64,000 bases of DNA from Bacteroidia bacterium. GTDB lineage: Bacteria > Bacteroidota > Bacteroidia > B-17B0 > Aurantibacillaceae. The DNA lies in contig JAEUTO010000010.1 of the NCBI GenBank assembly GCA_016787785.1, forward strand, positions 124,001 through 188,000. The letters are read 5' to 3'. Positions 1 to 64,000 of the stretch are shown here, one piece after another. The notes beneath the pieces were generated by a model. That model did not search any database, was not told where the DNA came from, and worked only from the letters and a program-made list of their open reading frames with translations. The position numbers and the translations under genes are program-made. Within the stretch, counting starts at the first letter, position 1. Each line of letters starts with the position of its first letter.

Positions 1-598
1 AGGCCGGAGGGTCTAAAATTATTCCCTGATAAAAATTACCGCGTCGTACTTCTTTATTTACAAATTTTAAAGCGTCATCAACTAACCAGCGAATGTTGTC
101 GAGGTTAGAGTTCTTCATATTCTCATTTGCCCAGGTAACAACTTGTTTTATGCTATCTACGTGCGTAACATCCACTCCTGCTGCTTTCGCTGCAATAGAG
201 GCGCCACCGGTATATGCAAAAAGGTTTAAGAACTTTGCTTTTGGCTTATTTTTTAAAAAAGAATGTATTTTATCCCAATTCACCGCTTGTTCAGGAAAAA
301 TACCTACATGCTTAAAAGAGGTTAACCCAAGTCTGAAAACAAGATTTAAAGGTGTATAATTGATGGTCCACTGATCAGGCATTTGCTTGAATTTTTTCCA
401 TTCGCCGCTGCTGGAGGACTTTGGGATAAATTTTACGTGCGCCTGTTTTTCCCAGTCGGCATTAGAGTATATTTTTGGCCAAACAGCCTGTGGTTCTGGT
501 CTAATGGTAATATATTTACCAAAACGCTCCAGTTTTTCAAAATCACCGCAGTCTATTAATTCGTAATCAGTAAAGTTGGTAGGGCTAAGTAATTGCAT
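1..598 (-). CDS. Class I SAM-dependent methyltransferase (RlmI-like), 3' end cut by the window
   Basis: A minus-strand frame opens with ATG at 598-596 and runs off the left edge, giving about 199 codons. It shows a SAM-binding glycine loop (FAYTGGAS, near residue 125), a following strand with an acidic end (VDSIKQVV) and, in the last visible codons, LDPPA, the start of a DPPxF/Y-type catalytic loop. This order fits the class I methyltransferases related to the 23S rRNA m5C1962 enzyme RlmI. The catalytic C-terminal part is outside the window, so substrate is not established. The upstream gap to the divergent transporter at 724 should hold both promoters. Confidence 0.8.
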   Translation of the reverse strand, partial: MQLLSPTNFTDYELIDCGDFEKLERFGKYITIRPEPQAVWPKIYSNADWEKQAHVKFIPKSSSSGEWKKFKQMPDQWTINYTPLNLVFRLGLTSFKHVGIFPEQAVNWDKIHSFLKNKPKAKFLNLFAYTGGASIAAKAAGVDVTHVDSIKQVVTWANENMKNSNLDNIRWLVDDALKFVNKEVRRGNFYQGIILDPPA

Positions 599-723
599 TT
601 TTGTGCTCTTTAACGAGGGTAAATTTACACAAATTAAAATTAGCACGTTAACAACTTAGGCCATTTTGGAAGTGAAATCAGCAATAATTAAAATATATTC
701 GATAAAATTTAAATCTTCTATTT

Positions 724-2154
724 ATGCAAACCAACCGATCGGCTTTAGTGACATTGATCTCCGTGTTCTTTTTTTGGGGATTTGTTGCAGCCAGTAACGA
801 TATTTTAATACCTGTTTTTAAAGAAAAACTAAATTTAGAACAATGGCAAAGTCAGCTTATTTCCGTTGCATTTTATTTGGCTTATACTGTTGGCTCCATT
901 ATTTACATTGGCATTTCAAAGCTTTACGGTGGCGATATACTGAATAAGATAGGCTACAAGAACGGGATCGCTTTGGGTTTGTGTATTTCAGCGCTTGGTA
1001 CTTTATTATTTTATCCTGCCGCTCAATTGGTTTCCTTTAATTTAATGATCAGCGGTTTATTTATCGTGGCTCTTGGCTTTTCATTACAACAAACCGCGGC
1101 AAATCCTTTAGCCATTGTTATGGGCGATCCAGCCCAGGGTGCGCAGCGTTTAAGTTTGGCTGGTGGTGTAAATAATATCGGTACTACTATTGGGCCGTTG
1201 GTGGTTAGTTATGCAATTTTTGGTGCTGTAGGGAGTGGAAATAAACTGGATGATATTGGCGCTGTAAAATTCCCTTATCTGATATTGGGCGCTGCGTTTT
1301 TAATAGTTGCATTAATATTTAAATTCTCTTCTCTGCCGAATCAAATTCATGCCGACGAAAAAACCGAAACCGATAACAAACAGGTAAACAAAAAAAGTTC
1401 ATTGCACTATCCGCAATTGGTTTTGGGTATGATAGCTATTTTTGTGTATGTTGGCGTGGAAGTGGCAACGGCTTCTAATTTGCCGGAGTACATGCGACAA
1501 AAAATTGGTATAGAAACAAGCGGTGCGGCGCCTTACGTTTCTTTGTTTTGGGCAAGTTTAATGATAGGCCGATGGACCAGCTCTGCCGGCGCTTTTAATG
1601 TGAAACCTAACACCAAACAACTACTTCGTTTTTTAATGCCTTATCTTGCGTTTGCCGTTTTTTTACTGGTAAATGCAATTGCAAAAAGCGATCTGACTGT
1701 TTTTTATCCTTATGCTTTTGTTATTCTTATTATGATTGCTGCCGATATTCTTAGTAAAGGTAGCCCTGCCCGACAATTGGTTATTTTCTCCGGCTGTGGC
1801 ATTGCTGCCCTGTTGCTGGGCATGTGTACAACAGGATTGGTAAGCGTTTATTCGTTTATAAGTGTTGGATTATTCTGTTCAACATTATGGCCATGCATTT
1901 TTACTTTGGCAATTTCGGGGTTAGGAAAATACACAAATCAGGGCTCGAGTTATTTAATTATGATGATCATGGGTGGAGGTCTTATCAGCTGGTTGCAAGG
2001 CTGGCTGGCAGATGATAATTTATTAGGCATACAATGGAGTTACCTTGTTGGGGTAATGTGTTTCATTTATCTTGCGTTTTACGGCTGGCGGGCAGCTTCG
2101 ATATTAAAAGAACAGGGCATTGATTTTGATAAGCAAAAAGCTTCTTCGCATTAA
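724..2154 (+). CDS. Sugar MFS transporter, FucP/GluP family
   Basis: 476 aa with about 12 hydrophobic segments, an inner-membrane major facilitator. The N-terminus (SVFFFWGFVAASNDILIP) and the Q-rich segment before helix 5 (GFSLQQTAANPLA) are typical of L-fucose/glucose/galactose:H+ symporters of the FucP group. A charged loop near residues 205-225 separates the two six-helix halves. It sits 29 bp upstream of a pair of unknown membrane proteins and a few kb before a GH92 mannosidase, so uptake of a released hexose is a reasonable inference. The exact sugar cannot be read from the sequence. Confidence 0.85.
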   Translation: MQTNRSALVTLISVFFFWGFVAASNDILIPVFKEKLNLEQWQSQLISVAFYLAYTVGSIIYIGISKLYGGDILNKIGYKNGIALGLCISALGTLLFYPAAQLVSFNLMISGLFIVALGFSLQQTAANPLAIVMGDPAQGAQRLSLAGGVNNIGTTIGPLVVSYAIFGAVGSGNKLDDIGAVKFPYLILGAAFLIVALIFKFSSLPNQIHADEKTETDNKQVNKKSSLHYPQLVLGMIAIFVYVGVEVATASNLPEYMRQKIGIETSGAAPYVSLFWASLMIGRWTSSAGAFNVKPNTKQLLRFLMPYLAFAVFLLVNAIAKSDLTVFYPYAFVILIMIAADILSKGSPARQLVIFSGCGIAALLLGMCTTGLVSVYSFISVGLFCSTLWPCIFTLAISGLGKYTNQGSSYLIMMIMGGGLISWLQGWLADDNLLGIQWSYLVGVMCFIYLAFYGWRAASILKEQGIDFDKQKASSH

Positions 2155-2183
2155 TTCTTAACTATTATCCTTAAATTTACTTA

Positions 2184-3266
2184 ATGACCGATGTAATTGA
2201 TTTTTTATATTCCAGCACCATATGGATGACAATTATAATAATCGTTATTTTATTCTTGTGCGTTGGTTTTGCTTTCGCTAATCCATTTAAAAATAAAAAA
2301 GTTAATTACGCCTATAAAGGCTTCTTGTATTTTTTCGCTTTTTGTTTTATGATGAGTTTTCAGTTCTTCTATTATGGCTATACAGAAGAGTTTAAAAGTA
2401 TGCGAATTGGTAAAACCACCATTTGTTTATTAGAACAGTACGAGCGCGGGGGCGAAGGCCCCTCAGAAGATGTTTGCCGTTTGCACATCATTGATAAAGC
2501 TTCCGGTAAAAGAAAAGACAGGTATTATGTTGGTAGTACGGGGCAATTAGTTGGCATGCGAAACGACACACTTTGTTATTTTAAGAATTATGACGTGGTT
2601 TTGTTTGACGCGGCCAATCTTAAAGAAATTTACGTTATAAAAAAAGATGGCTGGGGAGCTATTGCTCCCGAGCTAAGCGTTGGTATGGAAAGTGTGTACA
2701 GTAATAATGAGCAAAACAATTCAAACGCATCTTTAGTAGAGTTAAATTGTAAGAATGCAAAAAAGTACTGGTTCGATCCTTTCTCAAAAACAATGGTAAA
2801 TAAAGAGCCAAAGGATGACGGTATACCCGGCTTCACAAATAAAACCTACGAACTTACAGTTAATTCTGGCGTAAATAAAAGTGTAAATTATTTAAAAGAC
2901 GAGTATGCCGGCGGTAATAACTTAAAACGCATTGTGCCAGGTTACAATGCCCGAAATTTGTTTACGGTAAAAGATTCATCAACCTTTATTGATCCTTTTT
3001 TCCTTTGTATCGACACCATAAAAAAAGTTTTTATCTTCGGTCATTACACTACTACCGATCGCACGGATCTTTATATTGAATCGAAGGATTTTGATTTTAT
3101 TACAAAATGGAAAAAGATCAGCAGCGAGTTTGGAAAGGATAGCTATAACACTCCAAACGTAAATATCTGGCAATACCTTGATGGAGTACTTTATTTTAAC
3201 AATGGCGGTTTTATGATCGCTATGGATCCTGTAACTTCTAAAACCTTTTGGACAACACGATTATGA
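2184..3266 (+). CDS. Unknown membrane-anchored protein, first of a tandem paralogous pair
   Basis: 360 aa, family not recognised. Two hydrophobic segments lie at the N-terminus (about residues 12-33 and 46-66), followed by a soluble region of about 290 residues. The body has short strand-like segments (IGKTTICLLE, DAANLKEIYVI, KKYWFDPFSKT) and ends with YFNNGGFMIAMDP, which recalls beta-propeller blades that display a stored value, but no named repeat is certain. It is closely related to the next gene, which starts inside its stop codon (ATGA overlap at 3263-3266), so the two are translationally coupled. Confidence 0.6.
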   Translation: MTDVIDFLYSSTIWMTIIIIVILFLCVGFAFANPFKNKKVNYAYKGFLYFFAFCFMMSFQFFYYGYTEEFKSMRIGKTTICLLEQYERGGEGPSEDVCRLHIIDKASGKRKDRYYVGSTGQLVGMRNDTLCYFKNYDVVLFDAANLKEIYVIKKDGWGAIAPELSVGMESVYSNNEQNNSNASLVELNCKNAKKYWFDPFSKTMVNKEPKDDGIPGFTNKTYELTVNSGVNKSVNYLKDEYAGGNNLKRIVPGYNARNLFTVKDSSTFIDPFFLCIDTIKKVFIFGHYTTTDRTDLYIESKDFDFITKWKKISSEFGKDSYNTPNVNIWQYLDGVLYFNNGGFMIAMDPVTSKTFWTTRL

Positions 3267-4345
3267 CCGATATTCTGGATGATATATATTCCAATTTTGT
3301 GTTAATGTGTTTCATCGCATTCTCTCTGTTTTTTTTCTTTATTTTTCTTTCTACTAAGAAGCCATTTAGCAATAAAGCATTTAATAACGTTTATAAGATG
3401 TTTATGTATGTTTGCTCAGTTGGATTTTTTATAAGTATTCCAGCTTTAAATTATGGTCATGCACGCAGGCTTGAAAAGGTCTTTATTGGTAAAAGAACAA
3501 TATGTGTATTTGAAGCTTCAATTCGCGCTGTAGGTAAAAGTGCCGGTAGGCCGGCTAGGATAAATATCCTTGATAAAGAATCGGGCATAAGAATGATACG
3601 GTTTAATGCAGGTCGACCAGGGCAATTAGTCGCTTTACATAATGATACCTTATGTTACATGGATGAAGATGAAGTTGTGTTATATGATGCTGCCAACCTT
3701 AAAGAAATTTACAGGATAGCAAAAGATGAATGGGGAACAATACTAGCCGAACTTAGTATAGGTATAGAAAATGTTGATATGACAAACGCAACTATAGATT
3801 ATCCCGTAGAACATATTATTAAACTGGATTGTTTGAATGGAAAAAAATATTGGTTTGAGCCTTTTTCGAAAACGATAGTTAATAAAGAGCCTGAAACAAT
3901 TTATATTCCCGAATTTGCAGACAGATCTTCGGAATTGATAAGAAAGTTTAGTTATAATAAGGAGCTTAAATACCTATCAACCGCAGCTACAGGTGAGGGT
4001 AATTTAGAGTCAATTGTCCCGGGATCAAATGCAATGCATCTTTTTTCAAAAGTTGATTCTACCGGATATATCTTCCCTTTTTTAATATGTATTGATACTC
4101 TAAAAAAGGTATTTGTATTTGCGCATTATACTACTACAAAAAAAGAACAGTATTATATCGAAGCAAAAGATTTTAATTATAAAACTCAATGGAAAAAAGC
4201 AAACAGGGAAATTGTTGATAGCGACAAAGACCCAAAAGTAAACATTTGCAGTTATGTTAATAACATACTTTATTTTGGTATTGGGGGACATTTATTCGCT
4301 ATAGATCCTTTAACTTTTAAGATCTATTGGCAAACCCACCTGTGA
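3263..4345 (+). CDS. Unknown membrane-anchored protein, second of a tandem paralogous pair
   Basis: 360 aa from ATG 3263. A TTG 15 bp earlier would overlap the previous gene more, and the ATG reading (MTDILDDIYSN) lines up with the start of its neighbour (MTDVIDFLYSS). It shares with that neighbour the two N-terminal membrane segments and the motifs IGKRTIC, NDTLCY, DAANLKEIY, KKYWFEPFSKT, IVPGSNA and the C-terminal IDPLTFKIYW. It evidently arose by tandem duplication; function unknown. The ATGA junction with the upstream stop suggests coupled translation, and the pair may act as partners or as diverged copies with different ligands. Confidence 0.6.
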   Translation: MTDILDDIYSNFVLMCFIAFSLFFFFIFLSTKKPFSNKAFNNVYKMFMYVCSVGFFISIPALNYGHARRLEKVFIGKRTICVFEASIRAVGKSAGRPARINILDKESGIRMIRFNAGRPGQLVALHNDTLCYMDEDEVVLYDAANLKEIYRIAKDEWGTILAELSIGIENVDMTNATIDYPVEHIIKLDCLNGKKYWFEPFSKTIVNKEPETIYIPEFADRSSELIRKFSYNKELKYLSTAATGEGNLESIVPGSNAMHLFSKVDSTGYIFPFLICIDTLKKVFVFAHYTTTKKEQYYIEAKDFNYKTQWKKANREIVDSDKDPKVNICSYVNNILYFGIGGHLFAIDPLTFKIYWQTHL

Positions 4346-4377
4346 TTTTTTTTAATTGATAAATTGTATCTTTGAGT

Positions 4378-7320
4378 ATGCTTAAGCCTAACTTTAAAAA
4401 ATCATTTCTTATTTTATTTTCACTGTTTTCTTTTGCAAATTTTGGTCAGACTAATCTTTCCCAGTATGTTAATCCCTTTGTTGGAACAGGTGGTCATGGG
4501 CATACTTTTCCCGGCGCAGTGCTGCCTTTTGGGATGGTGCAATTAAGTCCGGATACAAGGATAGATGGTAGTTGGGATGGCTGCAGTGGTTACCATTATA
4601 GCGATAGTATTATTTACGGTTTTTCGCATACGCATTTAAGCGGAACCGGAGTAAGCGATTGGGGAGATATTTTAATTATGCCCACTGTTGGACAGCCATC
4701 TTGTGATAATAAGATATATTCTTCAAGATTTAAGCACAGCAGCGAAACAGCAGAAGCGGGGTATTACGCAGTAAGATTACAAGATGATGAAATTAAAGCA
4801 GAATTAACCGCTACAGTAAGAACAGGTATCCATCGTTACACATTTCCTAAAACAAAAGAAGCAAATATAATTTTAGATCTCTTGCACCGCGACAAAACCC
4901 TCAATTGTAATATTACTGTTATTGATAGTGTAACCATTGGTGGATTTAGAATGAGTGAAGCCTGGGCAAAGAACCAGGAAGTATATTTTGTTATGCGTTT
5001 CTCTAAACCATTTAAAAAAATGGAATTCATCCATTACAAAGCATTTAAGCCTCAACTTGTTTTTAAGAAAAAAGAAAAAGCGCAGGGCGCCTATTTTCAA
5101 TTTGATGTTACTAAAGAGGAATCCTTGATGGTTAAAGTTGCTATTTCTTCTGTTAGTATGGAAGGCGCTTTAAAAAATTTAGAAGCAGAGGCAAAACACT
5201 GGGATTTTGATAAATATAGATCAGAAGCAAGAAATGTATGGAATGAACAACTTAAAAAAATTGAAGTGAATGATGATGACCCGAATAAACTCACTATTTT
5301 TTATACAGCCTTGTACCACACGTTTATTCACCCATCCTTAAATATGGATGTAGATAACCAGTACCGTGGCAGAGATGGGCAAATTCATGTTGCTAAAGGC
5401 TTTACAAATTATTCTGTTTTTTCTTTATGGGATACATATAGGGCGCTTCATCCTTTGTTTACTATTGTTGAACGCAAGCGTACCGCGGATTTTATAAATA
5501 CATTTTTGGCACAGTATCAACAAAGCGGGCGTTTGCCTATGTGGGAACTATCTTCAAATGAAACAGATTGTATGATCGGCTTTCACTCAGTTTCCGTAAT
5601 TGCAGATGCTCTGGCAAAAGGTATCAGCGGCTTTGATACAAGTCTTATTTATAAAGCCGTGCAAGCTGCCGCAACCTACTCTTCGTTTGGTATTCCAACT
5701 TTTAATAAAAATGGTTACCTGCAAATTGATGACGAAAGCGAGAGTGTTAGCAAGACCTTAGAATATGGTTATGATAATTGGTGCATTGCACAAATTGTAA
5801 AACAATTGAATAGGAAAGAAGATCATAAAAAATATTTAAAGTCGGCACAGGCTTATAAAAACGTATTTGATGCTTCAACTGGTTTTATGCGTCCGCGAAA
5901 GAATGGTAATTGGCTATCGCCATTTTCCGCGGGCGAGATAAATAACCATTTTACAGAAGGTAACAGTTGGCAGTATTCTTTTTATGTGCCGCACGATCTG
6001 GATGGATTAATTGCCTTACATGGCGGAAAACAAAAATTTGAGAATAAACTGGATGAATTATTTATAACCAACGAAAAATTACAAGGTAGGCAACAGGCAG
6101 ACGTTACAGGTTTGATAGGGCAGTATGCGCATGGTAACGAGCCTAGTCACCATATGGCTTATCTTTATAATTTTGTTGGTAAGCCTCAAAAAGCAGTTCA
6201 ACTTATTGGTCAGATAAGCGAAAATTTTTATAAAAATACACCCGATGGTTTAATCGGCAATGAAGACTGTGGACAAATGAGTGCATGGTATGTTTTTAGC
6301 GCCATGGGCATGTATCCTGTTTGTCCGGGCACAACACAGTATGTTTTAGGAACACCGTTATTAAAAAGTGTAAAAATAAATTTAGAGAATGGTAAAGTCT
6401 TTACCATTACAAATGAGCGAAAAAAAGAGGGCGTTATAAATGGTTATTCTTTAAACACCAAAAAGTACTTCTTGTCGGCCATTGAACATTCAATGATAAT
6501 GAATAGCGGTAAAATGAATTTCGAATTTACTTCACCCACCGACACTACAAATAAATATGGCAAGGGAATAAATATTCCTGTTTCAAAAATGGATGCTGTT
6601 GCTATTGTGCCTGCACCAATTATAGTTTCAGGCTCACAGGTATTTAAAGAAAGAACAGAGGTAAGTATAAAAGCAATAAATACCGATGCGTCAAAAATTG
6701 TTTATACTTTAGACGGAACCGAACCTAATCAAACGTCTAAAGTATATGCAAAGCCGTTTTTTCTTGATAAGAATTGTGTGGTGAAAGCAAAAGTGTTTGG
6801 AAAGAAAGCAAATAGTGCGGTTACTGAAGCAAACTTCTTTAAATTAAAATACAATTACGATATAAAATTAATTGCCAAACCAAACCAACAATACATTGCA
6901 GACAGTGCTCAAACATTGATCGATGGTATAAATGGCGCTATCGACTGGCGTAAAGGAAATTGGCTGGGTTTTCAATATCAGGATTTTGAGTGCGAGATCG
7001 ATCTTAAAACAAATAAAGAGATCGGGCAATTGAGTTTAAATTGTTTACAAGATAGCAGGTCGTGGATCTTATTTCCAACTGTAGTTTCTTTTTATACTTC
7101 CGATGATAATAAGAATTTTACTTTAGCCGATAGCGTTTCTTTTGCTGTAAAATCTGATGATTACACGGTGCAGGTACATAAGTTTGAAAAGGTTTTGGAA
7201 AAAAAGATTAACGCAAGATATTTAAAAATTGTAGCTAAAACATATGGTAAGTTGCCTGACGGCCATCCTGGAAAGGGTGATGAGGCATTTATTTTTGTGG
7301 ATGAATTAGAAATTAAATAA
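4378..7320 (+). CDS. GH92 family alpha-1,2-mannosidase, exported
   Basis: 981 aa with a signal peptide (FLILFSLFSFANFGQ). GH92 hallmarks are clear: VNPFVGTGGHGHTFPGA near the mature N-terminus, GFSHTHLSGTG, MWELSSNETDC at about residues 388-398, GNEPSHHMAYLYN and GNEDCGQMSAWY at about 627-638. The family comprises calcium-dependent exo-mannosidases. After the catalytic part come a CHB_HEX_C_1-like module (YTLDGTEPNQTSK, about 774-815) and a discoidin/F5-8C-like region (about 840-980) that probably binds glycan. Start: a TTG at 4372 exists, but ATG 4378 gives a normal signal peptide. A TATCTTTG box at 4367-4374 is so close that it may be chance. Confidence 0.92.
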   Translation: MLKPNFKKSFLILFSLFSFANFGQTNLSQYVNPFVGTGGHGHTFPGAVLPFGMVQLSPDTRIDGSWDGCSGYHYSDSIIYGFSHTHLSGTGVSDWGDILIMPTVGQPSCDNKIYSSRFKHSSETAEAGYYAVRLQDDEIKAELTATVRTGIHRYTFPKTKEANIILDLLHRDKTLNCNITVIDSVTIGGFRMSEAWAKNQEVYFVMRFSKPFKKMEFIHYKAFKPQLVFKKKEKAQGAYFQFDVTKEESLMVKVAISSVSMEGALKNLEAEAKHWDFDKYRSEARNVWNEQLKKIEVNDDDPNKLTIFYTALYHTFIHPSLNMDVDNQYRGRDGQIHVAKGFTNYSVFSLWDTYRALHPLFTIVERKRTADFINTFLAQYQQSGRLPMWELSSNETDCMIGFHSVSVIADALAKGISGFDTSLIYKAVQAAATYSSFGIPTFNKNGYLQIDDESESVSKTLEYGYDNWCIAQIVKQLNRKEDHKKYLKSAQAYKNVFDASTGFMRPRKNGNWLSPFSAGEINNHFTEGNSWQYSFYVPHDLDGLIALHGGKQKFENKLDELFITNEKLQGRQQADVTGLIGQYAHGNEPSHHMAYLYNFVGKPQKAVQLIGQISENFYKNTPDGLIGNEDCGQMSAWYVFSAMGMYPVCPGTTQYVLGTPLLKSVKINLENGKVFTITNERKKEGVINGYSLNTKKYFLSAIEHSMIMNSGKMNFEFTSPTDTTNKYGKGINIPVSKMDAVAIVPAPIIVSGSQVFKERTEVSIKAINTDASKIVYTLDGTEPNQTSKVYAKPFFLDKNCVVKAKVFGKKANSAVTEANFFKLKYNYDIKLIAKPNQQYIADSAQTLIDGINGAIDWRKGNWLGFQYQDFECEIDLKTNKEIGQLSLNCLQDSRSWILFPTVVSFYTSDDNKNFTLADSVSFAVKSDDYTVQVHKFEKVLEKKINARYLKIVAKTYGKLPDGHPGKGDEAFIFVDELEIK

Positions 7321-7329
7321 ATTTAAACG

Positions 7330-7965
7330 ATGAAAATTTTTAAGAAGATCGTTCTTGCGCTTATTTGCATGTTGGGTTTATATGCGTGCACATTGTTCAA
7401 AAAAAGTATTTCAAAGCCTGTTATTGTTGCAATGCCGGATACATCAGTACCTGTTAAAATAAACTCCACAGCGTTCAACTCAAAATATGTAAATAGTTTG
7501 TCGCAAGAGCAAATAGCTTCCGATTTTTTAAAGAATTTTGAAAGCGAAGCAAAGATCACAAGAAATGTAACATTTAAAAATGAAGAGGCAGGAGCAGATT
7601 TTATTGTAAAAATTATTTCACTTGCTATTACCGAAAGTTCAAAAGTAGAAAAGATCTCAGATGAAAAATCACCTTACAATGGCCAAGAGATGGTTTTAAA
7701 CTCGGTTGACTGCACAGCTGAAGTTGAAATTACAGACGTAAAGAAGGGCAATAAAAAATTAAGTAATTGTTATAATTCAAAAAGTCGGTCCGAAAAATTA
7801 AAGAACAACCGTGACCTTGGTGATCTGATAATGGGCTCTAATAAAGACCATACAAATTACCGCACCAAGTTACTGGCCGACGATATTTGTAATGAACTGG
7901 CCAAGGATGTTGGCAGAAGGGTTTGGGTACCTATCTCGCGTAGAATTGCAAGAGCAATCAAATAA
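7330..7965 (+). CDS. Unknown lipoprotein
   Basis: 211 aa. A hydrophobic N-terminus ends in a lipobox (LGLYAC, Cys near residue 20), so the protein should be lipid-anchored in the envelope. The rest is Lys/Asn/Ser-rich with no family I recognise; the C-terminal part (LADDICNELAKDVGRR) looks helical. It begins 9 bp after the GH92 stop, so it is probably co-transcribed with it, but nothing in the sequence links it to glycan breakdown. Confidence 0.65.
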   Translation: MKIFKKIVLALICMLGLYACTLFKKSISKPVIVAMPDTSVPVKINSTAFNSKYVNSLSQEQIASDFLKNFESEAKITRNVTFKNEEAGADFIVKIISLAITESSKVEKISDEKSPYNGQEMVLNSVDCTAEVEITDVKKGNKKLSNCYNSKSRSEKLKNNRDLGDLIMGSNKDHTNYRTKLLADDICNELAKDVGRRVWVPISRRIARAIK

Positions 7966-8016
7966 ATTTACATTACTTTAACCTCAATTCAGGGCAAAAA
8001 AGCCGGTTTCTTTTAT

Positions 8017-8024
8017 TATCTTTG
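8017..8024 (+). promoter_or_regulatory. Probable -7 box (TATCTTTG) of the ispG promoter
   Basis: TATCTTTG matches the Bacteroidota consensus TAnnTTTG exactly and lies 15 bp before the chosen ispG ATG at 8040. I see no clear TTTG -33 box. Confidence 0.55.
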
Positions 8025-8039
8025 TTCTCTCTTTGTTAC

Positions 8040-9980
8040 ATGGATCTTTCAAAAAAATACTGCAATAGTTTAACGCAATATTCTCGTTTTTTAACGTGCG
8101 AAGTAACTATGGGTGATCTGAAAATGGGTGGCTTAAATCCAATACGGGTTCAAAGCATGACCACCACAGATACTATGGATACTTTAGCAACAGTTGAGCA
8201 AAGTATACGCATGATAAATGCCGGTTGCGAATTAGTGCGTATAACAGCACCGAGTATAAACGAAGCAAAGAATTTAGAAGTAATAAAAAAAGAATTGGTA
8301 GCAAGAGGTTACAATACACCTATTTGTGCCGACATACATTTTACGCCCAACGCAGCAGAGTTTGCCGCCAAAGTAATTGAAAAAGTGCGCGTAAACCCTG
8401 GCAATTATGCGGATAAGAAAAAGTTTGAGACGATAGATTATACAGATTCTGCATACGAACAAGAATTAGAAAGGATACGCAACCGCTTTACTCCCTTAGT
8501 GAAAATTTGTAAAGAGTACGGTACTGCAATGCGCATTGGCACAAACCATGGTTCTTTAAGCGATCGAATCCTAAGCCGTTATGGCGATACGCCACTAGGT
8601 ATGGTAGAAAGCGCTTTAGAGTTTTTACGCATTTGCGAGGATAATAATTATTTTAATATTGTTATCTCTATGAAAGCGAGCAACACGCAGGTAATGGTGC
8701 AAGCTTACCGTTTACTGGTTGCAAAAATGATAGAGACCAACCGTAATTACCCTCTGCATTTGGGTGTTACAGAAGCAGGTGATGGTGAAGATGGAAGAAT
8801 AAAATCGGCAGTAGGTATTGGTACATTGTTGGAAGACGGTTTGGGCGATACCATTAGGGTTTCTTTAACCGAAGAGCCTGAATACGAAATTCCGGTAGCT
8901 AAATTATTGGCAGAAAGATATTCGCAAAGAAAACATCACGCAAAGATAAAAGAGATCAAATTTGAATTACCATACGACCCTTTTGAATTCAATAGAAATA
9001 AAACACAAGAAAGAATAAATATTGGTGGTCATAACGTACCGCGTATCGTTGCAGATTATAGTATGAAAGCCGAAGTAACCGCTGCCCGTTTGTTTGGCGT
9101 AGGTTATAATTACTCTGTACCCTTAGATAAATGGAACCTTACAGATCTTGCAGTTGATTATTTATTTTTAGGAGATAATACAGTTGATTTTGAAATTCCG
9201 GGAACTTTGGGATTGATCTATAATTCGCAATCATGGTTAACACAAAAAAGTAAAGCGCGTTCGTATCCTTTATTTTGCGGCGAAGAATATTTTGAGGCAA
9301 AAGAAACATCAAGCGAATTAAATTTTGTTGCCGTTGATGTAACTGTTCTTACAAAAGAATTCATTCAAAAAATAAAGAACGAGAAAACGGTTTGTTTAAT
9401 TATTGATTCTTTTAATGCTCACACCATGCCTGAACTAAGGCGTATGGCAATTGACCTTAAATCAAATGATTGTCAATTACCGTTTATTATAAAAAGCAAT
9501 TATAGTAAATTAAGCGAAGCAGAATTCCAGTTATATAGCAGTACGGATAATGGCGGATTGCTGTTAGATGGATTTGGAGATGGTATTTGGATCAAACAAA
9601 AAGACTGTGTGAGCACACAGGTTTGCAATTCAACAGCTTTCGGAATTTTACAAGCCACGCGCAGCCGTATTAGTAAAACGGAATATATTTCTTGTCCAAG
9701 CTGCGGACGAACCTTATTTGATCTACAGGAAACTACTCAAAAAATTCGCGAACGAACCGATCATTTAAAAGGTATTAAGATCGGCATTATGGGCTGTATT
9801 GTTAATGGCCCTGGCGAAATGGCTGATGCCGACTATGGTTACGTTGGCACGGGCGTTGGAAAAATCAGTCTATACAAAGGCAAAGAAGTGGTAAAGAAAA
9901 ACGTGACTTCAGAAACGGCGGTAGATGAATTGATCGGACTTATCAAAGAACATGGTGATTGGGTGGAGAAAATTAACTAG
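8040..9980 (+). CDS. ispG: 4-hydroxy-3-methylbut-2-en-1-yl diphosphate synthase (long form)
   Basis: About 646 aa. IspG (GcpE) reductively opens MEcPP to HMBPP in the non-mevalonate isoprenoid pathway, using a [4Fe-4S] cluster in the cytoplasm. The N-terminal TIM-barrel is clear (RVQSMTTTDTMDT, ADIHFTPNAA, MRIGTNHGSL). Cluster ligands lie in SCPSCGRT (about residue 550) and MGCIVNGPGEMADADYG (about 585). The length far exceeds the roughly 370 aa of the E. coli form; the extra block between barrel and cluster domain is the A* insertion known from plants and Bacteroidota. A TTG at 8022 also opens the frame, but ATG 8040 follows a good promoter box. Confidence 0.95.
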   Translation: MDLSKKYCNSLTQYSRFLTCEVTMGDLKMGGLNPIRVQSMTTTDTMDTLATVEQSIRMINAGCELVRITAPSINEAKNLEVIKKELVARGYNTPICADIHFTPNAAEFAAKVIEKVRVNPGNYADKKKFETIDYTDSAYEQELERIRNRFTPLVKICKEYGTAMRIGTNHGSLSDRILSRYGDTPLGMVESALEFLRICEDNNYFNIVISMKASNTQVMVQAYRLLVAKMIETNRNYPLHLGVTEAGDGEDGRIKSAVGIGTLLEDGLGDTIRVSLTEEPEYEIPVAKLLAERYSQRKHHAKIKEIKFELPYDPFEFNRNKTQERINIGGHNVPRIVADYSMKAEVTAARLFGVGYNYSVPLDKWNLTDLAVDYLFLGDNTVDFEIPGTLGLIYNSQSWLTQKSKARSYPLFCGEEYFEAKETSSELNFVAVDVTVLTKEFIQKIKNEKTVCLIIDSFNAHTMPELRRMAIDLKSNDCQLPFIIKSNYSKLSEAEFQLYSSTDNGGLLLDGFGDGIWIKQKDCVSTQVCNSTAFGILQATRSRISKTEYISCPSCGRTLFDLQETTQKIRERTDHLKGIKIGIMGCIVNGPGEMADADYGYVGTGVGKISLYKGKEVVKKNVTSETAVDELIGLIKEHGDWVEKIN

Positions 9981-9982
9981 TA

Positions 9983-10005
9983 ATGAGAGTTTTTTAAAAA
10001 CTCAT
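9983..10005 (+). terminator. Weak hairpin after ispG
   Basis: ATGAG and a T-run pair with an A-run and CTCAT (stem with one bulged A). The stem is AT-rich and no strong T tract follows, so it may be only a weak terminator. Confidence 0.3.
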
Positions 10006-10109
10006 CTTTCGATTTAAAAAATTAGTCTTTTTTTGATAAATCAAAACAAACTTTTAAAGAAAACTATGGATAAAGAAAAAAGCTTATTAATTTCATTTAA
10101 AATTTTAGT

Positions 10110-10943
10110 ATGAAAAAGATAGCCTTATTTTTTAGTTTATTAATATCCGGAACTTTTTTTGCGCAGGCAGATAAAGAAGGATGTAAAGATCATGAATTGA
10201 TCCCGAACCGTTTGCCGGGATATTATATCAGCGAGTGCGAAAAGAATGATTTCTCTGCACATACTGTTCCCATTGCTGGTAAGCCTGAAAAGAATATTGA
10301 AGGAAAGAAAACTGTTTTGCAGTATAAGTTAAAAGATGGTGGAAAAGGAGTGAGTGAAACCTTTGTGAGAAAAAATTACATAGAAGCCTTTAAAAAACAG
10401 GGAGGAAAACCAATGTTTGAGGAATATGGGCGCGGTGTTATACAATTAAAACGACCTGACGGATCGGAAATATGGTTGGATGTAGCAGGATATATTGGAG
10501 AAGGGTCAGCTGAAGAAACAGGGCTATATGTTGTAACTATTTTGGAAATTGCTGCTATGGAGCAGGTAATAACAGCAAAGAGTCTTGGAGATGAATTAAA
10601 GAACACAGGTAAAACTGTTCTTTACATTCAGTTTGAAACAGGCAAATCATCCGTTAAGCAAGAGTCTGTTAAGATCATTGAAGAAATGGCAAAGATGTTG
10701 AACGCCGACAAAGCTTTAAAAGTTTTTATAGTTGGCCATACTGATAATGTTGGGGCCCTTGATGCAAATTTAAAATTATCTGAAGAACGCGCCAATGCTG
10801 TAGTAACCATGCTTACAACAAATTATAAAGTTGCTGCCTCACAATTGATTGGTAAGGGTGTAGGCCCTCTGTCGCCAATTGCAAATAATAATTCTGAAGC
10901 AGGAAAAAAACTGAATCGTAGAGTAGAGATGGTGAAGCAGTAA
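10110..10943 (+). CDS. OmpA-family protein with C-terminal peptidoglycan-binding domain
   Basis: 277 aa with a signal peptide (ALFFSLLISGTFFAQ). Residues about 20-160 form an unknown domain that includes AVTPFAGKPE-like short strands and no barrel signature. The last ~110 residues are an OmpA C-terminal domain: LYIQFETGKSSVK, then VGHTDNVGALDANLKLSEER with the Asp/Arg pattern that binds diaminopimelate in peptidoglycan, ending NRRVEM. It is likely a periplasmic or outer-membrane-attached protein that tethers the envelope to the wall. It converges with the next gene, with only 4 bp between the two stops. Confidence 0.85.
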   Translation: MKKIALFFSLLISGTFFAQADKEGCKDHELIPNRLPGYYISECEKNDFSAHTVPIAGKPEKNIEGKKTVLQYKLKDGGKGVSETFVRKNYIEAFKKQGGKPMFEEYGRGVIQLKRPDGSEIWLDVAGYIGEGSAEETGLYVVTILEIAAMEQVITAKSLGDELKNTGKTVLYIQFETGKSSVKQESVKIIEEMAKMLNADKALKVFIVGHTDNVGALDANLKLSEERANAVVTMLTTNYKVAASQLIGKGVGPLSPIANNNSEAGKKLNRRVEMVKQ

Positions 10944-10947
10944 TTGC

Positions 10948-11931
10948 TTACCAACCCAATATCCATGCAAAAATTAGTGGTGCAACAATAGTTGCATCAC
11001 TTTCTACAATAAATTTTGGTGTATTAATATCTAATTTACCCCAGGTAATTTTTTCGTTAGGCACCGCACCCGAATAAGAACCGTAAGAGGTGGTTGAATC
11101 AGAGATCTGGCAAAAATAACTCCAAAAAGGAATATTTGTCATTTCCATATCCTGGTATAACATAGGTACAACGCAAATTGGAAAATCACCGGCAATACCA
11201 CCACCGATCTGAAAAAAGCCAACACCTTTACCGCCACTGTTCTTTGGATACCAGTCTGCCAACCAAGCCATATACTCGATACCACTTTTCATGGTGCTTG
11301 CTTTTATTTCGTTCTTAATAACATACGAAGCAAAAATATTTCCCATCGTACTGTCTTCCCAACCTGGCACCACCATTGGCAAATTGCGTTCTGCAGCTGC
11401 TAACATCCAGCTGTCTTTAGGATCTATCTCGTAGTATTGTTTTAATTCGCCACTCAATAAAATTTTGTACATAAATTCATGCGGAAAAAAACGCTCGCCT
11501 TTTGTATCGGCATCTTTCCAGATCTTATAAATATGTTTTTGCAAACGACGGAATGCTTCTTCTTCAGGAATGCAAGTATCTGTAACACGGTTGTAGTGGT
11601 TCTCTAAAAGATCCCATTCATCCTGAGGAGAAAGGTCACGATAATTTGGTACACGCTTGTAATGGCTGTGCGCCACTAAATTCATGATATCTTCTTCTAA
11701 ATTTGCACCCGTACAAGAAATAATATCAATTTTTCCCTGGCGGATCATTTCTGCCAATGATTTGCCTAATTCAGCAGTACTCATAGCTCCTGCAAGGGTA
11801 ACCATCATTTTACCACCTTCGGTTAAATGTGTTTCATACCCTTTAGCGGCATCAACTAAAGCTGCTGAATTAAAATGTTTATAATGAGTTTCTATAAATT
11901 TTGAAACGGGACCTTTATTTGTTGCTGACAT
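10948..11931 (-). CDS. Deoxyhypusine synthase-like enzyme (probable polyamine enzyme)
   Basis: 327 aa, spanning the whole deoxyhypusine synthase fold. The N-terminal TLAGAMSTAELGK and the C-terminal YGSYSGAVPNEKITWGKL match the family; Lys in TWGKL (about residue 299) corresponds to the catalytic lysine of the eukaryotic enzyme (SWGKI). Bacteria lack eIF5A, so bacterial members are thought to move aminobutyl groups between small polyamines (for example to make homospermidine). That role is inferred here, not seen. It is transcribed alone from a TATCTTTG promoter box at 11951-11958. The substrate could not be read from the sequence. Confidence 0.85.
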   Translation of the reverse strand: MSATNKGPVSKFIETHYKHFNSAALVDAAKGYETHLTEGGKMMVTLAGAMSTAELGKSLAEMIRQGKIDIISCTGANLEEDIMNLVAHSHYKRVPNYRDLSPQDEWDLLENHYNRVTDTCIPEEEAFRRLQKHIYKIWKDADTKGERFFPHEFMYKILLSGELKQYYEIDPKDSWMLAAAERNLPMVVPGWEDSTMGNIFASYVIKNEIKASTMKSGIEYMAWLADWYPKNSGGKGVGFFQIGGGIAGDFPICVVPMLYQDMEMTNIPFWSYFCQISDSTTSYGSYSGAVPNEKITWGKLDINTPKFIVESDATIVAPLIFAWILGW

Positions 11932-11950
11932 ATTTTTTATTTTAGAAGGG

Positions 11951-11958
11951 CAAAGATA
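11951..11958 (-). promoter_or_regulatory. Probable -7 box of the deoxyhypusine-synthase-like gene
   Basis: On the minus strand this reads TATCTTTG, an exact TAnnTTTG match, 19 bp before the ATG at 11931. Confidence 0.5.
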
Positions 11959-12002
11959 AAATTTTTACTGAATAGCCCTTATTAAATAAAGGTTAAATGC
12001 CG

Positions 12003-12713
12003 TCAATTTAAAAGAACATTTTGGACGTCCTTTCTGTATTTTTTCTTCTGAAAGCCATAATACTTGATATCCCGGTATATTTGCCTGAAATCAACCCAAA
12101 CCCCAAGGGAATAATATAAGCCGTCATAATCAAGTAAACCCTGTTTATAAGGTATATAGCGGTAACCGATCATAGATGAAATGCCGATCCACCGGGCGGG
12201 TTTAACGATGAATTTAACCCCGGCACCCAAGGGCACAAACCATTTCTCAATTTCACTCAGGCCAGTAGCCGTGGTGTCGCGTAAATTTGCCTGAAAACCG
12301 CCAACACCCACCTCAAAAGGCAGATCTATTTCGAGATAACGCTTGTTCAATAAAAAATATTCGTAAAAAACATTTACATAACCAAAACGATTAAAACTTG
12401 AAATGGCGCTAAAAGGTGTGTTGGTCTTTGAAAATTTTGTGAGTGTGTATATGCCCAAGCCAAATGTGTGATACTCATTTACAATTACTCCTAATTGAAA
12501 ACCGCTTAAATTGGTTAGATTGGTAGTTACAAAAGAATTACGGCTATCGATATTCGCATAAGGGCGCAGTTTTTTAAAACGAAACGTGTGTAAAGAATCG
12601 AGCACCAGTTTTTTTGTTAATGAGTCTACCTTTTGTTTTTTTAATGAATCGCTTTGCGCAAACGAAATTTGAAAAAAGAGCAAGGTAGATATGAACGCAA
12701 AAAAGATCCTCAT
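12003..12713 (-). CDS. Unknown outer-membrane beta-barrel-like protein
   Basis: 236 aa with a cleavable signal peptide (FAFISTLLFFQISFAQ). The body has alternating aromatic/hydrophobic strands (YVNVFYEYFLL, ISSMIGYRYIP, YSLGVWVDFRQIY), which suggests a small outer-membrane barrel. It is related to the protein encoded at 48341-49015: both have SRNSF after the signal region, an LGV strand next to it and a WxDFRQIY/WFDQLYYE C-terminal strand. No named family was recognised. It stands alone between the deoxyhypusine-synthase-like gene and the phosphatase operon. Confidence 0.55.
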   Translation of the reverse strand: MRIFFAFISTLLFFQISFAQSDSLKKQKVDSLTKKLVLDSLHTFRFKKLRPYANIDSRNSFVTTNLTNLSGFQLGVIVNEYHTFGLGIYTLTKFSKTNTPFSAISSFNRFGYVNVFYEYFLLNKRYLEIDLPFEVGVGGFQANLRDTTATGLSEIEKWFVPLGAGVKFIVKPARWIGISSMIGYRYIPYKQGLLDYDGLYYSLGVWVDFRQIYRDIKYYGFQKKKYRKDVQNVLLN

Positions 12714-12823
12714 TAGTTATTTGACACTGAATTTTGAGGATAGTTTAATTTAAAATAGCTCTTTTTGTGGTGCATATAAACGAAATTACACAAAAAACAC
12801 GAAATGAACTTTAGCAAAAAAAG

Positions 12824-13291
12824 TTAAACTGATACTTTAAATTGAATACTAAAGTTTTCACAGGCCTTATATACCAATTGAAAAACATCTTCAAAGCCTT
12901 GTTCTGTGCCGTAATAAGGATCGGGCACCTCGAGATCTTTGCCGGGATAAACAGCGTTTAAAAATAAACCGACTTTTTCTTTTTGTTTTTGATCTTTTGT
13001 AAGGGCCAGTACATTTCTTAAGTTGCTATGATCCATTACATAGATCTTATCAAAAGTGTCAAAATCTTCTTTATCGAATTGCCTTGCGCGAAGCGCCGAA
13101 AGATCCACACCGTTTTTTTTAGCGTTTGCAATCGTTCTTTTATCAGGTGCTTCGCCAATATGATAACCTGCTGTGCCGGCAGAATCTATTTCTACATTTA
13201 AATTATGTTTAGCTTTTAAATGCAACATAATGCCTTCGGCCAAAGGCGAGCGACAAATATTACCCAAACAAACAAAAAGTATTTTTTGCAT
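12824..13291 (-). CDS. Low-molecular-weight protein tyrosine phosphatase
   Basis: 155 aa, the usual length. The P-loop CX5R is complete at residues 8-14 (CLGNICR followed by S), and the general-acid Asp lies in VPDPYYG. These cytoplasmic enzymes hydrolyse phosphotyrosine, and members in bacteria often act on polysaccharide-biosynthesis tyrosine kinases, but no such kinase is nearby. The ATG overlaps the stop of the upstream peptide-binding lipoprotein by one base (TGATG at 13289-13293), so the two are translationally coupled. A TTG one codon earlier is less likely. Confidence 0.92.
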   Translation of the reverse strand: MQKILFVCLGNICRSPLAEGIMLHLKAKHNLNVEIDSAGTAGYHIGEAPDKRTIANAKKNGVDLSALRARQFDKEDFDTFDKIYVMDHSNLRNVLALTKDQKQKEKVGLFLNAVYPGKDLEVPDPYYGTEQGFEDVFQLVYKACENFSIQFKVSV

Positions 13292-14943
13292 CAATTCTGT
13301 TTTACAACAGTTTTTAAATTCAACAGGTTCATAGAATTATTACCCAAACCTTTTATTTTGTGATTTACGAGACGAATAACCTGATCGTAATATAAAGGAA
13401 TAACAGGTGCGTCATCAATGATCATACGATCCATTTTTTGATACAACTCAATTTTTGCAGCTTCATTATTTTCGCGTTGTGCTTTTTCAAAGGCTTCATC
13501 AAATGCAGGATTATTATAATGAAAATAATTTACGCCTTGTGGCGAAAAATTCTTACTATAAAATAATGTCATAAAATTTTCTTCATCAGCATAATCGCCT
13601 ACCCATGATTTTTTGAACATTTCGTATTCGCAATTGCTTACAGCTTGTGTTAGTACAGATTTTTTTTCGATACTTATTTGTAAGTTGATACCGCATTTGG
13701 ATAATTCTGATTGAATAAATTCTACTTGTTCTTTACTTGCAATATTATCTGTTGTATGTAACGTAATTTGGGGTAAACCTTTACCTCCCGGGTAGCCGGC
13801 GTCTTTTAAAAGTTCTTGTGCAAAATCGGGATTATACGAATAGCCTTTTACTTTTGTTGGATCATAGCTCTTCATTCCTTTTGGAATAAAACCGGCATGC
13901 GCGGCGATGCCAATATTATTCCTTAAATATTTGATCATTTTATCTCTATCAAAAGCATAATTGATCGCTTTACGAATAGATTTTAATCTTAATGGAGAAT
14001 TACGTACAGATTCAATTTTTTCATCAATTAAAATACCAATGTAATCTGTTTTTAAGAACGTTTGTTTTTGTAAATAGAATTTGTTGGTGTAAATATCTCG
14101 AAGGTCCCCTTCTTTATCTAATACTTCATTAATATTAAATGCATCTGCGCCACTAAGCATATCAAACTTTCCATTTAATAATTCCATGAAGGCGGTCTCA
14201 CGATCTTTTACAAAGGATACAGAAACTGCATCTAAATAGGGTAGACGAATGCCTTTTTCATCGCGCTCAAAATAATTTACATTTTTTACAAGAATAAGTT
14301 TGGTACCTTCTTCCCACATTTTAAAAGCAAAGGGCCCTGTTCCTACAGGATTTCTTCTAAAATCCTGCTTATAAAATTCTAAAGCTTCGTACGGAACAAC
14401 AGAAAAGAATTTCATTGTTAAGATACTTAAAAAGGCGCTAAAAGGTTCTTTTAATCTGATCACCAATGTTGAATCGTTTACAGATTGAAAGCCTTTGTAT
14501 TCGGTCTTTTCACTCCTGTCGATATTATTTAATAAAGTAGTGGCGCTGCTTACTTTGCTATCATACAAACGATTAAAACTATACACAAAATCTTTTGCAA
14601 CTACGCGTCTGCCTCTTGAGCTTTCAAAACATTGGTTATCCTGGAAATAAACATCGCTGCGTAAATTAAAAGTGTAAACTAATCCATCATCGCTGATGGT
14701 AAATTTTTTTGCTATGCAGGGAATCACGTTTAACTGATCATCCATTTGAACCAGGCCGTTAAAGATCTGGTTAACGGGCCAAATGTTTTCAAAGCTAATA
14801 GCTGCAGCAGGATCTAACGAAGTTATTCCGGCCATTTCGTTGTAGCTAAAAATTGTTCTTGTATCTTTTTGCTCCTCAGGATCTGAACAGGCAAATAAAA
14901 TGAATAAAGCAACAATCGGAAAAGAGATTTTTAAAATGCGCAT
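13291..14943 (-). CDS. ABC transporter substrate-binding lipoprotein, peptide/nickel (SBP_bac_5) family
   Basis: 550 aa with lipobox ILFACS (Cys near residue 19). The family pattern of DppA/OppA-like proteins is present: SLDPAAAISFEN near the N-terminus, VVAKDFVYSFNRL, PVGTGPFAFK, SIRKAINYAFDRDKMI and a C-terminal MIIDDAPVIPLYYDQV. It should capture oligopeptides or a similar ligand in the periplasm for an ABC importer. No permease or ATPase genes adjoin it, so it is an orphan binding protein here. It is coupled by a one-base overlap to the downstream tyrosine phosphatase. Confidence 0.88.
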   Translation of the reverse strand: MRILKISFPIVALFILFACSDPEEQKDTRTIFSYNEMAGITSLDPAAAISFENIWPVNQIFNGLVQMDDQLNVIPCIAKKFTISDDGLVYTFNLRSDVYFQDNQCFESSRGRRVVAKDFVYSFNRLYDSKVSSATTLLNNIDRSEKTEYKGFQSVNDSTLVIRLKEPFSAFLSILTMKFFSVVPYEALEFYKQDFRRNPVGTGPFAFKMWEEGTKLILVKNVNYFERDEKGIRLPYLDAVSVSFVKDRETAFMELLNGKFDMLSGADAFNINEVLDKEGDLRDIYTNKFYLQKQTFLKTDYIGILIDEKIESVRNSPLRLKSIRKAINYAFDRDKMIKYLRNNIGIAAHAGFIPKGMKSYDPTKVKGYSYNPDFAQELLKDAGYPGGKGLPQITLHTTDNIASKEQVEFIQSELSKCGINLQISIEKKSVLTQAVSNCEYEMFKKSWVGDYADEENFMTLFYSKNFSPQGVNYFHYNNPAFDEAFEKAQRENNEAAKIELYQKMDRMIIDDAPVIPLYYDQVIRLVNHKIKGLGNNSMNLLNLKTVVKQN

Positions 14944-15033
14944 AACACAAATATCTCAATTGCAGGGCACGAAATTACCCTTAAGCTGCGCAATTATGCA
15001 CAAGGGGTTGTGAAAAGAGATTTTGAAAGAAAA

Positions 15034-16269
15034 TTAAGGTGCAATAGCGGCCGGATCTTTTTCCTTGCTTGCCGCGTCAAAATTAAAGCTCAGGGTTATT
15101 CTCCAGGTGCGTTGAAGCGGATTATTTAATAGGGTTGGGATCAAATAAGAACCATCCACATTAATAACTTTAAATTTAAATCCCATGCCAACAGTAAAGA
15201 ACTGGCGCGAACCCTTGGTTTTTGGTTCGTAAAAATAACCTGTTCTAACGGCAAATGTATTATTATACCAGTACTCAAGACCGGTACAAATATTTACCTC
15301 CTGCAATTCTTCTTTAAATCCACCCGGAGCATCACTAAAAGATTGCAGAATACCTTGTGCTACCGGTACATTTGGGTCTTTTCCTTTTTCAATTACTTTT
15401 GCGTTGGTAGCTGGGTCAATTTCAATTTCTGTAGTTAAATTACCGTTAGCGTCTTTTTTGTATTTGTAAACTGGTGGAGTAGGCACTAATAATTTATTAA
15501 AGTCTATATACACACCAATAGTATTAAATTCATCAATGTCAGTTTTTAAACCATTACCCAAACGCAGATTCATTGGAATAAAGTTTTGATCATTTGAGTA
15601 TTTTATTTTTGCGCCAATATTTGTAAAGGCTAACCCGCCAGTGTACACTGCTTTTTTCTCGCCTAATTTAAATTTATTCGATTTGTAATACATGCTCACG
15701 TCAACCGCGCCGGTACTTGCAGCATTACCCTGGCTTCCGTTAAAATACACACGGCTAATACTTGAGTTAATGTAACGCATGGCTACACCTAAGGCAAAAT
15801 GGTCGGATAGTTTTTGAGAAACCGCAACGTCAACCGCAAATTCATTCGGTTTAAAATCCCCGGTTTTTACACCGGTTGCATTCGTTAACTCAATATTTCC
15901 TAAACTAAAATAGCGCAAAGAGCCGCCAATAGCAGTTCTTTTATTAACCTTAGCGTAGCCACCTAAATAATATAAATTAATATCAGGCACTAATAATCTT
16001 AACCATGGTGTAACGGTAAAACCTACACCAAATTTTTTATCGGCAAAAGCAAGTTTACTACCATTCCAGTGAATTGAGTTAATATCGGGATCGGTAGCAG
16101 CGCCAACATCACCCATGCCTCCTTGCTTGCTATCAGGACTAATTAATAAAAAAGGAACCGCAGTAGTAATAGGATTGATGGTTTGGCCACCAATTTGTGA
16201 ACTGCTGATCTGCCCAAATATAGATCTGGTGGCAAGAACACATGTTAATATTAAAATATTTTTATTCAT
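15034..16269 (-). CDS. porV: Type IX secretion outer-membrane protein PorV
   Basis: 411 aa with a signal peptide. PorV (LptO) is a FadL-like 14-strand barrel that shuttles T9SS cargo from the translocon to the PorU sortase at the cell surface. The sequence has the family's opening after the signal region (PFLLISPDSKQGGMGDVGAATDPDINS HWNG region), strands such as LGVAMRYINSSISRVYF, and a C-terminal aromatic strand (WRITLSFNFD). It lies 48 bp downstream of porU on the same strand, the conserved gene order. Two TAnnTTTG boxes in that gap suggest it can also be transcribed separately. Confidence 0.93.
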   Translation of the reverse strand: MNKNILILTCVLATRSIFGQISSSQIGGQTINPITTAVPFLLISPDSKQGGMGDVGAATDPDINSIHWNGSKLAFADKKFGVGFTVTPWLRLLVPDINLYYLGGYAKVNKRTAIGGSLRYFSLGNIELTNATGVKTGDFKPNEFAVDVAVSQKLSDHFALGVAMRYINSSISRVYFNGSQGNAASTGAVDVSMYYKSNKFKLGEKKAVYTGGLAFTNIGAKIKYSNDQNFIPMNLRLGNGLKTDIDEFNTIGVYIDFNKLLVPTPPVYKYKKDANGNLTTEIEIDPATNAKVIEKGKDPNVPVAQGILQSFSDAPGGFKEELQEVNICTGLEYWYNNTFAVRTGYFYEPKTKGSRQFFTVGMGFKFKVINVDGSYLIPTLLNNPLQRTWRITLSFNFDAASKEKDPAAIAP

Positions 16270-16296
16270 TCAATTGTTTCAGATAAGCCGCGTAAA

Positions 16297-16317
16297 CAAA
16301 AGTAAACGGCAAATTTA
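16297..16317 (-). promoter_or_regulatory. Two TAnnTTTG boxes upstream of porV
   Basis: On the minus strand, TAAATTTG (16317-16310) and TACTTTTG (16304-16297) both fit TAnnTTTG and lie 40 and 27 bp before the porV ATG. They begin directly after the porU stop. Confidence 0.45.
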
Positions 16318-19300
16318 CTAATTTAGTATAACTAATTTTTCAGTTTTTTCAGCTTTTTGATTGTCGGTGTTAATTATAGCCAATTTATAAACGTAAACGC
16401 CCCTTCCTAATTTATCGCCATATTCATCTTTTCCATCCCAGTCAATGCCTTCAGGCCTAAAGCCCTCACAAGTAACATTTTTTTGAATAGTTTTAACCAC
16501 TTTCCCACTTATGGTAAATATCTGTATCGTAATCTTTAAGGGGTTACAGGCCTGGTTATGTTCTAAATAGAATTTAGTAGTTGTAGTAAAAGGATTAGGA
16601 TAGTTTAAAACATGGGTAAGAGCCAGTTCCGCGCTATGTGCCACAACAAAATCTGTACTTACGGTACCCGAATTGTTTTGAATGTCCCATGCCTTAAAAG
16701 TAAGGCGGTGGTTACCCTCGGGCAGCTCTTCAAAGGGATAACGCAGTTTACCACTTTGATAACTGTTTAAATTAGCCTCGTAGTAATCATTTAAAACGGT
16801 TGGCTTGCTGCTGTTCTCGTCTAAAATAACCGTAATGTCGTGACCAATACTTGACCCAACGGTATTAATACCACTTGAATCTGTTAGGTTGGCATACAAA
16901 ATTGGCTTTTCGTTGGTAGTACCGCCGTTTACAAAACCTTTATCGTTTAAATAAATACCCAATTGCGGTGGATCATTATCAATAACCGGATTTTTTGCGC
17001 TTCCGCCCACTTTAACTTTGTCTGTATATCCGGCGGCGTCTATTTGCCCGTTGGTTGCATAATAACTTATTTTTCCGGGCCCTATGGCAAAACTTATGTC
17101 TTTTGGAACAATAAATGTGAATGAAAAATCGCCATTGGTAACCTGTGCCTTACCATGGTATAAAATATTTTTTTGAAGTGTAAAATTAAATGGAACTCCC
17201 GGTGTATTATAATAAGAGTCGGCATCGTTCAATAAGCAGGTAAGATTTTCTTCTTTATCAAAAACGGTTGGATAAACAATGCCATTAAAATTTGACAATT
17301 TATTCCCCATTGTATCTGCAACAAAGCCAGTAACCGTTATTTTAGCAAGCGCTGCTATCGTATCAATACTTGTTGGCGTAACGGGTTTATTATTTATTTT
17401 AGAGGTAATTACTTTTTGTTGCGGGTAGGCTAGTGGCATTGCTGGATCGCCCAATAAATGGAAGTTTGCGTAATAAATAGATTGCCCTAACTGAGCTTTT
17501 GTTTTTTGGATAACATCACCTAATGCAGGCATTTTGCCGTTAGGCAATTTCTTAAATAAATAACCGAATAAAGTTGTATTTAAGACAAAATTGGTAGATG
17601 AAAATGCAAGACGACAAGTAGTTAATAATGCGACAGCACCACCTTTTGGATTTAATAGACAAAGCTCACCGGCAGAGGTTCTTCCCGGGTCATCATAACG
17701 ACTGAATTCGCAAGTTGCGGTTACAAAAAGTGGCAACCTGTTTAAATTATCCAATGCATTAATTGTTGGTACATCTAAGATTCTTTCGCCTGTAATACCA
17801 ACTTCGCCGCCATGGCCGGTGTAATTAAATACAAGTGCGCCTTTTTTAAAGCGACGCAAAAGATCTTCAGCGGCATCAGGAAATCTTTGCCCACCCGGCG
17901 TAGAAAATTGTTGGTACGAATCAAGATAAATTTTATCAATATTATAACTTGCATATGTGTTATGCACAATGTTCGACAACTGATCAGCCTGGTACATATG
18001 TGTTGACTGATCTTCATCATCACCTAAGTACACTAGCCAATTCCTCCAATCACCTAATGGTGAAGTTGTGCTTGAATTGCAATTTTCAGGAGCTGATTCT
18101 TCAATTTTAAAATCCGGATCTTTTCTATAATAATTCTCAATTTTATTTACAACATTTAAAACCTCACCTAAATTTTTGCAGGTTAACCTTCCTACACCAA
18201 TATCTATGGTTCCAACACCTTCGGCATTGTACCCTTCATTAGGGTCCATCAATCCATAAAAATCATCGGAGGCCGTGCTGTTCAGAAAAGATTTTGAATC
18301 TAATGTTTCGTAAGTTGGAATTAAATTACTGTTGGTTAATACATTTCTGTTAATATTATCGTACGAACCGTCACCCACTAATACAACATATTTTACTTGT
18401 TTCCCGGAAGCAATATTTCTGCTGTAAAGCATTCTAATAAAATCCCGGATCCCTGAAATATCGGGTCTTCCACTGCTAAACTCATTGTAGATCTGGTCAA
18501 TCGTTGCAACTACATACGTTAAACCTTCTTGTTGTTGGTGTAAAGTTGCAAGGCGTTGTGCCTGTGCGGTAAATAATGGGTGAGTAACAACAACATAATC
18601 GGCCTGTTGCACATTGTGCAGATTTTGATTCGCAACTTTTCCAACAAACGTAGGTTTGTAAAGATCTGCAACAGAAGTAATGGCATAAGTATTTAAAGAA
18701 TCGGCGCTTGCAATAAAATTAATTGTGCTACTGCCCGAAAACGCTTGTGCATAAGGATTAATAGGATCTGTAATATTCCAGATAATAGGTGAGATAGCCT
18801 GCGGATTGGAAAGATTATAGCTACAAATGTTGCCGGGCGCGGTTATTCTGGTGTCTCTGAACTCATATTGTTTATTGGTAACAACAAGATTTCTTCGTGC
18901 ATTAATCGTTATCTTATCTAACCATGCAACACAATTAGAAGTTTGTTTTGTGATATCAATTCCAATAACGTTGGGATCGTTCAATAGACCTTTACCTTGT
19001 TTAGTGTTATCGGCAACATAATCGGCCAGGTAATTATTTACGTTAACCGCGCCTGTGCTTAATGTGTAGTTTAATCCGGCACCACTAACCTGGTAAACAC
19101 CTCCGGCTATGCCTCTTCCGGCAATCGTTACTTCAGATACAATGGTATCACCTGCAACAAAATTACCATCGCTCCAGTTAAATCCGTAATTGGTAGTAAT
19201 ATCAAAATATTCGCCATAGAATTGGCGCCCGCTTTTTACAAAATTTACCTGGTTACTTTCAGTGTAATTATAATAATCATATGATGTGGTTGTAATGTTA

Positions 19301-20244
19301 GAAGGCACAGTTATTGCTGGGGGAGAGGCAACACGTTTTCCGGCACCAAGATCAACATTGATGAAATAAAAACTTGTATCGCTGTAAAGATTTTTATCGT
19401 GTCTGAATTTTAAACCTGTTTGTGCACCGGTTTTGGTCCAGCCTGTAGCATCGCGACCATAAAATAGAATGTAATCTGTATCATCAAAAACATTATCGCC
19501 TTCGCCAACAACCTGTATCGCATTCTCTTCAAGATCATCGTACCTGAAAGCAGAATTTAATTCGGGTAACATGCGGCCACCATTGCCGTAAACCCTAATG
19601 TTCTTTGGGTTAAGGCCATTTACATTTATACCAATTGCAGCTAATAATTGTTTATCAATAACATGAAAACCTGTTTTAGTGATCCCGATCTTAAACCACT
19701 CCCCGCTAGCCAAAATAGAATTATTTTTGAATGCGGAAGTGTTAGTGAGCCGGCGGGCATTGTCGTTAGAGACTTGCCAGTTTATTGAGTAATCAATCAA
19801 TTCTTCAACCTGGTTTAAATTATTTAATCTAAATGGAATTAAACGATGTTGATTGAGGTTCTCATTTTTGCATAAACTTGGGGTAGAAATCAGCTCAAAA
19901 TTCTGTGTCAAAAACTTTGATAATTGTTTTTTAATATTTGAAGCGTGAGGCTCTGTAACTATTTCTGTTTTTTGAATTATTAAAGTAGGTTTTGCATTTT
20001 GAATATACGGCGTAACCTTAGAAATGACGTAGTATGGGAGATTATTTTTTGTGTGATCGTATAACGCATTTTTTACTTCAACTTTTAGTAAAAGAGAATC
20101 AATTTGATTGGAAGAAATGATGTTTGAAGTAGTGTTTTTTGTCGCCGGATCAATGGTTAAATTTTGACCTAAATTTTTTTGGCTAAAAAGTGAAGCACTA
20201 AAAATAAAAAACGCAACAAAAATTGTATTTCTAAGAAAAATCAT
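16318..20244 (-). CDS. porU: Type IX secretion sortase PorU (gingipain-fold C25 peptidase)
   Basis: 1308 aa from ATG 20244, which opens directly on a signal peptide (FVAFFIFSASLFSQ); a TTG at 20295 is less likely. PorU cuts the C-terminal signal from T9SS cargo and attaches it to A-LPS. The peptidase C25 domain covers roughly residues 560-940: catalytic His in NYTGHGGE (about H811) and Cys in TATCEFSRYD (about C845). The C-terminus has an Ig-like region and a FlgD-like tail (NYPNPFTTTTKFYLEHN then DGKDEYGDKLGRGVYVYKL). It precedes porV, and is divergent from the PorP/SprF gene 126 bp away. Confidence 0.95.
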   Translation of the reverse strand: MIFLRNTIFVAFFIFSASLFSQKNLGQNLTIDPATKNTTSNIISSNQIDSLLLKVEVKNALYDHTKNNLPYYVISKVTPYIQNAKPTLIIQKTEIVTEPHASNIKKQLSKFLTQNFELISTPSLCKNENLNQHRLIPFRLNNLNQVEELIDYSINWQVSNDNARRLTNTSAFKNNSILASGEWFKIGITKTGFHVIDKQLLAAIGINVNGLNPKNIRVYGNGGRMLPELNSAFRYDDLEENAIQVVGEGDNVFDDTDYILFYGRDATGWTKTGAQTGLKFRHDKNLYSDTSFYFINVDLGAGKRVASPPAITVPSNITTTSYDYYNYTESNQVNFVKSGRQFYGEYFDITTNYGFNWSDGNFVAGDTIVSEVTIAGRGIAGGVYQVSGAGLNYTLSTGAVNVNNYLADYVADNTKQGKGLLNDPNVIGIDITKQTSNCVAWLDKITINARRNLVVTNKQYEFRDTRITAPGNICSYNLSNPQAISPIIWNITDPINPYAQAFSGSSTINFIASADSLNTYAITSVADLYKPTFVGKVANQNLHNVQQADYVVVTHPLFTAQAQRLATLHQQQEGLTYVVATIDQIYNEFSSGRPDISGIRDFIRMLYSRNIASGKQVKYVVLVGDGSYDNINRNVLTNSNLIPTYETLDSKSFLNSTASDDFYGLMDPNEGYNAEGVGTIDIGVGRLTCKNLGEVLNVVNKIENYYRKDPDFKIEESAPENCNSSTTSPLGDWRNWLVYLGDDEDQSTHMYQADQLSNIVHNTYASYNIDKIYLDSYQQFSTPGGQRFPDAAEDLLRRFKKGALVFNYTGHGGEVGITGERILDVPTINALDNLNRLPLFVTATCEFSRYDDPGRTSAGELCLLNPKGGAVALLTTCRLAFSSTNFVLNTTLFGYLFKKLPNGKMPALGDVIQKTKAQLGQSIYYANFHLLGDPAMPLAYPQQKVITSKINNKPVTPTSIDTIAALAKITVTGFVADTMGNKLSNFNGIVYPTVFDKEENLTCLLNDADSYYNTPGVPFNFTLQKNILYHGKAQVTNGDFSFTFIVPKDISFAIGPGKISYYATNGQIDAAGYTDKVKVGGSAKNPVIDNDPPQLGIYLNDKGFVNGGTTNEKPILYANLTDSSGINTVGSSIGHDITVILDENSSKPTVLNDYYEANLNSYQSGKLRYPFEELPEGNHRLTFKAWDIQNNSGTVSTDFVVAHSAELALTHVLNYPNPFTTTTKFYLEHNQACNPLKITIQIFTISGKVVKTIQKNVTCEGFRPEGIDWDGKDEYGDKLGRGVYVYKLAIINTDNQKAEKTEKLVILN

Positions 20245-20314
20245 ATATTTGGTAAAATTAACGGATTTACCAGATATAAACGATTTAGCCGCCAAATTAT
20301 TGTTAAGATTTATT

Positions 20315-20344
20315 TTTGTTTTTGAAAAGGTTTTTATATATTTG
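20315..20344 (+). promoter_or_regulatory. Promoter of the porP/sprF-gldJ operon
   Basis: TTTG at 20315-20318, an 18-bp spacer and TATATTTG at 20337-20344 match the Bacteroidota -33/-7 pattern. The ATG is at 20371, leaving a leader of about 20 nt. Confidence 0.65.
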
Positions 20345-20370
20345 TAAAATAGGTTAGGTTAACAATTTTT

Positions 20371-21318
20371 ATGAATCGACGCATACTGTTACCATTATTA
20401 GTGTTCTCAGTGTTTTTATTAGATTTAAAAGCGCAAGATCCACAATTCACGCAATTCTACGCGAACCCTTTGTACTTGAATCCTGCTTTCGCGGGTACTG
20501 CAAGATGTCCAAGGATATGCATGAACTATCGTAACCAATGGCCCAACCTTTCGGGTACTTACGTAACTTACTCAGCTTCTTACGATATGCATTTAGATGC
20601 GTTGGCTGGCGGAATAGGTGCTTTAGTTACTACAGATGATCAGGCTCACGGAACTTTAAAAACAACAAATTTTAGTATTTTATATTCTTACCACGCTGCC
20701 GTAACAAGAGAATTTTCTTTAAAATTCGGTATTCAGGCAACATACCTTCAAAAATCTTTAGATAAAACAAAATTAAACTTTGGTGATATGATCGATGCCA
20801 GAAGAGGTTTCGTGTGGAATACACAGGAAGCTGTTCCTTCTCAAAGCAAGCGTAACGCCGATTTTTCTGCAGGTTTATTAGGATACAGCAAATATTATTT
20901 CTTTGGTTTTGCCGCTCACCATATTAATCAACCGGATGAAGGTTTATTAGGAACTTCAAAGCTACCCGCTAAATTTACAGGTCACGCAGGAGCGATCATT
21001 CCATTGGAAAAAGGAAATGCAAGTTATCTGTCGCCAAACATCTTATTTCAACAACAACAAAAATTCAGCCAGCTTAATTTAGGCCTTTATTATGTTAAAG
21101 GAGCTTTTGTGGCAGGTTTATGGTATAGAAATGCAGATGCGGTTATTGCCCTGGTTGGTATTCAAAACGCTAACTTTAAATTTGGTTACAGTTATGACGT
21201 AACTGTCTCAAAATTAAGTGGTAACACGGCTGGTTCACACGAGATTTCGTTGCAGATCCAGTTCGAATGTAAGCCAAAGCGTAAGAAATATCGTACCATC
21301 AGTTGTCCATCATTTTAA
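20371..21318 (+). CDS. PorP/SprF family type IX secretion outer-membrane protein
   Basis: 315 aa with a signal peptide (LLPLLVFSVFLLDLKAQ). The family signature follows directly: DPQFTQFYANPLYLNPAFAG, then CPRICMNYRNQWP, and the barrel ends with the typical basic tail and SCPSF. PorP/SprF proteins are outer-membrane barrels tied to T9SS; in Flavobacterium SprF is needed to secrete the adhesin SprB, and other paralogues serve other cargo. It precedes gldJ by 59 bp and shares its promoter. I leave the symbol blank because paralogues cannot be told apart by sequence here. Confidence 0.93.
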   Translation: MNRRILLPLLVFSVFLLDLKAQDPQFTQFYANPLYLNPAFAGTARCPRICMNYRNQWPNLSGTYVTYSASYDMHLDALAGGIGALVTTDDQAHGTLKTTNFSILYSYHAAVTREFSLKFGIQATYLQKSLDKTKLNFGDMIDARRGFVWNTQEAVPSQSKRNADFSAGLLGYSKYYFFGFAAHHINQPDEGLLGTSKLPAKFTGHAGAIIPLEKGNASYLSPNILFQQQQKFSQLNLGLYYVKGAFVAGLWYRNADAVIALVGIQNANFKFGYSYDVTVSKLSGNTAGSHEISLQIQFECKPKRKKYRTISCPSF

Positions 21319-21377
21319 TTATTTTTGTAACCTTTTAAATAAAATAACGTTATAGCGTTGTACCAATAGTTAATACT

Positions 21378-23042
21378 ATGAATATAAAATGGATAAAAAA
21401 ACCAGGATCGTTAGCCTTAATTATGGCAGCTATTGTGGTTTCATGTTCTCAGGAACGCTCACCGGTTACAGGTTGGGCTTATAATGATCCTACTAACGGG
21501 GGTTTTGAAAAACCGCCTTACGAGGAGCAAGAAACAGGACCAGGCCTTGTGCTTATTGAAGGTGGTACCTTTTCTATGGGACGTACAGAAACGGATGTTA
21601 CCTATGAATGGAATAACGTAGCCCGCAGGGTTACGATCTCTTCATTTTATATGGATGAGACTGAGGTAAGTAATTTCTCTTATTTAGAATATTTATTCTG
21701 GACAAGCCGTGTATTTGGACCAACTTTCCCGGATATTTATTATAAGGCATTGCCTGATACGTTAGTATGGCGTGAAAAATTAGCATATAATGAGCCTTAC
21801 GTTGAGTACTACTTACGTCACCCGGCTTACCGTGATTATCCGGTAGTTGGTGTTAACTGGTTACAAGCAAACGATTTTTGTGCCTGGAGAACTGACCGTG
21901 TTAATGAATTCATTTTAATTCGTGAAGGTTTATTGGAACACGTTCCAAGTCCTTCAGATCAGGATTATTTCTCTACTGAAGCTTATTTATCAGGTAAATG
22001 GCAAGGACAATTAAAACAAAAATTACCTTCTTTTGACGAACAAAACCCTGAGCGTGATGTACGTATGGAAGATGGTATCTTTTTACCAAAATATCGTCTA
22101 CCGACAGAAGCTGAGTGGGAATATGCTGCTTATGGCTTAATTGGTAATACTATTGGTGAGCGTATCACAGATCGTCGTATCTACCCTTGGAACGGACATG
22201 GAGTTCGTAATGCAACAGATAAATACATGGGTCAGATCAACGCTAACTTCGTTCGTGGTGCCGGTGATTACATGGGTACTGCAGGTTTCTTAAATGATAA
22301 TGCTGACGTTACTGCTCCTGTTTATTCATACTGGCCAAATGATTATGGCTTATATAATATGTCAGGTAACGTTTGTGAGTGGGTAATGGACGTTTATCGC
22401 CCTAACACTTTACAAGATGCTGATGAGTTCCGTCCTTTCCGTGGTAATGTATTTACTACTCAAAAACGTGATAGTACTACTTTAATTGGTGGTTTAGGTG
22501 GAGAGATCCTTACTAACGTTGACGGACCGGTTTATCAAAAATTCAAACATAAAGTTAATAACCCTACAACTCACGGTGTGAGTGGTGAAACAGCTGAGGT
22601 TATTGATAGCGTTTTAACGATCATGACAAATGATATTAACGGTAACAATAATGCTACGCAAGAAGGTAAATCAGATATCCCGGGTCGTGTACAATGGAGA
22701 GAAGTTTCCAGTGCAGTATCTACAGATAACTTAGATGAGCGTAGAAATTATAAAACAGCTGATTATATTAATTATATGGATGGTGATGTTAACTCAAGTA
22801 TCTTCTACGAATCTGGCGAAGATGCTTACACTGACAAAGCTGATAAATTAATGTACGAATACGCAAAAACATCTTTAGTGAACGATAAATCGCGTGTTTA
22901 TAAAGGTGGTAGCTGGAGAGACCGTGCATACTTCTTAAACCCAGGTGTACGTAGATTCTTAGATCAACGTCAGGCTAACGCATGGTTAGGCTTCCGTTGT
23001 GCTATGACACGTGTGGGTAGCCCTGTTGGATTAGGTAAATAA
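21378..23042 (+). CDS. gldJ: Gliding motility/T9SS lipoprotein GldJ
   Basis: 554 aa, close to the length of known GldJ. It has a lipobox (AIVVSCS), then a formylglycine-generating-enzyme-like (FGE-sulfatase) fold: LIEGGTFSMGRTETD, MDETEVSNFSYLEYL, YPVVGVNWLQANDFC, RLPTEAEWEYAA, MSGNVCEWVMDVY, and the closing YKGGSWRDRAYFLNPG and WLGFRC. GldJ is thought to sit in the periplasmic ring/track parts of the gliding apparatus and stabilise other Gld proteins. It follows porP/sprF in one operon, and a strong terminator lies 18 bp after its stop. Confidence 0.95.
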   Translation: MNIKWIKKPGSLALIMAAIVVSCSQERSPVTGWAYNDPTNGGFEKPPYEEQETGPGLVLIEGGTFSMGRTETDVTYEWNNVARRVTISSFYMDETEVSNFSYLEYLFWTSRVFGPTFPDIYYKALPDTLVWREKLAYNEPYVEYYLRHPAYRDYPVVGVNWLQANDFCAWRTDRVNEFILIREGLLEHVPSPSDQDYFSTEAYLSGKWQGQLKQKLPSFDEQNPERDVRMEDGIFLPKYRLPTEAEWEYAAYGLIGNTIGERITDRRIYPWNGHGVRNATDKYMGQINANFVRGAGDYMGTAGFLNDNADVTAPVYSYWPNDYGLYNMSGNVCEWVMDVYRPNTLQDADEFRPFRGNVFTTQKRDSTTLIGGLGGEILTNVDGPVYQKFKHKVNNPTTHGVSGETAEVIDSVLTIMTNDINGNNNATQEGKSDIPGRVQWREVSSAVSTDNLDERRNYKTADYINYMDGDVNSSIFYESGEDAYTDKADKLMYEYAKTSLVNDKSRVYKGGSWRDRAYFLNPGVRRFLDQRQANAWLGFRCAMTRVGSPVGLGK

Positions 23043-23060
23043 TATTGTTAATAATATAAC

Positions 23061-23095
23061 AAAACCCTTAAGCAAATAGCTTAAGGGTTTTTTTT
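23061..23095 (+). terminator. Strong intrinsic terminator after gldJ
   Basis: A 13-bp perfect stem (AAAACCCTTAAGC / GCTTAAGGGTTTT) with loop AAATA and a T tract closes the porP/sprF-gldJ unit just before murF. Confidence 0.9.
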
Positions 23096-23105
23096 ATTTT
23101 GTACC

Positions 23106-24422
23106 ATGTCTAAATTTATTTCAGTTGAAGAACTATATACGTTTTATTTAAAAGCCGGTCAAAAGATCTGTACTGATACGCGTAAACTGGAAGCAGGATC
23201 TGTTTTCTTTGCATTAAAAGGCGGCAATTTTAACGCGAATGAATTTGCGCAAAAAGCAATTGATGCAGGTTGTAGTTTGGCTGTAGTTGATGAAGAAAAA
23301 CACGTTACTCATGCTAAAATTGTTTTGGTTGCCGATGTTTTAAAAGCACTGCAAGCCTTAGCAACCCATCACCGCAGGCAATTTACCATTCCGTTCTTAG
23401 CCATTACGGGCAGTAACGGCAAAACAACCAACAAAGAATTAATTAATGCCGTACTTTCTAAAAAATTTAAAACACTTGCTACAATAGGTAATTTAAATAA
23501 TCACATTGGTGTACCAATGACTTTATTAAATATAAAAGCAGAGCACGAATTTGCAATTATAGAAATGGGTGCCAATCACCAGGGAGAAATACATGAGCTG
23601 TGTGAGATAGCGGAGCCTGATTTCGGATTGATCACAAACATTGGGAAAGCCCACATGGAGGGCTTTGGCGGCATAGAAGGAATTAAAAAAGGAAAAAGCG
23701 AATTATATAAGTACATTAAAACAAAGAATGGAAAAGTATTTGTGAATGGAGACGATGATGTGTTGTATGAGCTTGCTTTTAATAATGATAAAATCACTTA
23801 CGGTTGCAAAAAATTGTACGATGTAATTGGCAAAGATTGCACCACTGCAGAAACAGTTAGTTTAAAATTCACTACCCGGTACGGCGAAAAAGACTTTGAT
23901 AAGTTGCTTGTTATTAATACGCAAATTGTTGGTTCGTATAATTTTATTAACTGTCTTGCTGCGGCCTGTGTGGCAAATTATTTTAAAGTAGAGGATGAGC
24001 ATATAAAAGAAGCTTTAGAGAACTATTTACCTAACATGAATCGTTCTCAGCTTGTAAAAACAGGGAGAAACACCATTTTGTTAGATGCCTACAATGCTAA
24101 TCCAAACAGCATGTCTGCTGCAATAGAGAATTTTGCAAATTACCGATCTGACAAAAAATTACTACTTCTTGGCGACATGTTCGAATTAGGAGAATATAGT
24201 CGTGACGAACATCAAAAAATAGTTAACTTGCTGCAGGAAAAAAAATTAAGCAACGTGGTTTTGGTGGGCGACGAATTTTTTAAACTTGAAAATCCATTTA
24301 AAAAATTTAAAACCACGCAGGAATGTTTAAACTATTTAAAAGATCTGCATATATCTGATAATACTATTTTAATTAAAGGTTCGCGCGGAATGAAAATGGA
24401 AGTGTTGCAGGAGGTTTTATAA
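23106..24422 (+). CDS. murF: UDP-N-acetylmuramoyl-tripeptide--D-alanyl-D-alanine ligase
   Basis: 438 aa. MurF adds D-Ala-D-Ala to the UDP-MurNAc-tripeptide in the cytoplasm. The three Mur-ligase domains are visible: an N-terminal substrate domain with DTRKLEAGSVFFALKGG, the ATP-binding central domain with P-loop ITGSNGKTTNKE (about residues 100-111), EMGANHQGEIHELC and TNIGKAHMEGFG, and the C-terminal domain with LDAYNANPNSM and LLGDMFELGEYS. The start is 63 bp after gldJ, behind a terminator; gldJ and murF adjacency is common in this phylum. A symporter gene begins one base after its stop. Confidence 0.93.
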   Translation: MSKFISVEELYTFYLKAGQKICTDTRKLEAGSVFFALKGGNFNANEFAQKAIDAGCSLAVVDEEKHVTHAKIVLVADVLKALQALATHHRRQFTIPFLAITGSNGKTTNKELINAVLSKKFKTLATIGNLNNHIGVPMTLLNIKAEHEFAIIEMGANHQGEIHELCEIAEPDFGLITNIGKAHMEGFGGIEGIKKGKSELYKYIKTKNGKVFVNGDDDVLYELAFNNDKITYGCKKLYDVIGKDCTTAETVSLKFTTRYGEKDFDKLLVINTQIVGSYNFINCLAAACVANYFKVEDEHIKEALENYLPNMNRSQLVKTGRNTILLDAYNANPNSMSAAIENFANYRSDKKLLLLGDMFELGEYSRDEHQKIVNLLQEKKLSNVVLVGDEFFKLENPFKKFKTTQECLNYLKDLHISDNTILIKGSRGMKMEVLQEVL

Positions 24423-24423
24423 T

Positions 24424-25761
24424 ATGAATTATTTCAAAAAAAATAAATTAATAAGTTTTATAATTGTGGCCATGCTTATTGGCCTGATAGTGGGCTACGC
24501 GGTAAACTATTCTATTACCCAAAATAAATTCGAATACGATAAAAGTAAATTAAATGCTATCTCTAACCCTGAAATAAAAAAGCAAGTTGAGAAAGCAATT
24601 ATTAAATATGAAGAAAAACAATTCAAAGAAGCGAAAAAAGCTACTGCTTCTAACTTCTCTATTTTAAGCGATATTTTTTTACATCTTATCAAAATGATCA
24701 TTGCACCGCTGGTGCTGGCTGTATTAGTAATAGGCGTTGCAAAGGTGGGCGATTTTAAAAGTGTTGGCAGGATAGGGTTAAAAACGCTTATTTATTTTAC
24801 GTCTGCCACATTAATTGCCTTAGCATTGGGTTTGGTTATTGTTAATCTTTTTGAACCGGGAAAAGTCATGCATCTCGATCTGCCAGAGGCTAATGTAGAA
24901 ACGGGTGTGAAGATCAGCAAACAAACTTCTTCTAATTTTATCGATCACGTTATTCCCGAAAGTATCATGCGCTCGATGGCTGCTAATGATATTTTGCCAA
25001 TTGTGGTATTTGCCTTATTTTTTGGCGTAGCGGCTGCAAGTATTGGTGAGCCCGGCAAGCCAATTATCAAGGCTTTTGACAGTTTAAGTCATGTAATGTT
25101 CAAGGTTACCAACTTTGTAATGAATTTTGCCCCGCTGGGCGTTTTTGGCGCTATTACGGCCGTTGTTATACAGCAGGGACTGGATGTTTTGGGCGGTTAT
25201 CTGTACCTGATACTATGTTTCTTTGGTGGTTTATTGTTCTTTGTATTTGGCGTATTGTATGCAATCAGTCTGGCGTTCAAAATAAATTATTTCCGTCTTT
25301 TAAAAGATGTAAAAGAACCCATACTTCTCGCCTTTAGCACTGCCAGTAGTGAAAGCGCCATGCCTAAAACCATTGAAGCATTAGAAAAGCATGGCATTAG
25401 TAACCGCATAGTAAGTTTTGTGTTGCCTTTAGGTTATTCTTTTAATCTTGATGGAAGTATTATGTACATGACCTTTGCCACCGTTTTTATTGCGCAAAGC
25501 TACGGTATTGATATTTCAATGGCCGACCAAATTAAGATGATGCTTATTTTATTGATCACCAGCAAAGGTATGGCGGGTGTGCCCCGTGCATCCCTTGTGG
25601 TAATTGCCGGCATGCTAAGTATGTTCAAAATTCCGGGCGAGGGCCTTTTATTGCTTCTGGCAGTAGACCAACTGCTGGATATGGGGCGTAGTGCTACCAA
25701 TGTGGTCGGTAATGCCGTTGCCAGTGCGGTTGTAGCTAAACTGGAAGGTGAGAAATTTTAA
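24424..25761 (+). CDS. Dicarboxylate/amino acid:cation symporter (DAACS/GltP-DctA type)
   Basis: 445 aa with about eight hydrophobic helices and two re-entrant loops. Family motifs: LIKMIIAPLVLAVLVIGVAKV, the serine-rich hairpin AFSTASSESAMPKT, SFNLDGSIMYMTFATVFIAQ, and the C-terminal RSATNVVGNAVASAVV that carries the substrate-binding Asp/Asn region. It brings in C4-dicarboxylates, glutamate or aspartate with Na+ or H+. An extended hydrophilic stretch (about residues 30-75) after helix 1 is lysine-rich. It starts one base after murF stops, so the two are likely co-transcribed, though the roles are not obviously linked. Confidence 0.9.
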   Translation: MNYFKKNKLISFIIVAMLIGLIVGYAVNYSITQNKFEYDKSKLNAISNPEIKKQVEKAIIKYEEKQFKEAKKATASNFSILSDIFLHLIKMIIAPLVLAVLVIGVAKVGDFKSVGRIGLKTLIYFTSATLIALALGLVIVNLFEPGKVMHLDLPEANVETGVKISKQTSSNFIDHVIPESIMRSMAANDILPIVVFALFFGVAAASIGEPGKPIIKAFDSLSHVMFKVTNFVMNFAPLGVFGAITAVVIQQGLDVLGGYLYLILCFFGGLLFFVFGVLYAISLAFKINYFRLLKDVKEPILLAFSTASSESAMPKTIEALEKHGISNRIVSFVLPLGYSFNLDGSIMYMTFATVFIAQSYGIDISMADQIKMMLILLITSKGMAGVPRASLVVIAGMLSMFKIPGEGLLLLLAVDQLLDMGRSATNVVGNAVASAVVAKLEGEKF

Positions 25762-25792
25762 CCTGCGTTTTCTTTTCTTTTGTGAATTTTTC

Positions 25793-25825
25793 TTGGTCGT
25801 TATCATTCAAAAAACGTTAAATTTG
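25793..25825 (+). promoter_or_regulatory. Promoter of yidC
   Basis: TTG at 25793-25795, a 22-bp spacer and TAAATTTG at 25818-25825 match the Bacteroidota promoter pattern. The GTG start is 22 bp further on. Confidence 0.6.
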
Positions 25826-25847
25826 CCCCGTTTTAAATTAGTTAAAA

Positions 25848-27719
25848 GTGGATAAGAAATCGTTAATTGGATTAGGATTAATTGCCGGAATTTTAGGTAT
25901 TTGGTTATATATAAGTGGTCCTTCAAAAGAAACAATAGCACGCAACAAGGCAATAAAAGATTCTATTGCTTTGGTTCAGCAAAAAGAACAAGCCGAATTA
26001 ATGGCAAAAGACGCTGCTGTTAAAAAAGTAGCCGATACATTAAAACAAACCGTTGTATTAAGTGATTCTGCAAAAATAGCTTTAGCAAACGATCAGTACA
26101 AAGATTTTACCCCTGCTACAATTGGTAAAGAAGAAACCTTCGTTATTGAGAATGAAAATATTAAAGCCACCATTTTAAATAAAGGTGCGCAAATAATAAA
26201 AGTTGAATTAAAAAAATACCACCGCTCTGATAAAACAGAACCTTTAATTTTATTTGACCGTGACTCTTTAAACTTTGCGCTAAAATTAAATGCTTACGAT
26301 CGTTCACGTATTTTTTCAACCGATAGTTTTTATTTTAGATCTGCAAAACAAACAGCAACAGGTATTGATCTTAAATTAGAAACTTCTAAACCGGGAAGCT
26401 ATATTGAATTCTCTTATTCTCTTAAGCCAAACGATTATATGGTTAGTTCTGAGATCCGTTTTGTAGGAATGCAAAACATTATTTCTCAAACTGAAGATCA
26501 GTTACAGTTAGCCTGGGGCATGTTGTATCCAAGTCAGGAAAAATATATCAGATTAGAAAAAAAGGCCGCAACTATTTACTTTAAACAAACAGTTAACAGT
26601 CCTGATTACATTAATGCATTAAAAGATGAAGAAAAAGAACTGAACGATGCAGATATTAAATGGATAGCTTTTAAACAACAGTATTTTAACTCTGCTATTA
26701 TTGCTGATAATGCTTTTGCGAAAGGTGGAAGTTTTATTAAAACATCATCACGCCCAAATTCTGAAACGGTTGTTAAAGCTGTTTCAGCCGAGGTTGGGAT
26801 CCCTTACCAACATTTACCAAACGAAAAATTTGCCTACAAATTTTACTTTGGTCCAAACGATTACAAAACATTAAGTAAATACGAACTTGATCTTGAGAAC
26901 ATTGTTCCTACGGGTTGGAGCATTTTTAGTTATATTAATAAATGGATGGTTATTCCATTATTTGATTCATTGAATTTTATGAATATGGGTATTGTTATCC
27001 TTATTCTAACGCTTATTGTTAAAGTATTGTTATTGCCAATTGCCTACAAAACATACATGAGCGGCGCTCGCATGCGTGTGTTAAAGCCAGAGACAGACGC
27101 TTTAGCGGCCAAATACGAAAAAACGCCTGATCCAATGAAAAAACAACAGGAGCAAATGGCCCTCTATCGAAAGGCTGGTGTTAATCCGCTTTCAGGTTGT
27201 TTCCCTTTGTTATTGCAGTTCCCTATTTTAATTGCCTTATTTGCTTTTATTCCTGCAGCCATTGAATTACGTCAGCAAAGTTTTTTATGGGCTACCGACT
27301 TAAGTACTTACGATACTATTTGGAATTTTGGCCAGGTACCTTTTATTAGCTGGGCTTATGGCGATCACGTAAGTTTATTTGCTGCGCTCATGTTTGTAAG
27401 TACACTTGTTTACACTTACATGAACAGCAGTATGATGCCGCAGCAAAATAACCAAATGCCGGGCATGAAATTTATGATGTACTTTATGCCGGTTATCTTT
27501 TTAGCGGTAATGAATGATTACGCAGCGGGTTTGAGCTGGTATTATTTTTTAGCGAATATGTTCACCTTCCTGCAAAACTGGATCATGAAAAAAGTTATCA
27601 GCGACACTAAGATCAGGGCAGAGTTGGAAGCGAATATGAAAAAGCCAGCTAAAGTTTCTAATTTCCAGAAACGTTTAGAGGATATGGCTAAACAAAGGCA
27701 ACAATTGAACAAAAAATAA
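25848..27719 (+). CDS. yidC: Membrane protein insertase YidC
   Basis: 623 aa, GTG start at 25848 giving MDKKSLIGLGLIAG. YidC inserts and folds inner-membrane proteins, alone or with SecYEG. The N-terminal anchor is followed by a large periplasmic beta domain (about residues 60-355) and the conserved core: a first core helix after WSIFSYINKW, the cytoplasmic coiled hairpin with KPETDALAAKYEKTPDPMKK, then AGVNPLSGCFPLLLQFPI and later helices ending in YYFLANMFTFLQN. The C-terminus is basic (KKPAKVSNFQKRLEDM), fitting ribosome contact. It has its own promoter. Confidence 0.95.
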   Translation: MDKKSLIGLGLIAGILGIWLYISGPSKETIARNKAIKDSIALVQQKEQAELMAKDAAVKKVADTLKQTVVLSDSAKIALANDQYKDFTPATIGKEETFVIENENIKATILNKGAQIIKVELKKYHRSDKTEPLILFDRDSLNFALKLNAYDRSRIFSTDSFYFRSAKQTATGIDLKLETSKPGSYIEFSYSLKPNDYMVSSEIRFVGMQNIISQTEDQLQLAWGMLYPSQEKYIRLEKKAATIYFKQTVNSPDYINALKDEEKELNDADIKWIAFKQQYFNSAIIADNAFAKGGSFIKTSSRPNSETVVKAVSAEVGIPYQHLPNEKFAYKFYFGPNDYKTLSKYELDLENIVPTGWSIFSYINKWMVIPLFDSLNFMNMGIVILILTLIVKVLLLPIAYKTYMSGARMRVLKPETDALAAKYEKTPDPMKKQQEQMALYRKAGVNPLSGCFPLLLQFPILIALFAFIPAAIELRQQSFLWATDLSTYDTIWNFGQVPFISWAYGDHVSLFAALMFVSTLVYTYMNSSMMPQQNNQMPGMKFMMYFMPVIFLAVMNDYAAGLSWYYFLANMFTFLQNWIMKKVISDTKIRAELEANMKKPAKVSNFQKRLEDMAKQRQQLNKK

Positions 27720-27796
27720 GCCTATTTATGGGTTATTTGAGCGATTTGTTAATTTTTTGCCGAATCAGAAAGAATGTTGTTATTTTGTAATGTAAA

Positions 27797-28036
27797 ATGC
27801 TTAAGACCAAAGTCATAAAAATATCTTTATCCGTTTCTGTTTTGCTCATCGCTTTATGGTTTGCAACACCAAGAACTTATATTAATTTTTTATTTCCTTT
27901 TAGCGGCAACTCTCTTTCTTTAGAGAACCAAACAAAATTACAATCACCGGAGCCTTCAGATATTGAAGAGTACAATAAACCGGTTTACTTTAACATCTTT
28001 AAATTCGTAAATAATTTTATCCCTTCAAAACGGTAA
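27797..28036 (+). CDS. Small protein with one N-terminal membrane segment
   Basis: 79 aa from ATG 27797. It has a basic start (MLKTKVIKIS), one hydrophobic segment (LSVSVLLIALWF) and a polar tail with SPEPSDIEEYN. It could be a membrane-anchored or exported small protein. No family recognised. The frame is free of stops, lies between yidC and a strong terminator, and has no competing gene on either strand, which supports it being real. Confidence 0.5.
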   Translation: MLKTKVIKISLSVSVLLIALWFATPRTYINFLFPFSGNSLSLENQTKLQSPEPSDIEEYNKPVYFNIFKFVNNFIPSKR

Positions 28037-28057
28037 AATAAATTTTCATTATAAATT

Positions 28058-28086
28058 AAAAAAGGAACCAGAGCGGTTCCTTTTTT
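28058..28086. terminator. Bidirectional intrinsic terminator
   Basis: A-run plus GGAACC pairs with GGTTCC plus T-run (loop AGAGC). It lies between the small gene ending at 28036 and the TonB receptor gene ending at 28105, and can stop transcription from either side. Confidence 0.85.
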
Positions 28087-28104
28087 GTTTTTTTACGAGT
28101 TCAA

Positions 28105-30600
28105 TTATTTGGCTTCAATAACATCTGCTTCCACAATTTTTGCTTTTGGTGCTTTTACAGAAAGTGGTATGGTTAATTTAAAACTAAAATTTCTTCCCAT
28201 ACTGTAAATGCCCGAACGACCAGTTCCATTTACCGGATAATTGTCAAAGTATTTTAATCTGCTCATGTTAGATTGATAGGCAACATCTGCTAAATTAGTT
28301 CCAAAGATCCCTATCGTAAATAAGGTCTTTCCCTTTTTTGATATAACATCTGTTCCAAAACCCGCATCAATTAAAGTATAGCCCGGCGTTTTTGTTTCTG
28401 TATTATTAAATAAGAAAGCCCGGTCTTGCTCGGCGTAATATTGCAGGCCAACTTTAAAATAAATATTTGTGAAACACCCTACGTTCTTTTTAAATTCTGC
28501 TATCAATTCTGAATTGGTGTGCAAAGGAGGAATGAAAGGAATATATTTATTACTGTCGTTTATTATTGCACCGTTGCCGCCTTTATTTAAAGCATAAACA
28601 AAGGAAACCGAGTTCTCAAAATGTAACCAATCGAGTGGGTGAGGGTGAATATCAATGCGAGCTTCGCCACCATATAATTGTGCTTTGGTTTGTCTGAATT
28701 TAAATACAGGATAGTTATTTCCCGATTCTGTATAAATAGAATCGCCGCCGAACAAACTTTCAAGTTTTTGGTTAAAGATATAATTATCTAAAATAGTATT
28801 GAACACTTCTGCGCTTGCCGAAATATGTTCGCTATCAAAAAACAGTCCTACATCCTGTTGCAAACTAAATTCAGGTTTAAAATTAGCATCGCCTAATTGC
28901 TCATAGCCTGTGCCAGGATGCACGCCCTTTGCAGAGAGTTCTGAGATGTTGGGTGCACGATAACCTCGTGCCACATTTGCTTTGATATGAAATTTGTTGT
29001 TGATGTTATAAGTGATACCGCCGCTTGAAGAAAATCCGGAGAACGTATGCGCGTAATTGTCAAAACGTTTAACGGCCCCGGTGGTATCGTTTGTGGCCAT
29101 TTCAAAACCTGTTGTTGGATTGGTTGTTACGTATAATTCTTCATTTTTAAAAGAGCGTGTGTCGTAACGCGCGCCAAAGGCAAGATCTATTTTTCCGAAG
29201 TTCTTTTTTACAAATACAAAGGGTGCAATATCAAATAAAGAATAGTCGGGAATAACAAAATCTGTTCCCGCTCTCACATTATTTAATTGATACATTCCAT
29301 TTATACCCATTGCAATTTCAAAACCTAATTTCTCTGGAAAATAATATTTAAGATCATAACTGGCAGTTTGCATATTTAAGAATAAGCCTGCAATGGCTGG
29401 CTCTTGAGGGTGTGCATACTCTCTTCTTAAACTTTGTTGGTAACCTAAGCGCACTGCAAGTTTACTATTACCTATAATAAAATTGCTGGAAGAAAAAACA
29501 CGGTAATGCTGCACGCGCTGATGAATGGCGCCAATATCATAGGACCTCAATTCATCATTACTTACAATTGGTCTTAGCGTATCTTCTTCCGAAATTTGTT
29601 TTGTGAACTTTCTGCTACTCGAATCACGGCTGCCATCGGGTATTTCCTGCATGTTGTCATAAACAGAAAAATTAAGATGCGAATAACCCCAGCTTCTGTG
29701 TAATCCTAAATAAGCGTTGAGGTCGTTCTCTTTAAAGCCTGTATTAAAAACTCTTCCATCATACCGGTTTTGGTAATTGGTAGCTTCTTTATGCGAGCCA
29801 CGAAAACCCCACACAAAGCCTTCTGTATTGCCCGCCATATTAAAAGATGCAGCCCGCAAACCGTTATTGCTTTGGTAGTTTGTTTGCAAACCTCCCCGAA
29901 TTACACCTTCGTATAAAGGATTTGCCGGTAATAGATTTACAACGCCGGCCAGTGCATCAGAGCCGTAGATCAAACTCGCAGGACCTTTTACAACTTCAAT
30001 ACGATCTATTAAGAACTGATCTACTTCAATACCGTGTTCATCTCCCCATTGCTGACTTTCTTGCCTTACGCCGTCAAATAAGGTCAAGATCCGGTTGTAA
30101 CCCAGGCCTCGTATAAAGGGTTTAGATACGTTTGGACCGGTTGATAATGCATTTACACCCGGCACCTTACTTAAAGCATCTATAGCATTGGTAGCTGTAT
30201 TCTCTTCAAGATACTTAGAATCTATAAATACCATGGGTAGCGGATTACGTTTGGTTTCTGTGGCTTTTGACAGACCTGTAACTACAACCTCGCTTGCTTC
30301 AACGGCCGATTCTTCCATTTCAAAATTTATAGTTGCAGTTTCTGTAAGATCGATTGTTTTAATTATTGTTTTGTAGCCAACTAATTTTACCTGCACCAGC
30401 GTTTTTGTTTTAGGTAAATTATTTATTTCAAAAGAACCATCTGCTTTTACAGAAGTTCCGTTCTTAAGATCCGGAAAATAAACGATAGCGCCCGGCAGAA
30501 CCTCCATGTTTACTTTGCTTTTAACAAAGCCGGTTAATTTTGTTTGCGCATGTAAGAGTTGCGAAATAAACAGCAGCAACATGCATATATTTTTTTTCAT
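28105..30600 (-). CDS. TonB-dependent outer-membrane receptor with carboxypeptidase-regulatory N-terminus, probably for a metal
   Basis: 831 aa with a signal peptide (CMLLLFISQLLHAQ). Residues about 20-105 form a carboxypeptidase-D regulatory-like domain (GFVKSKVNMEVLPGAIVY). The plug follows (VVVTGLSK, ALSKVPGVN, PFIRGLGYNRILTLFDGVR) and contains DEHGIEVDQFLIDRIEVVKG, a stretch typical of receptors grouped with zinc/copper-type (ZnuD-like) receptors. The barrel ends GRNFSFKLTIPL. There is no SusD partner, which argues against glycan uptake. The gene upstream on the same strand encodes a His/Cys-rich exported protein, so metal import is the best guess. Confidence 0.85.
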   Translation of the reverse strand: MKKNICMLLLFISQLLHAQTKLTGFVKSKVNMEVLPGAIVYFPDLKNGTSVKADGSFEINNLPKTKTLVQVKLVGYKTIIKTIDLTETATINFEMEESAVEASEVVVTGLSKATETKRNPLPMVFIDSKYLEENTATNAIDALSKVPGVNALSTGPNVSKPFIRGLGYNRILTLFDGVRQESQQWGDEHGIEVDQFLIDRIEVVKGPASLIYGSDALAGVVNLLPANPLYEGVIRGGLQTNYQSNNGLRAASFNMAGNTEGFVWGFRGSHKEATNYQNRYDGRVFNTGFKENDLNAYLGLHRSWGYSHLNFSVYDNMQEIPDGSRDSSSRKFTKQISEEDTLRPIVSNDELRSYDIGAIHQRVQHYRVFSSSNFIIGNSKLAVRLGYQQSLRREYAHPQEPAIAGLFLNMQTASYDLKYYFPEKLGFEIAMGINGMYQLNNVRAGTDFVIPDYSLFDIAPFVFVKKNFGKIDLAFGARYDTRSFKNEELYVTTNPTTGFEMATNDTTGAVKRFDNYAHTFSGFSSSGGITYNINNKFHIKANVARGYRAPNISELSAKGVHPGTGYEQLGDANFKPEFSLQQDVGLFFDSEHISASAEVFNTILDNYIFNQKLESLFGGDSIYTESGNNYPVFKFRQTKAQLYGGEARIDIHPHPLDWLHFENSVSFVYALNKGGNGAIINDSNKYIPFIPPLHTNSELIAEFKKNVGCFTNIYFKVGLQYYAEQDRAFLFNNTETKTPGYTLIDAGFGTDVISKKGKTLFTIGIFGTNLADVAYQSNMSRLKYFDNYPVNGTGRSGIYSMGRNFSFKLTIPLSVKAPKAKIVEADVIEAK

Positions 30601-30661
30601 ATCATTAAATATGTTGATAGCGAAAAGATTCGCGTGAGCTTAATAAATAAATTAATTATAA

Positions 30662-30696
30662 GTCTTTAGTCATGAGTCTTGCATCATGAGTCTAAT
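30662..30696. repeat. Heptad-period intergenic repeat (copy 1)
   Basis: GTC or ATC triplets fall exactly every 7 nt at 30662, 30669, 30676, 30683 and 30690, with variable 4-nt fillers. It lies between the TonB receptor gene and the His/Cys protein gene. Three related elements occur at 46393, 54603 and 58099. Confidence 0.6.
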
Positions 30697-30715
30697 AAAC
30701 TAGTAACGAAAAAGA

Positions 30716-31045
30716 TTAAGCTTGCGGCGGCGCCCTTGTAGGAAGTAATTGTTGGGCTAAATGAAAATAAGAACTTTCAAATTTTGTAAGAAGATCACAA
30801 ATTAAAACAGGTTGTGTTGTGTTAAAGGCTACAAACGCAGGAACATCGTAAACCGGTGCATTCGTTTTAAAGATATCGCAATGGGTGTGGGTAGACTCAA
30901 CACTGGCGGTCTTGCTGTTGTGGTCAAAATGGCAATCCGTATCCTGGTGATCGGCAAAGATCTCGTGCGAGAGTGCAGCCGGCATTAATACCCAGCTAAA
31001 AACAAGCAATAAAAAAAATGCTATGTGTCTTTTGAATTTTTGCAC
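30716..31045 (-). CDS. Small exported His/Cys-rich protein, partner of the TonB receptor
   Basis: About 109 aa from GTG 31045, which gives a good signal peptide (HIAFFLLLVFSWVLMPAALS); a TTG at 31105 would overlap the upstream gene. Directly after the signal peptide come metal-ligand residues: HEIFADHQDTDCHFDH, then ESTHTHCDIF. The C-terminus has RAPP, which recalls small Bacteroidota proteins with paired Cys and a PP tail. It precedes the TonB receptor, and probably is a periplasmic metal-binding companion. No family assignment is certain. Confidence 0.55.
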   Translation of the reverse strand: MQKFKRHIAFFLLLVFSWVLMPAALSHEIFADHQDTDCHFDHNSKTASVESTHTHCDIFKTNAPVYDVPAFVAFNTTQPVLICDLLTKFESSYFHLAQQLLPTRAPPQA

Positions 31046-31088
31046 GTTCAAAGATAAGAAATAATTGTAAACGAAAAAAAGCGCCGAT

Positions 31089-32030
31089 CTACCTTGAGAT
31101 AGCAACTATAAGTAATGTTAAAAGCGCCAGTTCGGCCAAAATAATACTAATATATAAACCTCCGGCGAGGGCGTTATCCATGGCATTTATTCTTTTTTGC
31201 TTTATTATTTCCTTTTTTCCCTTAGTTTTTGCAGGTGTAGCTTTTACATTTTTAATTATCTCATAAATATGCTTGTGGTATTTGACCGCCTGTAAAACAG
31301 CTTTTTTATTGGCTGGTTCTTTATCGACGTAAAGAACTAATAATTCAGGTTTTTCTTTTGCTACTTTTTCCAATAAATATTTCCCATAAAAAAAGTTGTA
31401 TTTTGCTGTTGATAGTAAATTGTAAACTCTATTTGTGTCAAGCAGCTTTAGTGAATCTAAAGCCGCATAAAAATAACCGGCAACTGGATCTTTTAATTCA
31501 GTAATTTTTAAGATAAGTGAATCGGAAACTCTGGCAGTTACTCTTTTAAATTCATGATAGGAGTACTGACTTGTATTAAGATCATTTATAGCCTCGAGCG
31601 CATTAGTTTTTATTGATATAACAGGACCAGATAAGCTGTCTTCTAATCTCATTAGTTGTTGTTCCATAATGAACGCGTAATCTTGTTTTCTTAGATTTTC
31701 CCGGTTATCAGAGCGACATAACATCAATTCGACCTTACTTTGTTTTTTTTGGTTATTAGCATAGTATAATAGATAATATAAACCCTTTGTTTTTATTATT
31801 TTGTTCTTTTCTCCTGCAAAAAGTGTATCCCCTTTATTGTTTTGGCGTGTTAAAAATTCATCACTTTTTTTGCCGGTAAAATAATATCTGTTGTAACGAA
31901 ATATTTCAACATGAGCACTATCTCTATTTATTTCAACATAAAATTCAAAGTAGGTTAACCTGGCAAAATACAGCTGTGAAAAACTGTGACCTGAAATTAG
32001 CAGGAGTACTATTAAAAGGGCCTTACGCAT
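31089..32030 (-). CDS. Unknown exported protein with C-terminal membrane segment
   Basis: 313 aa with a signal peptide (LLIVLLLISGHSFSQ) and a second hydrophobic segment at the very end (ISIILAELALLTLLIVAIS), so it may be anchored in the inner membrane with most of the chain outside. The middle is Lys/Asn-rich with helical stretches; a basic patch (KTKGKKEIIKQKRIN) precedes the last helix. I recognise no family. It ends 43 bp before the His/Cys-rich gene and may be the first gene of the TonB receptor unit. Confidence 0.55.
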   Translation of the reverse strand: MRKALLIVLLLISGHSFSQLYFARLTYFEFYVEINRDSAHVEIFRYNRYYFTGKKSDEFLTRQNNKGDTLFAGEKNKIIKTKGLYYLLYYANNQKKQSKVELMLCRSDNRENLRKQDYAFIMEQQLMRLEDSLSGPVISIKTNALEAINDLNTSQYSYHEFKRVTARVSDSLILKITELKDPVAGYFYAALDSLKLLDTNRVYNLLSTAKYNFFYGKYLLEKVAKEKPELLVLYVDKEPANKKAVLQAVKYHKHIYEIIKNVKATPAKTKGKKEIIKQKRINAMDNALAGGLYISIILAELALLTLLIVAISR

Positions 32031-32059
32031 GAGGTTGTTTTAAGACAGTTCAGCAGGTA

Positions 32060-32539
32060 CTATTTTTTGTTTTCCATCTGCAACACCAATTTCTTAATAA
32101 TGGCTATCTGCCCCAGGTGATAATGGCTGTGCTCGATAATGCCATGCAGGTTTCTATAATAATTGCCGTATTTTTTATCTGCAAAATCTTCCCAAAGTTT
32201 GCTATCGGGCAGCTGTGCTACGAGTGCTGCAAATTTTTCCGCATCCGTAAAACACTTGTCGCACAATTTTTTCCAGTCTTCTTCACAGGTAATTGGCGGA
32301 TGATCAAAACTGTATTTATCTTTCGAATCAAGTTCTTTTCCTTCTAATACTTTTAAAGCTGCTTCTACAAAATAATTAATATGAAATGTAAGTGCAGCAA
32401 TAGTATTAAAAGAATCGATCTTTGTAGTTGCCTGTTGCCATGTAACATCTGCGAGGTTATCATTTAAGTTCGCCCAGGTCCAGTTACCGCCAAAATGTAC
32501 TTCTCTAAAATGTTTTGCTATTTGTTGTGTTGTGCTCAT
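32060..32539 (-). CDS. DinB-like protein
   Basis: 159 aa, the usual length of this four-helix-bundle family. Candidate metal-binding histidines are in LTFHINYF (about residue 53) and in HGIIEHSHYHLGQ near the C-terminus. DinB/YfiT-like proteins include thiol S-transferases and many unknowns, so the reaction is open. The start overlaps the stop of the SRPBCC gene upstream by 4 bp (ATGA at 32536-32539), so the two are translationally coupled. Cytoplasmic. Confidence 0.75.
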   Translation of the reverse strand: MSTTQQIAKHFREVHFGGNWTWANLNDNLADVTWQQATTKIDSFNTIAALTFHINYFVEAALKVLEGKELDSKDKYSFDHPPITCEEDWKKLCDKCFTDAEKFAALVAQLPDSKLWEDFADKKYGNYYRNLHGIIEHSHYHLGQIAIIKKLVLQMENKK

Positions 32540-33066
32540 TTCTCAAGAATGTTCTTCAGGTTCTGTAAACTAATATCCATATCTTTTGCCAGCATTTTTT
32601 CTATCATGGAAAGCATAAGGTTTAATGGATATTTCATGACGCTTTTGTTGCCCCATACTACTTTTGTTTGAACTGCTGACATGGCCGTTATTACTGTGCT
32701 TGCGTGGGACAGACCTGCAAAGGGCCTAATAAAACGGATCTCTGTATCAATTCTTTTTCCTTCCTCTAAGGCAGTAATTTCTAACTCGCCTTCGCCGGCT
32801 TTTTTATTTCCGTTCCAACCATAAATAAAACCAACGGTTCCGTCGGTACCTCTAAAATCTCTTTTCATTGAGGGGTCGGTCATTACCCATTTATTAAAGT
32901 TATCCTGGTTTTTTAAATGTTTTAAATAATCATACACTTTTTGTTGTGGCGCATTAATAATAATTTCGCGATGGATATTGTAATCCTTGCGCATGAAAAG
33001 CGCGATGATGAAGAGTAGGGCAATAACGCTGAATAGAGCGATAAAAATTAAAAGTAATATACTCAT
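32536..33066 (-). CDS. SRPBCC (START-like) family protein with N-terminal membrane anchor
   Basis: 176 aa. A strongly hydrophobic N-terminus (LLLIFIALFSVIALLFIIALF) anchors it in the membrane, followed by a START/polyketide-cyclase-like domain: INAPQQKVYDYLKHLKNQDNFNKW, then GTVGFIYGWNGN and late-strand ASTVITAMSAVQTKVVWG. These folds bind hydrophobic ligands; which one is unknown. It is translationally coupled to the DinB-like gene. Confidence 0.75.
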   Translation of the reverse strand: MSILLLIFIALFSVIALLFIIALFMRKDYNIHREIIINAPQQKVYDYLKHLKNQDNFNKWVMTDPSMKRDFRGTDGTVGFIYGWNGNKKAGEGELEITALEEGKRIDTEIRFIRPFAGLSHASTVITAMSAVQTKVVWGNKSVMKYPLNLMLSMIEKMLAKDMDISLQNLKNILEK

Positions 33067-33090
33067 ATGGATTGTTTTTAAAGGCTTAAT

Positions 33091-33131
33091 TTAAGAATAA
33101 TATTTCTTTACATAAAACAGTTAAGTAGTGC
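33091..33131. repeat. 41-bp dispersed repeat, copy A
   Basis: About 31 of 41 bases match a second copy at 33721-33761; both start TTAAGAATAATA on the plus strand. This copy overlaps the 3' end of the unknown gene ending at 33121 and lies before the SRPBCC gene (minus-strand sense). Confidence 0.4.
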
Positions 33132-33699
33132 TTTTTTTCTTTTTGTTTCTACTTCCAGTATCACTCCAGTGAAATCCATATTTCCAACCGCACCAAACCA
33201 AGCGCGGTATGCCTTTTCTTTGCTTTTTTTCTTTACCGGAAGCGTTTTTATTTTTGAGCGCTCCACTCACATCTAGCACAGCGTTTAACGATAATAAATA
33301 TTGAATTTGTTTATCATCAATACTCTTTTCAATCGTTTGCCTTGAAATTTTTTGTGCCGTGCCCATGCTTTGGAAATTAATTTTGTTTGAGGGAACATAT
33401 TTATGTAAATCTTTTTTCAACTTCTTCATACGAATATAAGTTAATCGCTCTTTTTCAAGACTGTCTTTCCAAATAGAATAGCTGTTAAGATTTTTTATAT
33501 TTGTTGCGATGTATTTAAAGCATGAATCAACTGAGTAAGGCATTGTTGCATATTCTGCCGAGTTGTGTTTAAAATAAATACTTGGGAAGGTCATTTTAAG
33601 TTCGCCTTCTAAAAGTTTTTCGATCTCTGCATTTTGCCCAAAAAATTCTGCCGCAACAAAAAGAAGTATAGATAATATTTTAGTTGTTGTTAGTTTCAT
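33121..33699 (-). CDS. Unknown exported protein
   Basis: 192 aa with a signal peptide (ILSILLFVAAEFFGQ). The rest is Lys-rich with a mixed helix pattern (DSLEKERLTYIRMKKLKKDLHKY) and ends in a strongly basic tail. An RQTIEKSIDDKQIQYLLSLN segment looks helical. No family recognised. It lies between AHSA1 and SRPBCC genes and is bracketed by two copies of a 41-bp repeat, but no function can be proposed. Confidence 0.5.
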   Translation of the reverse strand: MKLTTTKILSILLFVAAEFFGQNAEIEKLLEGELKMTFPSIYFKHNSAEYATMPYSVDSCFKYIATNIKNLNSYSIWKDSLEKERLTYIRMKKLKKDLHKYVPSNKINFQSMGTAQKISRQTIEKSIDDKQIQYLLSLNAVLDVSGALKNKNASGKEKKQRKGIPRLVWCGWKYGFHWSDTGSRNKKKKSTT

Positions 33700-33720
33700 C
33701 TACAAAATAGTGTCATCAAT

Positions 33721-33761
33721 TTAAGAATAATAGTTGTACGCAGGAAACAGTTGAATAGTGG
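33721..33761. repeat. 41-bp dispersed repeat, copy B
   Basis: Partner of the copy at 33091-33131. Both copies lie just downstream of a minus-strand stop codon, in the gap before the next gene on that strand. Confidence 0.4.
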
Positions 33762-33771
33762 CTAACATTTG

Positions 33772-34212
33772 TTACATGTTAATAATTTCCTTTTCTAACC
33801 TGTCAAAGTTCTCTTCATTTTTTGGTTCTGCAAATTTTCTGATCTTTTCGCATTCCTCTTCAGTTTCAAAGATCATTCGAAAAGATATTTCTGTTCTTGT
33901 TTCGTCAAGTTTTTTAAACGTAATTTCCATATCAAACAATGGTTGAGAAACTCTGGTCCAGGAAATTAATTTATGTGGCGTAACTGTTTTGAATATGGAC
34001 GAGTTCTCGTAGTTGCCTTTCTCGGGGCCGTGCATGGTTAAGATCCACTTGCCCCCGGGTTGGAGGTCAAATTCATGAATTGTATTGGTAAAACCTTCGG
34101 GGCCCCACCAATTTTTTAAATGTGTTTGGTCTGCAAATGCCTTATACACTTTTTCTACAGGAAAATTTAAAAGGCGGGAACTGAAAATTTCCCGATCTGA
34201 ATGTGAGCTCAT
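33772..34212 (-). CDS. AHSA1/SRPBCC family protein
   Basis: 146 aa. The AHSA1-like START fold is clear: the opening SRLLNFPVEKVYKAFADQ, the hallmark HLKNWWGPEGFTN, PGGKWILTMHGPEKGNY and LISWTRVSQP, with a C-terminal helix (FDRLEKEII). Members bind small hydrophobic ligands or act as ring cyclases or Hsp90 co-factors; the role here is unknown. It is the first gene beyond the leftmost attC-like element, so it may be either the last cassette gene or the first chromosomal gene. Confidence 0.8.
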   Translation of the reverse strand: MSSHSDREIFSSRLLNFPVEKVYKAFADQTHLKNWWGPEGFTNTIHEFDLQPGGKWILTMHGPEKGNYENSSIFKTVTPHKLISWTRVSQPLFDMEITFKKLDETRTEISFRMIFETEEECEKIRKFAEPKNEENFDRLEKEIINM

Positions 34213-34243
34213 TATTTAAAGTTTAGAAGTTGCTATTACTTGC

Positions 34244-34350
34244 ACCAAACGTTTTGTGTGCTGTCGCTAAATTTACAAAAGTTCGATCGAATTTAAAAAG
34301 TAAGCAGTAAAGAAGCTGGTGAGTATTTTTTTCTATCTGCTCTGTTACGC
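34244..34350 (-). repeat. attC-like element 1 (weak)
   Basis: Read on the minus strand, it opens GCGTAACAGAGC and closes ACAAAACGTTTGGT. Both ends match the other elements of the array, but the arms pair poorly. It lies between the receiver-like gene and the AHSA1 gene. Confidence 0.4.
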
Positions 34351-34371
34351 ATTTGTTTATTGCGTTGGTTT

Positions 34372-34671
34372 CTATAACCTGTCTGGAAATGCTGCTTTTA
34401 AATCGTTTAAAACTGTTTGTGGATGAGCATCAATGATTTTAACATTGGGGTTTATCTTTGGAAATTCCAGATGAAACAAATTCCTACTTTCTGTGTCAAC
34501 ACCTCCGCCAATAATAACAGCATCTATGGTGTCTGACTTGAAAGCTAAAATTGCTTCTTCATTTGTTATTTTGCCAATTGAATTGTATCCATGCTGCTTT
34601 AGCATATCAGTAATTTTAGTAAGCATATCTGCATGTCGTCCTATTATTAAAACTTTTTCTCCGTGTCCCAT
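34372..34671 (-). CDS. Short receiver-like domain lacking phosphorylation Asp
   Basis: 99 aa. The layout is like a shortened response-regulator receiver: strand 1 KVLIIGRHAD, helix DMLTKITDMLKQHGY, strand 3 DAVIIGGGV, then helix and strand NPNVKIIDAH. The acidic pair after strand 1 and the phospho-acceptor Asp after strand 3 are not evident (Gly runs instead), and no output domain is attached. It is probably a cassette protein with a non-phosphorylated receiver fold. It is flanked by attC-like elements 1 and 2, and no partner kinase is adjacent. Confidence 0.55.
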   Translation of the reverse strand: MGHGEKVLIIGRHADMLTKITDMLKQHGYNSIGKITNEEAILAFKSDTIDAVIIGGGVDTESRNLFHLEFPKINPNVKIIDAHPQTVLNDLKAAFPDRL

Positions 34672-34730
34672 AAGATTTTTTTTGCATTATAAACAAAATA
34701 TTCCGTAAACTCATTATAACTGCCATCGAT

Positions 34731-34873
34731 GCTAACGGTTTGCGACCTTGCGCCTGTGGCTTTTGAAACCGATAACTGTCTGCCGGTACCAACGTTTATT
34801 AATTGTTCAAATTTTTATATTAGCTCTGTCCGTCCAGTATTAACAAACCCGCGTCAGTGGTTTGTTGTTTAAA
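34731..34873 (-). repeat. attC-like element 2 (degenerate)
   Basis: On the minus strand the 3' end reads GCAAACCGTTAGC, which matches the array consensus. The 5' end (CTTTAAAC) is diverged, and only short arm segments pair. It lies between the TrmO-like and receiver-like genes. Confidence 0.4.
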
Positions 34874-34878
34874 GAAGG

Positions 34879-35337
34879 TTACTTCCAATAATTTTTCATA
34901 AGGTCTGCAACCCAAACAGGTTGTCTAATTTGTTCTTTTGGTTGAAACTCTTTAAACACAGGTTTAATGTCCAGCACAGGTGTTCCGTCAATTGCGTCAA
35001 GATATTTTACTTTTATTGTGCGTCCTTTGTGTTCTAAAAGTTCAACGGTGCAAAGTCCGATCGTATTTGGTCGGTCTTTTTTACGTTGTCCGAAAATGCC
35101 AACTAGGGGATAATTGGGATTTCCCCTTGGTCTGCCAGAAAAAACTATGTCTTCGGGTTTAACTTTGTCGAAGTAATAAATAATTTCGAGGTGTGAAAAA
35201 TCCGAAATATTTTCAAATGCTTCGGTCGGAATATGGTCAGCAAGCTCAATGTCGGCAATAACTGCTTCCCAAAAGTCGTCGGTTGGTGTTGTCCTGGAGT
35301 TTTTTACTGTTGCAACTGAATTTAATTTAACTTCCAT
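34879..35337 (-). CDS. TsaA/TrmO-like SAM-binding protein
   Basis: 152 aa, about the length of a single TsaA domain and shorter than the 235 aa of E. coli TrmO, which has an extra C-terminal domain. Family segments: FENISDFSHLEIIYYFDKV, SGRPRGNPNYPLVGIF, DRPNTIGLCTVELLE and YLDAIDGTPVLDIKPV. TrmO methylates t6A37 in threonine tRNA using SAM bound in a trefoil barrel. Whether this short form has that activity is uncertain. It sits in the cassette array between elements 2 and 3. Confidence 0.8.
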   Translation of the reverse strand: MEVKLNSVATVKNSRTTPTDDFWEAVIADIELADHIPTEAFENISDFSHLEIIYYFDKVKPEDIVFSGRPRGNPNYPLVGIFGQRKKDRPNTIGLCTVELLEHKGRTIKVKYLDAIDGTPVLDIKPVFKEFQPKEQIRQPVWVADLMKNYWK

Positions 35338-35370
35338 TTTTTTGTTTATTTATTGTTGTTTTACAATGGC

Positions 35371-35586
35371 TGGTAACGTTTGGCAAGCTTGCGCTTGCGG
35401 TTTATGAAACTTCCTTTGCCTGCCCGAACGACTTTTTTGTCGGGCGGGTCTGCCCGCCGAAACGATTATTAAATGTACAAATGTTTATTAGCAAAGCCAA
35501 ACGAAAATAGCTGTCTGCGAAGCAGGCTTTAAATTGGCTTTGCGATCTGCCGGTCCGCCCGCATTGCGCTTAGCCGCTGTTATGTT
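35371..35586 (-). repeat. attC-like element 3
   Basis: On the minus strand it opens CATAACAGCGGCTAAGCGCAA and closes with GCTTGCCAAACGTTACC. The arms are imperfectly complementary. The 216-bp length leaves room for nested GC-rich hairpins in the middle (for example around 35430-35465, GTCGGGCGGG). Confidence 0.6.
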
Positions 35587-35605
35587 TTGCCAGCCGCACA
35601 CAGTT

Positions 35606-36934
35606 TTATTCGTTTCTGCTTAATTGCTCAATTCTGCCGTCTTCGTAATAGGTTATTATTTCTTTGACGTCGCCTTTTGAATTTGAGACAAACTCTACTA
35701 TAAATGAATCATTACCGAGAAGTCGCATTTTATTTTCTGTCATTGAAACTAATGGGAATTTTGTTCGTCCAACTCTTTCGTAATACAAGTGATTACCTGA
35801 GAAAGAAATGTCAGTATAACTATACGTTCCTATTCTTTTTTTGAGTTTGAGAGAGTCTATTTGCGGCTGATTGTTTTTTGCTTTCAATAGTTCAAGTTGC
35901 CATTTTAAATTATTTATTTCGACGGAGTCTTTTGCTATTTTAAAGTAACTTTCAAATATTTTTATTTCAGCAACCTCTAACGCTTTATCTGCAGTAGTTT
36001 TTATGTCAGAAGAAATACCAACACCTTCCCAATTTGTTTTCGTTGTTCTAGAATATGCTTTACCGTGTGGCAAAGCAATAATAAAATCTTTATACAGAAA
36101 AGATTTTGGTGCATTATGAGCGCCGCCCCTTGTCTGTTCACCTACAATGGTGACTCTTTTTTCAGTTTTAAGAAAATAGGTTAACATTTCAGCAGCGGAA
36201 AAAGTCTTGTAACTAGTCAAGATATACAGAGGCGTTTCATAAAGACCAGTATAATTTGAATCAGGCTCGCAATATAAATTGTAATTTTTTTCGCGATTAC
36301 GAAGTGTTAATTCAAACATGTGTTTTCTTTCTTTTATAAAGTGCTTTGCAATACAAGCAACCATTTCGGGCTGTCCGCCCATACCATAACGTAGGTCGAT
36401 GATTATTGCTTTGCAATTTGAAAGAGTTTGAAATGAAGCGTCGGCAACTTTTTCAGACTCTGGATTTAAATAAGCAAAATAGCTAATGTCAACATAGCCA
36501 ATATTGCCATTTAAAACTTCTATTTTTTTAAATCCATGATTTTTAGATCTGTCAAGTTTTAATTGCTTGGCCCAATAAACAGAGTCGCGAGGCAAACTTA
36601 ATTCCAGAGATAAGTTAGGATTATATTCAATAAAAAAGTGTTCGTCATTATGAACGCTTAAAACGTCTTTGGTTAAAATGTCCGCAAGAATGCTTGGGTT
36701 TGTGATTTTATTGTAAAGTCCGTCTTTGTATTTTTTATTAATAAATGCGCTCATTTCAGTCCCTTTGTCTGGAAGCACATAATTGTGTTCAAGTTTAAAT
36801 GTAAGAGTGTCAATAATTTCTTTTACAATTTTTTGATTAAGAATTAGTGAGGTATTTGTCTGTGAACTTAAACTTAATACGAATATGATTTGAAAAACGA
36901 AGAAGAGTCGGATTGTTTTTAACTGAATTGTCAT
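35606..36934 (-). CDS. Exported S41 family peptidase-like protein
   Basis: 442 aa with a signal peptide (LFFVFQIIFVLSLSSQ). The S41 (tail-specific/IRBP-like) core is present: VLNGNIGYVDISYF, CKAIIIDLRYGMGGQPE, LYILTSYKTFSAAEMLTYFL with candidate nucleophile near Ser246, VGEQTRGGAHNAP and IALPHGKAYSRTTKTNWEG. No PDZ domain is obvious; an N-terminal helical domain and a C-terminal beta region (residues ~370-440) flank the core. It is probably a periplasmic or surface serine hydrolase. It lies alone between attC-like elements 3 and 4. Confidence 0.8.
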   Translation of the reverse strand: MTIQLKTIRLFFVFQIIFVLSLSSQTNTSLILNQKIVKEIIDTLTFKLEHNYVLPDKGTEMSAFINKKYKDGLYNKITNPSILADILTKDVLSVHNDEHFFIEYNPNLSLELSLPRDSVYWAKQLKLDRSKNHGFKKIEVLNGNIGYVDISYFAYLNPESEKVADASFQTLSNCKAIIIDLRYGMGGQPEMVACIAKHFIKERKHMFELTLRNREKNYNLYCEPDSNYTGLYETPLYILTSYKTFSAAEMLTYFLKTEKRVTIVGEQTRGGAHNAPKSFLYKDFIIALPHGKAYSRTTKTNWEGVGISSDIKTTADKALEVAEIKIFESYFKIAKDSVEINNLKWQLELLKAKNNQPQIDSLKLKKRIGTYSYTDISFSGNHLYYERVGRTKFPLVSMTENKMRLLGNDSFIVEFVSNSKGDVKEIITYYEDGRIEQLSRNE

Positions 36935-37003
36935 AGAAGTTATTGGATGAATGTCGTCATAATTTAGTAGGATGTCTTTACTGGTCTACGTCCGGCTGGT
37001 TGA

Positions 37004-37099
37004 ACATAACGTTTTGCAGCTACTTGCAGTTTTTTGCTTGTCCAAGTTATACATTTGAGCGTTAACACGCAAAAAATTGGGCTTAGGCGCTGTTAGCGG
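37004..37099 (-). repeat. attC-like element 4
   Basis: On the minus strand it opens CCGCTAACAGCGCCTAAG and closes GCTGCAAAACGTTATG. A TTTTTTGC arm near the start pairs with GCAAAAAA near the end. Length 96 bp, between the EF-Tu-domain-like gene and the S41 peptidase gene. Confidence 0.65.
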
Positions 37100-37107
37100 T
37101 AGTATTT

Positions 37108-37587
37108 TTACGTCCAGGATGTTTCGTCTAATATTTCTAAAATTTCAGCGTCGCCAATTTTATTACCTCCTTCATGAATAAACCATTGTCGACCCACATT
37201 GATGTATTTTTCTAATGGCATACTCAACATAAAGCAAACTGTAACGATCGCTTCTTCTCCGGGCATGAAAAGTTTGTCGCCTTCAAACCGTATTTCTCCA
37301 ATAAATGTCCTGATAATACCGTCTGGATAATATTCAAATACATGATTGGGTCTAAAGCTTGATCTGAACCCCGTTTTCCTGTTGTTATTTAGTTTAAGTC
37401 GAGCCTTAACAAACAATTCGCTCATTTTTTCAAACTTCTGGTCGCGAATACTTGTCAAGGTATATTTGTCGTAAGCCATGACGTCAAATATTTTTGATTG
37501 TCCCGTGTCAAGCCAGCGTTTATAAATAAGCACTCCATCGATATACAAATAGAGTTCGTTGCCTTTTATTTCTTTAAAAATACTCAT
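37108..37587 (-). CDS. Stand-alone EF-Tu domain-3-like protein
   Basis: About 159 aa from ATG 37587; a GTG at 37614 would overlap the upstream stop (GTGA). Residues from about 55 match EF-Tu domain 3 in order: a KARLKLNNNRKTGFRSSF strand like the EF-Tu segment before YRPQFYF, RPNHVFEYY, then KLFMPGEEAIVTV (EF-Tu MPGDNV), and INVGRQWFIHEGGNKIGDAE (EF-Tu GLRFAIREGGRTVGAG). The N-terminal part (YLYIDGVLIYKR) resembles the preceding barrel. There is no GTPase domain. It forms a two-gene cassette with a PD-(D/E)XK protein, so a toxin/antitoxin or defence role is a guess. Confidence 0.6.
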   Translation of the reverse strand: MSIFKEIKGNELYLYIDGVLIYKRWLDTGQSKIFDVMAYDKYTLTSIRDQKFEKMSELFVKARLKLNNNRKTGFRSSFRPNHVFEYYPDGIIRTFIGEIRFEGDKLFMPGEEAIVTVCFMLSMPLEKYINVGRQWFIHEGGNKIGDAEILEILDETSWT

Positions 37588-37610
37588 GTCTACAAATGTT
37601 GAGAGCAGAA

Positions 37611-38426
37611 TCACTTTGGTGATATAATTACTTTAACGTTAAAGTTATTTTTTCCATGCTGTCCTGTAAGGTCATTTTCTAGAGCCGTTGGATTTTGTAT
37701 ATTTCCATCTGGATCATATACAAAACAAAATAACGTTTCACAATCGGGATGGGTTTCGTAACGTTTGATGTCAATGATTAGTTGCTCACCTATTTTTTTG
37801 TCTTTTAGTCTGCTGGAGGCGTATTTTGCCTCAATAATGATTTTCTCTTTTTTCAAAAGGAAATCGATTCTCGATGATGAACCTGCATAACTCGGGCAGT
37901 ATTCTTCAGGTCTTACGTCGTCGAAGTAACATTTTAAAACTGCATGTAAAAGGTCTTGAATGTCATATTCGTCTTTAACTTCAATTGTTGAACGCTGGTC
38001 ATGCCTCCTTTTTAATTGTCTTACCGAACGGTCTATTTTATTTAGTATTTGTTCGATTATTTGAAAAGAAGTTGTTTCCTTACTTGGCGTTTCCTTGGCT
38101 TTTGTTTTTAACCAAGGAAGTTCTTTTATTTCTTCTCTAAGCGCTGATGCAAGTGATTCAAGTCCGTAACCATAAAAAGATGTCTTGTCAAACTGGAGTT
38201 TAACAGACTTGTTTGATACAACGTCAATATCGATATTACCAGTCACTGTTTCTCCTGAGTAATTTTGCGGAAAGAATTTACTAATGTGTACGTTGGCATA
38301 TTTAAAAGATTTTGTATCCTTATTTTGAATGGACGTACTCCAACCTTTACCATTGGCAACCTTAACAATCAAGTCTAATACTTCGTTGTATTGGGTTTTT
38401 ATAGGGTTTGTTTTTGTCTTTGCCAT
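37611..38426 (-). CDS. PD-(D/E)XK nuclease-like protein
   Basis: 271 aa. The C-terminal half has the nuclease fold core: SSRIDFLLKKEKIIIEAKY gives the D-x(10)-ExK pattern (about D188, E199, K201), followed by a helix (KIGEQLIIDIKRYETH) and strand LFCFVYDP. The preceding YDIQDLLHAVLKCYFDD fits DpnII/MboI-like members. The N-terminal ~110 residues are unknown. It ends 23 bp before the EF-Tu-domain-like gene (or overlaps it if that starts at GTG). Both lie in one cassette between attC-like elements 4 and 5. It may cut DNA or RNA; the target is unknown. Confidence 0.75.
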   Translation of the reverse strand: MAKTKTNPIKTQYNEVLDLIVKVANGKGWSTSIQNKDTKSFKYANVHISKFFPQNYSGETVTGNIDIDVVSNKSVKLQFDKTSFYGYGLESLASALREEIKELPWLKTKAKETPSKETTSFQIIEQILNKIDRSVRQLKRRHDQRSTIEVKDEYDIQDLLHAVLKCYFDDVRPEEYCPSYAGSSSRIDFLLKKEKIIIEAKYASSRLKDKKIGEQLIIDIKRYETHPDCETLFCFVYDPDGNIQNPTALENDLTGQHGKNNFNVKVIISPK

Positions 38427-38449
38427 TTTTTGGGTCTGTCTTAATATTA

Positions 38450-38565
38450 CCGCTAACGTTTTGCGGCTACGAGTTGTGCCGCTGTCCGTGAAGTTAAATG
38501 TAAGGAAGTCCGCCGAAAGTTACAATACCGAAATGTGCGGCATAACTTGTAGGTGCTGTTAGCGG
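38450..38565 (-). repeat. attC-like element 5 (best conserved)
   Basis: On the minus strand it opens CCGCTAACAGCACCTACAAG and closes GTAGCCGCAAAACGTTAGCGG. Near-complementary arms include TATGCCGC against GCGGCACA. The TAA stop of the upstream cassette gene (38561-38559) falls inside the first box, as often happens at integron cassette ends. Confidence 0.7.
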
Positions 38566-38936
38566 GTCGTGCTTTTATATAGTTTGTGTCCGCACCAAGG
38601 ACAGTAATTAATTTTAATGAACGAAGTCCCACCGTCGTGAATTGGAATACCAAACTCTTTGCGTTTCGTTGTCAGCATAATTGAGTCGTAATTTATTTTT
38701 GTCTTACGTTTAGTTTTTTTGTCCTCGATTAAATGATAAGCCATGTCCAGACAACAATATTTGTCCGGATTTAAACCTGCGGATTTAATTTGACGCTTTA
38801 AAGTCCAGTCAATACATTTTTTGTCATTGAGTAATGCGTCTTGGTACTTTTTAAAGTCGTCTGTGTCTTGAATGTCCTTTGAAGTAGGAAACTTAGAATA
38901 TTTTTTGTCTAAGACTTTAAATGTCGATAATTTCAT
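38559..38936 (-). CDS. DUF6980-like zinc-ribbon protein
   Basis: 125 aa. A CCLDMAYHLIE segment near the middle and the C-terminal IPIHDGGTSFIKI followed by YCPWCGHKLY fit the small DUF6980-type family with a zinc ribbon, whose function is unknown. I recall related proteins as accessory cargo in other bacteria, but cannot verify it here. Its stop codon lies within attC-like element 5, and its start is 22 bp after the half-site at 38958. It is the first cassette of the array in the direction of transcription. Confidence 0.65.
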   Translation of the reverse strand: MKLSTFKVLDKKYSKFPTSKDIQDTDDFKKYQDALLNDKKCIDWTLKRQIKSAGLNPDKYCCLDMAYHLIEDKKTKRKTKINYDSIMLTTKRKEFGIPIHDGGTSFIKINYCPWCGHKLYKSTTR

Positions 38937-38957
38937 TGTCTGTTGTCCTAAAGCATG

Positions 38958-38990
38958 CCCGCTAACTATTCGCTAAGTGCACCTTTTCTG
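38958..38990 (-). repeat. attC-like half-site at the array's right edge
   Basis: On the minus strand GCACTTAGCGAATAGTTAGCGG ends like the 3' box of the other elements. I cannot identify a matching 5' box, so this is the right boundary of the array, perhaps a truncated site or attI-like. Confidence 0.4.
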
Positions 38991-39056
38991 TTTGTAAGCG
39001 TTTGTAATTATTTGTAAGTGCTTATTGTCGCATATCAAATATATAAAATTAAGACC

Positions 39057-39098
39057 AACAAAAAAGCCTTCCGGGTTCAAACAGAAGGCTTTAATAAT
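39057..39098. terminator. Intrinsic terminator, copy of the one at 40755
   Basis: A-run, AAGCCTTC stem, loop CGGGTTCAAACA, GAAGGCTT and T's. The 36 bases 39057-39092 are identical to 40755-40790. It separates the cassette array from the gene at 39112-39510. Confidence 0.75.
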
Positions 39099-39111
39099 AC
39101 AATTAATGCTA

Positions 39112-39510
39112 TTAAATAGTTTTGGCCTTAAAAATGGGGGCTAAAGAAAAAAATGATAGCGCCGGAAAAAAGTGCATGGGCACTGCCAAGCCCGGAAATA
39201 ATTCGGGACTTTCTACCTCCATGGGTAATTGAAATCCAAATACGCCTACAATACTTGCAAAACTTAAAATGGCAATTAAAATATTTAAGGCAGCAATTAA
39301 TTTTTCTCCCTTCCATTTATAAACAACAAAATACCCAATACTCATTAAAACGCAGCCAAATATACTTGCACCAATAATACCGGTTACATTTAAAACAGAT
39401 TTAAAGTTTATTTCAAAAGCACTGCAATAAATGCTATTATACATAATGCCGGCCAAAGCAGCTAAAACTGAACTAAACAGTGCATGGAGTATTGTTTTTT
39501 TGAGCGTCAT
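39112..39510 (-). CDS. Small unknown membrane protein, four helices
   Basis: 132 aa with four hydrophobic stretches: LHALFSSVLAALAGIMYN, VTGIIGASIFGCVLMSIGYF, LIAALNILIAILSFASIV and LAVPMHFFPALSFFSLAP. The layout suggests an inner-membrane protein of the DUF6069-like kind, but the assignment is unsure. It starts 5 bp after the YceI stop, so it is probably the second gene of a YceI operon. The plus strand at 39153-39377 has no supporting evidence for a gene. Confidence 0.55.
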   Translation of the reverse strand: MTLKKTILHALFSSVLAALAGIMYNSIYCSAFEINFKSVLNVTGIIGASIFGCVLMSIGYFVVYKWKGEKLIAALNILIAILSFASIVGVFGFQLPMEVESPELFPGLAVPMHFFPALSFFSLAPIFKAKTI

Positions 39511-39515
39511 ATTAA

Positions 39516-40052
39516 TTATTTTGTAACAGGTACATTTAAGTCAATTTCAAGTACATCAGGAGTACCTTTTTTAGTGATGTTATAATCTTTTGTTACAATG
39601 CTAAATTTACCTTTAAATACAGCTTCTGCGCCCTTATTCTCAAATGTAAAAGGTAAATTTATTTCTTTGGTAACACCTTTTATGGTTAGTTTACCAACTG
39701 CAGTATAGTTTCCAACTTTACCTGACACTGAAGTGGATTCAAATTTTATTTCAGGAAACTGCGCTGCATTTAAAGCATCTTCAGCTTTCGCATGTTTATT
39801 CTTCATGCCGTTGCCTGTATTAACGGTATTAGCATCCATGGTAGCAGTTATTTTTGATTTTTCAGGGTTTGCTTCGTCAAATACAATGCTTGTTTTTAAG
39901 CCTTTAATGACACCGTCTACCTTTGGGCCTTTAAAGCTCACTGTATAAGCATCTTCTTTTAATTTCCAGTTAACAGATTGTATAACTGTAAATGCCGAGG
40001 CAAAAAGAATGGTGAACGCGGCTACCGCCAATTTTATGTTTTTTGTTTTCAT
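39516..40052 (-). CDS. YceI family protein
   Basis: 178 aa with a signal peptide (AVAAFTILFASAFTVIQ). The YceI lipocalin-like barrel is recognisable: VNWKLKEDAYTVSFKGPKVDGVIKG-like opening strands, AKAEDALNAAQFPEIKFESTSV, VGKLTIKGVTKEINLPFTF and VTKDYNI. Members bind isoprenoid lipids in the periplasm. It is followed by a small four-helix membrane protein in the same unit and has a frameshifted Crp/Fnr gene upstream on the same strand. Confidence 0.88.
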   Translation of the reverse strand: MKTKNIKLAVAAFTILFASAFTVIQSVNWKLKEDAYTVSFKGPKVDGVIKGLKTSIVFDEANPEKSKITATMDANTVNTGNGMKNKHAKAEDALNAAQFPEIKFESTSVSGKVGNYTAVGKLTIKGVTKEINLPFTFENKGAEAVFKGKFSIVTKDYNITKKGTPDVLEIDLNVPVTK

Positions 40053-40128
40053 GTTTTATATTTTAATAATTTATACAAATGTGAAAAGAAAAGCAGAGCA
40101 GTAAATTGATGTAGGTTAAGAAATAAAA

Positions 40129-40664
40129 TTATTTTTTACGTGCAATTTTTTTGCGTACCCGGCTCAAACCTTCTGGTGTAATGCCTAAATACGAGGCTAT
40201 CATTTTTTGAGATACGCGTTGTGCCAGATTCGGGTAGGTTTTGTTAAATTCTAAATACCGTTCTTCGGCAGAAGAACTTAGTAACTGCATAACTCGCTTT
40301 TGGAGCGCGAAAATACGCCGCTGAAATTTTTCGTTCATTTCAACTAAAGATTCGTGATCAATATTTTTGAAATTAATTTCTTTTGGGCGTTTAATTAATT
40401 TGATGCGCGAATCTTCAAGCGCATCAATGTTTAAAATGGCTGGTAGATTATTTATTAACGATTCCTGGTCACTTATGATCCAATCTTCGGGTGCAAATTG
40501 AAAAATGTGTTCTTTACCCTTTCAATAGTATAACTTCTCAAACAGCCTTTTTCAACATAAAAAAAGTAGTCAGACGGATCGCCGTTACGTAAAATAATTT
40601 CTCCTTTCTTAATTTCTTTAGTTTTGGTTTTAAAAAGTTCTTTCGAAAAATTTACGTCTTGCAT
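40129..40664 (-). pseudogene. Crp/Fnr family regulator with a frameshift
   Basis: Two frames together give a full-length Crp/Fnr protein of about 178 aa. The first (ATG at 40664) encodes the nucleotide-binding domain: GEIILRNGDPSDYFFYVEKGCLRSYT. Near 40520 the frame breaks at ATTGAAAGGG; one extra A would continue with GKEHIFQFAPEDWIISDQE and the C-terminal helix-turn-helix (SQKMIASYLGITPEGLSRV). A single-base deletion in a short A run explains it. Either the gene is inactive or it is a sequencing error. YceI lies next downstream, so this could have regulated it. Confidence 0.75.
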
Positions 40665-40754
40665 AATCACAAAAATCGATAATAATTAGTTTAATTTTAA
40701 TCCAAATAGAGAAAAAAGCACGGTAGTGTTATATTAAGATTTGCAATTTTGATG

Positions 40755-40797
40755 AACAAAAAAGCCTTCCGGGTTCAAACAGAAGGCTTTTTCTTTT
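40755..40797. terminator. Intrinsic terminator, copy of the one at 39057
   Basis: Same stem-loop (AAGCCTTC / GAAGGCTT) and the same loop as at 39057-39092, with a long T tract on the plus strand and A tract on the minus strand. It separates the Crp/Fnr gene from the PD40 gene. Confidence 0.8.
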
Positions 40798-40833
40798 TTG
40801 GTTATGCCTTACGGGGCAAACCTAAAGATCTGA

Positions 40834-43029
40834 TCAATTAATTGTTTTCCCTAAAAAATCAAGCATTATCAGATCCTCAAGTGTGTAACGTTTTCCATCA
40901 ACAAAAACAACAATCCAGGCATCTGTTTGGCCTTTGGCAATTGCTTTTTGTCTTTGTACTTCTGCTTCTTTTAATGTCTTAAATTCTTTTTGTGTAAAGC
41001 GTGTAATACCGTCAGGATAATTTACCACCTCTGCCTTACCAAACGTTTGTAGATTTGGATATTTAAAGTTCTCCGGTTTTCTGTAAGCACCAATTTGTAC
41101 TTTAAATACCATGTTGCCTGCGCAATAATCGCCTGCCATTGCTAATAATTGTTTGTAGTACGTAATATCATTTAACGATTTACCTTTTAGTGGACCAAAG
41201 TCTGGCAATGTTTTATCAGAGCAAGGTGATGTTGTGGTTGCAACCGTTGGTGTTTCTGCAACCGTAGGTGTAACAACCGCAACCGTTGGTGTTTCTGCTA
41301 CAGTTGGTGTAACCACCGCAACTGTTGGTGTAACTGCTACGGTTGGGTTGGTTGCTACTGCGGTTTGTGTACTTACTAAATAAAAATCTTTTGTGGTTTC
41401 CATATACTCCTGCAAATTCACTATATCTACATCTTCTTCCACCGATTCGTATTTATCTGCCGAAACTTTTATTCTATATATTGCGCCGGGATTTAATGTT
41501 GTTAAATATTTTCCGGTAGCGGAGTTAGAATAATAAGTACCAATCACTAATTTACCATCAGGGCTAATTTCGTTATTCGACATCATCTCTAATTCTTCTT
41601 TCGTGAATTGCTCTTTTTTAATGCTGCGTATGATTTCAATTTTTGCTTCCAGCGGTTGATCGTTACCATACACGGTTCCTTTTAATAAAGCAATAACCGG
41701 CTTTTTACCAAGTATACCGGGCTCTACTGTATAAATATCATTCTTACCTTTTCCACCGGATGAAGAGCGGTTTGAACTAAAATAACCTCTGTCTCCTTTT
41801 GAATTAATTACATAATAGCGATCATCTTCTGTTGAGTTTAATGGTAAACCCATACTTTGCGGTGTTTGCCATTCTCCAAGGTTTTTAATGGTAAACATAA
41901 TATCATATCCACCAATACTTTGATGACCTTTTGAACTAAAGAACAAGGTTATACCATCGGGGTGAATAAAAGGCGCATCATCATCATAAGGTGTATTAAT
42001 AGTTGGCCCCATGTTTTTTGCTGGTCCCCAATCGCCATTTATTTTTTCGCTGATCCAAATATCCCTTCCGCCTAAACCGCCGCTGCGTTCGCTGGCAAAG
42101 TATAAAAATCTTCCGTCTGCAGATATAGAACAAGAACCTTCCCACTCTAATGAATTAATATTACCATTCAATAAAGCGGGCTTATTAAATTCATCACCAA
42201 CTAATTTACTCATGGCAATATCACCAGAGTTTTTGGCATCGCTGTAAAAGGTAAATAAAGTTTGCCCGTCTGGCGAAATTGCAATTGCAGCATCGTTACC
42301 TTTTGTATTAATAGCGTCAATACCCTGTGGCTCGGTAAATACGCCATCGGGTCTTTTATAAGAAATATAAACGTCTTCGTTATAACGTCCTTCTAATTTA
42401 TCAGGTTCAAGATTTGAGTTTAATTTTCCACCCACAGAAAACTTGCCGCTGTAAGTAAAAAATAATATAGATTCATCTGTAGTAATTACCGGAACATATT
42501 GTTCTTCTTCTGAATTTATAGGATGCCCCATGTTTTTAATATCGGCAATAACTTTATTTTGAATTAAGGTTTTACCATTCTTGCAATTGGTAATGATGAG
42601 CTTTGCATCCTCTATCATTATTTTATCTTCTTTCTTGATAGATGAAGAGCGTTCTTTAATAAAGGCTTCAAGAATAGCTATTGATTCGTCAAACTTATAA
42701 TTAACGTGGTAAGCCTTTCCTAAAAAATAATCGGCTTCGTAAAATTTTGAGTTATTCTTTTTTATTTCCGTAAAGATCTCGGTAGCTCTTTCTTTTCTTT
42801 CAGGATTTCTTAAACAAGTAATACCCAATTTTAATTTATAATCGAATTCTTTTGGGTATTTGGCATTTAAGCCATCAAACAATTCGTAGGCCTTAATATA
42901 ATCTTCGTCATTTAAGGCGTTATAGGCATCTTCCTCCAGTTCTTTTTTGGTTTTTGTTTGCGCTACCGCCGACAAAGTGCCTAAAAAAAGAAACAAAATA
43001 ACTAGTTGTAAATATCTGGTTCTCAACAT
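40834..43029 (-). CDS. PD40-repeat envelope protein with SPOR-like C-terminus
   Basis: 731 aa with a signal peptide (LFLFLGTLSAVAQ). TPR-like helices (about 30-160) precede WD40/PD40-type blades (IYFTYSGKFS, ISPDGQTLFTFYSD, ISADGRFLYFASERSGGLGGRDIW, HPDGITLFFSSKGHQSIGGYDI). A carboxypeptidase-regulatory-like module (GTVYGNDQPLEAKIEI) follows, then a Thr/Pro/Val repeat, then a C-terminal SPOR-like region (MVFKVQIGAYRKPENF). The order resembles PorE/OmpA-PD40 proteins tied to T9SS, but the OmpA domain is absent. It may bind peptidoglycan through the SPOR-like end. Confidence 0.75.
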   Translation of the reverse strand: MLRTRYLQLVILFLFLGTLSAVAQTKTKKELEEDAYNALNDEDYIKAYELFDGLNAKYPKEFDYKLKLGITCLRNPERKERATEIFTEIKKNNSKFYEADYFLGKAYHVNYKFDESIAILEAFIKERSSSIKKEDKIMIEDAKLIITNCKNGKTLIQNKVIADIKNMGHPINSEEEQYVPVITTDESILFFTYSGKFSVGGKLNSNLEPDKLEGRYNEDVYISYKRPDGVFTEPQGIDAINTKGNDAAIAISPDGQTLFTFYSDAKNSGDIAMSKLVGDEFNKPALLNGNINSLEWEGSCSISADGRFLYFASERSGGLGGRDIWISEKINGDWGPAKNMGPTINTPYDDDAPFIHPDGITLFFSSKGHQSIGGYDIMFTIKNLGEWQTPQSMGLPLNSTEDDRYYVINSKGDRGYFSSNRSSSGGKGKNDIYTVEPGILGKKPVIALLKGTVYGNDQPLEAKIEIIRSIKKEQFTKEELEMMSNNEISPDGKLVIGTYYSNSATGKYLTTLNPGAIYRIKVSADKYESVEEDVDIVNLQEYMETTKDFYLVSTQTAVATNPTVAVTPTVAVVTPTVAETPTVAVVTPTVAETPTVATTTSPCSDKTLPDFGPLKGKSLNDITYYKQLLAMAGDYCAGNMVFKVQIGAYRKPENFKYPNLQTFGKAEVVNYPDGITRFTQKEFKTLKEAEVQRQKAIAKGQTDAWIVVFVDGKRYTLEDLIMLDFLGKTIN
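41243..41359 (-). repeat. 39-bp tandem repeat inside the PD40 gene
   Basis: Two close copies (41243-41281, 41282-41320) and a diverged third encode Thr/Pro/Val units such as TPTVAETPTVAVV. The repeat is a multiple of 3, so copy-number change keeps the frame. It forms the linker before the SPOR-like end. Confidence 0.75.
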
Positions 43030-43095
43030 TCGTTAAAATGGATTAATAATTCCTATAAAATTTGGAATAAATGCGCTTAATTGTTAGTAGTATGT

Positions 43096-43128
43096 TAAAA
43101 ACTTATTAAGAAGGGTCTTTTAATAAGT
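43096..43128 (-). terminator. Terminator after the leucine-rich-repeat gene
   Basis: On the minus strand ACTTATTAA, a 10-nt loop and TTAATAAGT are followed by a T run, 21 bp beyond the stop of the LRR gene. Confidence 0.6.
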
Positions 43129-43148
43129 CTGAATGGCCAAAACCCTCG

Positions 43149-43751
43149 CTACCAGCTGCATTTGCAGGCAGGACTGAAGAAAATAGTGGTGTTTGGGAGC
43201 ATGGATTGGATGTTATCCTGGTGTATTTGGGGGATGAGTATATTCCTCAGGTCCATACTTTTAAGACTGGTTAATTGTTTTAAGGTCTCCGGAAAATATT
43301 CGAGGTTGTTACTCCAGAGGTCGGCAATTTCTAATTTTTGTAATTCGCCAAACGAATAAGGCAGGCGACCTATCTCGTTTTGGTTTACGTTTAAGTATTT
43401 TAAATTCTTTAAACCGCCTATACTATTAGGTAAGCTTTCTAATCCTGTTTTACTTACAATTAAAACCTGCAATTTTTTTAAAAGTATAATAGAGTCGGGC
43501 AGTTCTTTAATAGAGTTCTTACTCAGGTCGAGATATTGAAGGTTTTTAAATTTTAAAATTTGGGCCGGAAAGGATTTGTACTTTTTTTTACGCAAAACAA
43601 GTTTTACTACCTTATCCGGATCTCGGCGGGCGCTGTCAAGATCGGTAAACTCATCGTACACAGCCAAGGCAGCAGAATCTAACAGATTTTCTTGTGCAGA
43701 AACAGAAGATCCAATAAAAAAAATGACGAGTGCTAAAACTATTTTTTTCAT
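43149..43751 (-). CDS. Leucine-rich-repeat protein, exported
   Basis: About 200 aa from ATG 43751, which gives a normal signal peptide (IVLALVIFFIGSSVSAQ). From residue ~65 LRRs with the pattern LxxLxxLxLxxNxxxxLP are visible: LKFKNLQYLDLSKNSIKELP-type units, five or so, ending near FSPACKCSW. Such repeats mediate protein-protein contacts. The ATG overlaps the ribF stop (ATGA, 43748-43751), so the two are translationally coupled, although no functional link to flavin synthesis is evident. Confidence 0.8.
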   Translation of the reverse strand: MKKIVLALVIFFIGSSVSAQENLLDSAALAVYDEFTDLDSARRDPDKVVKLVLRKKKYKSFPAQILKFKNLQYLDLSKNSIKELPDSIILLKKLQVLIVSKTGLESLPNSIGGLKNLKYLNVNQNEIGRLPYSFGELQKLEIADLWSNNLEYFPETLKQLTSLKSMDLRNILIPQIHQDNIQSMLPNTTIFFSPACKCSW

Positions 43752-44686
43752 GCTTTGGTTTTTATTAAAGCTAAACAATTTTCTTTATCTGCTTTAATAG
43801 CCTCAATTAGTTCGTTTAAAGTATTAAATTTTTTCTCATCTCTGAGCCATTTTATAAAATTTAACGTTATGGTCTTATTATAAATATCCTGGTCAAAATT
43901 AAAAATGTTCACTTCTAGTTTTAATTTAGTGTCTGTATCTGTTGTTGGATTAAGTCCTACATTAAGCATACCAAAGTATTTTTCGTCGTCAACAACTACT
44001 TCTACAAAGTAAACCCCAATTTTCGGGATCAGTTTATCGCTATCTTCTATTTGTAAATTAGCAGTAGGGAAGCCCAGTGTTCGGCCAAGCTGTTTGCCTT
44101 TAACCACTTTTGCTTTTATGAAAAAAGGATGACCTAAAAAATTGGTAGCCAGTTCAATATTACCCTCTTCAATGGCTTTTCTAATATTGGTGCTGCTAAC
44201 GGCAATGCTTTCAATATCTTTTTTACTTATTTCTTCAATGGTAAAGTTGTATTTAGCTGCATTTTCTTTTAAGGTATTAATATCGCCTTTACGGTCTTTA
44301 CCAAATTTGTGGTCATAGCCAATTACCAGGTGTTTTACATTTAATTGTCGTAACAAGATCTCTTCTAAATAATGTTTTACATCCAATTGCGAAAAGGCTT
44401 TATTAAAAGGATACACAACAACAACATCTACACCGTATTTTTCAAAAAGATCTAATTTTTCTTCAATAAGGGTAATTATTTTAAGGTCTTTTTGCTCAGG
44501 AAATAAAACTTTGCGGGGATGGGGGTCAAATGTAAGCACTACCGTCTTAAGGCCCAGTTTTTCTTTTAGTTCCTTAAGGCGGGCCAGTATCTTTTGATGC
44601 CCCAGGTGAACCCCATCAAAGGTTCCAATAGTAAGAATGGTGGGGGTTTCAATTCTAAAATGCTCGGTATTTTGTACAATTAACAC
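43748..44686 (-). CDS. ribF: Bifunctional riboflavin kinase/FAD synthetase
   Basis: 312 aa with a GTG start. The N-terminal adenylyltransferase domain has LTIGTFDGVHLGHQKIL (nucleotide-binding HxGH), VVLTFDPHPRKVL and VIGYDHKFGKDRKGD. The C-terminal kinase has GRTLGFPTANLQIED with the PTAN signature and GVYFVEV. Together they convert riboflavin to FMN and then FAD in the cytoplasm. A TATTTTTG box at 44698-44691 ends only 4 bp before the GTG, so the mRNA may be nearly leaderless, or the box is chance. The LRR gene follows in the same transcript. Confidence 0.93.
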   Translation of the reverse strand: MLIVQNTEHFRIETPTILTIGTFDGVHLGHQKILARLKELKEKLGLKTVVLTFDPHPRKVLFPEQKDLKIITLIEEKLDLFEKYGVDVVVVYPFNKAFSQLDVKHYLEEILLRQLNVKHLVIGYDHKFGKDRKGDINTLKENAAKYNFTIEEISKKDIESIAVSSTNIRKAIEEGNIELATNFLGHPFFIKAKVVKGKQLGRTLGFPTANLQIEDSDKLIPKIGVYFVEVVVDDEKYFGMLNVGLNPTTDTDTKLKLEVNIFNFDQDIYNKTITLNFIKWLRDEKKFNTLNELIEAIKADKENCLALIKTKA

Positions 44687-44821
44687 GGGGCAAAAATAGT
44701 TTAATTTATTTTAAATAGTTCTAAAGCTTTTTATCCGACAAAAGGCAGTTTAAAAACGACCAATTTATTTATGAAGATAATCTGGGTTTGTTGTTAAAAA
44801 AACTCTAATAAATACCCTTTT

Positions 44822-46390
<1,569 letters not shown>

Positions 46391-46392
46391 TT

Positions 46393-46467
46393 GACAAAAG
46401 ATAAATGACGAAGGATTAAAGATTTAGTTCTTGTCTTTGATCATTTATCTTAAATCTTTAATCTAAA
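46393..46467. repeat. Heptad-period palindromic repeat between atpD and atpC (copy 2)
   Basis: GAC/GAT triplets every 7 nt at 46393, 46400, 46407, 46414 and 46421 are followed by GTC/ATC triplets every 7 nt at 46433, 46440, 46447, 46454 and 46461. The halves are complementary in part. Confidence 0.65.
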
Positions 46468-46474
46468 AAGAGGA

Positions 46475-46711
46475 ATGAAAATAGAAATAATAACACCCGA
46501 AAAAAAATTGTACGAAGGTACTGTAAAGTACGCGTCTTTTCCGGGTTCTGAAGGTAGTTTTGGGGTTTTAAACAACCACGCACCTTTAATTGGTACTTTA
46601 AAAGCCGGTAAAATTGAACTGACTGATGAAGCTAATACAAAGATAGAATTTGAGATCACCGGAGGTGTTGTTGAAGTGTTAAAGAACAAAGTGATTGTTT
46701 TAGCAGGTTAA
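46475..46711 (+). CDS. atpC: F0F1 ATP synthase subunit epsilon
   Basis: 78 aa, consistent with the short Bacteroidota form that has only the N-terminal beta-sandwich (MKIEIITPEKKLYEG, PGSEGSFGVLNNHAPLIGTL, ITGGVVEVLKNKVIVLAG) and lacks the C-terminal helical pair that regulates the enzyme in E. coli. It follows atpD by 84 bp, and that gap holds the heptad repeat. A terminator lies about 20 bp after the stop. Confidence 0.92.
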   Translation: MKIEIITPEKKLYEGTVKYASFPGSEGSFGVLNNHAPLIGTLKAGKIELTDEANTKIEFEITGGVVEVLKNKVIVLAG

Positions 46712-46731
46712 TTATTACCGCATTAAATATT

Positions 46732-46767
46732 AAAAAAGCGAAGAGAACATCTCTTCGCTTTTTTTGT
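46732..46767 (+). terminator. Terminator after atpC
   Basis: AGCGAAGAGA, short loop ACA, TCTCTTCGCT and a T run form a clear intrinsic terminator. Confidence 0.9.
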
Positions 46768-46825
46768 GCCCAAATTCTTAACATCAAATACTCAAAACCG
46801 TTTGCTAAATTTACAATACCAAATA

Positions 46826-47881
46826 GTGGAACCACAAAAAAAAATATCGGGCAGTATCTTTAAACTGGGCTTAATAAATGCGCTCATCTGTTTAATCGGA
46901 TTTTTGTGTTTGTTCTATTTCGGAAATTTTAAAATAGATGTTGCCTATCTTTTACTCTCAACGTTTATTTGTTTTATTACCGGTTTTTTGATCCTTTATT
47001 ATTTTTATTATGTTTCTGTTACCAAAAAAATAAACCTGCTTTCAGAAAAGATCCGCAAAAAATTTCTGAATAAAGAGATCCCCCAAAAGCAAGACCAGCT
47101 TGAGGAAGAGGATGGTCTCACCTTATTGGAAGAAAAAGTGGATGACCTGATTGAAACACGCGAAAAAGAATTGAACCACTTCGAGAACCTGGATAGTTAC
47201 CGTAAAGAATATTTAGGAAATGTGTCGCACGAATTAAAAACGCCGGTGTTCAACATACAGGGTTACGTCGATACACTTATAAACGGTGGTTTGGAAGATG
47301 CAAGTATAAATATGGATTATTTAAAACGCGCCGAAAAAAGTATCGACCGTTTGATAAATATCATTGATGATCTTGAAACCATAACACAATTAGAAAGTGG
47401 CGAGCTGCAATTGGACACAGATAATTTTGATATTGCCAATCTAATAAAAGATGTTTACGCTTCGCTTGAATTAAACGCGGCACGAAAGAATATAAAATTA
47501 GAGTTGGCAAAAAAATACGAAAAACCTATTTATGTTCGCGCCGATAAATTCCGTATCCGTCAGGTTTTAGTAAATCTCATTACTAACAGTATCAAATACG
47601 GTAAGGATAACGGTACCACCGAAATTGCTTTAAATTATCTGAATGACGACGTCGTTATAGAGATAAAGGATAACGGCATGGGCATTGAAACCGTTCATTT
47701 ACCAAGATTATTTGAGCGTTTTTACAGGATAGACAAAGGCCGAAGCCGCGAGCAAGGCGGCACAGGCTTGGGGCTAGCCATTGTTAAACACATTATTGAA
47801 GCCCACCAAAAGTCAATAAAAGTTGAAAGTGAATTAGGAAAAGGCACGTTATTTACTTTTTCGCTATCCGCAGGCCAATAA
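46826..47881 (+). CDS. Orphan sensor histidine kinase (PhoR-like)
   Basis: About 351 aa from GTG 46826, chosen because a GTG at 46766 lies in the T tract of the atpC terminator. Two membrane helices (LINALICLIGFLCLFYF and LLSTFICFITGFLILYYFYY) form a sensor with almost no periplasmic loop, so sensing is intramembrane or from the cytoplasm. A linker leads to the H-box (NVSHELKTPVFN, His near residue 135), N-box (LVNLITNSIKYG), G1 (DNGMGI) and G2 (GGTGLGLAIVKHI). No response regulator is adjacent. Confidence 0.88.
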   Translation: MEPQKKISGSIFKLGLINALICLIGFLCLFYFGNFKIDVAYLLLSTFICFITGFLILYYFYYVSVTKKINLLSEKIRKKFLNKEIPQKQDQLEEEDGLTLLEEKVDDLIETREKELNHFENLDSYRKEYLGNVSHELKTPVFNIQGYVDTLINGGLEDASINMDYLKRAEKSIDRLINIIDDLETITQLESGELQLDTDNFDIANLIKDVYASLELNAARKNIKLELAKKYEKPIYVRADKFRIRQVLVNLITNSIKYGKDNGTTEIALNYLNDDVVIEIKDNGMGIETVHLPRLFERFYRIDKGRSREQGGTGLGLAIVKHIIEAHQKSIKVESELGKGTLFTFSLSAGQ

Positions 47882-47995
47882 AAGGATAAAAAGAGCTCGT
47901 TTATAGCTAAAAAAAACTAACAAATTGTTGAAAATTTAAGCTGATTTATTGCTAAACTTGCCTATTATTAGTAAAATTGCAAAAACTATCATACA

Positions 47996-48340
47996 ATGGC
48001 TGAAATTCATATCACCGGAATCAATTATATAGAAATTAACTCTCAGGAAGGGTTAGAATTTAAATACAAACCAGAAGTTCCAAAATTAAAGCTGGTTGGC
48101 ACTTTATTGAACGCTGAAAGCGAAGACGAAGAAGATGGTGTTCTGTTTTTAACTCAAAAACAACTTAACCAGGTACTTACTAATAAAGATGTAGATCTTA
48201 AATTGGTAGACGACCGTTGGACCTTAAGCAAACCCCTTACAAAAGAGCAGGTAAAAAAAGTTGGACTTGTTGATGTTGACGCTGAATACTTAGGCGCAGC
48301 AGGCGAGTTTAAATGTTATGAAGCCGTAAAGGTTTCTTAA
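47996..48340 (+). CDS. Unknown small cytoplasmic protein
   Basis: 114 aa, no signal peptide or membrane helix. It is acidic with an unusual EDEEDG patch (residues ~40-48), and it ends in a YLGAAGEFKCYEAVKV strand. No family recognised; an N-terminal HITGINYIEINSQ strand suggests a beta-rich fold. Its stop directly abuts the stop of the convergent barrel gene (no spacer). Confidence 0.55.
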   Translation: MAEIHITGINYIEINSQEGLEFKYKPEVPKLKLVGTLLNAESEDEEDGVLFLTQKQLNQVLTNKDVDLKLVDDRWTLSKPLTKEQVKKVGLVDVDAEYLGAAGEFKCYEAVKVS

Positions 48341-49015
48341 CTACCAAACAGCAGGCCCTTTTTTCTTGGTTAATTTTGAATTAGGAAATAATTCATAATA
48401 CAACTGATCAAACCAAATCAAAACTTTAAAACTATAAGTAGGCGAATTTAATTTTTCGCCTATTTTTTTGCTGTTAACCAAAGTAAAACGGTAAGCCACA
48501 TCGGCGCCAAGACCAAACCACCTGAACACTTTAAACTGCGCTGTAATGCCGGGTTCGTAGAGCATTAAAAAGTGTTTTTTGTTATCTTCTCTTATCAGGT
48601 AGTTCTTTTCATTCTTCCACCATGTAAAACCTGTGCCCGCTTGAATTGGCACACTTAATTGCCAGCGTTTTGTTTTATAAAAAACAAAATCTACATAATA
48701 GGCAAGGTAAGCCATTTTTAAAAACCTTGAAATTGTATCAGGTTCCCCGAGTTCATTCTGCAAATAAAAATCTTTTTTAAAATCCGATTTGAGCCAGCTA
48801 ACACCACCGCCAATTCGTAGTTTTCTTTGAAAGGCAACACCAAGTCTTACACCTGTTACACTAATTATCTGGTTATCAATAAAACTGTTTCTGGATTCTA
48901 ATCGCGCGTCAATACTCGATTTATGGTTAAATACATCGTGCAATGTATCTAAGAACTGTGCTTTAATTGTAACACAGCAAACAAACAAAAAAAATAAAAG
49001 AAGTCTGTTTTTCAT
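48341..49015 (-). CDS. Unknown outer-membrane beta-barrel-like protein, paralogue of 12003-12713
   Basis: 224 aa with a signal peptide (LLFFLFVCCVTIKAQ). The body alternates strand-like segments and ends in an aromatic strand. It shares with the protein at 12003-12713 the layout (D)SRNSFI, V-x-LGV, GxGxxxxK strands, YRFTLVN/YRYIPY and WFDQLYYE/WVDFRQIY. A small outer-membrane barrel is plausible. It converges with the preceding plus-strand gene with no spacer, so the two must share or lack a terminator. Function unknown. Confidence 0.55.
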   Translation of the reverse strand: MKNRLLLFFLFVCCVTIKAQFLDTLHDVFNHKSSIDARLESRNSFIDNQIISVTGVRLGVAFQRKLRIGGGVSWLKSDFKKDFYLQNELGEPDTISRFLKMAYLAYYVDFVFYKTKRWQLSVPIQAGTGFTWWKNEKNYLIREDNKKHFLMLYEPGITAQFKVFRWFGLGADVAYRFTLVNSKKIGEKLNSPTYSFKVLIWFDQLYYELFPNSKLTKKKGPAVW

Positions 49016-49105
49016 CCCTCTAACAAAATTACGTTTATAACTCTTTTTAATCCTGTTGGTTATTCAATTGTTTCAACAATCTACTTATAGTAAATTTAAA
49101 CCTTG

Positions 49106-51202
49106 ATGTTAGAGACACCTATTGTATATTTAAAAGGCATTGGCCCCCAGCGCGCCGAGGTGTTAAAAAAAGAACTTAACATTCATACCTATTGGGATCT
49201 TTTAACTTATTATCCTTTCAGGTATGTTGACAGGACAAAGTTCTCAACCATAAAAGACATTCACGACGAAACACAGTACGTTCAGATAAAAGGAATAGTT
49301 GATCGCCTTGAAGTTATTGGTTTAAAACAAGCAAAACGTTTGGTGGTGCAGTTCAGGGATAATACTGGAATTATTGAACTGGTATTTTTTAAAGGTTATA
49401 ACTGGATGGCTCAAAAATTAGTGGTGGGTAAAGAGTACGTTGTATTTGGAAAACCAACTGCCTTTAACCGTAAATTTAATTTAGCGCACCCTGATATTGA
49501 ATTGGTGACTGATGATCTTTTGAGCCAGCAATCTGCTTTTCAGGCTGTATATAACTCCACAGAAAAATTAAAGATCAGGGGATTAGATAGTGAAGGTATT
49601 AGAAGGACCATTCGCGTGCTCATCAATCAACTACAACCACAACATATTGAAGAAACTTTAAGCGATGAAGTTAAAACCGATCACAAATTAATTGACAGAT
49701 ACAGTGCCTTTAAATTTATTCATTGCCCAGATAATGCACAACAGTTAAAAGATGCAGAGCTGCGCTTAAAATTTGACGAATTATTTTACATACAATTACG
49801 CTTATTAAAATTAAACAAAGTAAGGGCTGTAACGGTTCGCGGATTTGTGTTCTCGAAAGTTGGCGAACACTTTAATGATTTTTTTACCAACTATTTGCCT
49901 TTTGAATTGACCAATGCACAAAAAAGAGTCTTAAAAGAGATCCGCCTGGATGTTGGAAGTGGCAGGCAAATGAACCGTTTGCTGCAAGGTGATGTTGGAA
50001 GCGGTAAAACAATGGTAGCGTTAATGAGCATGTTGCTGGCTATTGATAATGGTTTTCAAACCGCCATCATGGCGCCTACCGAAATTTTAGCGCAACAACA
50101 CTTTGTTACTTTTAAGGAATTGTTGAAGTCGATGAATATTGAAGTAGCACTTTTAACAGGTTCTACAAAAGCAAAAGAACGAAAACTCATTCACGCAAAA
50201 TTATTAAGCGGAGAAATAAAAATTTTAATTGGCACACATGCGTTGATCGAAGACATTGTTCAATTTAAAAATTTGGGTTTTGTGGTTATAGATGAACAAC
50301 ACCGTTTTGGTGTAGCGCAACGGGCAAAACTTCGCGCAAAAAATTCTCTACCGCCACATATGTTAATTATGACTGCTACGCCAATACCGCGTACGCTGGC
50401 CATGACACTTTATGGAGATCTGGACACGAGTTTAATTGACGAACTGCCGGCAGGAAGAAAACCCATTAAAACCTTACATTTTATGGAGAACCATCGCTTA
50501 CGGGTATATGGTTTTATGCGCGAACAAATTGAATTAGGACGACAAGTGTATGTTGTTTTTCCGTTAATTAAAGAAAGCGAAAAAATGGATTATCAAAACC
50601 TGCAGCAAGGTTGCGATAATATAGTACACGAATTTCCACCACCACATTACCAGGTAAGTATTGTGCATGGTAAATTAACGCCCGACCAAAAAGAATTTGA
50701 AATGCAGCGTTTTGTAAAAGGCGAAACGCAAATAATGGTTGCCACCACTGTAATAGAAGTTGGCGTTAACGTACCCAATGCAAGCGTAATGGTAATTGAA
50801 AGTGCAGAACGTTTTGGTTTGTCGCAATTGCACCAGTTGCGCGGTAGGGTAGGGCGCGGTGCCGAACAAAGTTACTGCTTGCTATTGACAGGTTTTAAAC
50901 TGGGTGCAGACAGCAGGTTAAGAATGGAGACAATGGTGCGCACCACGGATGGTTTTGAGATAAGCGAAGTAGATCTTAAATTACGCGGTCCGGGTGATAT
51001 TGAAGGTACGCAGCAAAGCGGTGTCATGGACTTAAAATTAGCAAATCTTGCTTTGGATGGACATATTTTACAATTAGCAAGGCAGGCAGCGCAATCTGTT
51101 TTAGATGAGGATGTAAATTTCGATCTCGAAAAAAATAAGGTTTACGAAAAACAATTAGCCTTTCAACAACAGAACAGGCCTAACTGGAGTAAGATAGGGT
51201 AA
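49106..51202 (+). CDS. recG: ATP-dependent DNA helicase RecG
   Basis: About 698 aa from ATG 49106. RecG remodels stalled replication forks and Holliday junctions. The N-terminal wedge/OB region holds KGIGPQRAEVLKKELNI and a strand-rich OB fold. Helicase motifs: GDVGSGKTMVALMSM (about 295), DEQHRFGV (about 396), TATPIPRTLAMTL, and motif VI in QLRGRVGRGAEQSYCLL. The C-terminus has LRGPGDIEGTQQSG, the RecG/Mfd TRG motif. Length fits the family. A TTG three bases earlier is less likely than the ATG. Confidence 0.95.
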   Translation: MLETPIVYLKGIGPQRAEVLKKELNIHTYWDLLTYYPFRYVDRTKFSTIKDIHDETQYVQIKGIVDRLEVIGLKQAKRLVVQFRDNTGIIELVFFKGYNWMAQKLVVGKEYVVFGKPTAFNRKFNLAHPDIELVTDDLLSQQSAFQAVYNSTEKLKIRGLDSEGIRRTIRVLINQLQPQHIEETLSDEVKTDHKLIDRYSAFKFIHCPDNAQQLKDAELRLKFDELFYIQLRLLKLNKVRAVTVRGFVFSKVGEHFNDFFTNYLPFELTNAQKRVLKEIRLDVGSGRQMNRLLQGDVGSGKTMVALMSMLLAIDNGFQTAIMAPTEILAQQHFVTFKELLKSMNIEVALLTGSTKAKERKLIHAKLLSGEIKILIGTHALIEDIVQFKNLGFVVIDEQHRFGVAQRAKLRAKNSLPPHMLIMTATPIPRTLAMTLYGDLDTSLIDELPAGRKPIKTLHFMENHRLRVYGFMREQIELGRQVYVVFPLIKESEKMDYQNLQQGCDNIVHEFPPPHYQVSIVHGKLTPDQKEFEMQRFVKGETQIMVATTVIEVGVNVPNASVMVIESAERFGLSQLHQLRGRVGRGAEQSYCLLLTGFKLGADSRLRMETMVRTTDGFEISEVDLKLRGPGDIEGTQQSGVMDLKLANLALDGHILQLARQAAQSVLDEDVNFDLEKNKVYEKQLAFQQQNRPNWSKIG

Positions 51203-51220
51203 GGTAAGGCAAATAAGTAA

Positions 51221-51249
51221 GGGTATCGATTATACCTGATATTTTTTTT
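51221..51249 (+). terminator. Possible terminator after recG
   Basis: GGTAT-CGATT-ATACC followed by a T tract from 51242. The stem is only 5 bp, so it is weak. Confidence 0.4.
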
Positions 51250-51348
51250 GGATAAGCTAAACTGAATTTCGATTATTAGAATAGATCGGGCAATGCAAGA
51301 AAATTAAAATTGTATTTCTATTATAAATAATTAGATTTAACGCAAATT

Positions 51349-51750
51349 ATGGCCCTCGGTATTTTTGAAGAAAAAGTTATTGAAAATGACGTAGCAATTG
51401 TTCGTTCCAGAAAAGATGGAATTGTACATGTTACATTTAAAGAAGGAACTGAAATTGACGCTGCTTTGCAAGACAGAATGATAGAGGTTTATCTTGAAAT
51501 TTGTGGGGGGAGGAAGCGGCCATTTTTATACACGGGCATCGGTGATGTTACTATCACTAAAGAAGGACGAGAGCATTCTAAAAACCTTGAGGATGTTTTT
51601 CCCACCTTAGCAACCGCTGTAATTGCCGATAACCTTGCTTACAAATTAATTGCGAATTTTTATTTAAAGGTACATAAACCTAAAACACCTTACAAAGTAT
51701 TTAAGGATATTCCTTCAGCTGAATTTTGGTTGAAAAAATTTATTGAATAA
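51349..51750 (+). CDS. Unknown small cytoplasmic protein, possibly STAS/SpoIIAA-like
   Basis: 133 aa, no signal peptide or membrane helix. The pattern (VAIVRSRKDGIVHVTFKEG, LQDRMIEVYLEICGGRKRPFLY, helix LATAVIADNLAYKLIANFYLKV, YKVFKDIPSAEFWLKKF) looks like an alpha/beta SpoIIAA/STAS-like or DUF7793-like fold. I recall such proteins as unknowns in Bacteroidota. It lies alone between recG and the racemase and converges with the racemase at a 20-bp gap. Confidence 0.6.
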   Translation: MALGIFEEKVIENDVAIVRSRKDGIVHVTFKEGTEIDAALQDRMIEVYLEICGGRKRPFLYTGIGDVTITKEGREHSKNLEDVFPTLATAVIADNLAYKLIANFYLKVHKPKTPYKVFKDIPSAEFWLKKFIE

Positions 51751-51770
51751 GAACCAACAGTTCGTTGAAC

Positions 51771-52460
51771 TTAAGCTAATGAGAATTCTACTGCAGCTTT
51801 TGAATGGATCAATGCCGTATCAAATATTGGAATAGTAACATCGTTCTTTTTTATTAATAATGGAATTTCAGTACAACCAAGTATAACTCCTTCTGCTCCT
51901 TGGTCTTTTAATTTATTAATAATAGAAATATAACGTTGTTTGCTTTCTTCAATAATTAAGCCTCTGCCTAGTTCTTCAAAGATGGTGTAATGAATAAACT
52001 CCCTATCGGCTTCATCAGGAATAATTGCTTCAATATTTTGAGCTTTAAGTTTGGAAGTAAAAAAATCAAGTTCCATGGTGAATTTTGTTCCAAGCAACGC
52101 CACTTTTTTTAAATTTTGTTTTTTTATTTCTGCCGCTGTTGCGGTTGCAATGTGTATTAATGGCAGGCCAACTTTTTCTTCAACCCTGTCGGCAATTAAA
52201 TGCATGGTGTTAGCACACAACACAATTGCCTGAGCGCCGCTTCTTTTTAAATTTTCGCTTGCTTCAGCTATCATTTTAAAAGTAGAATCCCAATCGTTAT
52301 TATCGTTGTTCTTTTTTATTTCGGCGTAATTAAAAGAATAAATAATGCAGGTAGAAAAATTTAAACCGCCCAGCTTTTCGTTTACACCTTCGTTAATGGC
52401 TTTGTAATAATCTATTGTAGATACCCAACTTATGCCGCCTATTAATCCTAATATTCTCAT
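51771..52460 (-). CDS. Aspartate/glutamate racemase family protein
   Basis: 229 aa. The Asp/Glu racemase two-domain fold has a cysteine in each half: VLCANTMHLIA (residues ~80-90) and GVILGCTEIPLL (about 190), the usual catalytic pair for cofactor-independent proton exchange. The opening ILGLIGGISWVST and the NLKRSGAQAIVLCANT segment fit. It could be aspartate or another amino-acid racemase; a true glutamate racemase (MurI) has different flanking motifs. A terminator and the OmpA gene lie upstream on the same strand. Confidence 0.85.
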   Translation of the reverse strand: MRILGLIGGISWVSTIDYYKAINEGVNEKLGGLNFSTCIIYSFNYAEIKKNNDNNDWDSTFKMIAEASENLKRSGAQAIVLCANTMHLIADRVEEKVGLPLIHIATATAAEIKKQNLKKVALLGTKFTMELDFFTSKLKAQNIEAIIPDEADREFIHYTIFEELGRGLIIEESKQRYISIINKLKDQGAEGVILGCTEIPLLIKKNDVTIPIFDTALIHSKAAVEFSLA

Positions 52461-52503
52461 AATGTTTTTTGGAACTCTAATTTAGTAAAAGAATCAAACG
52501 CAA

Positions 52504-52540
52504 ATAAAAAGCCCTGTAAACAATTTGTTTACAGGGTTCT
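52504..52540 (-). terminator. Terminator of the OmpA/TSP3 gene
   Basis: On the minus strand CCCTGTAAACAA and TTGTTTACAGGG form a long stem, followed by CTTTTTATTT. It lies between the OmpA gene stop and the racemase start. Confidence 0.85.
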
Positions 52541-52570
52541 TATATAATTTAATTAATTGTTGTTTACTAT

Positions 52571-54088
52571 TTAGTATGACGTTTTAAGTTCAACTCTTCT
52601 GTTTTTTGCTTTACCAGCAGCGGTTTTGTTATCCGAAACGGGTTTGGTTTCACCATATCCAATTGCATTTAAGCGGGATGCAGCAATACCTTTTGATTCT
52701 AAATACGCTTTAACAGATTCAGTTCTTTTTTGAGAAAGGGTCATGTTATAAGCATCATCGCCAACATTATCAGTATGACCTTCAACAGTTAAAGAAACAG
52801 CTTCGTAACGATTTAAGATAGCAGCAAGATCATCTAACTGTGAGTTTGAGATCAGTTTTAATTTATCACTACCTGTTTCAAAATAAATTTTGCTGGCAAT
52901 AACATTAATTTTTACAACATCTTCTCTTGCCATTTCCGGACAACCTTTATTTGCAATTGTTCCTTTTACTGCAGGGCAACGATCTTCATTATCAGATACA
53001 CCATCTCCGTCAGAATCAGGACAACCTTTGAAAGCTAAGATACCAGCTTTATCCGGACAAGCATCTTCTTCATTTACTATACCATCTTTATCGTTATCTA
53101 ATGTACAACCTGTTGCATCAACTTTATATCCAGATTTTGTTCCGGCACATTTGTCATCAATATCAACTACACCGTCTTTATCAGTATCAGGGCAACCTTT
53201 TGATTTTAGATCACCAAAAACATCAGGACAACGATCCTCTGCATCTGTGATACCATCAAGATCTTTATCGGGACAGCCATTTAAAGAAGCAATACCTGCG
53301 ATATCAGCACATTTGTCTAAATAGTCAGCTACACCATCACCATCACGGTCAAGAGGACAGCCAACAGCATCTACTGCTACACCTGCAGGTGTGTTTCCAC
53401 ACTTATCTTTTTTATCAGAAACGCCATCATTATCAGCATCTTTCTTTTTACCTAAGTTAAAAGTTAAACCCGCTTTATGATATAAGTAACCGTCATTTGC
53501 GTTAAGTCCGGTTGTTGGATCGTAACCGTGTTGCTCATTATCAATATCATCAGCACTTGTGTACATAAACGCTTCTTCGATCTGGAAATTAACTACACTA
53601 TTTAAACGAAAGTTAAAACCAAAACCTCCTGAAGGAAGCGAGAAGTCAAAACGTTCTCCTTTATCTTTAAGAGAATAAATACCTTCATGAAAAATAACAC
53701 CGGCGCCCAAAAATAAATATGGACGAACAGCATATCTTGGTGCTAAGATGTTATAACGTAATAACATTTCAGCCGTATTTAAACGAACTCTAAAATGGTT
53801 AAGCCCTTCTGGTTCTGTTGCCCAAGCTGCACGAGGTTCAAAATTTCCCAGTTCGCCTCTTGTAAATGCAGCCGAAAGATCAAAATGTTTGCTTAAATAA
53901 GCTGAAACGGAAATTCCAGCAAACGCGTAAGTAGATGGCTGATCTACGCTATAGAAATTCATGCCTCTGTCGCCGTTATATTGGATAATTCCACCATGTA
54001 CGCCCACGTTCCACTTTTTTTCTTCTGTTTGCGAATATGTGGTAATTGCAGTTAAACAACACACAAATAATAGTAATAATTTTTTCAT
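52571..54088 (-). CDS. OmpA-family protein with thrombospondin type-3 (calcium) repeats
   Basis: About 505 aa from ATG 54088, which opens the signal peptide (LLLFVCCLTAITTYSQ); an in-frame ATG 54 bp earlier would put this signal inside the chain. Residues ~20-200 form a beta-barrel (IPAFAGISVSAYL-type strands). Then come five or more DxDxDG-type repeats (DADNDGVSDKKDKCGNTPAG, DRDGDGVADYLDKC), which bind Ca2+ as a rigid spacer, and a C-terminal OmpA domain (VEGHTDNVGDDAYNMTLSQKR) for peptidoglycan. It is probably an abundant outer-membrane protein with a long spacer. Confidence 0.9.
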   Translation of the reverse strand: MKKLLLLFVCCLTAITTYSQTEEKKWNVGVHGGIIQYNGDRGMNFYSVDQPSTYAFAGISVSAYLSKHFDLSAAFTRGELGNFEPRAAWATEPEGLNHFRVRLNTAEMLLRYNILAPRYAVRPYLFLGAGVIFHEGIYSLKDKGERFDFSLPSGGFGFNFRLNSVVNFQIEEAFMYTSADDIDNEQHGYDPTTGLNANDGYLYHKAGLTFNLGKKKDADNDGVSDKKDKCGNTPAGVAVDAVGCPLDRDGDGVADYLDKCADIAGIASLNGCPDKDLDGITDAEDRCPDVFGDLKSKGCPDTDKDGVVDIDDKCAGTKSGYKVDATGCTLDNDKDGIVNEEDACPDKAGILAFKGCPDSDGDGVSDNEDRCPAVKGTIANKGCPEMAREDVVKINVIASKIYFETGSDKLKLISNSQLDDLAAILNRYEAVSLTVEGHTDNVGDDAYNMTLSQKRTESVKAYLESKGIAASRLNAIGYGETKPVSDNKTAAGKAKNRRVELKTSY

Positions 54089-54181
54089 TGGATCTTTTTT
54101 TAGTTTATTTTTTAATAAATGCGTTCCCATAATTATGCCCATGAAGAAGCTAACGTGGGTATGCTTTCATAGGATCCAATG
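54086..54181 (-). promoter_or_regulatory. Inverted repeat that can cover the start codon of the OmpA gene
   Basis: CATTGGATC at 54086-54094 and GATCCAATG at 54173-54181 form a 9-bp perfect inverted repeat, 78 bp apart. In the mRNA the downstream arm is GATCCAATG, which includes the AUG. Pairing with the upstream arm would hide it if the transcript starts above 54181. Confidence 0.4.
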
Positions 54182-54602
54182 ATACCAGAGTTTCCCGATC
54201 GTATTATCGATTAAAATAAAATTGAAATGCGCTTGTTTTCGTTCCTAGCTTACCTCAAACTGAGGAACATAATACATAGTTAGCGTGTGAAAATGCTTTG
54301 TGAATTCCCGTAAACATTAAGTATCTGTTAAGTTCTATACTTAATTATATGGTTCAACAAAAAAAAACAATCTTGTGAAAAATAAAATTTAATATTAAGA
54401 ATGTAAGCGACAGCAAGGGCAACATGCTTAACACTGGCGATTTGGTTCACTTAATAAAAGACCTCAAAATAAAAGGCTCTTGTTTGGTTTTTAACCAGGA
54501 AAATGTTTAAGAACGGTAAATTAACACACAATAAGATAGTGTGCGGAGCAGGCGGAAATGATAGTGTTTTGAGAACTGAGTTTTTGATAAAGGCGTAATT
54601 TA
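54182..54602. other. Intergenic stretch, no clear gene
   Basis: This AT-rich stretch upstream of the OmpA gene holds no long frame. I see short inverted repeats (for example CCTCA-AAC-TGAGG near 54254), an A-tract near 54360-54370, and a 28-codon plus-strand frame at 54424-54510 (MLNTGDLVHLIKDLKIKG...) whose reality is uncertain. A promoter for the OmpA gene and perhaps a small RNA should lie here, but I found no exact TAnnTTTG box on the minus strand. Confidence 0.5.
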
Positions 54603-54685
54603 TGGAAAATGTAAGAGGTAAAATGGAAAATGTGTCATCCTAATTTTTGCCCTTTTCCATCTTGCCTTTCACGTTTTACATATTT
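54603..54685. repeat. Heptad-period palindromic repeat (copy 3) beside rarA
   Basis: Units of 7 nt on the left (TGGAAAA, TGTAAGA, GGTAAAA, TGGAAAA from 54603) and on the right (CCTTTTC, CATCTTG, CCTTTCA, CGTTTTA from 54651) are near reverse complements. The element ends at the rarA stop (54687). Confidence 0.6.
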
Positions 54686-54686
54686 T

Positions 54687-55958
54687 TCAGTATCCATACT
54701 TCTCCTTCCACAATTTTTTCAGGTAATTTCTTTGTTCTTGTTCCCGTGCATTATTTCCGGGTTCATAAAATTTTGTTGCGGCGATTTGATCGGGTAAAAA
54801 TTCCTGATCTATAAAATTGTTCTCAAAAGAGTGGGCATATTTATACTCTTTACCATAATTTAAATTCTTCATTAACTTAGTAGGTGCATTTCTTAAATGT
54901 AAAGGCACCGGCAGATCGCCGGTTTTATCAACTAGCGCCAAGGCTTCATCAATTGCCATATAGCTGGCGTTGCTTTTTGCGCTGCAGGCTAAATAAGTAA
55001 CACACTGACTTAAAATAATTCGCGACTCAGGCATACCAATAACATTTACAGCGTTAAAACAATTGTTGGCAAGCAGTAAAGCGTTAGGATTTGCATTGCC
55101 AATATCTTCGCTTGCTAAAATTAAAAGTCGGCGCGCAATAAATAAAGGGTCTTCGCCACCTTTAATCATGCGCGCCAGGTAATACACAGCCGCATTGGGA
55201 TCGCTGCCTCTTATTGATTTAATAAAAGCTGAAATAATATCGTAATGTTGCTCGCCGCTTTTATCATACAAAGCTAAATTTTGTTGTATAACCGTTAGCA
55301 CCAGTTCGTTCGTGATCTCAATAGTATTATTTGCTGAACTGTTAACCACAATTTCTAAAGCATTCAATAATTTACGGGCGTCGCCGCCGCTAATACGTAA
55401 GAGGGCCTCGTGTTCTTTTACGATAATATTTTTTGTTTTTAAGAACTCATCGTTCTTTATGGCATTTGTAAAAAGATCAACCAATTCCTGTTCTTCTAAA
55501 TTTTTAAGAACGTAGATCTGGCAACGTGAGAGTAAAGCCGGAATAACTTCAAAAGAAGGATTTTCGGTAGTAGCACCAATTAATGTGACCACACCTTTTT
55601 CAACAGCTCCTAATAAAGAGTCTTGTTGCGATTTACTAAAACGATGGATCTCATCAATAAAAAGAACAGGCTTATTTTGATTAAAGATATTATTGTCTGA
55701 CGCTTTTTCAATTACCTCACGCACTTCTTTTACCCCACTGTTTATGGCACTTAAATGGTAAAAAGGGCGTTTTAATTCGGTAGCAATTATTAAAGCAAGC
55801 GAGGTTTTACCAACACCCGGCGGGCCCCAAAAAAGTATAGATGGGAGCAGGTTTTGGAGGATAGCATTGCGCAAAGCGCTGCCTGTGCCTATAATATGTT
55901 GTTGCCCAATATATTGATCGAGGGTTTTAGGGCGCATTCTTTCGGCTAAGGGCTGCAT
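54687..55958 (-). CDS. rarA: Replication-associated recombination protein A (RarA/MgsA, Wrnip1-like AAA+ ATPase)
   Basis: 423 aa. RarA acts at stalled or damaged replication forks. The AAA+ core has Walker [16 protein letters not shown] (about residues 40-55), Walker [16 protein letters not shown], sensor 1 region [20 protein letters not shown] and sensor 2 [14 protein letters not shown]. The C-terminal tetramerisation part has [28 protein letters not shown] and [16 protein letters not shown]. The stop abuts a heptad repeat. It is on the same strand as the downstream OmpA gene but 600 bp away. Confidence 0.93.
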
Positions 55959-56096
55959 TTTTGTTAATTATTTTTAACGGTTAAGTAAGTAATTATTTCC
56001 TATTTTTACATAAAGGAAAATTACCAAGATTTAAATTGTTATGCAACTTCACGGTTGATGCCATTTAAAGTTAAACTTGTATTTTTAAAACAGACT

Positions 56097-56636
56097 ATGA
56101 ACAACAAAAAAATATTCTCGCTCTCAGCTTTAACTTTAGGCGTTATCTTATTAATGTCTTTTGCTTTTAAAGGCGAAAAAGATCCCTTACACAAGCGCGT
56201 ATTTAACATTAATATTACCGAGGTTAAAGATGGTGTTGCCGCTAAAAAATCTACCATGGATAAAATGGAGTTTAAAGACGGTAAATTGTGGAGCGACTTT
56301 TTATTTGATAAATACCAATACAAATGGTTAAAGTACCGCATTAATAAAGATTCTATTTATACAGATTCTACTGATACAGAGGTGCGCTTATTAGAAGTAG
56401 AGGCTACTGTTACAGATGATAAGGACCAAACTATTACCATCAATTTTACAAATGTAGAGTGGGATATAGAAGGTACTATTAAGATGACTAAAAGCGATAA
56501 GCCTAAAAAGTATTACGATTTTGCCGGTCGCGAAAAAGGTGGCAAGCCAAAGAAACCTAAGAAAGACAAAAACGGTAACATTATTGACGCGCCAAAAATG
56601 GAAGGTGAACAAAAAACCGAAGGCGAGCAAAAGTAA
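56097..56636 (+). CDS. Unknown exported protein with basic, Lys-rich C-terminus
   Basis: About 179 aa from ATG 56097, which opens a signal or anchor segment (IFSLSALTLGVILLMSFAF); the earlier TTG/ATG at 56055-56058 would place it inside. The body (residues ~30-140) shows strands with a repeated XEVRLLEVEATVTDDKDQTITINF pattern, and the tail is low-complexity (GREKGGKPKKPKKDKNG). I recognise no family. It lies between rarA and msrA. Confidence 0.55.
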   Translation: MNNKKIFSLSALTLGVILLMSFAFKGEKDPLHKRVFNINITEVKDGVAAKKSTMDKMEFKDGKLWSDFLFDKYQYKWLKYRINKDSIYTDSTDTEVRLLEVEATVTDDKDQTITINFTNVEWDIEGTIKMTKSDKPKKYYDFAGREKGGKPKKPKKDKNGNIIDAPKMEGEQKTEGEQK

Positions 56637-56827
56637 AGCATTTTAATTTTTGCTTTAGTTCTAATAAGTTTCATAAGATCTTATAATTTAATTTAACATT
56701 ATTTACGAAAGCCGCTTGTAAGGTTATTGTTTGTTGATCGTATATATGATGTAACACAGTGTAAATGGCACGCTTAGTAAAAGATAAAACTAGTTTGGCA
56801 ACCATTTCGCATATAAATAGTAGAAAA

Positions 56828-57514
56828 ATGAAAAAACTAAAGGCATATTTCAGATCAACAACAACTTTTTTTGCAAGCATTTTTTTTATGACGGCTTGCA
56901 CGCAGGCATCAAATCCAAATAAAGTAACTATGAACGTAGAAACAAACACAAACCCGGTAAATATTCATTCAACTAATAACACAATAGACACTGCTACTTT
57001 CGGGGCAGGTTGCTTTTGGTGTGTTGAAGCAGTTTTTCAACGCCTAAATGGCGTTATAAGTATTAAAAGCGGTTATGCCGGAGGTACGGTAAAAAACCCT
57101 TCATACAAAGAAGTTTGTACGGGTACTACAGGGCATGCAGAAGTTTGCCAGATAATTTTTGACAAGAGTAAAATTAAATTTGATGAACTTTTGGAAGTAT
57201 TCTGGAAAACACACGATCCTACAACGTTGAATTATCAGGGAAATGATCATGGTACACAGTACCGCTCGGTAGTTTTTTATCATAATGTGGAGCAAAAAGA
57301 ATTGGCAGAAAAATATAAAAAACAAATTAATGACGAGAAGGCTTATCCAAACCCTATCGTTACTGAGATTGTTCCCTTCAATAATTATTACGAAGCTGAA
57401 GCTTATCATCAAAATTATTACAACCAAAATGGCAGCGAAGGTTATTGTCAATTTGTGATCCAACCCAAAGTAGAAAAATTTGAAAAGATCTTTAAAGATA
57501 AAATGAAGAAATAA
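56828..57514 (+). CDS. msrA: Peptide methionine (S)-S-oxide reductase, lipoprotein form
   Basis: About 228 aa from ATG 56828; a more upstream ATG (56765) would bury the lipoprotein signal (FFASIFFMTACT). MsrA reduces methionine-S-sulfoxide. The catalytic Cys is in GAGCFWCVEAVF (about C62), then GYAGGTVKNPSYKEVCTGTTGHAE, QGNDHGTQYRS and YHQNYY. The lipobox makes this an envelope-anchored enzyme, unlike the usual cytoplasmic form. It ends 2 bp from the stop of a convergent lipoprotein gene. Confidence 0.92.
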   Translation: MKKLKAYFRSTTTFFASIFFMTACTQASNPNKVTMNVETNTNPVNIHSTNNTIDTATFGAGCFWCVEAVFQRLNGVISIKSGYAGGTVKNPSYKEVCTGTTGHAEVCQIIFDKSKIKFDELLEVFWKTHDPTTLNYQGNDHGTQYRSVVFYHNVEQKELAEKYKKQINDEKAYPNPIVTEIVPFNNYYEAEAYHQNYYNQNGSEGYCQFVIQPKVEKFEKIFKDKMKK

Positions 57515-57516
57515 TT

Positions 57517-58050
57517 TTATTGGCGCAAAATTATTTTGTAATTATTAGTTAATTGTTTTGTAATGATTACTTCGTCTTTAGTGATTTTTCGAATATCCCA
57601 CTCGCAGAATTTGTTTTTTTCAGGATTAAAAATGTTGCGTTGGCAAACAGTAATATTACCTTTTAAAAAGCACTGAGAGCTGTCGTTGTTATAATAGCCT
57701 AAATCTGTTCCCATACTCATAAGTTTTGCATCTTTATCAATGTCGACAGAATAATTGTACAAAAAAATTTGGGTTGAATAATTACGGGCATGCGCTTCAG
57801 AAATATGAAACCTAACGAAATCATGTGAGGAATTCAAGTATTTATCGGCACCTTGAAATAAGGTGGTTGAATCAATCCCATTAACTTCGTAAAGTTTTAA
57901 TTTCCATAATTTTTCTGAGTGATCTTTATTTTTCCCAAATAAATGTTTAATTCTATTATATACAAAACCTCCCTCGGGATATTTTTTGCAAGTATTAAAT
58001 ATAAGAGCAAACAGTAAAATAAGCGAAATATGTAGTTTGGTCAACTTCAT
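57517..58050 (-). CDS. Unknown lipoprotein
   Basis: 177 aa with a lipobox (LIFNTC, Cys near residue 21) followed by KKYPEGG. The body is Lys/Asp/Asn-rich with beta-like strands (VRFHISEAHARNYSTQIFLYNYSVDID) and three other cysteines. No family recognised. A heptad repeat lies upstream, between it and efp on the same strand. Confidence 0.55.
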   Translation of the reverse strand: MKLTKLHISLILLFALIFNTCKKYPEGGFVYNRIKHLFGKNKDHSEKLWKLKLYEVNGIDSTTLFQGADKYLNSSHDFVRFHISEAHARNYSTQIFLYNYSVDIDKDAKLMSMGTDLGYYNNDSSQCFLKGNITVCQRNIFNPEKNKFCEWDIRKITKDEVIITKQLTNNYKIILRQ

Positions 58051-58098
58051 TATCTAAATAAAGATAACAAAAAAAGCGGAAGAAAATCTCCCGCTTTA

Positions 58099-58133
58099 AT
58101 CCTGTATCCTGAGTCCTTTATCTTTTGTCTAAA
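58099..58133. repeat. Heptad-period intergenic repeat (copy 4)
   Basis: ATC/GTC triplets recur every 7 nt at 58099, 58106, 58113, 58120 and 58127. It lies between efp and the lipoprotein gene. Confidence 0.6.
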
Positions 58134-58138
58134 TAAAA

Positions 58139-58702
58139 CTATTTCTTAATTCTCTCCACGTAATCACCTGTACGTGTATCTATTTTTACCCAATCTCCCT
58201 GGTTAAAAAATAAAGGCACTTTAATTTCTGTTCCAGTATCTAAGGTTGCAAATTTTAAGGTGTTGGTTGCAGTATCACCTTTTAAGCCCGGCTCTGTATA
58301 AGTAATTTCTGCTTCAATAAATGTTGGTGGTTCTGCAATAATAGGTTCGTCACCTTCAAAACTCACTTTTACTTCCATACCTTCTTTTAAGAAACGTCCG
58401 CCTTCACCAAACATAAGTAGTGGTATATGCACCTGTTCAAAATTTTCGTTATCCATTACAACAGCAAATTCACCTTCGGTATAAATGAATTGCATCATTT
58501 TATATTCTACACGAACTAGTTCAACACTTTCGCCACTTCTAAAACGGTTCTCGGTTTGTTTACCATTTTTTAAGTTGCGCATTTTAGCCTGGTAAAAAGC
58601 ACGTAAGTTGCCCGGTGTACGGTGTTGCCAATCTGTTATTTGTACAATGTCGCCGTTAAATCTGATTACTGATCCAACGTTAATATCTCCTGTGTCTGCC
58701 AT
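58139..58702 (-). CDS. efp: Elongation factor P (variant tip loop)
   Basis: 187 aa, the full three-domain length (KOW-like, OB, C-terminal OB). EF-P relieves ribosomes stalled at polyproline. The tip loop of domain 1 reads HRTPGNLRAFYQAKMRNL: relative to E. coli HVKPGKGQAF the modified lysine is replaced by Asn (about residue 32), with Arg two residues later. Thus EpmA-type lysylation or similar modification of Lys would not apply here. Other segments (RFRSGESVELVRVEYKMMQFIYTEGE) are normal. It is upstream of a lipoprotein gene and downstream of accA on the same strand. Confidence 0.93.
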   Translation of the reverse strand: MADTGDINVGSVIRFNGDIVQITDWQHRTPGNLRAFYQAKMRNLKNGKQTENRFRSGESVELVRVEYKMMQFIYTEGEFAVVMDNENFEQVHIPLLMFGEGGRFLKEGMEVKVSFEGDEPIIAEPPTFIEAEITYTEPGLKGDTATNTLKFATLDTGTEIKVPLFFNQGDWVKIDTRTGDYVERIKK

Positions 58703-58747
58703 TTGAAATGATAAATTTTAAATTATTAATTATAAATTTTTAATTAG

Positions 58748-59722
58748 TTAAGCTTCCGTTTCTACTTCTATATCGTGCACTACACCCATTGCCGAAAATT
58801 TATTAATGCGTTGCTCAATTCTTTCTTCCGCATTAAATTTACTTAAGGTTGCTAAGTGTTTTAAAATTTCTGTTTTAACCGTCGCAAAAATTTCTTCCTG
58901 GTTACGGTGTGCTCCACCTAATGGTTCTTTAATGATACCATCAATTAAACCATTCTTGCTCATATTATCAGCCGTTAATTTTAACGCGTCTGCCGCCTGT
59001 TCTTTAAAACTCCAGCTACGCCATAAAATAGATGAACATGATTCAGGCGAAATTACAGAGTACCAGGTGTTTTCCAACATTAATACTTTATCGCCAATAC
59101 CAATTCCTAGAGCACCACCGCTGGCGCCTTCGCCAATGATGATACAAATTACCGGCACTTTTAATTGCACCATCTCAAGTAAATTACGGGCAATAGCTTC
59201 ACCTTGTCCGCGTTCTTCTGCTTCCAGTCCGGGATATGCACCGGGCGTATCAATAAATGTAACAATAGGCTTGTTAAATTTTTCGGCCATTTTCATTAAA
59301 CGCAAGGCTTTGCGGTAACCCTCGGGGTTAGCCATTCCAAACCTGCGGATCTGGCGCATTTTGGTATTAATACCTTTTTGTTGCCCAATGAACATAACGG
59401 TTTGCCCGTCAATTTCACCAAAACCTCCAACCATGGCTTTATCGTCACCAACAGTGCGGTCGCCATGCAACTCCATAAACGTTTTGTTCGAAACAGAATC
59501 TATATAGGCCAGTGTATAGGGTCTTTCCGGGTGGCGACTAACCTGTACGCGTTGCCAGGGTGTTAAGTTGGAATAAAGTTCTTGGGTTTTAGCGGTAATA
59601 TGACTTTCCAGTTCTTTGATTTTTTCGGTGAGGTCTACTTTACTTTTAGAAGCAACTTCTCTAAGTTTAGTTATCTCTTCCTCTAAATCCTGAATTGGTT
59701 TTTCAAAATCCAAATAGATCAT
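58748..59722 (-). CDS. accA: Acetyl-CoA carboxylase carboxyltransferase subunit alpha
   Basis: 324 aa. AccA with AccD transfers CO2 from biotin to acetyl-CoA, the first step of fatty-acid synthesis. Features: N-terminal coiled coil ([16 protein letters not shown]), [51 protein letters not shown] (CoA region), and [14 protein letters not shown]. Its ATG has a TATCTTTG box 25 bp upstream. efp follows 45 bp downstream on the same strand, and the two may share a transcript. Confidence 0.96.
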
Positions 59723-59747
59723 ATTTTTGTTTGCGTTAGTTAGGTTG

Positions 59748-59755
59748 CAAAGATA
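59748..59755 (-). promoter_or_regulatory. Probable -7 box of accA
   Basis: On the minus strand TATCTTTG fits TAnnTTTG and lies 25 bp before the accA ATG. The -33 region is unclear. Confidence 0.5.
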
Positions 59756-59845
59756 CGGTTTTTATAAAAAACTACCATTTTTATTACCAAATCGTTAAAA
59801 AATACGCCAGTTTTGTGGATTTTAACTTACTTTTGAGGCATTAAA

Positions 59846-60214
59846 TTGATCGCTTACATATTCATTTTCTCTATTTTATTTTCGCTTTTTGCCAAATTAG
59901 AGGTGTGTATCAGCTATTTAGTAAATCAAAAGTATTACGCTGAGGTGTTATGTGAGAATAAAGAGAAAGAAGATTCGTGTTGTATGGGAAAATGTGCAAT
60001 GACCAAAGAACTAAATAATTTAGCTGAAAAAGAAGAAGAACAACCCACAAAAACCCCAAATTCTACCTTTAAAATTACCAAAGCAGAAGAAGCTGTTGTT
60101 AAGACCTTCAAATTTTATTCCCCGAGCTTTTTTCTCTATTTAATAGGTAGCTCTTTTGAAGCTGAATTAAATAAGGGAGAGTTAACGTCGTTATTTAAGC
60201 CGCCAACCGCTTAA
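59846..60214 (+). CDS. Small Cys-motif exported protein at the head of a copper-type operon
   Basis: 122 aa with a TTG start; no ATG or GTG opens the frame nearby. The N-terminus is hydrophobic (IFIFSILFSLFA), then a cysteine cluster (CENKEKEDSCCMGKCAM, residues ~36-52) and a C-terminal FKPP. The pattern recalls small Bacteroidota proteins with CC and PP motifs, often near metal genes, but the family is not certain. TACTTTTG at 59828-59835 may be its promoter box. It precedes the MbnP-like gene by 135 bp. A metal-chaperone role is an inference. Confidence 0.55.
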   Translation: MIAYIFIFSILFSLFAKLEVCISYLVNQKYYAEVLCENKEKEDSCCMGKCAMTKELNNLAEKEEEQPTKTPNSTFKITKAEEAVVKTFKFYSPSFFLYLIGSSFEAELNKGELTSLFKPPTA

Positions 60215-60349
60215 TTTTTAATTACAATTTCTTATCATGACCTGTCTCATACCACAAACTACTTTTTTATTAGTTAATGTTTGTTGTTATGCTGACGTGG
60301 CGTTATATTATTTGAACTATTTTAATTAACTTTATTAATCGTATTACAA

Positions 60350-61132
60350 ATGAAAAATATTATAAAATATATTCCTCTTTTTTTATTGCTAACCACTGTG
60401 TCTTGCAAAAAAGATAAAAAAGACCCCGAGCCAGAACCGGAGCCAACACCGGCTGCAACAACCAATACCATTAAAATATTGTTTGAGCATACTGTTGATA
60501 CAAATGAACTTGTTTTAAATCAAAACTATGTTAATCCAAACTTGGACACTTTTAAAGTAAGTACATTAAAATACTACATAAGTAATATCGTTATCACCAA
60601 AAATGACAATACTACGTTTGTAGAGCCGGAGAGTTACCATTTAATTGATGTTTCTAATTTAAGTTCAACAACAATTAGCATTCCAAATCTTCCTTTTGCC
60701 AGCTATAAATCTCTTTCATTTACTTTAGGAGTTGATAGTACCAGGAATTGTTCAGGCGCGCAAACAGGAGATCTGGCTCAAAATAAAGGTATGTTCTGGA
60801 ACTGGTCTACTGGCTATATCATGTTTAAGCTCGAAGGTACCTCGCCGCAGTCTGGCGCGTCAAACAAAAGTCTAACGTATCATATTGGTGGTTTTGGTGG
60901 CGTAAATAAAGTGCAACGCAATTTTATTTTTAATTTTGCAAGCACACCTGCAAATGTTTCAGCATCTGTTTCTCCAGTTATACATATGTCGGTTGATGTA
61001 AATGAGTTCTTCAAGAACCCCACAACAATTAATGTTGCAACTCAGCATACACAAATGTCAACAGGAGCAACTGCAAAAATGTTTGCAGATAATTACGCTG
61101 ACATGATATCGTTTGAGCATGTACATAATTAA
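60350..61132 (+). CDS. MbnP-like copper-binding lipoprotein
   Basis: 260 aa with a lipobox (TTVSCKK) and a Glu/Pro spacer (DPEPEPEPTPAA). The rest matches the MbnP domain: a KILFEHTVDTNELVLN strand, LKYYISNIVIT, and the hallmark KGMFWNWSTGYIMFK (W150, W152). MbnP proteins are periplasmic copper binders in which a Trp is oxidised to kynurenine by the MbnH partner. The following gene is the MbnH homologue, and overlaps by one base (TAATG at 61130-61134). Copper is the likely ligand by family; the modified residue cannot be proven. Confidence 0.82.
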   Translation: MKNIIKYIPLFLLLTTVSCKKDKKDPEPEPEPTPAATTNTIKILFEHTVDTNELVLNQNYVNPNLDTFKVSTLKYYISNIVITKNDNTTFVEPESYHLIDVSNLSSTTISIPNLPFASYKSLSFTLGVDSTRNCSGAQTGDLAQNKGMFWNWSTGYIMFKLEGTSPQSGASNKSLTYHIGGFGGVNKVQRNFIFNFASTPANVSASVSPVIHMSVDVNEFFKNPTTINVATQHTQMSTGATAKMFADNYADMISFEHVHN

Positions 61133-62181
61133 TGAATAGAATTGCAAATATATTTTTTTTGCTTGGTGTTTTAATTTTTGCATCCTGTAAAGTAGATCCA
61201 AAGATCATAGAACCATTGCCTGCAGATAATTTGGTTGAGGTTATTCCTGATGGATGGCCGCAACCCAAATATACTTTTAGTGTAAATACTATTAGTGAAG
61301 ATAAATTTGTTTTAGGCCGCGCTTTGTTCTATGAAGAAATGTTGAGTGTAGATAATACTATTTCCTGCGGCAGCTGTCATCAGGATTTTGCAGCTTTCTC
61401 GCATTCAGAGCATAAAGTTAGCCATGGTATTTACGACAGGCAAGGAACAAGAAATGCACCGGGTATTTTTAATTTAACCTGGCATCCGCTTTTTATGCAT
61501 GATGGTGGTATCAATCATATTGAAGTACAACCGTTAGGACCAATTACTAATACGCTTGAAATGGGCGCTGATATTAATCCCGTAATTGCAAAGTTGCAGG
61601 CCTCAAGTAAATATCAAAACCTGTTTAAAAAAGCTTATGGCAGTGATACTGTAAATAGCCAAAAATTATTGCGCGCTATGACTGTTTTTATGGGACTAAT
61701 GTATTCGTACAACAGTAAATTTGACTATTACAAACGTAACGAGAATAATGTAGAACTTTCGGATGCAGAGCTAAGAGGTTACAGTTTGTTTACAGCCAAA
61801 TGCTCCGGTTGTCATACCGAACCACTATTTTCTGACTTTGCTTTTAGAAGTAATGGTTTAACGGTTGATCCTTTTTACCAGGATAGTGGCCGCGCACATA
61901 TTACAGGCTTACCTACTGACAGGTACAAATTTAAAACACCAAGCTTAAGAAATATTGCAAAAACAGCGCCCTACATGCATGATGGGCGTTACACAACTTT
62001 AAATGAATGTTTAGATCATTATACAAATGCAATACCTAATTTAACAAATCTCGATCCCTCTATACCAACTAACGGTTTTCAGTTTAGCGCACAAAATAAA
62101 CAAGATATAATCGCGTTCTTAAATACGTTGACCGATTATAAATTTTTAGGTGATAAACGTTTTGCGAACCCAAATTTTTAA
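61132..62181 (+). CDS. MbnH-like di-haem cytochrome c peroxidase family lipoprotein
   Basis: 349 aa with a lipobox (LIFASCK). Two CxxCH haem sites: CGSCH (C79-H83) and CSGCH (C224-H228). The MauG/cytochrome c peroxidase layout is clear (GRALFYEEMLS, FSHSEHKVSHGIYDRQGTRNAP, YKFKTPSLRNIAKTAPYMHDGRY). Next to an MbnP protein it is best called MbnH-like, an enzyme that oxidises Trp in its partner with peroxide. It is translationally coupled to the MbnP gene. An ordinary cytochrome c peroxidase cannot be excluded from sequence alone. Confidence 0.82.
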   Translation: MNRIANIFFLLGVLIFASCKVDPKIIEPLPADNLVEVIPDGWPQPKYTFSVNTISEDKFVLGRALFYEEMLSVDNTISCGSCHQDFAAFSHSEHKVSHGIYDRQGTRNAPGIFNLTWHPLFMHDGGINHIEVQPLGPITNTLEMGADINPVIAKLQASSKYQNLFKKAYGSDTVNSQKLLRAMTVFMGLMYSYNSKFDYYKRNENNVELSDAELRGYSLFTAKCSGCHTEPLFSDFAFRSNGLTVDPFYQDSGRAHITGLPTDRYKFKTPSLRNIAKTAPYMHDGRYTTLNECLDHYTNAIPNLTNLDPSIPTNGFQFSAQNKQDIIAFLNTLTDYKFLGDKRFANPNF

Positions 62182-62184
62182 GCC

Positions 62185-62556
62185 ATGAAAAGATATCTTG
62201 TATATATTTTACTTTTAACATCAATTATTTTTTATTCCTGTAAAAAGAACAATGTAGGTGGCAATGCCGAAATAAAAGGTGTTATAAAACATCACGCCAA
62301 AATAATTGGTGGCGCCACGGTGTACATAAAATTCAATGCAAAAGAATATCCCGGTAGCGATGTTTCGGTTTACGATGCAACAGTAAACGCAGACGTAAAT
62401 GGAAACTATAGCATTAAATGTTATAAAGGCGATTATTATTTATACGCTGTTGGACAAGATCTTGATGTACCACCTCCATACCAGGTAAAAGGCGGCGTGC
62501 CGGTAAATATCAGGAACAGAGAAGTGGTGGAGATAGAGATCCCGGTTACGGAATAA
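62185..62556 (+). CDS. Small lipoprotein with carboxypeptidase-regulatory-like fold
   Basis: 123 aa with a lipobox (FYSCKK). The rest (GVIKHHAKIIGGATVYIKF, YDATVNADVNGNYSIKCYKGDYYLYA) looks like a small beta-sandwich of the CarboxypepD regulatory type, common in TonB receptors. It begins 3 bp after the MbnH stop, so it is part of the operon. The role is unknown; it may bind substrate or link the partners at the membrane. Confidence 0.65.
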   Translation: MKRYLVYILLLTSIIFYSCKKNNVGGNAEIKGVIKHHAKIIGGATVYIKFNAKEYPGSDVSVYDATVNADVNGNYSIKCYKGDYYLYAVGQDLDVPPPYQVKGGVPVNIRNREVVEIEIPVTE

Positions 62557-62601
62557 ATTAGTATTTCAAATGTAAAATGGTTGATATAAATATCGATCAT
62601 T

Positions 62602-63600
62602 ATGAAATTTTTAAGAGTAACAATTTTACTTTTTTTTAGTTTACCAATTTTTGCCTGCGATCTTTGTGGTAGTTTTATGGGCATAACGCCCTACGACAAT
62701 CAAAGTCAGCTGTGTATTTTGCATCGCTACCGTGTTTTTAACGGTTACCGCAATTACCAGCAAACATCAAGGTTTACAGAGCCAGGGGCTTACAAAACCA
62801 TGCACGACCCGGGAATGTTGAACCACGATTCATCTGGTATAACTAAAAACCATTCTAGTAAGGACTATGAATCCTACAAAATAATAGAATTAAGAGGCAA
62901 GTGTTTTTTTCATCCGCGCTGGGAGTTGAATTTTATTTTGCCTTTCCAGCAAATTAAAACAAAGTACGATGAGGAAAAAAATAAGGTCACCGGAATGGCC
63001 GATCCTTCTTTATTTGCAGGTTATCATTTAATTAAGCGTTTAAATGATTACAAAATAAAGCAACGTTTAATAATTGGCGCCGGTATTAAATTACCACTTG
63101 GCGTTTCCGACCAACAAAACGATGATGGTGAAAGAATGATGCTGATCAACCAAAACGGCACAGGAAGTATAGATCATTTTTATTATTTGAATTACATGCT
63201 AAGCCAAAAACGCTGGGGAGTAAATTCAAACAGTATTTTTAAAATAAACGGCAGTAATAAATATCACGAAAGATATGCCTGTTCTTACAATCAGGTATTT
63301 AGCTTATTTAGTCGGTTCGAAATAAAAGCGCTAAATGTGTTTCCTTCTATTTTCGCAAATTATGAGTACTGTAAAGGTTTATTTGTAAATGACAAGCTAA
63401 TGGAAGGCACCAATGTAAATGTATTATTACTTGGCCCTGCACTTGATATCAGTTATAAGAGTTTTGTTTTAAATACTTCTTTTCAGTTTAACGTATACGA
63501 AAGGGTGTCGAGCCAAAACCTCTCTAACGCGGGAAGGTTTGTTGTTGGCCTTACTTATAATTTTAAACAGGAAAAATATTTAATAAAAAACAAAAACTAA
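62602..63600 (+). CDS. Outer-membrane barrel-like protein with CDLCG motif
   Basis: 332 aa with a signal peptide ending in ACDLCGSFMG. The DLCG start of the mature chain, followed by ITPYDNQ, an RYRVFNGYRNY strand and many barrel-like strands (LIIGAGIKLPLGVS, LNTSFQFNVYERVS), suggests an outer-membrane porin-like or transport protein. The CxxC directly after cleavage could bind metal. It is the last gene of the MbnP/MbnH operon, 45 bp after the small lipoprotein. It is a candidate outer-membrane partner for copper. Confidence 0.65.
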   Translation: MKFLRVTILLFFSLPIFACDLCGSFMGITPYDNQSQLCILHRYRVFNGYRNYQQTSRFTEPGAYKTMHDPGMLNHDSSGITKNHSSKDYESYKIIELRGKCFFHPRWELNFILPFQQIKTKYDEEKNKVTGMADPSLFAGYHLIKRLNDYKIKQRLIIGAGIKLPLGVSDQQNDDGERMMLINQNGTGSIDHFYYLNYMLSQKRWGVNSNSIFKINGSNKYHERYACSYNQVFSLFSRFEIKALNVFPSIFANYEYCKGLFVNDKLMEGTNVNVLLLGPALDISYKSFVLNTSFQFNVYERVSSQNLSNAGRFVVGLTYNFKQEKYLIKNKN

Positions 63601-63652
63601 TTTATTTTATTTTTAATATTTCAGGTATCTTACTACTTTAAAATTTACTAAC

Positions 63653-64000
63653 GTGTCGGTTAAAATTACATTTTTAGGAACCGGTACATCGCAAGGTGTA
63701 CCAATTATTGCCTGTACTTGTGAGGTATGTACCAGTGCAGATTCACGTGACAAACGCTTGCGTTCTTCTATATTAGTAGAAAGCGAAACAAGTCGTTTTG
63801 TAATTGATTCAGGTCCTGATTTCAGACAACAACTATTACGCGAAAAAATTAAAAGACTTGATGCTGTTGTTTTTACACACGAACACAAAGATCACATTGC
63901 CGGGCTGGACGAAGTAAAAGCATTTAATTTTATTAATAAAATGGTAATGCCTGTGTATGCCACAAAAAGAGTGCAGGAAGCACTACACCGCGAGTTTGCC
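63653..64000 (+). CDS. Metallo-beta-lactamase-fold hydrolase (PhnP-like), 3' end cut by the window
   Basis: A GTG start at 63653 opens a frame that runs to the window's end (116 codons visible). The MBL-fold N-terminus is clear: ITFLGTGTSQGVPI, CTCEVCTSAD, and the metal motif THEHKDHIAG (about residues 75-84, HxHxDH). Members include the phosphodiesterase PhnP and relatives that act on cyclic phosphates. The Cys triplet near residues 22-27 (CTCEVC) is a family-like zinc knuckle. The start is near a TAAAATTTAC region. The rest lies outside the window. Confidence 0.85.
   Translation, partial: MSVKITFLGTGTSQGVPIIACTCEVCTSADSRDKRLRSSILVESETSRFVIDSGPDFRQQLLREKIKRLDAVVFTHEHKDHIAGLDEVKAFNFINKMVMPVYATKRVQEALHREFA

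Follow-up and report, generated by a model that had tools for sequence, protein, structure and literature searches.

An integron-like cassette array in a Bacteroidia genome with hairpin sites of a new type and a probable link to a tyrosine recombinase carrying a HARP-like domain

Cassettes and sites of the window array

The window, a stretch of 64,000 nucleotides from a Bacteroidia bacterium, contains an array of minus-strand genes separated by palindromic elements, all of which lie in one orientation (a custom scanner detected three elements in the window and none in the reversed sequence). The features are listed below; coordinates are those of the window, and the borders of cassettes 4 and 5 and of elements 1 and 2 were placed by eye.

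38963..38966, minus strand: left border of the array, the GTTA at the start of cassette 1, with ..CACTTAGCGAATA before it
38458..38966, minus strand: cassette 1, 509 bp, DUF6980 gene (38559-38936) and hairpin site
38454..38561, minus strand: attC-like element 5, 108 bp, intact
37011..38457, minus strand: cassette 2, 1447 bp, DpnII-MboI-type restriction endonuclease gene (37611-38426) and 168-aa open reading frame (37108-37614)
37007..37095, minus strand: attC-like element 4, 89 bp, intact
35378..37010, minus strand: cassette 3, 1633 bp, S41 peptidase gene (35606-36934)
35374..35582, minus strand: attC-like element 3, 209 bp, long-loop class, intact
34737..35377, minus strand: cassette 4, gene with a TrmO_N domain (34879-35337)
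about 34733..34856, minus strand: degenerate element 2, which keeps ..CAAACCGTTA and has TGAC at the left
34251..34736, minus strand: cassette 5, 99-aa open reading frame (34372-34671), for which Pfam gave no match
about 34247..34347, minus strand: degenerate element 1, TAACAGAGC..CAAAACGTTT, with the right end of the array at ..CAAAACGTTTGG

A preliminary description of this DNA had proposed five palindromic elements with shared ends. Three of these are intact (38454, 37007, and 35374) and, read in the minus sense (38561-38454, 37095-37007, and 35582-35374), all begin with TAACAGC and end in GC(A/C)AAACGTTA, whereas the two nearest 34250 are degenerate and their bottom strands fold no better than shuffled sequences (z of -0.81 for element 1 and +1.25 for element 2). 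The half-site that had been placed beyond the last element corresponds to the GTTA at 38966-38963 with which the first cassette starts. A similar border, GCTTAGCGAGTA followed by GTTA, was seen at a locus of another genome (L264 in G011). No integrase adjoins the window array, no clear attI was found beside it, and a check of the genome for intI gave nothing over the IntI cut-off. The YceI gene and the 132-aa gene to the left of the array stay neighbors in genomes G041 and G011, where stretches of 3.4 kb contained no element; with identity at 55-57%, a base-exact empty site is not readable from this comparison.

Complementary cassette ends, hairpin sites, and shared units

The sites form a family with the layout TAAC-A-GC..stem..GC-MAAAC-GTTA. 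We collected elements with a strict pattern and the custom scanner in place of a covariance model. A covariance model built on 36 positions of the element ends was dropped because it could not span the loops, and the best matches it gave in the own genome were a 28-bp element, fragments of ends, and matches probably due to chance. A loose end pattern allowing two mismatches was swamped by chance matches (562, compared with 724 in the control), and an Rfam search gave no match. In total, 230 elements were found in 182 loci, many of them picked for holding elements, compared with none in the reversed control. In 153 elements, chosen by their end motifs only, positions 2-12 of the inner stem pair at frequencies of 0.61-0.95 (0.22-0.55 when shuffled), with a fixed mismatch at position 13. 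When the set was thinned to 48 clusters, 7.75 of 11 positions paired, compared with 4.27 in shuffles (sd 0.23, maximum 5.08).

We note a further property, which the preliminary description did not contain: the start of each cassette (GTTA and about 14 nt) is complementary to the bases that precede TAAC in its own element. In cassette 2, for example, the start at 38443-38457 is 93% complementary to the end at 37092-37106 over 15 nt. Across 80 units, a cassette start pairs with its own end at an average of 3.875 of the inner five positions (1.91 in 2000 shuffles; sd 0.12, maximum 2.275) and 3.89 of the outer seven (1.93 in shuffles; sd 0.15, maximum 2.36), and in 134 units thinned to 119 clusters the score was 7.70 of 12 compared with 3.81 when shuffled (sd 0.16, maximum 4.30). 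This complementarity indicates that, in a circular cassette, the two ends and the hairpin would form one long hairpin. In the bottom-strand folding check proposed earlier, element 38454 folds significantly alone (z of -4.12), whereas elements 37007 (-0.41) and 35374 (-1.34) do not and are predicted to form long outer stems only once the start of their own cassette is added. In the circular forms of 134 units, the own start gave a better bottom-strand fold than a random start in 117, the bottom strand was predicted to be more stable than the top strand in 122, and the longest open reading frame was co-oriented in 123.

In an excerpt of PMC2727003, the attC hairpin is defined by an R box, an unpaired central spacer on both sides, and an L box with extrahelical bases. 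The new sites have R and L arms and a strand asymmetry. Their spacer is 1 nt against 5 nt (a 1:5 asymmetric loop, compared with about 5 nt per arm in attC), the cassette's own start supplies an outer stem past the R box, and both stems have fixed mismatches in place of the single extrahelical bases. Integron arrays consist mostly of promoterless genes that all point the same way, and the single orientation is seen here.

We also compared units between genomes. Of 42 alignments between genomes, 14 extend to the left border, where 12 of them stop; on the right side, 14 run past the gene, with 6 ending where the unit ends and 6 at TAAC. The exchange of units between genomes that had been predicted is supported by units that recur with left breaks at GTTA, two cassettes of the window among them. 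The cassette 3 unit recurs at L264 in G011 (86% identity over positions 1-1440) between unrelated flanks, and a homologue of cassette 1 in another genome (G051) is 86% identical over positions 1-408 of 509 and stops at TAAC. One 1436-bp unit, hairpin included, is 98% identical between genomes with unrelated flanks. The hairpin differs between homologous cassettes, and, since similarity ends at TAAC in several homologous pairs, gene and hairpin do not always appear to travel together.

A tyrosine recombinase and an attI-like site associated with the arrays

The window genome encodes, on another contig (C6, which ends about 1 kb past the gene), a tyrosine recombinase accompanied by an attI-like site. 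The phage-integrase fold is matched by Pfam PF00589 (E 9e-41), and in a 31-row alignment of such proteins, Arg-231, His-321, Arg-324, His-347, and Tyr-356 are invariant and follow the R..H-x-x-R..H..Y pattern. All 51 elements located downstream of the recombinase lie on its strand (4 of them from two loci fetched for their elements), compared with 2 located upstream in more than twice the amount of sequence. Strict downstream elements were seen in only 26 of 114 integrase rows, in 18 of the 44 rows with at least 3 kb of downstream sequence, and in 13 of 80 named loci; these rows retain three duplicates, none with elements, and exclude seven recombinase loci outside the family. The motif TATA-N3-5-R followed directly by GTTR occurs up to 160 nt past the stop codon in 54 of 109 rows (52 of 106 distinct), typically at 90-105 nt, compared with 34 of 2280 random windows, so that about half of the integrase loci are without it. 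These attI-like sites contain dyads by eye, and the first cassette begins 74-117 nt after the stop codon in 14 of the 26 cases in which it was located.

The recombinase differs from IntI. Against the IntI model TIGR02249 (cut-off 265 bits), the best score in the own genome was 112 bits, and four whole proteins scored 199-214; weak matches to this model mean only that the proteins are tyrosine recombinases, since all 14 control genomes match at the default E-value. The integron integrase is defined, in excerpts of PMC9668308 and PMC8138268, by an IntI-specific additional domain around patch III, and the corresponding insertion of about 45 aa is absent in the aligned rows shown. The best NCBIfam match of the four proteins was XerA/NF040815 at 210-225 bits, with one of the four above the cut-off of 220. 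The XerA-type structures 4a8e and 5hxy were the top PDB profile matches, beginning after the N-terminal domain. We know of no cassette array or attC for XerA.

The first ~72 residues of the recombinase form an additional domain that resembles the HARP domain of SMARCAL1, the N-domain of T4 UvsW, and the N-terminal domain of XPB in profile and fold, with the difference that in those proteins the domain sits on a helicase motor and here it is joined to a tyrosine recombinase. Nine of 43 N-domains matched Pfam HARP (PF07443) with E values of 1 or less, the lowest being 7.1e-6, and the top PDB profile match for this domain was the SMARCAL1 HARP domain (4o66, E 0.0022). In a Foldseek search HARP-like matches took ranks 1-2, weakly (E 0.08-0.1), with 4o66 at the top (E 0.083); VIA fold comparison gave Z values of 4.5 for 4o66 and 7.4 for UvsW, which are modest, and eIF1/aIF1 proteins reached the same level (6.8 for the unrelated aIF1). 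The named proteins among the matches listed in a BFVD fold search were integrases and recombinases. An excerpt of PMC3409536 reports that the HP domains of SMARCAL1 drive strand annealing. The recombinases with a HARP-like domain are not one clade (tree test, AU p 0.012; the tree left out one mis-extracted IntI row and three others), and one array-bearing recombinase (L217, Arundinibacter) falls outside the main group.

In 87 genomes of the window's family, the pattern TAACAGC-N40-100-GCMAAACGTTA matched 103 times (summed by hand) and was present in 37 of the genomes, compared with 3 matches when the pattern was reversed. Elements and recombinase occurred together in 30 of these genomes, elements alone in 7 (at the threshold used), recombinase alone in 27, and neither in 23 (Fisher p 0.012), in a hand-counted table whose recombinase column takes in some other recombinases. 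Across 395 genomes of the phylum, the strict pattern was present in 6, counting the window genome itself, and one of these matches (G304) looks like chance by eye. Two plasmid-borne recombinases were found in Chryseobacterium, and phage records contained one partial relative of the integrase (E of 1e-40 or better). Units at divergent loci (Fusibacter, Nitrospirae, Spirochaetes, F. palustre, and a plasmid with GTTG) are suggestive only, since their ends are palindromic, which voids the opposite-strand control.

A probable detached array of a second integron type

We consider it likely that the window holds a detached array, the equivalent of a CALIN, of a second type of integron that is worked by a tyrosine recombinase with a HARP-like domain on folded single-strand sites. 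The recombinase encoded elsewhere in the genome would probably recognize the cassette site in its folded, single-stranded form. In this form an outer stem, with about 7 bp on one side of a fixed C.A mismatch and 5 bp on the other, would be followed by TAAC/GTTA, then by an asymmetric 1:5 loop in which A faces MAAAC, and finally by an inner stem that has a fixed mismatch of its own. The HARP-like domain may read or anneal the hairpin. The enzyme may then catalyze exchange at GTTA with attI, typically about 90-105 nt past its own stop codon, by which cassettes would enter behind the integrase in one orientation.

A double-stranded or cruciform substrate for the same recombinase, in place of one folded strand, is unlikely: the dyads seen by eye in attI and the palindromic arms of all the sites would suit such a substrate, but arm sequences vary with pairing kept, and the bottom strand is predicted to fold better in 122 of 134 units, as expected for a choice of strand.

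IntegronFinder defines a CALIN as at least two attC sites detected with its attC covariance model and no IntI close by. A CALIN of ordinary attC sites, diverged and moved by a canonical IntI that is now lost or encoded elsewhere, appears improbable. The order R''-L''-L'-R' and the AAC/GTT ends fit attC, 105 of the 395 Bacteroidota genomes sampled have a canonical IntI above the cut-off, and in two genomes (G042 and G370) a canonical IntI occurs together with an element of the new type. However, IntI over the cut-off is absent in the own genome and present in only 1 of 87 family genomes, none of 19 canonical-IntI loci, examined over as much as 20 kb each, carries the new elements, some of these loci (e.g. 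L313 and L321) show classical-looking attC, and the new elements sit in one orientation behind a different recombinase. The more general suggestions of the preliminary description, a new attC-like class and an integron-like cassette architecture, are supported.

Still less credible are transposon-like units, i.e. genes bounded by terminal inverted repeats (GTTA..TAAC, about 18 bp) and inserted by a transposase between terminator or REP-like hairpins: each unit ends in inverted repeats of its own, 6 of the 14 alignments that run past the gene on the right break off at TAAC instead of the unit end, and the hairpin varies between homologous cassettes, but the orientation is strictly single, the hairpin arms keep their pairing and fixed mismatches, one unit moves together with its hairpin, and an integrase and attI motif head many arrays.

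On these sequence comparisons, the detached array would belong to an integron-like system of a new type rather than to a classical CALIN. The classical integron (IntI, attI, and attC, as in the V. cholerae superintegron) shares with it cassette arrays in one orientation, a hairpin after the gene, AAC/GTT ends, an attI adjoining the integrase, and a bottom strand that folds best; the new integrase differs in being without the IntI patch-III insertion and having the extra N-terminal domain, and its attI comes after the 3' end of the integrase gene, which is co-oriented. In the Treponema-type chromosomal integron the integrase is likewise transcribed toward attI, along the cassette direction, but the enzyme is a true intI, and the excerpt of PMC3607928 mentions no HARP-like domain. 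Among the matches listed in a literature search (titles and abstract starts; mostly open papers, no bioRxiv preprints), none described the system.

More tentatively, structure-guided capture may have arisen or been re-engineered twice: a Xer-like recombinase that never had the IntI insertion could have gained an annealing-type HARP/UvsW/XPB domain that folds or reads single-stranded hairpins, exchange at either hairpin arm could shuffle genes and hairpins as separate modules, and the enzyme could also be carried by plasmids and spread outside Bacteroidota.

The definition of integrons, and their detection by models, rests on a single integrase family. In the system described here the integron logic (attI, hairpin sites, cassette arrays, and shared units) is combined with a different recombinase and a different site, so that search tools based on models of IntI and attC would be expected to miss it; the strict pattern nonetheless detects it in 37 of the 87 genomes of the window's family. 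The system also contributes a diverse pool of cassettes. It offers a natural comparison for asking which parts of an integron are essential, the IntI insertion or simply any reader of a folded strand. If our reading is correct, it would be a second kind of bacterial gene-capture machine, with a DNA-annealing-like domain on the recombinase.

The cassette array and the spread of its elements

38966 to 34247, minus strand: row of five cassettes
Cassette genes: DUF6980 (cassette 1); DpnII-MboI-type restriction endonuclease plus another ORF (cassette 2); S41 peptidase (cassette 3); TrmO-like protein (cassette 4); small ORF (cassette 5)

The preliminary description placed five palindromic elements between these minus-strand genes. 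Three of the cassette boundaries are marked by intact elements that follow the pattern TAAC-A-GC..arm..loop..arm..GC-(A/C)AAAC-GTTA; the two towards 34250 are worn, retaining their end boxes in part and folding on the bottom strand no better than shuffled sequences. The restriction endonuclease gene (37611-38426) lies inside a cassette in which no methyltransferase partner was seen, the sole other ORF having no Pfam match. Immediately outside the array start, at 38991-39017, we note three TTTGTAA iterons with 10-bp spacing; a similar block lies in the opposite orientation ahead of GTTA in the fetched locus L264.

The strict end pattern gave 103 matches in 37 of the 87 genomes in the window's family (3 for the reversed pattern) and was present in 6 of 395 genomes sampled across the phylum, the source genome being counted among them. 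Our scanner detected 230 distinct elements and 134 units in fetched loci totalling 2.55 Mb (182 loci, of which many had been selected for elements or recombinase), compared with none in the reversed sequence. One array, on contig C1 of genome G052, has 17 elements over ~25.5 kb in a single orientation. The longest ORF was co-oriented with its unit in 123 of the 134 units and opposite in 8, and the 123 co-oriented proteins are diverse, matching 74 Pfam families (E 1e-5 or better), of which five recur in more than one protein. A minimal element of 28 bp, TAACAGCAAGCCATGGCGCAAAACGTTA (locus L011, 2142-2169), is apparently a deletion form with the loop almost absent.

Hairpin pairing and the exchange of units

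The first ~18 bases of a cassette, counted from GTTA, tend to complement the bases right before TAAC of its own element; in cassette 2 of the window, own start and own end pair at 93% over 15 nt. Across 80 units, pairing scored 3.875 at the inner five positions and 3.89 at the outer seven, compared with 1.91 (sd 0.12) and 1.93 (sd 0.15), respectively, in 2000 shuffles; when the later, larger set of 134 units was thinned to 119 clusters, 7.70 of the 12 positions paired, compared with 3.81 (sd 0.16) in shuffles. Position 10 of the cassette start was A in 80 of 80 units, facing C in 58, a fixed mismatch within the stem, and A in all of those 134 units. Further, in 153 elements picked solely by their end motifs, pairing of the inner arms runs through positions 2-12, is interrupted at position 13 (mostly A facing C), and then resumes (7.75 of 11 compared with 4.27, sd 0.23, when thinned to 48 clusters). 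The start/end complementarity and the inner-arm pairing together indicate that the site of a circular cassette would form one long hairpin, in which an outer stem and a mismatch lead through TAAC/GTTA to a 1:5 loop, beyond which lies an inner stem that has a mismatch of its own. When the circular form was folded, the predicted bottom strand was stabler with the cassette's own start than with a random start in 117 of 134 units and stabler than the top strand in 122.

Units are shared between genomes. A 1436-bp unit is 98% identical between G024 and G019, genomes of one genus, with an AAAAC|GTTA border at both sides and unrelated 60-bp flanks (40% and 32% identity). A cross-genome comparison with flanks kept in the query gave 42 alignments, some reciprocal or from a common unit, each spanning 200 nt or more in the gene portion of a unit. 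On the left, 28 begin within the gene and 14 reach the border, where 12 stop and 2 continue past; on the right, 28 end within the gene, and of the remaining 14, TAAC is the stop for 6 and the end of the unit for 6, with 1 stopping in the hairpin interior and 1 beyond the unit. Cassette 3 of the window recurs in G011 (L264, 10298-11737; 86% over 1-1440) between unrelated flanks, and cassette 1 recurs in G051, of a different genus (86% over 1-408 of 509), where the following hairpin is too worn for the scanner. In these pairs, and in those of units U27 and U100, the likeness stops at or near TAAC and a differing hairpin follows, and so genes and hairpins seem to be exchanged in part independently. 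In L264, L269, L097, and L346, homologous cassettes have the gene conserved from GTTA to about TAAC and differing hairpins behind, as if gene and hairpin were separate modules. According to PMC2727003, classical attC sites that lose their extrahelical bases recombine more through the opposite strand, and exchange then moves to the R'' box, which may offer a parallel.

The recombinase, its attI-like site, and IntI

The family's best sub-cut-off matches to the IntI model (TIGR02249) were mostly one group of tyrosine recombinases of ~350-400 aa, encoded upstream of arrays. In 114 recombinase rows, which include three duplicates, 51 elements lie within 10 kb 3' of the gene, all on the same strand; two are found upstream, and the opposite strand has none. 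Downstream elements occur in 26 of the 114 rows (13 of the 26 being among the 80 named loci), and many recombinase contigs stop shortly past the gene. Named carriers with downstream elements include Chitinophaga, Flavobacterium, and Pedobacter MAGs, Algoriphagus ornithinivorans, a Cyclobacterium MAG, and Arundinibacter roseus. The recombinase was also found on two Chryseobacterium plasmids, and the plasmid of Chryseobacterium strain SNU WT5 has two elements 3' of it at a relaxed threshold.

The first cassette, which could be located through self-complementarity in 26 rows (a few ambiguous), starts 74-117 nt past the integrase stop in 14, mostly after a TATA-containing attI-like sequence; by eye, about half of the other 12 follow an element-like end, an attI-like sequence precedes three or four, and what precedes the first cassette in L205 and L206 is not clear. 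The motif TATA-N3-5-RGTTR occurs at most 160 nt from the recombinase stop in 54 of 109 rows, compared with 34 of 2280 random windows; with duplicates removed it occurs in 52 of 106, in 38 of which TATA sits 80-96 nt past the stop. The source genome has such a gene:

Contig C6, 425555-426679: recombinase gene, with an attI-like motif 90 nt past its stop

Its array is unseen because the contig ends 1030 bp past the gene. AttI-like sites (dyad plus TATAN..TA|GTTA) with cassettes are also seen at L011 ~880 (source genome, contig C7, after thiL), L093, L261, L269, L273, and L100; a family-wide profile search found no recombinase of the array family beside these sites.

Four recombinase proteins scored 199-214 bits with the IntI model, under its cut-off of 265, their top match being NF040815, and the IntI insertion (~45 residues) is missing from the recombinase rows compared. 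In a quick tree, 12 IntI rows formed one clade (support 100) separate from the recombinases; 18 Bacteroidota-type recombinases clustered with support 80 (94 for 17 of them), array-bearing L217 falling outside, and the HARP-bearing recombinases overall were not one clade (AU p 0.012). Canonical IntI exceeded the cut-off in 105 of the 395 sampled Bacteroidota genomes, more than we had expected from PMC9024848, the IntegronFinder 2.0 paper, which gives Salinibacter ruber as the new complete integron in Bacteroidetes proper. No window-type elements were found in 19 canonical IntI loci, some of which have classical-looking attC.

The N-terminal domain and placement of the system

Counting E up to 1, residues 1 to ~72 of 43 recombinase proteins matched the Pfam families HARP in 9 cases (best E 7.1e-6) and DUF5710 in 18 (best 2.8e-5), and the SMARCAL1 HARP domain (4o66) was the top PDB profile match (E 0.0022). 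Modelled alone (pLDDT 89.6), the domain gave 4o66 as its best Foldseek matches, which were weak (E 0.083). VIA-align placed T4 UvsW and archaeal XPB first, each through its N-terminal domain (Z 7.4-6.5, rmsd 1.6-2.2 across 53-59 residues), and gave 4o66 a Z of 4.5; taken by itself this fold comparison lacks specificity, because aIF1/eIF1 proteins are listed there at Z 6.8-6.1. HARP, UvsW, and an XPB are all termed strand-annealing proteins in PMC3409536, and such kinship would suit a recombinase that would have to handle folded single strands. Recombinases of 538-572 aa (L172, L213, L214, L217, L220, and L236) probably have several copies of the HARP-like N-terminal repeat, as judged by eye from the L172 sequence. 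Outside the array clade, L145, L147, and L245 encode further tyrosine recombinases whose N terminus looks HARP-like by eye.

Shorter relatives, at 51.5% across the catalytic part, occur on many plasmids, nearly all of Acinetobacter, and on plasmid NZ_CP094530.1 a tyrosine recombinase adjoins an IS91 transposase. Relatives beyond Bacteroidota are found in L231 (Spirochaetes MAG) and L232 (Nitrospirae MAG), MAG loci in which binning errors are possible, and in L242 (Fusibacter sp. 3D3); TIR-bounded units may lie 3' of all three recombinases.

The finding in the preliminary description is real and goes further than first noted. Because the defining IntI domain was tested and is absent, the system lies outside the IntI-defined family. 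The array resembles a CALIN in being detached, but the system has its own recombinase and attI, with no IntI insertion. We found no published description of the array or recombinase system in the open-access library searched, judged by titles and abstract starts. Overall, we conclude that the array in the window is a detached part of an integron-like system having its own recombinase and attI, and we infer that this system works like an integron.

Follow-up and report, generated by a model that had tools for sequence, protein, structure and literature searches.

Introduction

Two small copper-sensing leader peptides of Pseudomonadota come closest to the gene that heads the locus described here. 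CutF-like proteins, named after CutF of the Rhodobacter capsulatus cutFOG operon, are recognized by a length under 150 residues, a Pro-Pro within the last 15 residues, a signal and a same-strand gene within 1000 nt (PMC9973294, PMC8456105). In the published list of CutF-like proteins, the share of Bacteroidota is 19%, or 40% after normalisation (PMC9973294). Some CutF-like leaders precede Ni/Co genes (PMC9973294), and the Pro-rich end of CutF, by itself, is not a strong stall (PMC9973294, PMC8456105). CruR of Bordetella pertussis, a DUF2946 protein (PF11162), heads operons that include MbnPH-like genes (PMC9426467). In the literature examined, we found no study of a copper-responsive leader in Bacteroidota. 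Conservation of the MbnP/MbnH pairs themselves reaches "far beyond" the producers of methanobactin (PMC3621798); such pairs lacking methanobactin have been described before and are frequent, and so are not new here. Here we describe a Bacteroidota locus that is probably a copper-regulated operon, in which a cis-acting leader encoded by gene 1 is followed by MbnP, MbnH, a lipoprotein and an outer-membrane barrel.

The locus and its MbnP–MbnH pair

ORF calling in the window, the whole 64-kb stretch of DNA analysed here, revealed five plus-strand ORFs at the positions given by an earlier note on this DNA (Table 1), and the numbering of W150 and W152 used there was reproduced. The ATG of the MbnH gene overlaps the stop of the MbnP gene by one base. 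A survey of the five-gene order, also proposed there, showed that it recurs among relatives: gene 1 is present at 60 of the 64 barrel loci, and so is MbnP (60/64). This order is far beyond chance, and it is shared by culturable strains such as Hymenobacter aerophilus and H. rigui. An msrA gene lies near the window operon.

Table 1. Coordinates of the genes and sequence features of the locus
Feature	Position	Strand	Remarks
Promoter box TACTTTTG	59828..59835	+	before gene 1; matches TAnnTTTG, the -7 promoter box of Bacteroidota
Gene 1	59846..60214	+	122 aa; DSCCMGKC; start codon TTG uncertain; putative copper-responsive leader peptide
Gene-1 cysteine motif C36-x9-C46-x3-C50	59951..59995	+	putative Cu site; kept in homologs
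Gene-1 Pro119-Pro120	60200..60205	+	putative ribosome pause site; near C-terminus
Gap from gene 1 to MbnP gene	60215..60349	+	135 nt; expected site of a CutF- or CruR-type switch
MbnP-family lipoprotein gene	60350..61132	+	260 aa; KGMFWNWSTGY; lipobox C19
MbnH-type di-haem enzyme gene	61132..62181	+	349 aa; two CxxCH; lipoprotein signal C19
Small lipoprotein gene	62185..62556	+	123 aa; DUF3823-like at best
CDLCG outer-membrane barrel gene	62602..63600	+	332 aa; ACDLCG; predicted 12-strand channel, COG4313 type

Judged by profile and fold matches, genes 2 and 3 are a real MbnP/MbnH-type pair, as the earlier note had suggested. The MbnP gene scores 176.7 bits against Pfam MbnP PF20243 (cut-off 27; E 6.3e-52) and the MbnH gene 154.6 bits against CCP_MauG PF03150 (cut-off 25.6; E 3.9e-45), with MbnH 6e1c as the best PDB match of the latter (E 2.8e-43) and C79-H83 and C224-H228 as its haem CxxCH sites. 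A sequence/profile search of the PDB with MbnP gave no significant match, so a fold search was needed; for its model (pLDDT 86), chains of 7l6g (MtMbnP) make up the top six fold matches (E 7e-10 to 2e-8; TM 0.55–0.60 by query). The window pair thus resembles MtMbnP and MbnH in its adjacency, the MbnP fold, a Met before WxW and a di-haem CxxCH enzyme. However, both proteins score under the NCBIfam equivalog cut-offs (38 vs 140 bits for TIGR04052; 210.6 vs 362.85 bits for TIGR04039, still the best NCBIfam model for MbnH), and the pair is therefore a diverged branch. The MtMbnP entry is named for a four-Cys motif, whereas the only two cysteines of the window MbnP are C19 and C134 and the motif of the TIGR04052/MtMbnP type is absent.

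Among 25 MbnP sequences, M148, W150, W152 and H178 are invariant, and the same residues are found in Deinococcus MbnP. We take the copper site of MtMbnP to consist of the first Trp of WxW, as kynurenine, holding Cu(I) together with His and Met. The predicted site of the window MbnP would accordingly comprise M148, W150 (as kynurenine) and H178, with W150-N-W152 as the WxW motif. A second MbnP–MbnH pair in the genome adjoins a multicopper oxidase.

Unlike methanobactin-linked pairs, that of the window has no MbnA, MbnB or MbnC gene in the operon neighbourhood, as had been noted before. Two DUF692 (MbnB-type) genes, one of them in a bufferin-like operon, lie elsewhere in the genome and do not form MbnABC, and a methanobactin link was thus rejected.

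The small lipoprotein, usually the third partner of MbnP–MbnH, keeps its position in relatives; it matches DUF3823 under the cut-off (E 0.034), and neither it nor the barrel has a Pfam family match above cut-off. The barrel model (pLDDT 73.5) matches FapF 5o67 and the COG4313 channel 4rl8 (E 6e-9 to 7e-9), so that a 12-strand COG4313-type outer-membrane channel is predicted. Related barrels of sister operons match PF13557 (Phenol_MetA_deg); in contrast, the window barrel lacks a Pfam match and adds an N-terminal CDxCG and conserved His, its 37 invariant residues among 20 relatives including C19, C22, H41 and H68. The barrel is not always needed, because MbnP–MbnH–lipoprotein loci without it exist and it has decayed in two or three relatives. 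Operons of the gene 1–MbnP–barrel type keep WxW, with MbnH sitting elsewhere in a second MbnP–MbnH locus. Loss of WxW in operons without MbnH was accordingly rejected for this type; it applies solely to the divergent MbnP-like proteins (MWFG) encoded in Met-rich-barrel clusters. Cytochrome-like small proteins accompany the divergent clusters.

The gene 1 family

Gene 1 matches no Pfam or NCBIfam model. In a 37-member alignment of about 25% identity, only C36, C46, C50, P119 and P120 are invariant, and all 37 members possess an N-terminal hydrophobic segment (Kyte-Doolittle). Family members, mostly 114–150 and typically 120–130 residues long, share a layout of an N-terminal membrane segment, C-x9-C-x3-C, a stretch of 62–73 residues and a Pro-Pro a few residues from the C-terminus, the consensus of which is F[HRK]PPxx. 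Searching with a profile from which the Pro-Pro end had been left out yielded 107 additional, independent members. C-x9-C-x3-C is retained by 96 of these 107, and 105 carry Pro-Pro at most 10 residues from the C-terminus, vs 104 of 2454 background ORFs. Between the two motifs the sequence is not conserved, yet its length is nearly fixed. A dN/dS of about 0.07 against the nearest relative shows that gene 1 is under purifying selection. The family is present in 123 of 296 Bacteroidota genomes (about 40%) and 61 of 140 genera.

Members of the family head operons, about 70–200 bp before TonB receptors, MbnP/MbnH, SCO1, PepSY or barrels; in several relatives, gene 1 closely follows another co-directional gene. 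At the homolog loci the next gene is co-directional in 97 of 100 cases and the preceding gene in 64 of 96, and the gap after gene 1 has a median of about 100–120 nt. By Pfam tally, the first downstream position (60 loci) holds TonB plug 22 times, MbnP 14, MetA barrel 6 and YtkA 4, and the second (50 loci) MauG 14 times, SCO1 7 and PepSY_TM 3. These partners match those reported for CruR operons (PMC9426467), which we count in favor of a leader function. The copper context proposed in the earlier note is borne out by SCO1, PepSY_TM, YtkA, CopC/CopD and multicopper oxidase neighbours.

TAnnTTTG occurs upstream of gene 1 in 61 of 101 loci, where 15 are expected from mononucleotide shuffles; the window box has a non-canonical spacing to the upstream TTTG. 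The same box is depleted in the gap after gene 1 (3 of 95 vs 10 expected), and an internal promoter there was rejected on this ground. The single sigma-70-like match in the window gap, at 60284–60311, is at chance level for the region.

Comparison with CutF and CruR

Gene 1 resembles CutF in being small (122 aa), in its N-terminal export or membrane segment, as judged by hydrophobicity, in CxxxC (C46-x3-C50), in its Pro-Pro C-terminus (P119-P120 of 122) and in preceding same-strand copper genes, with MbnP 135 nt downstream. Some relatives of gene 1 may therefore be in the published CutF-like list. However, about 40 residues separate C73 of CutF from its Pro-rich end (P109-L118), against 62–73 from CxxxC to Pro-Pro in gene 1, which moreover has the extra C36 at a fixed distance and ends in F[HRK]PPxx. 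The neighbour of CutF is a multicopper oxidase, that of gene 1 MbnP/MbnH/barrel.

CruR is likewise the first gene before a long gap, combines a Cys motif with a C-terminal Pro-Pro at fixed spacing, and heads operons with TonB receptors, PepSY_TM, SCO and MbnPH-like genes (PMC9426467). Its CxxC and RAPP lie about 45 residues apart, whereas gene 1 has CxxxC and F[HRK]PP separated by 62–73 residues. Furthermore, the DUF2946 Pfam profile matches none of the 37 gene-1 members at E<0.1, and hhalign of the gene-1 profile with the DUF2946-like set gave a probability of 0.2%, revealing no similarity. Gene 1 was thus judged to belong neither to DUF2946 nor to any other Pfam or NCBIfam family. In Deinococcus radiodurans, a DUF2946-like RAPP leader is followed by MbnP, peroxidase, CopC and CopD. 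Given the CutF/CruR anatomy of gene 1 and the DUF2946/CruR-like gene in the equivalent slot of Deinococcus, we consider it quite likely that gene 1 acts in cis as a copper-responsive leader. Its Cys-PP spacing exceeds those of CruR and CutF by about 20 residues, which might mean a different mechanism. This longer spacing counts against a leader, as do the absence of similarity to DUF2946, the co-directional gene close before gene 1 in several relatives, a gap without conserved RNA structure (see below), the failure of CutF's Pro-rich end to stall strongly, and the stops in gene 1 of two relatives.

The earlier note had proposed a self-contained uptake or sensing unit with its own outer-membrane gate. 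The pair, the copper context and a self-contained unit with its own barrel, of predicted COG4313/FapF 12-strand fold, all stand, whereas the leader anatomy of gene 1 had been missed; sensing would sit in this "small CC-motif protein", to judge by its CxxxC, C-terminal Pro-Pro, first position and long gap. As an uptake unit, the locus would use the barrel as gate, MbnP as receptor and gene 1 as an accessory, under an ordinary transcription factor. The channel-like barrel model and the joint recurrence of MbnP, MbnH, lipoprotein and barrel agree with this doubtful account, which leaves the strict Cys-PP architecture and the link of gene 1 to other copper operons unexplained; it is compatible with a leader and may be right about the effector half.

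Gene 1 might instead be a stable, membrane-anchored periplasmic copper (or thiol) chaperone, passing copper in trans to MbnP or the barrel, with Pro-Pro as a protein contact. Such a role was the first idea held for CutF (PMC8456105, PMC9973294), CxxxC is typical of Cu(I) sites, and gene 1 regularly adjoins copper genes. It is unlikely, however, for a protein that precedes many unrelated partners, has no matching conserved surface besides Cys and Pro-Pro, and varies between its motifs in sequence and hardly in length; a leader would better explain why it comes first, with a promoter before it and a long gap behind. Still less probable is a response to another metal or to oxidants, with MbnP-like proteins bearing other ligands or a MauG-type peroxidase acting on peroxide. 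The Ni/Co genes behind some CutF-like leaders (PMC9973294), the cytochrome-like small proteins and msrA would fit it, but the neighbours listed above are copper genes and the copper-site W, M and H are conserved in MbnP. That gene 1 is a historical passenger without regulatory role is very improbable: it has stops in two relatives keeping MbnP–MbnH (possible assembly error) and is missing from second MbnP–MbnH–lipoprotein loci, but its low dN/dS, its family's presence in 41% of sampled genomes and its fixed spacing argue against this.

A putative model

With gene 1 as a cis-acting leader, we propose the following model. Its N-terminal segment would target the translating ribosome to SecYEG, and the ribosome would pause on reaching the C-terminal Pro-Pro, by which time the long spacing would have placed the Cys motif in the periplasm. 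Copper on C-x3-C of the emerging chain would set the duration of the pause, which in turn would set expression of MbnP, MbnH, lipoprotein and barrel via the gap. The MbnP start might be masked or unmasked, as proposed for CutF, or transcription might terminate prematurely, as for CruR. The operon would most likely be on under copper scarcity. MbnH would oxidise W150 of MbnP to kynurenine, which at the outer membrane would bind Cu(I) together with M148 and H178, and the 12-strand channel beside MbnP would carry copper or a small copper complex.

We tentatively extend this model to a family of nascent-chain copper sensors that spans the phylum Bacteroidota and is separate from DUF2946. Here the fixed 62–73-residue spacing would set C-x3-C on the periplasmic side of SecYEG just as the ribosome arrives at Pro-Pro, so that periplasmic copper could be read during leader synthesis to gate MbnP/MbnH, CDxCG barrels and TonB receptors for copper. 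If so, one unannotated small gene family would flag which operons are under copper control across hundreds of Bacteroidota genomes; it would also tie MbnP/MbnH and the CDxCG barrel to copper without methanobactin, and the spacing would be a natural ruler making cytoplasmic versus periplasmic copper sensing testable by insertions.

The gap after gene 1

A stem-loop shielding the next start has been proposed for CutF; in contrast, in the window clade and Hymenobacter pairing in the gap after gene 1 shows no excess over shuffles or control gaps, and a CutF-type stem-loop is kept here as a lead only. At gene-1 loci the gap folds no more strongly than other gaps, no conserved RNA structure was found, and an Rfam search gave no match to a known RNA element. 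About 10 Hymenobacter loci, in which CTGATT at the stop of gene 1 pairs with AATCAG ahead of MbnP, had looked promising at first. However, neither Hymenobacter nor the window clade shows enriched pairing between the stop codon and downstream sequence, and in the phylum set the enrichment is only weak (11/48 vs 12/139; Fisher p 0.02, uncorrected).

The five forward-strand ORFs of the window operon are present as the earlier note described them. That reading was right in part; its headline, MbnP/MbnH without methanobactin, was already known, such pairs having been noted outside methanobactin operons in 2013 (PMC3621798). What is new is gene 1, the small Cys-motif protein at the head of the operon. 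Our analysis points to gene 1 as a putative member of a Bacteroidota-wide, unannotated family of CutF/CruR-like leaders with its own spacing rule, which heads the window operon and other copper operons. Homologs occur in 56 of the 87 genomes from the order, and a profile search across the phylum widened the count to 123 of 296 genomes, representing 61 of 140 genera. Neither Pfam nor NCBIfam has a model for gene 1. In an alignment of 37 members, only C36, C46, C50, P119, and P120 are invariant, the distance from C46-x3-C50 to the Pro-Pro (PP) is 63–73 residues, the PP sits 1–9 residues before the C-terminus, and every member has a hydrophobic N-terminal segment. To avoid circularity, we made a new profile that left out the C-terminal end and ran it on loci outside the training set. 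Among its 107 matches, 105 have a PP at most 10 residues from the C-terminus and 96 contain C-x9-C-x3-C, with a Cys–PP spacing of 62–73 residues (64–68 in 84 of the 96); background ORFs have a PP in their last 12 residues in 104 of 2454 cases. Between the window and its nearest relative, gene 1 has a dN/dS of ~0.07, similar to that of MbnP.

The gene following gene 1 is co-directional at 97 of 100 loci and the preceding one at 64 of 96, with a median gap after gene 1 of 101 nt in the order and 120 nt in the phylum. Compared with mononucleotide shuffles, the Bacteroidota -7 box is frequent upstream of gene 1 (61 of 101 loci; 15 expected) and scarce in the gap after it (3 of 95; 10 expected). 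Copper-type genes lie downstream, namely TonB receptors, MbnP, MetA-type barrels, and YtkA, then MauG, SCO1, and PepSY_TM. Within the order, the operon types are gene 1-MbnP-MbnH-lipoprotein-barrel; gene 1-MbnP-barrel; gene 1 with a Met-rich or Cys-rich barrel, then a lipoprotein or an MbnP-like protein plus cytochrome; gene 1-SCO1; and gene 1-YtkA-TonB. The collection of named genomes yielded 64 CDxCG barrel loci (Hymenobacter, Adhaeribacter, Solirubrum, and MAGs); gene 1 is present at 60 of them and MbnP at 60. Divergently, gene 1 adjoins efp and accA, the latter in matching position in several close relatives. Elongation factor P, the efp product, relieves Pro-Pro pauses; this neighborhood is probably mere synteny.

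Coordinates of the loci discussed
Feature	Location	Strand	Content
Gene 1	window 59846-60214	+	122 aa
efp and accA	window 58139-59722	-	divergent from gene 1
Bufferin-like RiPP operon	G000:C13, L269:3180-6583	-	sigma-type and anti-sigma-type ORFs, 120-aa precursor (KDGKCGE repeats), DUF692, 260-aa partner, DoxX-like gene
Second DUF692 gene	G000:C6, L270:4473-5968	-	preceded by 96-aa ORF (C-terminus YCPPCGMG)

CruR of Bordetella and CutF of Rhodobacter, both small and exported, carry a CxxC or CxxxC motif together with a PP at the C-terminus; each is encoded first in its copper operon and acts in cis (PMC9426467, PMC9973294, PMC8456105). Operons headed by CruR contain MbnPH-like, TonB, and PepSY genes (PMC9426467). 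Gene 1 agrees with the published CutF-like rules, whereas its Cys-to-PP stretch is ~20 residues longer than in CutF and CruR, and no similarity of gene 1 to DUF2946 was detectable. Given that Bacteroidota account for 19% of the published CutF-like list (PMC9973294), its members may include gene 1 relatives. The gene 1 slot of Deinococcus radiodurans holds a DUF2946-like RAPP protein, followed by MbnP, peroxidase, CopC, and CopD. True DUF2946-like RAPP proteins occur in some Bacteroidota-phylum genomes (loci L175, L178, L185, L190, and L192), above the Pfam cut-off in 2 of 198, and are separate from the gene 1 family.

A nascent chain of about 50 extended residues covers the distance between the peptidyl-transferase center and SecYEG's periplasmic exit (PMC7513700). 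With the ribosome at the PP, a spacing of 62–73 residues would already place C-x3-C outside, on the periplasmic side of SecYEG, while at the CruR spacing of 45 the Cys motif would not yet be outside. For CruR, the signal is dispensable and cytoplasmic copper was proposed (PMC9426467). The paused ribosome might control gene 2 via start-site masking or transcription termination. We searched the gap for a stem close to the stop codon, of the kind that ribosome pausing would open. Structure in the gap after gene 1 is no stronger than in other gaps, and neither the window clade nor Hymenobacter shows an excess of stop-codon-proximal pairing; in the phylum set, such pairing reached 11/48 versus 12/139 (p = 0.02, uncorrected). 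In Hymenobacter (e.g., L228, L232, L235, L240, L254, L257, L266, and L268), CTGATT at the gene 1 stop can pair with AATCAG shortly upstream of MbnP, enclosing one to three hairpins; this pairing is kept in one subclade only and is statistically not above control.

Pfam assigns gene 2 to MbnP (176.7 bits against a cut-off of 27) and gene 3 to CCP_MauG; the nearest solved structure to this di-haem enzyme is MbnH (6e1c). Neither reaches the strict NCBIfam equivalog cut-offs, and thus both represent a diverged branch. When the MbnP model built from 25 relatives (pLDDT 86) is compared with solved structures, MtMbnP 7l6g takes the first six places (E 7e-10 to 2e-8), and residues invariant among these relatives include M148, W150, W152, and H178. 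The same Met, both Trp, and His are also kept in Deinococcus MbnP, whose phmmer alignment with 7l6g spans the WxW (GMYWAW/GMAWNW). According to a 2021 paper, the MtMbnP copper site reportedly consists of His, Met, and a kynurenine into which the first Trp is converted. In composition, the residues conserved here fit such a site and are its predicted ligands.

In the gene 1-MbnP-barrel operons, where MbnH is absent, MbnP retains WxW; their genomes carry MbnH elsewhere (55–61% identity; 44% in one incomplete genome), which at the loci examined sits in MbnP-MbnH-lipoprotein loci without gene 1. With WxW kept and MbnH elsewhere in the genome, it is plausible that this MbnP would be modified in trans. 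Met-rich-barrel clusters contain divergent MbnP-like proteins with MWFG replacing WxW, and MbnH is not nearby. A related operon type (L085, L092, L095, L105, L106, and L113) combines gene 1, a Met-rich outer-membrane barrel (Phenol_MetA_deg; motif 'AP(A)GVMxxHxHxKGxW'), such an MWFG protein, and a small SGCH cytochrome. The model of the window barrel (pLDDT 73.5, with mostly poor confidence over the N-terminal 90 residues) has matches in both FapF and the COG4313 channel; hence the barrel is predicted to be a channel instead of a TonB receptor. In close relatives, the barrel has decayed to its last ~27 residues or to split frames (L079/L204 in genome G005, L074 in G033, and L075/L016 in G011); gene 1 carries stops in G005 and G011, and MbnP-MbnH-lipoprotein is intact.

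The window's own genome (G000) has three MbnP genes, including the window copy; the second is paired with MbnH and has genes for a redoxin, a multicopper oxidase, and a YHYH protein close by, while the third stands alone. It also holds a bufferin-like RiPP operon, whose genes were named by eye except for DUF692 (MbnB_TglH_ChrH, 329 bits), and a second DUF692 gene, whose preceding ORF is a possible RiPP precursor.
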